A stretch of DNA of 6,812 bases, from the NCBI GenBank assembly GCA_016190245.1, contig JACPQY010000062.1, positions 1-6,812 on the forward strand. Reading direction: 5' to 3'. Position numbers and translations under genes: made by a program. Position 1 is the stretch's first letter. Every line of letters begins with the position of its first letter. Positions 1 to 6,812 of the stretch are shown here, piece by piece. The notes beneath the pieces were generated by a model. It searched no databases. It was not told the DNA's origin and worked only from the letters and a program-made list of their open reading frames with translations. Origin of the DNA: Nitrospirota bacterium. GTDB lineage: Bacteria > JACPQY01.

Positions 1-1782
1 GCCGGCGGGGGGGGGTGGCGCGGCGACGCGTCCCGGCACCCCTTGGAACGCGAGCGGGGCGAGCGCGCCATAGTAGGCCGCGGAGAGGAACACCCACGAC
101 TTGAACCCCGGTTGCCTGCGGGTGGTGGGAAAGATCCGGGCGTAATTCGACCCGATGAGAAGCCCGGCCCCGCTGAACGATTCGAGGAGCGCGGCCGAGG
201 CGCGGTCGAAGTCCTCGTACAGGAACCAGCCGAGCCCGGTCCCGAACTGCGCGCCGAGACCCGTCCATGCGGCGGTCCGGAAGGAAGTCGTAGGCGCATC
301 GCGCATGTACTGGTTCGTCACCAATCCGGCCAGGTAGCCACTCGATGCGCCCACCATCGCGGCACCGAGCCGAGACGTTCGCGGCGGGTCTTTTCGGAAC
401 ATTTCGGGCGCCCAAACTCCCACCCACATCCCGTATCCGGTTCCGAGGAAGATCCGGGAGACGTTCGCGGATCGGACGGAGACGCGAGAGGTGGCCAGGG
501 CCGCCGCCGCCAGACCCGTCGTCGTTCCCCCGAGCGCCAGCCACGAGGCCTTGGCCGTGTGATCGCCGGGGCCGGCCATCGCCTCCAGTCCCCAGCCGAA
601 GATGCCACCCGCCATGCCGCCGAAGTTCACGAACATCGTGTCACCCACACCCCAGTCCAGCCGATACGCCGAGATCGCGCCGACGCTGATCCCCACTCCT
701 TCGCCCAGGAGGTTGTACAGGCGGCGGACGTGGGCTCGGTCTTCCTCCATCCCGTTGGCCGCGAAGTGGGAGGCGCCGATCCCCCAGATGGTGGAGGAGC
801 CCCACCAGTACGCCTTGCCGGTGGGCACGCCCTCGGAAAAATGGGTCAGGAGATACGCCGTGCCGCCGCCCACGGTCAGACCGATCGGGTAGGTCCAGCC
901 GGGCGAGACCTCGGACCTCGACGCCTCGCGCATCAGCTCCATGAACGAGGCGCTGTAGATGGCGGCACTCGAAACCACGAGCCACCGCCCCCTCATTCGG
1001 GGCGCATCCGGCATCTCGGGGACTTCGGGGATGGGAGGGAGCTCGGGCATTTCGAGCTTGGGACCGGTCGGCTGCGTGGGCTCCGGCAGGGGCGCAGGGG
1101 AGGGGGGGGCGGCCGGCGTCGTCGGAGGCTTTTCCTCCGAGGTGCCTGCCGAGGGCTTGGGCTGGGCCTCCGGCGAGGTTGGCGGCGGCTTCTCGAACTG
1201 CTCGCGAAGCACCCTCTCCACAACGCGGTCGAGCTCGTCGGGCAGCCGTTCGCGCGCGGCATCGAGGAACCGCTCGGCTCCCGGTGGGGCCCGCTTCGCG
1301 TAGACCTCGATGGCGTGGGCGCGCACGGGTTCGATTGCTGTCGTGTCAAGGATCAGGTCCTCCAGAAGGAGATTCACTTCTTCGGACTTGAAGCGCGTCA
1401 GGGCATCGAGTCCGGCGAGGAGCACCTCCGCAGCGCGCTCGGAGGAGAACATCCTCGTGAGGGAGGCGAGGGCCGCGTCCATGGGGAGTTGCCCCAGAGC
1501 CGTTGCCACCGCCGCGCGCACCTTGGGATCCGAGTCGCGCAGGGCCGAGGAGAGCGGCTTCGCGAAGCGGGCTTCTCCCGTTCGTCCCAGCCACTCCGCC
1601 GCGGCTCGCCGAGCGGCCGGATCCTCGGGGTCCACGAGCTGAATGAGAGCGTCGGCCGCATCCTTGATTTCCGGTGTGGCGGCCGAATGTGGAGAGGAGA
1701 GGTGAACAATCAGAGCTGCTGCAAGGATCGGCAGGAATGTCGGTGGCCCTGTGCACCACCCGAGCCGGCGACGGCGGGTCAC
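1..1782 (-). CDS. Secreted HEAT-repeat protein with Gly-rich hydrophobic C-terminal domain (3' end outside window)
   Basis: An uninterrupted frame of 594 codons runs from GTG at 1782-1780 off the left edge. The GTG start was chosen because it opens a good signal peptide: basic VTRRRRLGW, hydrophobic FLPILAAALIV, and a likely signal peptidase site after HSA (about residue 34). No clear Shine-Dalgarno precedes it, and an in-frame ATG 37 codons upstream would bury the signal sequence. Residues ~37-195 form helical repeats of about 31 residues (for example DPAARRAAAEWLGRTGE and DSDPKVRAAVATALGQLP), typical of HEAT repeats. Residues ~198-262 are a Pro/Glu-rich linker. Residues ~263-594 contain eight to ten hydrophobic segments rich in GxxxG/GxxG patterns, each followed by a short polar stretch, suggesting a membrane-embedded or barrel-like domain. 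An envelope location is inferred; the molecular function is unknown. The gene reads away from the PadR gene and shares no operon visible here. Confidence 0.85.
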   Translation of the reverse strand, partial: MTRRRRLGWCTGPPTFLPILAAALIVHLSSPHSAATPEIKDAADALIQLVDPEDPAARRAAAEWLGRTGEARFAKPLSSALRDSDPKVRAAVATALGQLPMDAALASLTRMFSSERAAEVLLAGLDALTRFKSEEVNLLLEDLILDTTAIEPVRAHAIEVYAKRAPPGAERFLDAARERLPDELDRVVERVLREQFEKPPPTSPEAQPKPSAGTSEEKPPTTPAAPPSPAPLPEPTQPTGPKLEMPELPPIPEVPEMPDAPRMRGRWLVVSSAAIYSASFMELMREASRSEVSPGWTYPIGLTVGGGTAYLLTHFSEGVPTGKAYWWGSSTIWGIGASHFAANGMEEDRAHVRRLYNLLGEGVGISVGAISAYRLDWGVGDTMFVNFGGMAGGIFGWGLEAMAGPGDHTAKASWLALGGTTTGLAAAALATSRVSVRSANVSRIFLGTGYGMWVGVWAPEMFRKDPPRTSRLGAAMVGASSGYLAGLVTNQYMRDAPTTSFRTAAWTGLGAQFGTGLGWFLYEDFDRASAALLESFSGAGLLIGSNYARIFPTTRRQPGFKSWVFLSAAYYGALAPLAFQGVPGRVAAPPPPAG

Positions 1783-1919
1783 GACAGAGAATCTACGGCA
1801 TCGCCGAGCCGATTGCGAGTGAGGCGTGGAGTCTGGTGCCCCCTGGTCCGGGGCGCCTTGGTCTCGCGCCCTGGCGCATCCGCACATCAGAATCCGCTGG
1901 CAAGGTCGGGGCAGGTTTC

Positions 1920-2023
1920 CGTCATTCCCACCCGTCCTCCGTCCGCCTCAGGCGGACTGCTGCGGAGGGGGAAGCGGGAATCCAGAAGGAGAGCCCTGGA
2001 CCCCCGCGTCCGCGGGGGTGACG
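1920..2023. repeat. MITE/REP-like palindromic intergenic repeat
   Basis: The ends are imperfect inverted repeats: CGTCATTCCC at 1920-1929 against GGGGGTGACG at 2014-2023, 8 of 10 positions pairing. Inside are a perfect 7-bp hairpin (GTCCGCC at 1941-1947, GGCGGAC at 1951-1957), a short TCCAG/CTGGA pair (1981-1985, 1996-2000) and a perfect 8-bp hairpin with a 2-nt loop (CCCCCGCG at 2001-2008, CGCGGGGG at 2011-2018). The pattern 'GTCATTCCC ... GGGAATCCAG ... CTGGACCCCCGC ... GGGGGTGACG' resembles a widely dispersed palindromic repeat of bacterial intergenic DNA, with an extra hairpin in the left arm. It sits 138 bp upstream of the HEAT-repeat gene and about 130 bp upstream of the PadR gene. It encodes nothing obvious. 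Confidence 0.6.
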
Positions 2024-2100
2024 ACCTGCCTCACCAGACAGGTGATAGTGTGCTCCTCGGAGGTGCGCGATTGGTCACATCCGTGCCGGAAAGGCCGCGC

Positions 2101-2128
2101 TGGACACACACAGGTGTTGTGGTATAAT
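2101..2128 (+). promoter_or_regulatory. Sigma70-type promoter for the PadR-family gene
   Basis: TGGACA (2101-2106, 5 of 6 against TTGACA) and a perfect TATAAT (2123-2128) are separated by 16 bp. Transcription would start near 2135, leaving a leader of only about 18 nt before the ATG at 2153. That leader is AT-rich and has no recognisable Shine-Dalgarno, which is unusual. The promoter lies in a local AT-rich patch within GC-rich DNA. Confidence 0.65.
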
Positions 2129-2132
2129 ATAC
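2122..2132. promoter_or_regulatory. Palindrome over the -10 box, candidate operator
   Basis: GTATA-A-TATAC is a perfect palindrome around one central base and covers the whole -10 element of the PadR-gene promoter. PadR-family proteins often repress their own promoters by binding palindromes there. Autoregulation is an inference; an AT-rich -10 region can be palindromic by chance. Confidence 0.3.
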
Positions 2133-2152
2133 TCTAGATTACTTTTATCTAT

Positions 2153-2752
2153 ATGGCCATCAAGCACCTCATCCTGTCCGAACTGACGCGAGGGCCCGCC
2201 CACGGGTACGAGTTGAACCGCAGGCCTCTCCAGCCCCTGCACACGGACTTCGGCGTGACGAAGCCCCACATCTATGCCGCGCTGCGCTCTTTGGAGGAGG
2301 ACCGACTCGTGCGCCATCGGTCCGCCCGCAGCGGTCGGTTTCCCGAAAAGCGGCGGTACTGGATCACGGCGGCAGGCCGTCGCCACCTCAAGGAATGGCT
2401 GAAGGCCCCGACGGATGAATCTCCCTCGGCCACCTTGGCGATGGCCGCTTGGGACCCGTTCGCGGCCAAGGTCTACGCTCTGGGAGCCGCCGAGCCGTCC
2501 GCGAGGCGGCGAAAGGCCCTGCAGCAGCTCGCGCAGACCGAAGAACGCATCAAGGCATACGGAAAGGCTCTCGTCAGCGCTATGGGTGGGCGCGATTCGC
2601 GGTTGCGATGGGTCCTATCGCATGGCCTCGGGCTCGAGCGGGCGCGTCTGGCGTGGCTACGATCGTTGGCCGGGAGGCGGAGGCGCCCGTTGCGCAGGGG
2701 CAGGGTGACTACTCGGCTCGTAAACCGTGAATCATCAGGTTGGAGTCGCTAG
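2153..2752 (+). CDS. PadR-family transcriptional regulator
   Basis: This 199-residue protein has the PadR winged-helix layout at residues ~4-85. The opening IKHLILSELTRGPAHGYEL is the standard first helix and turn, TKPHIYAALRSLEEDRLV is the recognition helix region, and KRRYWITAAGRRHLKEWL is the wing and following helix. Residues ~93-172 (WDPFAAKVYALGA..., QLAQTEERIKAYGKAL, LGLERARLAWLRSLA) match the helical C-terminal dimerisation region of the PadR/AphA-like subfamily. The last ~25 residues are Arg-rich and look like an added tail. PadR proteins are usually repressors next to efflux or stress genes, but no such target is present here. The next gene on the same strand, 66 bp downstream, is a recombinase, so the regulon cannot be inferred. 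The start is the only ATG that gives the full N-terminal helix. Confidence 0.9.
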   Translation: MAIKHLILSELTRGPAHGYELNRRPLQPLHTDFGVTKPHIYAALRSLEEDRLVRHRSARSGRFPEKRRYWITAAGRRHLKEWLKAPTDESPSATLAMAAWDPFAAKVYALGAAEPSARRRKALQQLAQTEERIKAYGKALVSAMGGRDSRLRWVLSHGLGLERARLAWLRSLAGRRRRPLRRGRVTTRLVNRESSGWSR

Positions 2753-2768
2753 CGCGATGCCTGCATAT

Positions 2769-2796
2769 CTTGCGCATAATAGATGTTTCAAGTAAG
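2769..2796 (+). other. dif-like 28-bp site upstream of the recombinase gene (tentative)
   Basis: CTTGCGCATAA (2769-2779) matches the XerC-binding arm of E. coli dif (GGTGCGCATAA) at 9 of 11 positions. It is followed by a 6-bp centre (TAGATG) and TTTCAAGTAAG (2786-2796). The second arm agrees poorly with the XerD consensus (about 4 of 11), so this is at best half a dif site. It lies 22 bp before the ATG of a Xer-type recombinase gene, which makes it worth noting. The CATAAT inside it (2775-2780) could equally be a -10 box for that gene. Confidence 0.25.
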
Positions 2797-2804
2797 ATCT
2801 TGAA
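2787..2804. promoter_or_regulatory. Inverted repeat in the recombinase leader
   Basis: TTCAAG (2787-2792) and CTTGAA (2799-2804) are perfect inverted arms around a 6-bp spacer, ending 14 bp before the recombinase ATG. It overlaps the right arm of the dif-like site. It could be an operator, a weak mRNA hairpin in front of the ribosome binding site, or a recombinase arm site. Which is not decidable from sequence. Confidence 0.3.
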
Positions 2805-2818
2805 GTGCAGAGAAGATA

Positions 2819-3757
2819 ATGAATGTGTCCGCGGCGATTGAGCAATTCCTGGACTACGTTCAGGTTGAGAAAGGCCTGTCTCCCCATACGCTAGAGAACT
2901 ACCGTCGCTGGCTGGATCACTTGATGTCTTGGCTCAAGTCGAAGGGTCCCGGGGACATTCTTGTCAGCGCCCTCACGCCAGATACGGTATGGAAATACCG
3001 GCTGTTTCTGGCGGGTCGTCCGAAGGCTAAGGGGCACGGTCGTGGACCTGTAAGTCGGACGACCCAGAGGTACTTCTTGATTGTGATGAGAGCCATGCTC
3101 CGATACCTGGCGAAGCGCGGCGTCCAAGCCATAGGTCCCGAGCAGGTCGACTTGCCGAGGCCGAACCCAGCCCGCGTCAAGGTGCTGGACGGACAGGCCG
3201 TCGAGCGCCTGCTCGCCGCGCCAGAGACGCGGAGGCCACGGGGTCTTCGCGACCGTGCTCTGCTTGAGGTCCTGTTTTCAACCGGTTTGCGTGTCTCCGA
3301 ATTGGTCGCACTGGATCGCGATCGAGTGAATCTGACGGACGGCGAGTTCTCGGTGATTGGCAAGGGCGGGAGGACTCGGGTGGTTTATTTGTCGGATCCG
3401 GCGCGTCAATGGTTGGCCAAATATGTCGCGGGTCGAAAGGATAATGAAAAGCCGCTTTTCGTCACAAGCCGGGGGCATCCGGGATCATCGCAATGGGCCA
3501 AGCGCCTGTCCGTACGCTCGGTCCAACATCTGGTCAAGCTCTATTGCCGAAGAGCTGGGATAACATTGCCGGCGAGTCCGCACACGCTACGCCACAGCTT
3601 CGCGACCGACCTCCTCGGCCACGGCGCCGACCTGAGGAGCGTCCAGGAGCTTCTCGGCCACAAGAACGTGGCGACGACGCAGATATACACGCATCTTACC
3701 AATCCTCAACTTCGGGATGTTCACAGGAAATTCCATCGTGGGGGGAGATCGAGCTAG
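2819..3757 (+). CDS. Tyrosine recombinase, XerC/XerD type
   Basis: This 312-residue protein has the usual Xer length and order. An N-terminal SAM-like core-binding domain spans ~4-110 (AIEQFLDYVQVEKGLSPHTLENY), and the catalytic domain ~120-305. All catalytic residues are present: R158 in STGLRVSEL, K182 in GKGGRTR, H255 and R258 in HTLRHSF, H281 in LLGHKN, and nucleophile Y290 in TQIYTHL. It should cut and rejoin DNA through a 3'-phosphotyrosine link, resolving dimers at a dif-like site or moving an element. XerC, XerD and phage/element integrases of this subtype cannot be separated safely here, so no symbol is given. A weak Shine-Dalgarno (AGAGAAG, 2809-2815) precedes the ATG. Codon 261 onward is duplicated downstream, and codon use changes within the last ~25 codons, pointing to a mosaic 3' end. 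Confidence 0.95.
   Translation: MNVSAAIEQFLDYVQVEKGLSPHTLENYRRWLDHLMSWLKSKGPGDILVSALTPDTVWKYRLFLAGRPKAKGHGRGPVSRTTQRYFLIVMRAMLRYLAKRGVQAIGPEQVDLPRPNPARVKVLDGQAVERLLAAPETRRPRGLRDRALLEVLFSTGLRVSELVALDRDRVNLTDGEFSVIGKGGRTRVVYLSDPARQWLAKYVAGRKDNEKPLFVTSRGHPGSSQWAKRLSVRSVQHLVKLYCRRAGITLPASPHTLRHSFATDLLGHGADLRSVQELLGHKNVATTQIYTHLTNPQLRDVHRKFHRGGRSS
3599..3742 (+). repeat. Direct repeat copy 1: functional 3' end of the recombinase gene
   Basis: These 48 codons (F261-G308 of the recombinase) recur at 4435-4578. Aligned without gaps, 46 of 48 residues agree (T263/M and G267/S differ), but 36 of 144 nucleotides differ, 33 of them in synonymous codons. The longest shared exact block is CTCGGCCACAAGAACGT (3653-3669). 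Codons before about 3682 almost all end in G or C (27 of 28). After that only 8 of 20 do. Confidence 0.9.
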
Positions 3758-3761
3758 GGAC

Positions 3762-4421
3762 ATGGCCAAGATTCGAGGCAAAGATGCGTCCAAGCGTTTT
3801 CGAGGATGGACGATGGCGCATCTCGATGATGGCTTTAAGAGATTCATGAGGGAGCACGGACGACTCCCGGACTGGAAAGAAGTGAACGCTTGCAGCTACC
3901 TCCCAAGTACACGCCAAATCCAGGACCGATTTGGTGGCTTGACGGGCCTGAAAAAGAAACTCGGGTACGCGGATGTATCATTTGGTACAGGAACTCACCG
4001 GTCCGCCATCGCATCACGCACGGGATCACGGGGGCTCGAGCATGAACTCAGAATTGAAGGAAAACTCATCGAGCGATTCGGGGAGGTCTTCGTGCATGGT
4101 GAGAAACGGATCGGTGCCACTCGCAAGCGCGTGGATTTTTTCGTATTCACTGCCGATGGGCCATTCGCCGTGGATGTATTCGATTCGGATGACATCCACT
4201 CCTTCATTGTCCATCTGAATATTAAGCTCAGGCGGTACGAAGACTTTCCCTCCGAGGTCCCTCTCTTGCTGGTATGCATGAACCAGGCTCTCTCAGACGA
4301 CAGGATCGAGGCAATTCTGGCGGCAAAAGAGAGGAAAGTACCGGAGTCTTTCCGGGTCCTTGCGTACGCAGGATTCCTGAAATCACTCCATGAATTTCGG
4401 CCACACAAGTGGCCGATGTGA
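3762..4421 (+). CDS. Putative homing-endonuclease-like protein (HNH-associated repeat plus possible PD-(D/E)XK/Vsr-like domain)
   Basis: This 219-residue protein is read from the ATG four bases after the recombinase stop (TAG ggac ATG), an arrangement favouring translational coupling. An ATG at 3717 would overlap the recombinase and is less likely. Residues ~18-70 ([40 protein letters not shown]) resemble the DNA-binding repeat associated with homing endonucleases (HNH_repeat family). Residues ~91-160 fit a restriction-endonuclease-like fold: E93/E95 in the first helix, RVDFFVF (D125), [13 protein letters not shown] (D138, H146), then KLRRYEDF. The usual lysine after D138 is missing (DVF rather than DxK), so it may be a Vsr/EDxHD-type variant or inactive. 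No HNH motif was found. Base composition and third-position GC are clearly lower than in the flanking genes, suggesting transfer. The family assignment is a motif-level judgement; otherwise it is an uncharacterised protein. Confidence 0.6.
4398..4415. other. Hairpin at the 3' end of the endonuclease-like gene
   Basis: CGGCCAC (4398-4404) and GTGGCCG (4409-4415) form a perfect 7-bp stem with an ACAA loop inside the last codons of the gene. No T-run follows, so it is not a classic intrinsic terminator. CGGCCACA..AAG also echoes the CGGCCACAAG block conserved in both recombinase 3'-end copies. Confidence 0.4.
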
Positions 4422-4434
4422 TAGAGTCTCCGAC

Positions 4435-4587
4435 TTCGCCATGGATCTGTTGAGCCACGGAGCGGATTTGAGGTCGGTGCAGGAACTCCTCGGCCACAAG
4501 AACGTCGCCACCACTCAGATCTACACCCACCTCACCAATCCCCAACTCCGCGACGTCCATCGGAAGTTCCACCGCGGGAACAGGTAG
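4435..4587 (+). pseudogene. Detached 3' remnant of a Xer-type recombinase gene (direct repeat copy 2)
   Basis: This stretch encodes [20 protein letters not shown]...[24 protein letters not shown] and a TAG stop. It corresponds to codons 261-308 of the recombinase at 2819-3757 plus a different two-residue end. It holds the LLGH histidine and the tyrosine but lacks the other catalytic residues and the whole N-terminal two thirds, so it cannot be an active recombinase. Homology begins abruptly at 4435, 14 bp after the endonuclease-like gene stops. The same frame is open from an ATG at 4390, which overlaps the end of the endonuclease-like gene out of frame, so a 65-residue product is possible but not expected. 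Its G/C-ending codons (about 40 of 48) match the GC-rich surroundings, suggesting that it is the original resident 3' end. Confidence 0.85.
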
Positions 4588-4637
4588 CCGCAGCCCTTAG
4601 GCCGCGCTGGTCACGCTCCTTGAAAGGTGCGCCTACC
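4583..4637. other. Imperfect inverted repeat between convergent genes
   Basis: GGTAGCCGCA (4583-4592, overlapping the remnant's stop codon) and TGCGCCTACC (4628-4637) pair at 9 of 10 positions around a 35-bp spacer. The GGTAG..CGCA start resembles the REP units at 6432-6501. It may be a decayed REP pair or a transcript-end structure between the plus-strand genes and the minus-strand cyclase gene. Evidence is thin. Confidence 0.25.
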
Positions 4638-4661
4638 ACCCTTCACAGGCATGCCCCCCCC

Positions 4662-6137
4662 CTACGCCGTCGCCACCTTGTCCATCTCACCCATGTCCGT
4701 CACCATCACGCGCGATAGTTCCTTCACCAGCAGACGGGACACGATCCCAGCCAGGGTTCGCCGCCCCTGCGGCGTGACCCCCTCGAACCGGATCCCGACC
4801 AGATGCCCGCTCCCACCTCCTTCATCCCTTCTGCACCAGATGGCGGACCCCTCGGCCTGAACGCCCGTCTGCTCCCCCCCCTGCCCGCCGGGCACGTCAA
4901 GCTTCAACCGGCTGCCCGGGGGGACCTGTTCCCCCACCAGCAACCTGGCCCCCGACGAAGAGATCTCGCATAGCCTACCCTCGCGCGGGCCTTGCGCGGA
5001 ACCGACGGCGTAGTAGAGAACCGACCACTCCGCCGGGCAGCGTTGAGCGATCCGCCGCTCCTGGTAAAACTCTACCCGGTTCCGGCCCCGCCGCTTGGCC
5101 TCGTACAGCGCCTGGTCCGCGTGCCGGAGAAGCTGGCTCATGTGCACGATCTTCGAGAGCGGGAACGAGGCGACGCCGAAGGAAGCGGTGACCACAAGGT
5201 TTCGCTCGTCGAGCGCCACGGGATGGGCCGCAATCCGGACCCGGAGCCTCTCCGAGAGCACCATGGCCCCTTCGAGGCCCGTCTCCGGCAGGATGAGAGC
5301 GAACTCCTCCCCACCATAGCGCGCGGCCACGTCCGTGTCCCGCACGGTCTCCCTGATGATTCCCGACACCTGCCTCAGCACGGCATCCCCCACGACGTGG
5401 CCGTACGTGTCGTTGACCCGCTTGAAATGATCCAAGTCCATCATGACGCAGGAGAACGGCCGGGCGTACCGAAGCGACCGCATGAGTTCGAAATAGAGCG
5501 CGCGGTGAAGGTGGAGATGGTTCACCAAGCCGGTCAAGGGGTCGCGCGTGGACAGCTCGCGCACCCGCTGGTGGAGATGGGCGTTCATGAGGACCGTCGC
5601 CAACACCTGCCCGATCAGATCGGCCCTCTGTCTGTCCGCCTCGCTGAACCGCCCCGCGCGCGGGTTGTTCAGGTTGAGCACACCCACCGGCTGCCCGCCG
5701 AGCCTGAGCGGTACGATCAGGGCATCGGGCGTCTCGTACTTCCCACGGGCTTCCCCTATCGGCCGATACTCGTGCGCATCCGCCAAGAGCACGCTTTCCT
5801 GGCCCACCATCGCTTGGAACATCACGGCTGCCTGCGTGGAGTCCACACTCAGCCCCTCCGCCAGATCCGGGTGATTGTGAACCCCAAGACTGAGCCTGCT
5901 CGTGTCGGAATCGTAAATAAACAGAGAAAATAGTTTCACATGGAGAACCTGAGAGAGTTGACTTCTGAGCGTGAGGTACACCTGACGCGGATCGAGATGA
6001 TTCACAGCGCGGAAGAAGATCAGAGCGCGCTCTGAAAAAGGCATGTCACCCAATGGCGCAGACCCTTGCCCCGCACCGGTTTCTGACCTCGGCCCTCCGT
6101 TGGCCCGAATCAGAGGTGGGCGCACCTCGTCTGTCAA
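4662..6137 (-). CDS. GAF-GGDEF-PilZ diguanylate cyclase
   Basis: This 491-residue cytoplasmic protein has no membrane segments. Residues ~33-188 are a GAF-type sensor (ERALIFFRAV..., IVPLRLGGQPVGVLNLNN). Residues ~197-357 are a GGDEF domain: RDPLTGLVN start, MDLDHFKRVNDTYGH with metal/substrate residues, and the signature GGEEF at 275-279, an active variant. An inhibitory site RxxD (R266-D269) lies five residues before the signature. Residues ~361-478 form a PilZ-like c-di-GMP-binding domain with RxxxR (R362-R366) and ExSxxG (E391-S393-G396) in place of the usual D/NxSxxG. It should make c-di-GMP from two GTP in response to a GAF ligand, and also bind the product. The start is TTG, supported by GAGGT six bases upstream; the internal ATG at residue 32 is less well placed. 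Its target process is unknown. Confidence 0.93.
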   Translation of the reverse strand: MTDEVRPPLIRANGGPRSETGAGQGSAPLGDMPFSERALIFFRAVNHLDPRQVYLTLRSQLSQVLHVKLFSLFIYDSDTSRLSLGVHNHPDLAEGLSVDSTQAAVMFQAMVGQESVLLADAHEYRPIGEARGKYETPDALIVPLRLGGQPVGVLNLNNPRAGRFSEADRQRADLIGQVLATVLMNAHLHQRVRELSTRDPLTGLVNHLHLHRALYFELMRSLRYARPFSCVMMDLDHFKRVNDTYGHVVGDAVLRQVSGIIRETVRDTDVAARYGGEEFALILPETGLEGAMVLSERLRVRIAAHPVALDERNLVVTASFGVASFPLSKIVHMSQLLRHADQALYEAKRRGRNRVEFYQERRIAQRCPAEWSVLYYAVGSAQGPREGRLCEISSSGARLLVGEQVPPGSRLKLDVPGGQGGEQTGVQAEGSAIWCRRDEGGGSGHLVGIRFEGVTPQGRRTLAGIVSRLLVKELSRVMVTDMGEMDKVATA

Positions 6138-6148
6138 TTCACTACCTC
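6135..6148 (-). promoter_or_regulatory. Ribosome binding site and TTG start of the cyclase gene
   Basis: On the minus strand GAGGT (6148-6144) lies six bases before TTG (6137-6135). In-frame upstream extension is stopped close by, and no ATG with comparable spacing exists, so the rare TTG start is preferred. Confidence 0.65.
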
Positions 6149-6382
6149 ATGCCCAAACATGCACTGGTATTGGTCCGCAAGAATAGGCATATATAAGCGT
6201 TCGTATAGGGACTTATGTCTCATGGACGATATATCTAATAAGCACGCTCTGGCCTCCAGTTCCGTGAAATGGGAGTGAACAAAGCCTAGTACGTGAAGGC
6301 GATATGCGTATTATACGCTTTATACGTATTCTCATGCTTACCCCAGTTTTTTCTGACGAGTGCACAAACTGTACCCCCATAC
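6149..6382. other. AT-rich intergenic tract upstream of the cyclase gene, no gene seen
   Basis: This stretch is markedly richer in A+T than the rest of the window and has no convincing coding frame. It contains several short palindromes: GATATATC (6228-6235), GCGTA-TTA-TACGC (6306-6318) and ATACGTAT (6322-6329). TTATACG is repeated nine bases apart (6311-6317, 6320-6326), and its core also occurs inverted as CGTATA (6202-6207). It presumably holds the cyclase promoter and operators, but no promoter could be placed with confidence. Confidence 0.4.
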
Positions 6383-6573
6383 TTAATTAGACTCCTGAGA
6401 CCCCTGTTTTGTTCCAAGCTGCATTTTTGGGCGCACCCATCAAAGGGTGCGGCTACCTGCCGGGAGCGTCCTCGGTGGTAGCCGCGGGCTTCATGCCCGC
6501 GCCGCACAGGCTTCGGGAGTGTGCCCCAAAACCGGCCCGGAAGAGAAGGTAAGCCCCGTGAGTCTAATCTTAA
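6383..6573. repeat. ~190-bp quasi-palindrome enclosing a REP pair, MITE-like
   Basis: Nested inverted segments share nearly one centre. TTAGACTC (6387-6394) pairs with GAGTCTAA (6560-6567). Both are bordered by TTAA, with two extra bases on the right. TTTTGGGCGCAC (6425-6436) pairs imperfectly with GTGCCCCAAAA (6521-6531). The REP pair lies in the middle. It could be a small non-autonomous mobile element. No target-site duplication is certain. Confidence 0.45.
6432..6501. repeat. BIME-like pair of inverted GTAG-headed REP hairpins
   Basis: The right unit is GGTAGC, then CGCGGGC-TTCAT-GCCCGCG (stem 6483-6489/6495-6501). The left unit, on the minus strand, is GGTAGC, then CGCACCC-TTTGAT-GGGTGCG (stem arms 6432-6438/6445-6451). 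The heads (GCGGCTACC 6449-6457, GGTAGCCGC 6477-6485) are perfect inverted copies of each other. A GTAG tetranucleotide followed by a hairpin is the signature of REP sequences mobilised by RAYT transposases. No RAYT gene is in the window. Confidence 0.7.
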
Positions 6574-6766
6574 ATGCAGGCCCATGGCGCACGTATGAGG
6601 GGTTCAATTTCGGACCGTCCGAACCCGGCGGACCGCCTGACCGGACCGGACCAGGCCTCCCCCACCACTCCTGACCGGTTTCGCCTCGCGACTCTTCCAT
6701 TCTCCCCGGTCACCGTGCACTCCGCCCGTGGCGGATCCCCGTTCACTCTCCCGCCCGTCTTTTTAC
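6574..6766. other. GC-rich non-coding stretch
   Basis: I find no gene here. There is a 15-bp palindrome TTCGGAC-C-GTCCGAA (6609-6623) flanked by GGTTC/GAACC (6601-6605, 6621-6625), and a short GACCG tandem (6639-6652). The palindrome could be an operator or hairpin of a gene lying to the right. Confidence 0.35.
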
Positions 6767-6801
6767 TCACTGCTCACTGTTTACTGTTCACCCTTCACGG
6801 C
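6767..6801. repeat. Heptanucleotide tandem repeat
   Basis: Five imperfect 7-bp units follow each other: TCACTGC, TCACTGT, TTACTGT, TCACCCT, TCACGGC. On the minus strand this reads as GTGA/ACAGT-type repeats. Such short heptamer arrays are common non-coding decoration; no role is apparent. Confidence 0.55.
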
Positions 6802-6812
6802 TGCACGAAACC

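Follow-up and report, generated by a model that had tools for sequence, protein, structure and literature searches.

Background

In T4-like phages, free-standing homing endonucleases encoded beside conserved genes spread by break repair, in the course of which the flanking sequences are co-converted. Homing nucleases can occupy essential genes within introns and inteins because these excise themselves at the RNA or protein level. A third way, known from fungal mitochondria (PMC3630166), is to replace the end of the target gene. C-terminus-replacing mORFs of this type reside in atp6 of Allomyces macrogynus and in atp6, atp9, cox2 and nad3 of Glomus sp.; the two copies of the Glomus atp6 tail share 63.5% of their nucleotides and 91% of their amino acids, and endonuclease-driven mobility of this type of element is stated to have been shown biochemically (PMC3630166). 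In Escherichia coli, the icd gene is restored after integration of prophage e14, and the former gene end persists as an icd' pseudogene of 163 bp (PMC6379469). A literature search outside which most subscription journals lay returned no paper on C-terminus replacement by a homing nuclease in bacteria.

The locus described here concerns an xer gene. Xer systems with a single recombinase are represented by XerS/difSL and XerH/difH (PMC2731167, PMC5357621), and in XerS/difSL the dif site is linked to the one xer gene (PMC2731167).

Organization of the xer locus

The stretch of DNA analysed (the window; 6,812 nt) spans all of the 6.8-kb contig C55. The metagenome-assembled genome to which it belongs totals 3.29 Mb on 86 contigs and is 84.8% complete, and the locus is seen without longer-range context. 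From left to right, it carries a HEAT-repeat gene (minus strand), a PadR-type regulator gene, xer, a gene of 219 codons, an isolated xer tail, and a GAF-GGDEF-PilZ gene (minus strand). G001, the only other genome of the phylum that was available for comparison, belongs to the same family and to another genus. In both genomes the PadR-family regulator gene (2153–2752, plus strand, as are all window features described below) lies directly upstream of xer, so that, judged by gene order, the xer locus is resident.

The xer gene (2819–3757) codes for a complete Xer-type tyrosine recombinase of 312 aa, as indicated by Pfam and NCBIfam profiles (Phage_integrase, E = 1.7e-43; SAM-like N-domain, E = 1.9e-11), by a search of its own genome, and by 74% amino acid identity to the product of the G001 xer gene. 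Its scores did not reach the curated XerC and XerD cut-offs, and it was a poor match to XerS. Other tyrosine recombinases are present, and the window xer is the only full-length XerC/D-sized member found in its own genome, which is 84.8% complete. Neither this genome nor G001 yielded another XerC/D-sized recombinase that matched about as well, so the window xer is probably the host's own.

The GC content of the insert, 0.53–0.56 as against 0.64–0.70 around it, agrees with the lower value that the initial annotation had ascribed to the gene downstream of xer. Group I or group II introns and other structured RNA elements were sought with Rfam, which gave no match in the window.

A dif-like palindrome upstream of xer

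Between the PadR gene and xer, at 2767–2798, the window contains the sequence ATCTTGCGCATAA-TAGATG-TTTCAAGTAAGAT, in which two inverted arms of 13 nt enclose a 6-nt spacer. Its counterpart in G001, ATACCGCGTATAA-TGGCTG-TTTCATACGGTAC (L007, 1446–1477), occupies the same place in the same register, and both genomes contain the palindrome core a single time. In each palindrome, 8 of the 13 arm positions pair, a value reached by 1.1% of random 32-mers; the sequences of the outer arms are not the same in the two genomes but remain largely complementary. As linkage of a dif site to a lone xer gene is known from XerS/difSL, the palindrome suggests itself as a candidate dif site of a single-recombinase Xer/dif system, with a conserved promoter as the alternative.

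The duplicated xer 3' end and the empty site in G001

The initial annotation had described a complete Xer-type gene, a further gene four bases downstream, and an isolated second copy of the recombinase's 3' end. Open reading frames, a nucleotide repeat (145 nt, 75% identity, 3598–3742 versus 4434–4578, spacing 836 nt) and a protein match (translation of 4432–4584 versus Xer residues 260–310, 92% identity, E = 8.7e-26) bear out this arrangement, and the duplication of the tail is far beyond chance. The second copy, given originally as the last ~50 codons with nothing in front of them, could be delimited more closely: it comprises 50 codons (261–310) and a stop codon (4435–4587), lacks the 5' part, and probably represents the displaced original 3' end of xer, with 80% nucleotide identity to the 3' end of the G001 xer gene. 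The intact gene has its own tail at codons 261–312 (3599–3754), which, based on the repeat and on the third-position identities given below, is a candidate replacement C-terminus; its last ~50 codons are presumed to have been imported. The intact tail includes H281 and the catalytic-type Y290, and the displaced tail holds both positions.

The first homologous codon of the remnant is F261 (nt 4435), immediately after HTLRHS, and the junction sits at the most conserved motif of the recombinase family (HTLRHS260|F261). On the right, 13 nt (4422–4434) separate the stop codon of the 219-codon gene from the displaced tail; the extent of this right junction follows from direct reading, and the blastn match to the empty site begins at 4435. 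The sequence common to both sides around the junction amounts to about 6 nt (CTTCGC), and six of the first eight codons to the right of it differ between the intact tail and the remnant.

In G001, the PadR gene is followed by one uninterrupted xer gene of 308 codons, which reads straight through the junction, the S260 codon being joined in frame to the codons found in the remnant. This is the configuration that had been predicted for a relative with an empty site, namely direct joining of codon 260 to the remnant's codons. In the alignment of the window with G001, the start of the PadR gene (208 aligned nt) is 71.6% identical and the whole intact xer gene 69.5%, and the remnant aligns separately to the 3' end of the G001 xer gene (156 nt at 80.1%, blastn).

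At the end of the displaced tail (4583–4603) a GC-rich short palindromic repeat (GGTAGCCGC...) was noticed which appears again at 6442–6497 and is possibly a dispersed repeat element.

The 219-codon orphan gene

The gene between the two tails (3762–4421) starts with an ATG at 3762, 4 nt after xer, and ends with a stop codon at 4419–4421; an alternative in-frame ATG at 3717, inside xer, would extend the product from 219 to 234 aa. The GC contents of its three codon positions (0.59/0.41/0.60) follow a coding-type pattern, and an equally long open frame arose in 12 of 2000 shuffles of the stretch. Its codon score is low compared with native genes (−0.028).

The initial annotation had taken the gene for one of a homing-type nuclease. 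The N-terminal third of the protein weakly resembles PF18780 (HNH_repeat, a homing-endonuclease-associated repeat), the isolated-domain match (E = 0.0024) reaching 18.6 bits against a cut-off of 26 bits; on the other side, no relatives were found in the collections listed below, and AlphaFold models computed without relatives were of low confidence (pLDDT 33 and 39). The C-terminal stretch includes the segments KRVDFFVF, NIKLRRY and VPLLLVCMN, in that order, and by eye we infer that this region may be ordered like a PD-(D/E)XK or Vsr-type core, with E93/E95, D125, D138–D144 and H146 as the residues in question. The product is a candidate homing-type, site-specific endonuclease.

Comparison with PHROG, NCBIfam, PADLOC and the PDB gave no informative match to the orphan protein. 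Relatives were absent from the genome contigs, viral contigs, phages and plasmids searched, from 386 genomes across phyla, from a second set of 375 genomes (which overlaps the 386, at least in its listed genomes), and from 31 genomes of four small phyla. Of the weak matches in the scan of the 386 genomes (E 0.001–0.01), those inspected (L038, L039 and L042) overlapped ordinary, unrelated genes and were taken as chance. Other HNH_repeat proteins of the own genome, of G001 and of the 386 genomes were likewise dismissed as relatives, as they had another architecture or gave no phmmer match. Multi-repeat HNH_repeat (PF18780) proteins with no recognisable nuclease domain are encoded in both G001 (L047, C64) and the own genome (L048, G000:C79).

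Divergence of the two tails and extent of the presumed foreign tract

Over the 50 shared codons, the intact tail and the remnant agree in 94% of the amino acids, 73% of the nucleotides and 38% of the third positions. Each is more similar in nucleotide sequence to the tail of G001, with values of 96%, 77% and 52% for the intact tail and of 94%, 79% and 56% for the remnant, and in a codon bootstrap the two tails of the window formed the closest pair in 3% of the trials (P = 0.03). Since G001 resembles each of the two tails more closely than they resemble each other, the second tail is unlikely to have arisen by recent duplication within the locus. One tail would instead have been imported from a diverged relative and the other displaced, so that the two would stem from different lineages. 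With G001 as the one relative for comparison, the remnant was the nearer of the two tails in 66% of the bootstraps.

Differences between the tails affect most synonymous sites and hardly any residues, which argues that both were under selection until recently. In the case of the remnant, its 94% identity to the G001 protein and a codon usage that ranks at the median of the genome (0.51) likewise point to a native-like sequence that was selected until recently. Judged by its missing 5' part, the remnant should be without function on its own; as it cannot work alone, yet is little decayed, its displacement appears to have been recent.

The claim that the C-terminus of the intact gene had been imported is thus supported with respect to the different origins of the tails, as seen from their 38% identity at third positions, whereas replacement confined to the C-terminus did not find support: when synonymous identity to G001 was tested along xer for a change point, no significant breakpoint emerged inside the gene (p = 0.25). 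The fraction of codons identical to those of G001 is 0.45 in the intact tail and 0.34–0.52 in the xer body, and the tail does not clearly stand out from the body as foreign. Codon usage gave no signal that would mark the left crossover. The imported tract may start near codon 260 or, by co-conversion, anywhere up to the start of xer; as no breakpoint was detected, most of the gene, or the whole of it, may derive from the donor.

The same absence of a breakpoint between body and tail speaks for an alternative that we regard as unlikely, namely import of a whole gene without homing, in which a diverged xer together with its neighbour recombined into the resident locus, the resident 5' part was deleted, and the orphan gene is a passenger. 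The below-median codon scores of both the xer body and the orphan gene, and the unproven nuclease identity of the latter, would also fit. However, the xer body of G001 is similarly low in codon score, so that the low score of the window xer body in its genome is no mark of foreign origin or import, and whole-gene import leaves unexplained why the remnant starts exactly behind HTLRHS, why the gap measures 13 nt, and why the insert consists of one gene.

Still less probable is an old tandem pair of xer genes flanking the orphan gene, of which the downstream member was truncated later from its 5' side. The tails have indeed diverged as between genera, as old paralogues would have done, but a second closely matching XerC/D-sized xer gene is present neither in G001 nor among the genes found in the own genome. 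A tandem arrangement, which the initial annotation had named as the finding that would speak against an insertion, was not seen in G001, the one relative, where xer is single and uninterrupted. The remnant, moreover, encodes 94% of the residues of the G001 tail, and the second gene would have to have been functional until a recent truncation.

Proposed mechanism of insertion

With a probability that we put at slightly below one half (about 0.48), a selfish unit consisting of a replacement xer 3' end and a probable endonuclease gene entered the resident single-copy xer gene by homing. The best reading of the locus is a C-terminus-replacing insertion of the fungal mORF type, or the same event with co-conversion of more of xer. 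Homing is favoured because it accounts for the exact right junction, for an insert that is one gene and nothing else, for the intact xer gene and for the diverged tails.

The enzyme would cut an unoccupied xer gene within the conserved stretch that encodes HTLRHS|FATDLL, and repair of the break would use as template a donor in which a diverged xer is followed by the nuclease gene. On the left side, recombination within or upstream of xer would result in a complete, working gene with the donor's tail. On the right side, the end of the nuclease gene would be joined to the cut resident gene, whose last 50 codons would be left downstream as a dead remnant. A junction in the best-conserved motif of these recombinases is as expected of a homing target. 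If homing took place, the tail that came with the nuclease gene should also be resistant to the enzyme; the codon differences to the right of the junction (six of eight) are consistent with such resistance, but are no proof of it.

Site-specific integration into the xer 3' end, by which the gene is restored as in e14/icd, followed by loss of the remainder of the element, would lead to the same outcome, an imported tail that restores the target and an old 3' end that becomes a pseudogene. We nevertheless consider it highly improbable, as the insert contains no recombinase domain, the repeat spacing of 836 nt corresponds to the tail plus one gene, and the ~6 nt common at the junction are short for an attachment core. 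The least probable explanation is a misassembly in which sequences of two strains or organisms were fused at 4422–4434. The origin of the short 6.8-kb contig from a metagenome-assembled genome might suggest it, but the lack of a junction repeat that could prompt the assembler and the like base composition of both flanks argue against it.

Within the homing reading, we tentatively propose, as a possibility of somewhat lower standing than the insertion itself, that the locus harbours a chromosomal bacterial homing element that does without splicing, made up of an orphan nuclease and a resistant tail for the host's only Xer recombinase. Taken jointly with this proposal, and with equal reserve, the target would be the codons of the most conserved catalytic motif of the Xer family, and the nuclease family would be new.

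Recurrence of such insertions, which the initial annotation had envisaged, did not emerge: no second case was found in the collections searched, which held one relative within the phylum. A search for further xer relatives with both neighbours gave one distant match in the genome contigs and none in the viral contigs.

Isolated C-terminal fragments of recombinases that start at the HTLRHS codons were observed in three genomes: in G002 (L096, 3065–3184, C44), in G032 (L099 and L100, both minus strand, and L101, 106–204) and, as a further one, in the own genome (L106, 3372–3482, C83). As recurrences they were rejected, several being internally deleted integron-type integrases and none of those inspected lying near a nuclease-gene match. 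L096, L099 and L100 resemble integron-type integrase genes with internal deletions whose left ends differ and whose right end is common. The joined sequence of L096, TACCTTGCGG, fits both the upstream YLA-type stretch and the HTLRH codons, and repeat-mediated deletion is therefore a possible cause of fragments of this kind.

Comparison with known systems

The locus may resemble XerS/difSL and XerH/difH in having a single Xer-type recombinase and, in the form of a candidate dif site, a palindrome directly upstream of its gene; the window Xer itself matches XerS poorly, besides falling short of the XerC and XerD cut-offs. Intronless homing in T4-like phages usually takes place between genes, does not involve a duplicated 3' end and concerns phage genomes, whereas the window is chromosomal. 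The e14/icd system resembles the window in that the 3' end of a bacterial housekeeping gene has been replaced by the element's copy and the old end has become a pseudogene. However, e14 is a 15-kb prophage inserted at attachment sites, while the window contains one small gene, no integrase, and a common core of at most ~6 nt.

The likeness to endonuclease-bearing insertions in fungal atp6, to which the initial annotation had drawn attention, extends to details, as the anatomy of the locus matches that of the atp6, cox2 and nad3 mORF hybrids (PMC3630166). In these, an imported 3' end that keeps the gene whole precedes an endonuclease-type ORF, behind which lies the native 3' end that was displaced; the window shows the same order with a presumed imported tail and a candidate endonuclease gene. 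In both, the two tails are near-identical as proteins but far apart as DNA. In contrast to the window's orphan, the enzymes of the fungal mORFs are recognisable (in Glomus as LAGLIDADG or GIY-YIG proteins), and in contrast to the fungal series, the window offers one case, in a bacterial chromosome. If the homing reading is true, it would widen the known range of gene-end replacement to a bacterial chromosome, and there to a gene of chromosome dimer resolution; it would point to a nuclease family missed by current profile libraries, and it would make a housekeeping gene a mosaic of two lineages that misleads gene trees. The locus would then be a bacterial counterpart of the fungal mitochondrial mORFs.
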